A stretch of 5,782 nucleotides of DNA from Eubacteriales bacterium (GTDB lineage: Bacteria; Bacillota_A; Clostridia; Christensenellales; Aristaeellaceae), in NCBI GenBank assembly GCA_028692205.1, contig JAQUXV010000186.1, forward strand, positions 1 through 5,782, read 5' to 3'. Positions 1 through 5,782 of this stretch are shown here, one piece after another. Numbering within the stretch: the first letter of the stretch is position 1; every line of letters begins with the position of its first letter. Both the position numbers and the translations under genes were made by a program. The notes under the pieces were generated by a model that ran no database searches, had not been told where the DNA came from, and was given only the letters and a program-made list of their open reading frames with translations.

Positions 1-1
1 T

Positions 2-103
2 GATGGTATTCGAACCGAAAGGATTTTAACCCGGACGGAACAGGAAAACCAACCCGGATCACTGACAGGTATTTCCCATCGAGCAGAGATACAAATTGAA
101 TAG
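2..103 (+). CDS. C-terminal tail of an unidentified protein (5' end outside window)
   Basis: Reading from base 2, one plus-strand frame stays open for 33 codons and ends with TAG at 101-103. The other two plus frames stop early (TGA at 1-3 and TAA at 27-29). The visible tail is hydrophilic and charged, beginning DGIRTERILTRTEQ and ending HRAEIQIE, with no recognisable motif. The main support for a real gene is position: a strong intrinsic terminator on the same strand starts 10 nt after the stop. An open stretch of about 100 nt can occur by chance, so the call rests on the stop-terminator pairing. The function cannot be guessed from this fragment. Confidence 0.45.
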   Translation, partial: DGIRTERILTRTEQENQPGSLTGISHRAEIQIE

Positions 104-113
104 CCTGGGTTTT

Positions 114-144
114 GACCGGACGGCATTCAGCCGCCCGGTCTTTT
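114..144 (+). terminator. Intrinsic terminator after the upstream plus-strand gene
   Basis: GACCGG (114-119) pairs with CCGGTC (135-140), and CGGC (121-124) pairs with GCCG (130-133). There is a single A/C mismatch between the two blocks and the loop is ATTCA. TTTT (141-144) follows directly, with more T soon after. It sits 10 nt downstream of the TAG at 101-103, as expected for the terminator of that gene. Confidence 0.75.
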
Positions 145-179
145 GGATTTACCTTTTTCAAAAGGCAGGAAAGTAAAGA

Positions 180-510
180 GGGGTTTCGCACCTGTAGGTG
201 TTACCAAAGGGCTTTCCGCTCGCCCTTTGGAAGCCTTCGGGCCCTGCTGGGCTCTTTATTGTGCCGTTCGGCACCGGGGCAGGGAATGCGCCTGCGGGCG
301 CACAGGGGTTTCGCACCAGCGGGTGCGACCAAAGGGCTTTCCGCTCGCCCTTTGGGAGCCTTCGGGCGCAGCTTGCGTCCTTTTTTTGTGCCGTTCGGCA
401 TTGGAACAGGGAATGCGCCTGCGGGCGCACAGGAGTTTCGCACCTGCGGGCGCGACCAAAGGGCTTTCCGCTCGCCCTTTGGGAGCCTTCGGGTCGCCTG
501 CGTTGGCGGC
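180..510 (+). repeat. Tandem hairpin-rich repeat array, left arm (3 units)
   Basis: Three related units begin near 180, 305 and 432, a period of 125-127 bp; the third is cut short. Each unit is a string of hairpins. H1 is TCGCACC-TGC-GGGTGCGA-like. H2 is CCAAAGGGC/GCCCTTTGG around the conserved loop TTTCCGCTC (213, 338 and 465). H3 is terminator-like. H4 is GTGCC-GTTC-GGCAC. H5 is TGCGCC-TGC-GGGCGCA. The H3 stem differs in each unit but still pairs: GGGCCC/GGGCTC (239-254, then TTTATT), GGGCGCA/TGCGTCC (364-380, then seven T), and GTCGCC/GGCGGC (493-510, no T-run). Open frames run through the array in several frames at once, as expected of stop-poor GC-rich repeats, and I see no real gene. 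Confidence 0.85.
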
Positions 511-516
511 GGGCTG

Positions 517-617
517 CGCGAAAGGGTCGCCCCTCGGAGTACAGGATAGTCGTCCACCGCCGCTGCGGCAGCGGCGACCGACAAGCCTGTCCATCCTGCG
601 GAGCGAACCCTTTCGCG
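517..617 (+). ncRNA. Candidate structured RNA element, copy 1 (unidentified family)
   Basis: The outer stem is CGCGAAAGGGT (517-527) with ACCCTTTCGCG (607-617), 11 bp. The apical hairpin is CGCCGCTG (558-565) with CAGCGGCG (569-576), loop CGG. Between them lie two core strands, 534-555 and 576-600, that are identical to copy 2 on the other strand. Core pairs include ACAGG (541-545) with CCTGT (586-590), and GTCG with CGAC. An alternative pairing, CAGGAT (542-547) with ATCCTG (593-598), is mutually exclusive with the first. The stems are unrelated in sequence to those of copy 2 but pair in the same places, so structure appears to be conserved. I do not recognise the family. A DNA cruciform or a mobile palindromic repeat is the alternative. 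No promoter is visible nearby, so expression is inferred only. Confidence 0.55.
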
Positions 618-734
618 TCCCGCCTTGCTTGCCGTCAGGCGACAGGGAACCTTCCCCTTCCCATGCGGTTTCAATCTCTTTTCCCTTGCATGTTTGTCTG
701 CCGATTTTTCTTCCGCTTGCAGATTGTTGCTTCA
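618..734. other. Centre of the convergent repeat region, no feature seen
   Basis: This spacer separates the two inverted copies of the structured element. It is less GC-rich than its flanks and pyrimidine-rich on the plus strand around 650-715. I see no convincing gene, promoter or strong hairpin here. It is where the two arms meet, so it may mark the junction of an old inversion or insertion. Confidence 0.5.
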
Positions 735-873
735 GGGGCGCGGTGCTCCCTCGCAGGATGGACAGGCTTGTCGGTCACCGATACCACGGATGCTTCTGTA
801 AAGCATTGTTGCTCTGCCATCCGTGGTGTCGGCGGACGACTATCCTGTACTCCGAGAGGAAGCACCGCGCCCC
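735..873 (-). ncRNA. Candidate structured RNA element, copy 2 (unidentified family)
   Basis: Read on the minus strand. The outer stem is 18 bp: GGGGCGCGGTGCT (873 to 861) and the next five bases pair with 735-752, with a single G.U that pairs only on the minus strand. The apical hairpin is ACCACGGATG/CATCCGTGGT (783-792 with 818-827), 10 bp with a long loop. The core strands at 834-855 (22 nt) and 752-776 (25 nt) are identical to copy 1. The variable middle is 57 nt here against 20 nt in copy 1. Conserved core strands with freely changing but complementary stems are the usual signature of a structured RNA. The G.U pair favours transcription from the minus strand, the same direction as the adjoining repeat arm. 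Confidence 0.55.
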
Positions 874-1391
874 TTGCCCGACTGCAAGCCCGAAGGGTGC
901 AGGGGCGAGCGGAAAGCCCCTGCTCGCACCCACAGGTGCGACTCCCCCGTGCGTCCGCAGACGCATCCCCTCGCCCGCGCCAAATGGCGCATAAAAAAGA
1001 GCCCAATAGGGCCCGAAAGGTGCAGGGGCGAGCGGAAAGCCCCCTGCTCGCACCCGCAGGTGCGACACCCCCGTGCGTCCGCAGACGCCTCCCCCTGCCC
1101 GTGCCGAATGGCGTATAAAAAAGAGCCCAACAGGGCCCGAAGGGCGCAGGGGCGAGCGGAAAGCCTCTGCTCGCACCCACAGGCGCGACACCCCTGCCCG
1201 CGCTGAATGGCGCATAAAAAAGAGCCCAACAGGGTCCGAAGGGCGCAGGGGCGAGCAGAAAGCCTCTGCTTGCACCCGCAGACGCATCCCCTTGCCCGCG
1301 CCAAATGGCGCATAAAAAAGAGCCCAACAGGGCCCGAAGGGCGCAGGGGCGAGCGGAAAGCCCCTGCTCGCACCCGCAGGTGCGACACCCC
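874..1391 (-). repeat. Tandem hairpin-rich repeat array, right arm (5 units)
   Basis: This is the same repeat family as the left arm, in the opposite orientation. The conserved H2 loop (GAGCGGAAA on the plus strand) occurs at 907, 1030, 1154, 1253 (one base changed) and 1351. The spacings are 123, 124, 99 and 98; the short units lack a ~25 bp piece around H5. H2 stems are mainly GCAGGGGC/GCCCCTGC here instead of CCAAAGGGC/GCCCTTTGG, so the stem changed while pairing and loop were kept. Four units carry a minus-strand terminator-like H3, GGGCCC-TGTT-GGGCTC followed by six T (999-1014, 1123-1138, 1222-1237 with one mismatch, 1320-1335). H4 is GCGCC-AAAT-GGCGC (1298-1311). The array lies directly downstream of the prsA-like gene on the minus strand. 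Confidence 0.85.
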
Positions 1392-1423
1392 TTCCCCTTG
1401 CGCACGGGCAGTGTGCCTTTCCC

Positions 1424-1446
1424 TTTTGCCTTTTCAAAAGGCAAAA
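1424..1446. repeat. Palindrome at the outer end of the right repeat arm
   Basis: TTTTGCCTTTT (1424-1434) and AAAAGGCAAAA (1436-1446) form an 11-bp inverted repeat around a single C. A shorter version, CCTTTT-TC-AAAAGG (152-165), sits at the outer end of the left arm. The two arms therefore begin with the same kind of palindrome. It overlaps the T-tract of the prsA-like gene's terminator. Confidence 0.7.
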
Positions 1447-1471
1447 AAGAAGGCCCCCTTTTCAGGGGGCC
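1443..1471 (-). terminator. Intrinsic terminator of the prsA-like gene
   Basis: On the minus strand GGCCCCCT (1471-1464), loop GAAA, and AGGGGGCC (1459-1452) form a perfect 8-bp stem capped by a GNRA-type tetraloop. TTCTTTTTT follows (to 1443). It starts 17 nt after the TAA of the prsA-like gene. Confidence 0.9.
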
Positions 1472-1488
1472 AAAGATAATGGAATGTG

Positions 1489-2928
1489 TTATTCGGCGCT
1501 GTCGGTGCTGTCCGTGCCCTGCAGCTCGTCAACAGTCTTCAGCAGGCCCGTGTACTGGATATCCGCGGCTGCTTGCCAGGCATCCATGGCTGCGGAGTTC
1601 TTGTCCGTAAGCAGGGTAGAGCGGATACTCTCCTTCAGCTCGTCGGTCAGTTCCACGGGGCCGGCAGGCACGTCGCCCATGTATTTTACGATGTGGACAC
1701 CGTAGTCGCTCACGTAGGGGGCGCTCACGCCGCCAATTTCATCGATGGAGAAGGCGGCTTCCACAAACTCTGGCACGAAGCTGGTGGAGGCGAGGGCGAC
1801 TTCGTACCCGTTGGGGTAATCGCCGCTGGTCATACCCGGGTCGCTGGCGGTTCCGTCCGCGTTCACGCCGTACTCGGCAATCAATGCGTCAAAATCCTCG
1901 CCCTGCGCGATCTTATCGTAAATTTCGGTGGTCTTATCCTGCAGCGAAGCAAGGATGTCCGCCTTGGCGTTGTCAACATCCGCCTCGGTTACGGGCGTTT
2001 CGGTGGGTTCGGGCGTCGTATCCGCCTCAACGGTCGCATCGGGCGCCGCAGTGGCGTCGGCCGCGGTATCGGAAGTGGTGTCCGCTTCATTTTCCATCTG
2101 CTCTTCCAGACGGGCCTGCAGATCGGTGTAGGTGCTCAGCAGGGTATCGTCCACCGGCAGAAGGATGTGCTTTACGTAACGGTAGCCCGCGGGATGGTAC
2201 CACGGTTTTTCGGTCGCGTACTGGTAATTGTAGAGCATCAGCTGATACTCGTACGAATCCAGATCGTTCTCGTACAGCGCCTGATCGTTCGCGACATTGG
2301 TTTCGTACTGCTGCTGGATATCATCATCCGTCACGGTGATGTCCTTGCAAACAAATTCCTGCACACGGGTGTAGGTTTCGTTGTCCAGATAGTTCTGGCG
2401 AAGGATATCCTTAGTGTAACCAAGGTTGCCGTAGTACGCCTCGGCCTCGGCATACGCGGAAGCCTTTTCCTCGTCGGTGGATTCGTCGGTCAGGCTGCCC
2501 GCGGACTGCACATAGTTGTCCAGCGCGGACTGCCAATCGGAATCGGAGGAGGCGTAGATCGCGGCCTTCTCGTCGTCGGTGTACTGGTCCAGCCCGTTGG
2601 CGGCAGCGGTGGCCTGGATGAGTTTCATGGTTACGGCCTCTTCCATGGCGACGGCGTAATACAGCTCCAGGCTGGTATCGTCGGGCTCGCCATAGTAGTT
2701 CACGAGGCTCTGGTAATAGGTGGCCGCGTCCGCCCAGGTGATGTCGGTGCCCTCCACGGTGGCGATCACGTCGGTGTCTGCCAGCTGCGGGGCGGTTACG
2801 GCGACGGCGTCGGTTACCTCGTCGGTGGCGACGGCGGTTACATCCTGCGCTTCCGCCAGAGAGATGGAGAAGCTTGCCAGCAGGCACACGCTCAGCAGCA
2901 TGGCAAGCACTTTGCGAAATTTGTTCAT
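1489..2928 (-). CDS. prsA: Secreted PrsA/SurA-type foldase (parvulin peptidyl-prolyl isomerase)
   Basis: A 479-residue exported protein expected to help fold secreted proteins outside the membrane. Residues 1-27 form a signal peptide: basic MNKFRK, a hydrophobic core, then an AEA-Q cleavage site. The Cys at 15 lacks a good lipobox (LSVC), so unlike classical PrsA it may not be a lipoprotein. Residues 50-250 are a SurA/PrsA-like helical chaperone region rich in Asp, Glu, Ala and Tyr. The parvulin domain starts at YRYVKHILLP (249-258) and resumes with GEDFDALIAEYG (343-354), SGDYPNG (368-374), FVEAAFSI (388-395) and YGVHIVKYMGDV (409-420). Between the two parts, about 278-315 is a low-complexity Thr/Ala/Pro/Glu insert. 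The RBS AAAGGA (2943-2938) lies 9 nt before the ATG. The family assignment is strong; the symbol is by analogy. Confidence 0.85.
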   Translation of the reverse strand: MNKFRKVLAMLLSVCLLASFSISLAEAQDVTAVATDEVTDAVAVTAPQLADTDVIATVEGTDITWADAATYYQSLVNYYGEPDDTSLELYYAVAMEEAVTMKLIQATAAANGLDQYTDDEKAAIYASSDSDWQSALDNYVQSAGSLTDESTDEEKASAYAEAEAYYGNLGYTKDILRQNYLDNETYTRVQEFVCKDITVTDDDIQQQYETNVANDQALYENDLDSYEYQLMLYNYQYATEKPWYHPAGYRYVKHILLPVDDTLLSTYTDLQARLEEQMENEADTTSDTAADATAAPDATVEADTTPEPTETPVTEADVDNAKADILASLQDKTTEIYDKIAQGEDFDALIAEYGVNADGTASDPGMTSGDYPNGYEVALASTSFVPEFVEAAFSIDEIGGVSAPYVSDYGVHIVKYMGDVPAGPVELTDELKESIRSTLLTDKNSAAMDAWQAAADIQYTGLLKTVDELQGTDSTDSAE

Positions 2929-3002
2929 ATTTTTGCGTCCTTTCCTTGCTTCGTAATGGGAAGCGATTCGGTGGGAACGGCGATCATCCCGATTGTCCTT
3001 GA

Positions 3003-3011
3003 TTTATACCA
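3003..3011 (-). promoter_or_regulatory. Extended -10 promoter of the prsA-like gene
   Basis: On the minus strand TGGTATAAA fits an extended -10 (TGn plus TATAAA). No good -35 is seen 16-18 nt upstream, which extended -10 promoters tolerate. A start near 2996 would give a leader of about 68 nt before the ATG at 2928. I see no strong structure in that leader. Confidence 0.5.
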
Positions 3012-3015
3012 CTTC

Positions 3016-3045
3016 TCGGCATACGCGCCGTACTTGTTTTATTAT
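3016..3045 (+). promoter_or_regulatory. Possible promoter of the L,D-transpeptidase gene
   Basis: TATTAT (3040-3045) is a fair -10. TCGGCA (3016-3021), 18 nt upstream, matches TTGACA at four of six positions. A start near 3052 gives a leader of about 90 nt. It is divergent from the prsA-like promoter, with the two -10 elements about 30 bp apart. Confidence 0.35.
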
Positions 3046-3131
3046 GGCACAGGTGTTGTATGGGTGCAAGGGTTTTACCCCCCTTTTCAAGAATGTTGCA
3101 GTATGTTCAAATTTGACCGTTCAGGTACAGC

Positions 3132-3138
3132 GGAGGGG
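3132..3138 (+). promoter_or_regulatory. Ribosome binding site of the L,D-transpeptidase gene
   Basis: GGAGGGG is the only strong Shine-Dalgarno match in the region, and it fixes the translation start to about 3141-3150. In the transpeptidase frame no ATG, GTG or TTG occurs at that distance, only CTG (3141), GTA (3144), AAC and ACG. See the gene entry for the consequence. Confidence 0.6.
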
Positions 3139-3140
3139 AG

Positions 3141-3605
3141 CTGGTAAACACGCGCGTACAGGTTTACAAAGCAAGGCGGCTGCTGGAGCTTACGGATGGC
3201 GAATCCCTGCTGCTCCGCGCCCGCGTGGCGCTGGGCCGGGAGCCTGTGGGGCCCAAGCGCCGCGAAGGCGACGGCAAAACGCCGGAAGGCGTTTACCGCA
3301 TTTGCCTTAGCAAAGAAAGCGGGAAGTATGGCCGAAGTCTGGGCATTGCCTACCCAAACGGGCATGACGCGCGGCACGCGTATACGGAAGGCGAAATCAG
3401 CGTGGAGGAGCTTCGCGCGGTGGAGAGCGCACAGGCCGACGGTCGCCGCCCGCCGTGGAGCACGGCGCTGGGCGGGGAAATCTACCTGCATGAAGGCCGC
3501 ACCGATATGGATTGGACACAGGGCTGCATCGCCCTTGCCCCGGAGGATATGGCGGTGCTGTTTGCCTACCGGGAACAGATTGAGGCTGTAGAAATTGTGC
3601 CGTAA
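3141..3605 (+). CDS. L,D-transpeptidase, YkuD domain, YafK-like
   Basis: YkuD enzymes cross-link peptidoglycan stem peptides through a catalytic cysteine. With the start set at CTG 3141 the protein has 154 residues. Visible motifs are VQVYKARRLLEL (6-17), ALGREPVGPKRREGDGKTPEG (about 30-50), typical of the YafK-like branch, LHEG with His117, and WTQGCIAL with the presumed catalytic Cys129. The fold's first strand (VQVYK) lies upstream of the first usual start, GTG 3225, so translation must begin earlier. An in-frame stop at 3114-3116 and the RBS at 3132-3138 limit the start to a CTG, or to a GTA that is one base away from GTG. No signal peptide is present, which is odd for an enzyme acting outside the membrane. 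TAA is at 3603-3605. The enzyme family is clear; the start is not. Confidence 0.85.
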   Translation: MVNTRVQVYKARRLLELTDGESLLLRARVALGREPVGPKRREGDGKTPEGVYRICLSKESGKYGRSLGIAYPNGHDARHAYTEGEISVEELRAVESAQADGRRPPWSTALGGEIYLHEGRTDMDWTQGCIALAPEDMAVLFAYREQIEAVEIVP

Positions 3606-3606
3606 G

Positions 3607-3628
3607 CCGGTTGCGATTGCCCAACCGG
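3607..3628 (+). terminator. Weak hairpin after the L,D-transpeptidase gene
   Basis: CCGGTTG (3607-3613) pairs with CAACCGG (3622-3628), 7 bp, loop of 8 nt, starting 1 nt after the stop codon. Only a short TTT follows, so as an intrinsic terminator it is weak. The loop carries GCGATTGCC, also found around the loop of the terminator at 3804-3843. Confidence 0.4.
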
Positions 3629-3640
3629 TTTCGCGGAAAC

Positions 3641-3749
3641 GTGGTGGCAGGCGAGGGTTCCAGCGCGCTTTCGGACGCTAACCATCCTTCCGGCTTTTCT
3701 CCGGGAGATGGACTGCAGGCACCGCGACAGTTGATCGGAATTCCACCAC
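3641..3749 (+). ncRNA. Possible compact multi-hairpin RNA, unidentified
   Basis: GTGGTGG (3641-3647) pairs with CCACCAC (3743-3749), closing a 109-nt stretch. Inside, GGTTCC (3656-3661) can pair with GGAATT (3737-3742). There are then three hairpins: AGCG/CGCT, CCATC-C-TTCCGG with CCGGGAGATGG (11 bp with one bulge), and GACTG/CAGTT. Several of these pairs are G.U on the plus strand and would be mismatches on the minus strand, which favours a plus-strand RNA. There is no nearby promoter and no T-run directly after it. It may be read through from the L,D-transpeptidase gene, or the fold may be chance. I could not match it to a known riboswitch. Confidence 0.25.
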
Positions 3750-3800
3750 TTATATTAGCCTCGCTGTAGCGCAGACGATAAAACAAATGGCCTTTTCAGC

Positions 3801-3843
3801 AAAATACCCCCGCCGCGGCTTGCGATTGCCGCGGCGGGGGTAT
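3801..3843 (-). terminator. Strong terminator of the ireB-ruvX-DUF1292 operon
   Basis: ATACCCCCGCCGCGGC (3804-3819) and GCCGCGGCGGGGGTAT (3828-3843) form a perfect 16-bp stem with loop TTGCGATT (plus-strand sense). On the minus strand TTT(T) follows at 3804-3801. The plus-strand side has no T-run, so it serves the minus-strand operon, ending about 20 nt after the DUF1292 stop codon. Confidence 0.85.
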
Positions 3844-3864
3844 CGTTATACCATTATCCGGAGA

Positions 3865-4179
3865 TCAGTTTTCCTCTCCGTCGCCCTGTTCCTCCAGAAC
3901 CTCCAGGCACTTCTGGAAAACGCGCTGATACTCTTCCTCGTCCTCTATGGTCGCGTAAAGATCATCGCCGTTCTCGTCCTGCTCGATCTTGAGGATGATG
4001 GATTCGCCTTGCAGGCAATCCTCCATGTCCTGCTGCGCTTCCAGCAGGATATAATTCGCGCCTTCGAATTCCAACGTCAGCAAATGATCGAAAGTGATGT
4101 CGTTGCCATTCTCATCCTGAAGGGTCACGATATGCTCGTCGTTCTCCCCGGCCGGTTCGCGTTGATCCTGCTCTTTCAT
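3865..4179 (-). CDS. yrzB: DUF1292 (YrzB-like) small acidic protein
   Basis: A 104-residue, very acidic protein of unknown function. The core EHIVTLQDENGNDITFDHLLTLEFEGANYILLEA (about 15-48) followed by a second beta-rich part (SIILKIEQDENGDDLYATIEDEEEY) matches the DUF1292 family, usually about 80-110 residues. Both ends are disordered-looking and charged (MKEQDQREPAGEND and EEQGDGEEN). It has no signal peptide or membrane segment, so it is presumably cytoplasmic. The RBS AAAGGAG (4194-4188) lies 8 nt before the ATG, so the start is well supported. It is the last gene of the operon, 54 nt after ruvX, and the terminator follows at once. The order ireB-ruvX-DUF1292 is widespread in Bacillota and supports the call. 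Confidence 0.9.
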   Translation of the reverse strand: MKEQDQREPAGENDEHIVTLQDENGNDITFDHLLTLEFEGANYILLEAQQDMEDCLQGESIILKIEQDENGDDLYATIEDEEEYQRVFQKCLEVLEEQGDGEEN

Positions 4180-4233
4180 AAAGCCCGCTCCTTTGTGAAC
4201 CGTGGCCGCCCGCAGTTCCGGCGCGACCCACGG

Positions 4234-4677
4234 TCAGGTTTCCGTATCATTCAGAATTTTTGCGCCGCTGGCCAGCCATTGCGTAAGGATGACCGCCGCG
4301 GCCAGTTTATCCACATTGCGTTTGCGCTCGTCACGCCGCACTCCGCCTTCGATCAACGTTTTCTCGGCGGTTACGGTGGTCATCCGCTCGTCCCAGTAGA
4401 AAATGTTCAGCCCCGCGTCGGCGAGCACTTTGCCAAACGCGAGCGCCTTTTCCGCCTGCCCGCCCCGGGTACCGTCCATGTTCAGGGGCAGGCCCAGCAA
4501 CACGTCCGCCGTTTGATACCGTTCGCACAGGGCTTGCACGTAACGGCTGTCGGGGCCGTACCCCACACGGCGATAAACCTCCACCGGCTGGGCGATGGTG
4601 CGCGTAGGGTCGGTAACCGCCACGCCGATGCGCACGTCGCCCACATCCAGCGCGAGAACGCGGCCGGAACCTGTCAC
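4234..4677 (-). CDS. ruvX: RuvX/YqgF nuclease (pre-16S rRNA processing / Holliday junction resolvase family)
   Basis: A 147-residue RNase H-fold nuclease. The YqgF family is implicated in 5'-end maturation of 16S rRNA and was earlier proposed as a Holliday junction resolvase. The expected motifs are present in order: [19 protein letters not shown] with acidic Asp11, [14 protein letters not shown] (62-75), YWDERMTT (94-101) and [11 protein letters not shown] with Asp123. Length is normal for the family. The start is GTG 4677, which overlaps the TGA stop of ireB in GTGA, so the two genes are probably translationally coupled. A modest RBS, GAAAGGG, lies about 9 nt upstream inside ireB. All expected acidic active-site residues appear intact. 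Confidence 0.95.
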
Positions 4678-4937
4678 TCGTCAAGCCCTTTCAGGTATAC
4701 CCGAACAAGCTCCTCCACAATCTCGTCCCGCTCAAGGCGGCAGATCATGCTTCGAGCCTGCTGATAACTGGTAATGTAAGTCGGGTCGCCGGAGATGATG
4801 TAGCCCACCAATTGCGTTACCGGGTCGTATCCCTTGGCCTGCAGCGCCCGATAAACGTGCTCCAGAATATCGCGGGCGCCGTTGCTTCCCTCCACAATGG
4901 GCGAGAACTTGGTCGTTCCGTTCATTTCCGTAGCCAC
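4674..4937 (-). CDS. ireB: IreB family regulatory phosphoprotein (UPF0297, YrzL)
   Basis: A small cytoplasmic protein; in Enterococcus faecalis IreB is phosphorylated on N-terminal threonines by the Ser/Thr kinase IreK and affects cephalosporin resistance. The family core is unmistakable: [58 protein letters not shown] chose GTG 4937 (87 residues) because GAGGGAG lies 8 nt upstream of it. The in-frame ATG at 4925 (83 residues, MNGTTKF) matches the usual N-terminus but is poorly spaced from that RBS. A longer GTG at 4976 would overlap the promoter -10 and is rejected. Thr residues close to the N-terminus (NGTTKF) could be the phosphosites, by analogy. alaS, often the upstream neighbour in Bacillota, is not adjacent here. 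Confidence 0.9.
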
Positions 4938-4967
4938 TTGCCTCACTCCCTCAAAGCGATTCGCCTT

Positions 4968-4993
4968 ATTATACACTATACGGCGCGATTATA
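4968..4993 (-). promoter_or_regulatory. Promoter region of the ireB-ruvX-DUF1292 operon
   Basis: Two perfect TATAAT hexamers occur on the minus strand, at 4973-4968 and 4993-4988, 20 bp apart. Neither has a clear -35 at 16-18 nt. Either could drive the operon, with starts near 4961 or 4981; the closer one leaves the RBS at about 4951-4945 inside a short leader. Confidence 0.55.
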
Positions 4994-5396
4994 AAAGAGC
5001 CGCGCGGGAAAACAGGCACATTCTTCCTTTCTTTTTTCCCCGGTTTGATCGCTCAAACCCCGCTCCGACGGAAGAAACCACATTCTTGTCGGCCGGCGAA
5101 AAAAGCTATGCTTTCATCACTTTTTCGGGTGCCGCGGCAGGCGCGCAGCCCGCACGGCGTAGCGACGGTGTACCGCAGGGGTGCGAACACAATCGCCGCC
5201 CTTTCCGGTACGTCCGTCCAGCCGGATCATCTTTTTCCGGCTGTTCCCGAAAGGGGCGCGCACGGAAGGCAACAGCTTCAGCGCTCCGCGCGGGCGCTTA
5301 CAACGAGCCTCGCGGGTTGGCAAACCGGGCTTTAACCGGTCGGCATTCCGCGCCCGGAACCGTAGGCCTTCCGCGCATCCGGAATAGTTTTAGCGC
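4994..5396. other. Intergenic region rich in hairpins, no gene seen
   Basis: About 400 bp between the ireB promoter and the DUF4282-like gene. Open frames here lack convincing starts, RBSs and recognisable domains. Clear hairpins are GGTTTGA-TCGC-TCAAACC (5042-5059; on the minus strand the loop is GCGA, a GNRA tetraloop), CCGAC/GTCGG with AAGAA/TTCTT inside (about 5066-5093), GAAAAA/TTTTTC (about 5098-5126), and CAGCCGGA/TCCGGCTG (5219-5226 with 5236-5243). A weak minus-strand terminator for the DUF4282-like gene may be formed by CCGGGC/GCCCGG plus TTT (about 5325-5356). I tested by eye for RNase P, tmRNA and SRP RNA signatures and saw none. Confidence 0.5.
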
Positions 5397-5782
5397 TTAC
5401 CCCTGCGGGGTGTGGCGTCCGGTTCCGCCCGGGGCGGGCGCATGGGGCGCTTCGGTGCCGGGGGTGGGGTAGCCGGAGTTCGGCGGCACAGGCGCATAGC
5501 GCTGGCTCATGCTGCCTTCCGGAGCCTGCCTCGGCTGCCCGCCGTAACCCGGCGCATAACCGCCCTGCCGTGGCGGATAGCCGCCCTGCTGCGGGGGCAT
5601 GGGCCGCGGGGGAGGCGGCGTCCGCTCCTGCATACGGAGCAGCAGCTCGTTGGTTCGGGCGGATTCGTCCCGGATGGAGAGCAGGAGCATAATCTGCTCA
5701 AACACCATCCGCACCACCACCGGCCCCAGCACCAGCGTTACAAGCCCCATCAGGATCTGCGCGGAGATCATCAGCGTGATGC
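5397..5782 (-). CDS. C-terminal part of a probable DUF4282 membrane protein (5' end outside window)
   Basis: The frame is open from the window edge to TAA at 5399-5397, giving 127 visible residues. The first ~35 are a hydrophobic segment, ITLMISAQILMGLVTLVLGP and then VVVRMVFEQIMLLLSIRDESARTNELL. An R-x3-E in a hydrophobic helix followed by a charged amphipathic stretch resembles the end of DUF4282 domains, small membrane domains of unknown function. The remaining ~75 residues are a Pro/Gly/Gln/Tyr-rich low-complexity tail with imperfect GGYPPRQ and GGYAPGY repeats, likely cytoplasmic and disordered. An internal ATG at 5771 exists, but the reading frame continues upstream without a stop, so the real start is probably beyond the window. 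The DUF4282 call rests on pattern alone. Confidence 0.6.
   Translation of the reverse strand, partial: ITLMISAQILMGLVTLVLGPVVVRMVFEQIMLLLSIRDESARTNELLLRMQERTPPPPRPMPPQQGGYPPRQGGYAPGYGGQPRQAPEGSMSQRYAPVPPNSGYPTPGTEAPHAPAPGGTGRHTPQG

Follow-up and report, generated by a model that had tools for sequence, protein, structure and literature searches.

Long hairpins with an almost unchanging core between mirror-image terminator-like arrays: a repeat family of four related genomes that resembles bacterial palindromic repeats

In the Bacillus cereus group, bcr1-type repeats are long, structured and intergenic. In those parts of two accounts of REP and BIME elements on which we draw (PMC3733652, PMC2817692), these are described as intergenic multi-copy palindromes that occur as inverted dimers, prefer convergent or unidirectional genes, have compensated stems and have been proposed to act in termination and supercoiling. 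BOX, RUP and SPRITE of Streptococcus pneumoniae appear in the portion of the source used here (PMC10969869) as bunched intergenic repeats with terminator-like elements. The element reported here looks like a new relative of these bacterial palindromic repeats, namely a real, clade-restricted composite palindromic repeat. Like REP and BIME it is multi-copy, palindromic and intergenic and has compensated stems. With the pneumococcal repeats, which we compared by their partial description, it shares an intergenic position and terminator-like parts; the difference, as far as that description goes, is that the modules of our element form mirror-image arrays around hairpins. Structured RNAs of Rfam also have covarying stems around a conserved core, but no Rfam family matches the hairpins of the window up to E = 1, the four matches found in the window at this threshold all lying elsewhere.

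The window, that is the whole analysed stretch of 5,782 nucleotides (contig JAQUXV010000186.1 of a Eubacteriales bacterium), contains two mirror-image hairpin copies which on letter-by-letter comparison have the same core and unlike stems, each stem being paired (Table 1). An earlier note on this DNA had reported core strands of 22 and 25 nt that are identical in both copies. Both identities are correct: 534–555 is the reverse complement of 834–855, the exact match even extending to 533–555 (23 nt), and 576–600 is the reverse complement of 752–776 without extension. In 200 mononucleotide shuffles of the first 1.5 kb no inverted exact match exceeded 18 nt, so both core strands are beyond chance. 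In both copies the outer stems around this identical core are indeed unrelated in sequence and yet compensated, although full self-complementarity, which had been ascribed to both, is found only in copy 1 (517–527 / 607–617, perfect), whereas the 19-nt arm of copy 2 (734–752 / 856–874) pairs at 95%. On both strands the copies are much more stably folded than their dinucleotide shuffles, with z values of -5.4 and -6.9 for copy 1 and of -10.4 and -10.5 for copy 2. The hairpins are present where the note had placed them, but both reach further and have an extra closing stem outside, and the strand opposite to the one named there folds better, by 10.3 kcal/mol in copy 1 and by merely 0.5 kcal/mol in copy 2.

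Table 1. Features of the element and its surroundings in the window
Feature	Position	Strand	Basis
Left tandem array, 3 copies, spacing 125–127 nt, conserved hairpin GGGCGAGCGGAAAGCCC in each (211, 336, 463)	130..493	-	repeat and motif scan
Terminator-like hairpin, inward from left	239..254	+	terminator scan
Terminator-like hairpin, inward from left	364..380	+	terminator scan
Copy 1 including closing stems 493–499/637–643 and 508–513/619–624	493..643	-	read from sequence; same closing stem in other class I copies
Hairpin copy 1, of class I, made up of outer stem, core and short apical hairpin	511..620	- (better-folding strand)	R1 105.7 bits (window copies part of model), folds, exact core strands 533–555 and 576–600
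Spacer between closing stems of both divergent hairpins	644..714	.	without sigma-70-type promoter-like site
Copy 2 including closing stem 715–722/882–889	715..889	+	read from sequence; sequence of closing stem without relation to the one of copy 1
Hairpin copy 2, of class II, made up of outer stem, core and long apical arm	732..879	+	R1 124 bits (copy part of model), folds
Right tandem array, about 5 copies, spacing 98–124 nt, mirror orientation; unit hairpin at 905, 1028, 1152, 1349; variant near 1250 by eye	890..1396	+	repeat and motif scan, reading
Terminator-like hairpin, inward from right	999..1014	-	terminator scan
Terminator-like hairpin, inward from right	1123..1138	-	terminator scan
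Terminator-like hairpin, inward from right	1320..1335	-	terminator scan
Terminator-like hairpin directly after PpiC-type gene running towards array	1452..1471	-	terminator scan
Flanking gene, PPIC-type peptidyl-prolyl isomerase, directed at array	1489..2928	-	Rotamase PF00639, E 4e-8

The anatomy given by the earlier note was also incomplete, since the hairpin pair is enclosed by two mirror-image tandem arrays. The repeat scan itself reported the right array as five copies at 827–1396, the first of which is just 60% like its reference. Most units carry the unit hairpin or a close variant of it on their outward strand, and with a pattern allowing six loop forms the loop reads GAGCGGAAA in 130 of the 169 distinct units from all loci. 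Positions 1–1520 of the window contain ten terminator-like sites, some of them overlapping, where 2.8 are expected; eight point inward and two outward.

Further copies with compensated stems in other genomes had been predicted, and this was borne out by a multi-copy family in four related genomes, G001, G003, G004 and G005. An exact 14-mer scan of genome contigs gave at least 119 loci; among the matches listed, L117 and L171 are true copies and both come from one Eubacteriales MAG (JAJFVI, G001). In this genome of 2.9 Mb GACAAGCCTGTCC has 18 exact occurrences, compared with about 0.1 occurrences estimated by chance. With the covariance model R1, built from 20 copies including those of the window, 52 matches from the window, the four genomes and one phage contig were retained out of 116 rows, the rest being opposite-strand echoes, double listings of one place or partial matches. 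They comprise 48 distinct hairpin sequences, and full-length matches span about 102–149 nt. The core is almost unchanging across the copies and, as the earlier note had held, sequence-specific.

The family has a narrow reach. R1 matches were found in four of 60 genomes (G001 and relatives; up to 52 candidates scored per genome) and in the same four among 200 genomes of the family of G004 (up to 15 candidates), while G004 alone matched among 396 genomes of the order (up to seven candidates) and among 391 genomes of the class (up to eight); because the candidates scored per genome were limited, copies elsewhere could be missed by these searches. A 17-mer of the array unit occurs 39, 14, 42 and 34 times in G001, G003, G004 and G005, respectively, and across the 396 genomes of the order it is found only in G004 (42) and once in one other genome. 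When ten further loci were compared with Rfam up to E 0.1, the sole matches were those of both strands of the L273 hairpin to a microRNA precursor model, with 43 and 37 bits at a cut-off of 168. A known Rfam family was thus rejected for the window and these ten loci, no match reaching its gathering score. Blastn searches gave no match in phages and, in plasmids, two matches over a quarter of the query which we take as chance. Among viral contigs 93 loci have the 14-mer, with the partner strand nearby in L014 alone; three more viral patterns gave 12, 0 and 9 loci, and R1 applied to 19 of these together with L295 and L014 matched L014 alone. L014 (IMGVR_UViG_3300028857_000237, 3650–4421) is a phage contig (portal and scaffold genes of SPP1 type) which carries three array units and one full hairpin; at the contig end there is an apparent start of the divergent partner hairpin (weak match, E 0.74). 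A full-text search with the core and unit strings returned no paper, and among titles and abstract starts from the wider literature, with most subscription papers and all preprints outside this scope, we recognised nothing as the present element.

The pairing of the stems is maintained through sequence change. In a MAFFT alignment of 20 copies made without structure, from which two of the first 22 copies with disturbed outer stems are omitted, 24 of 38 pairs have changed on both sides (69 cells versus a shuffled mean of 17.6) and 94.8% of the cells pair. None of 500 shuffles reached the observed values, though as the copies are related the shuffles overstate the significance. When the partners are slid by 1–3 columns, pairing falls to 34–46%; this control retains the relatedness, but the structure was predicted from the same sequences and is hence favoured over its slid versions. 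All 14 pairs of the outer helix have changed on both sides. With all 22 copies RNAalifold predicts 25 pairs, 15 of them changed on both sides. The core pairs hardly vary among the copies, and by eye the mismatches of the core (a 3x3 loop and G-A) are kept in nearly all of the 48 copies.

At least two closing-stem sequences occur that have no relation to each other, GUCGCC/GGCGAC and GCUUGCAG/CUGCAAGC, and in both cases the strand pairs with its proper partner. In class II it pairs over 6–8 nt in eight of eight copies; in class I at least 6 nt are paired in 24 of 36 copies and at least 5 nt in 26 of 36, and of the ten weaker rows eight belong to G004 copies for which the script had picked a CGAAGG that comes too early, while by eye UGUCGCC pairs with GGCGACA downstream. 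Combining strands across the classes gives at least 6 nt in 14 of 576 cases and at least 5 nt in 181 of 576 (four copies were skipped in this test). At L323 (6100–6260) and L014 (4240–4400) the 5' strand of the closing stem and the linker (CTGTCGCCAT..AACC.GCAA-like) are seemingly repeated upstream of the true hairpin.

Thirty-seven places were tabulated. The inverted dimers typical of REP and BIME are found at 15 of them (in the window, in all four genomes and on L014), always as a divergent pair, minus then plus, with a spacer of 111–348 nt; in two of these (L279, L014) the partner is cut by the contig end. Twenty places have a single hairpin, two a same-strand tandem and none a convergent pair. 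The single hairpins are mostly in G001, some at contig ends and others not. In most places the units are on the strand of the hairpin and outward of it, and at L346, L364 and L366 mirror pairs consist of units only. In the arms of 68 feature clusters the terminator-like sites point inward in 39 cases and outward in eight, so that 26 clusters are more inward, five more outward and 37 equal. Two copies 3.8 kb apart on contig C26 of G001 might be taken for the ends of a cargo element; this was rejected, since the genes between them look ordinary by eye (purD- and purH-like) and both hairpins come with units or a flank of their own, and they are counted as two places. At L292 (about 2300–2430) and L323 (about 2485–2545) of G001 the hairpin seems, by eye, to be interrupted by another repeat family whose ends resemble GTTTAA...TTAAAC.

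As with REP and BIME, the placement is intergenic with mainly convergent or unidirectional flanks. The 30 two-sided loci comprise 15 convergent, 13 tandem and two divergent gene pairs, compared with 18 convergent, 81 tandem and 28 divergent among 127 control neighbour pairs, all based on simple longest-ORF calls. Convergent pairs are enriched (15/30 versus 18/127, Fisher p 7e-5, the loci not being independent), and of 36 one-sided flanks 22 are 3' ends and 14 are 5' ends. Several places are conserved between species: at six of seven G003 loci (L285, L286, L287, L345, L364 and L366; not L346) one of the two nearest genes per side is also found, with 66–91% identity, beside the element in another genome, a further G003 place (C192) being outside this count. 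In G003, L345, L364 and L366 have units, and the hairpin was not found there. Domain scans of 34 chosen flanking proteins identified, at shared places, GyrB, GyrA, a RecF/SMC-type protein, DnaA, ScpA, RNase J, RNase Y and TGT; shared loci lie beside gyrB-gyrA, a recF-like gene, dnaA, scpA and the genes of RNase J and RNase Y (L273, L277, L325, L354, L278 and L280). A possible preference for genes of DNA topology or RNA decay is no more than a lead, as shared places favour conserved genes. The element is present at dnaA in G001 and G004, and in the fetched stretches of up to 1.5 kb it is absent at dnaA in G003 and G005, at orthologues of the window's PpiC gene in all four genomes and at NrdD in G005, which speaks against fixed places. 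At L370, 3' of the PpiC gene in G004, there is a different tandem intergenic repeat of the GGGGCTTGGGGTGGAACCCC type.

The earlier note had regarded the two copies as a conserved RNA fold. Covarying stems and a specific core are present, but the RNA nature as stated is unsupported. Read as RNA, the hairpins would be structured non-coding RNAs, or 5' domains of long repeat RNAs, which start in the spacer, are divergent where paired and bind a protein or ligand with their core. In agreement with this, the outward strand of whole hairpins folds better in 22 of 22 copies, by 0.5–25.4 kcal/mol (mean 9.7), the mismatched internal loops are conserved, and the closing stem has been swapped as a unit between the classes. 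This apparently clear RNA strand is mostly gone once the outer arms and the apex are taken separately. A functional RNA stem is expected to tolerate G-U over A-C. In the apical part mismatches on the outward strand are G-T in 27 and A-C in seven cases (37 apices, the copies being non-independent), whereas in 37 outer stems mismatches flanked by Watson-Crick pairs are G-T in 36 and A-C in 35 cases (six of the 48 copies skipped, duplicate arms removed). Likewise, for the outer arms alone the outward strand is better in 22 and the inward strand in 17 of 39 copies, six of the 48 being without a recognisable core and the others containing N. Hence only the apical part has an RNA-strand signature, and the lack of a G-T excess in the outer stem means that this stem is kept at the DNA level, in both transcripts or by correction from arm to arm. 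In addition, a scan of positions 1–1520 of the window found no sigma-70-type promoter-like site, outward terminators are rare, and at one place shared by two species (L278 and L285) the spacers look unrelated by eye. Given this evidence we regard the reading as structured non-coding RNAs as decidedly unlikely. As far as can be read from sequence, the distribution of the element (multi-copy, intergenic, partly in divergent pairs, with inward terminator-like arrays and at convergent genes) fits a structured intergenic repeat better than a classical non-coding RNA gene. A sponge RNA of the CsrB/RsmZ type, prompted by GGA in the unit loop, was rejected as CsrA (PF02599) is over the cut-off in none of the four genomes; two matches below it are in G003 and G004.

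The lack of strand bias in the outer stem would also be expected if the palindrome were non-adaptive, its pairing being upheld by template switching and by conversion between arms and copies without any function. The fused hairpins at L362 (3470–3710) and L363 (850–1060) of G001 fit this idea. Each apparently joins the 3' half of a class I copy to that of a class II copy, with the spacer and the two 5' halves lost, and is possibly the trace of an inverted-repeat-mediated deletion; arm-to-arm events thus do happen. The homogenised copies of G004 also fit a non-adaptive palindrome. Nevertheless, correction between arms would erase the mismatches of the core, and their retention argues against correction as the full explanation. 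Moreover, the placement at gene ends and the direction of the terminators are ordered, and places are common to different species. We therefore consider a functionless palindrome to be quite improbable.

Copies within one genome can be identical. Among the 52 matches exact repeats of others occur four times and only in G004, where distinct hairpins are also up to 99% identical. In four comparisons of hairpins at places shared between species the identity is 50–75%, no better than the between-genome averages of 58–66%. The likeness within a genome may reflect either concerted evolution or recent spread. The latter would suit a non-autonomous, MITE-like mobile element, now or recently moving, with the hairpins as its ends, and so would the multi-copy state, the near-identical hairpins at different places of G004, the copy on the phage contig, the absence from some orthologous sites and the many places with a single hairpin. 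However, conversion between arrays predicts the same likeness, several loci are common to different species, and the arrays run outward past the hairpins that should be the ends. By eye neither clean empty sites nor target duplications were seen in the few orthologous sites compared, where the surrounding sequence also differs. The Y1 transposase (PF01797) is absent in G001, G003 and G004 and present once in G005, all assemblies being fragmented; with three of four genomes lacking it, mobilisation of the RAYT/IS200 type was rejected. Altogether a mobile element appears rather unlikely to us.

We suggest that the element is a BIME-like repeat which acts in bidirectional termination or insulation and whose core is a binding or structural site, a reading which we hold tentatively and at somewhat less than an even chance. 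The two copies of the window would be one dyad with the full layout of terminator units, hairpin, spacer, inverted hairpin and again terminator units; many places would have retained one hairpin alone and some the units alone. The element lies mostly 3' of genes that are convergent or tandem, and its inward-facing units may stop or stabilise transcription arriving from either side. The long hairpins might form as a cruciform or in read-through RNA and would then display the almost invariant mismatched core, which a host factor (a topoisomerase, nucleoid protein or nuclease) would most likely recognise. The sequences themselves establish the family, the pairing, the divergent order of paired hairpins, the direction of the terminator-like sites, the gene placement and the conservation at several orthologous places; that transcription ends there in vivo, that the core is recognised and that supercoiling or decay may be affected is proposed on this basis. 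That a pair is found in fewer than half of the 37 places weakens this reading and slightly raises the mobile and the neutral explanation. Further points against it are the 37 clusters with balanced and the five with mostly outward sites, the 14 one-sided flanks that are 5' ends and the orthologous genes that lack the element.

The element is not a REP by definition. REP palindromes measure 20–40 bp, whereas the hairpin here has 100–150 nt and only the hairpin of the array unit (about 27 nt) is of that size. In REP the tag GTAG/CGTC is unpaired at one end, but here CGTC is inside the paired core and the 48 copies have, by eye, no common tag at the base; the invariant part is a mismatched core within the stem instead of an end tag. 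The association of GTAG REP families with RAYT (Y1) has no counterpart in three of the four genomes, and the outer arrays of terminator-like units are a further difference from REP and BIME. An undescribed chromosomal site is conceivable, with long hairpins that occur in pairs at some places at least, an almost invariant mismatched core, free stems and mirror-image terminator arrays. It would be retained where core genes end (in some genomes dnaA, a recF-like gene, gyrB-gyrA, scpA and the genes of RNase J and RNase Y), homogenised within a genome and recognised by a dedicated host factor for insulation of transcription or for control of supercoiling or mRNA decay; this more specific proposal we consider unlikely.

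Covariation alone does not equal RNA, as the outer stem covaries strongly without an RNA-strand signature, and in such cases structure at the DNA level or correction from arm to arm should be taken into account. With the covariance model R1 and the loci at hand the question can be tested. What is new compared with the described REP repeats, which are short, is a long hairpin with a fixed internal mismatched core and freely replaced stems inside a mirror-image terminator array.
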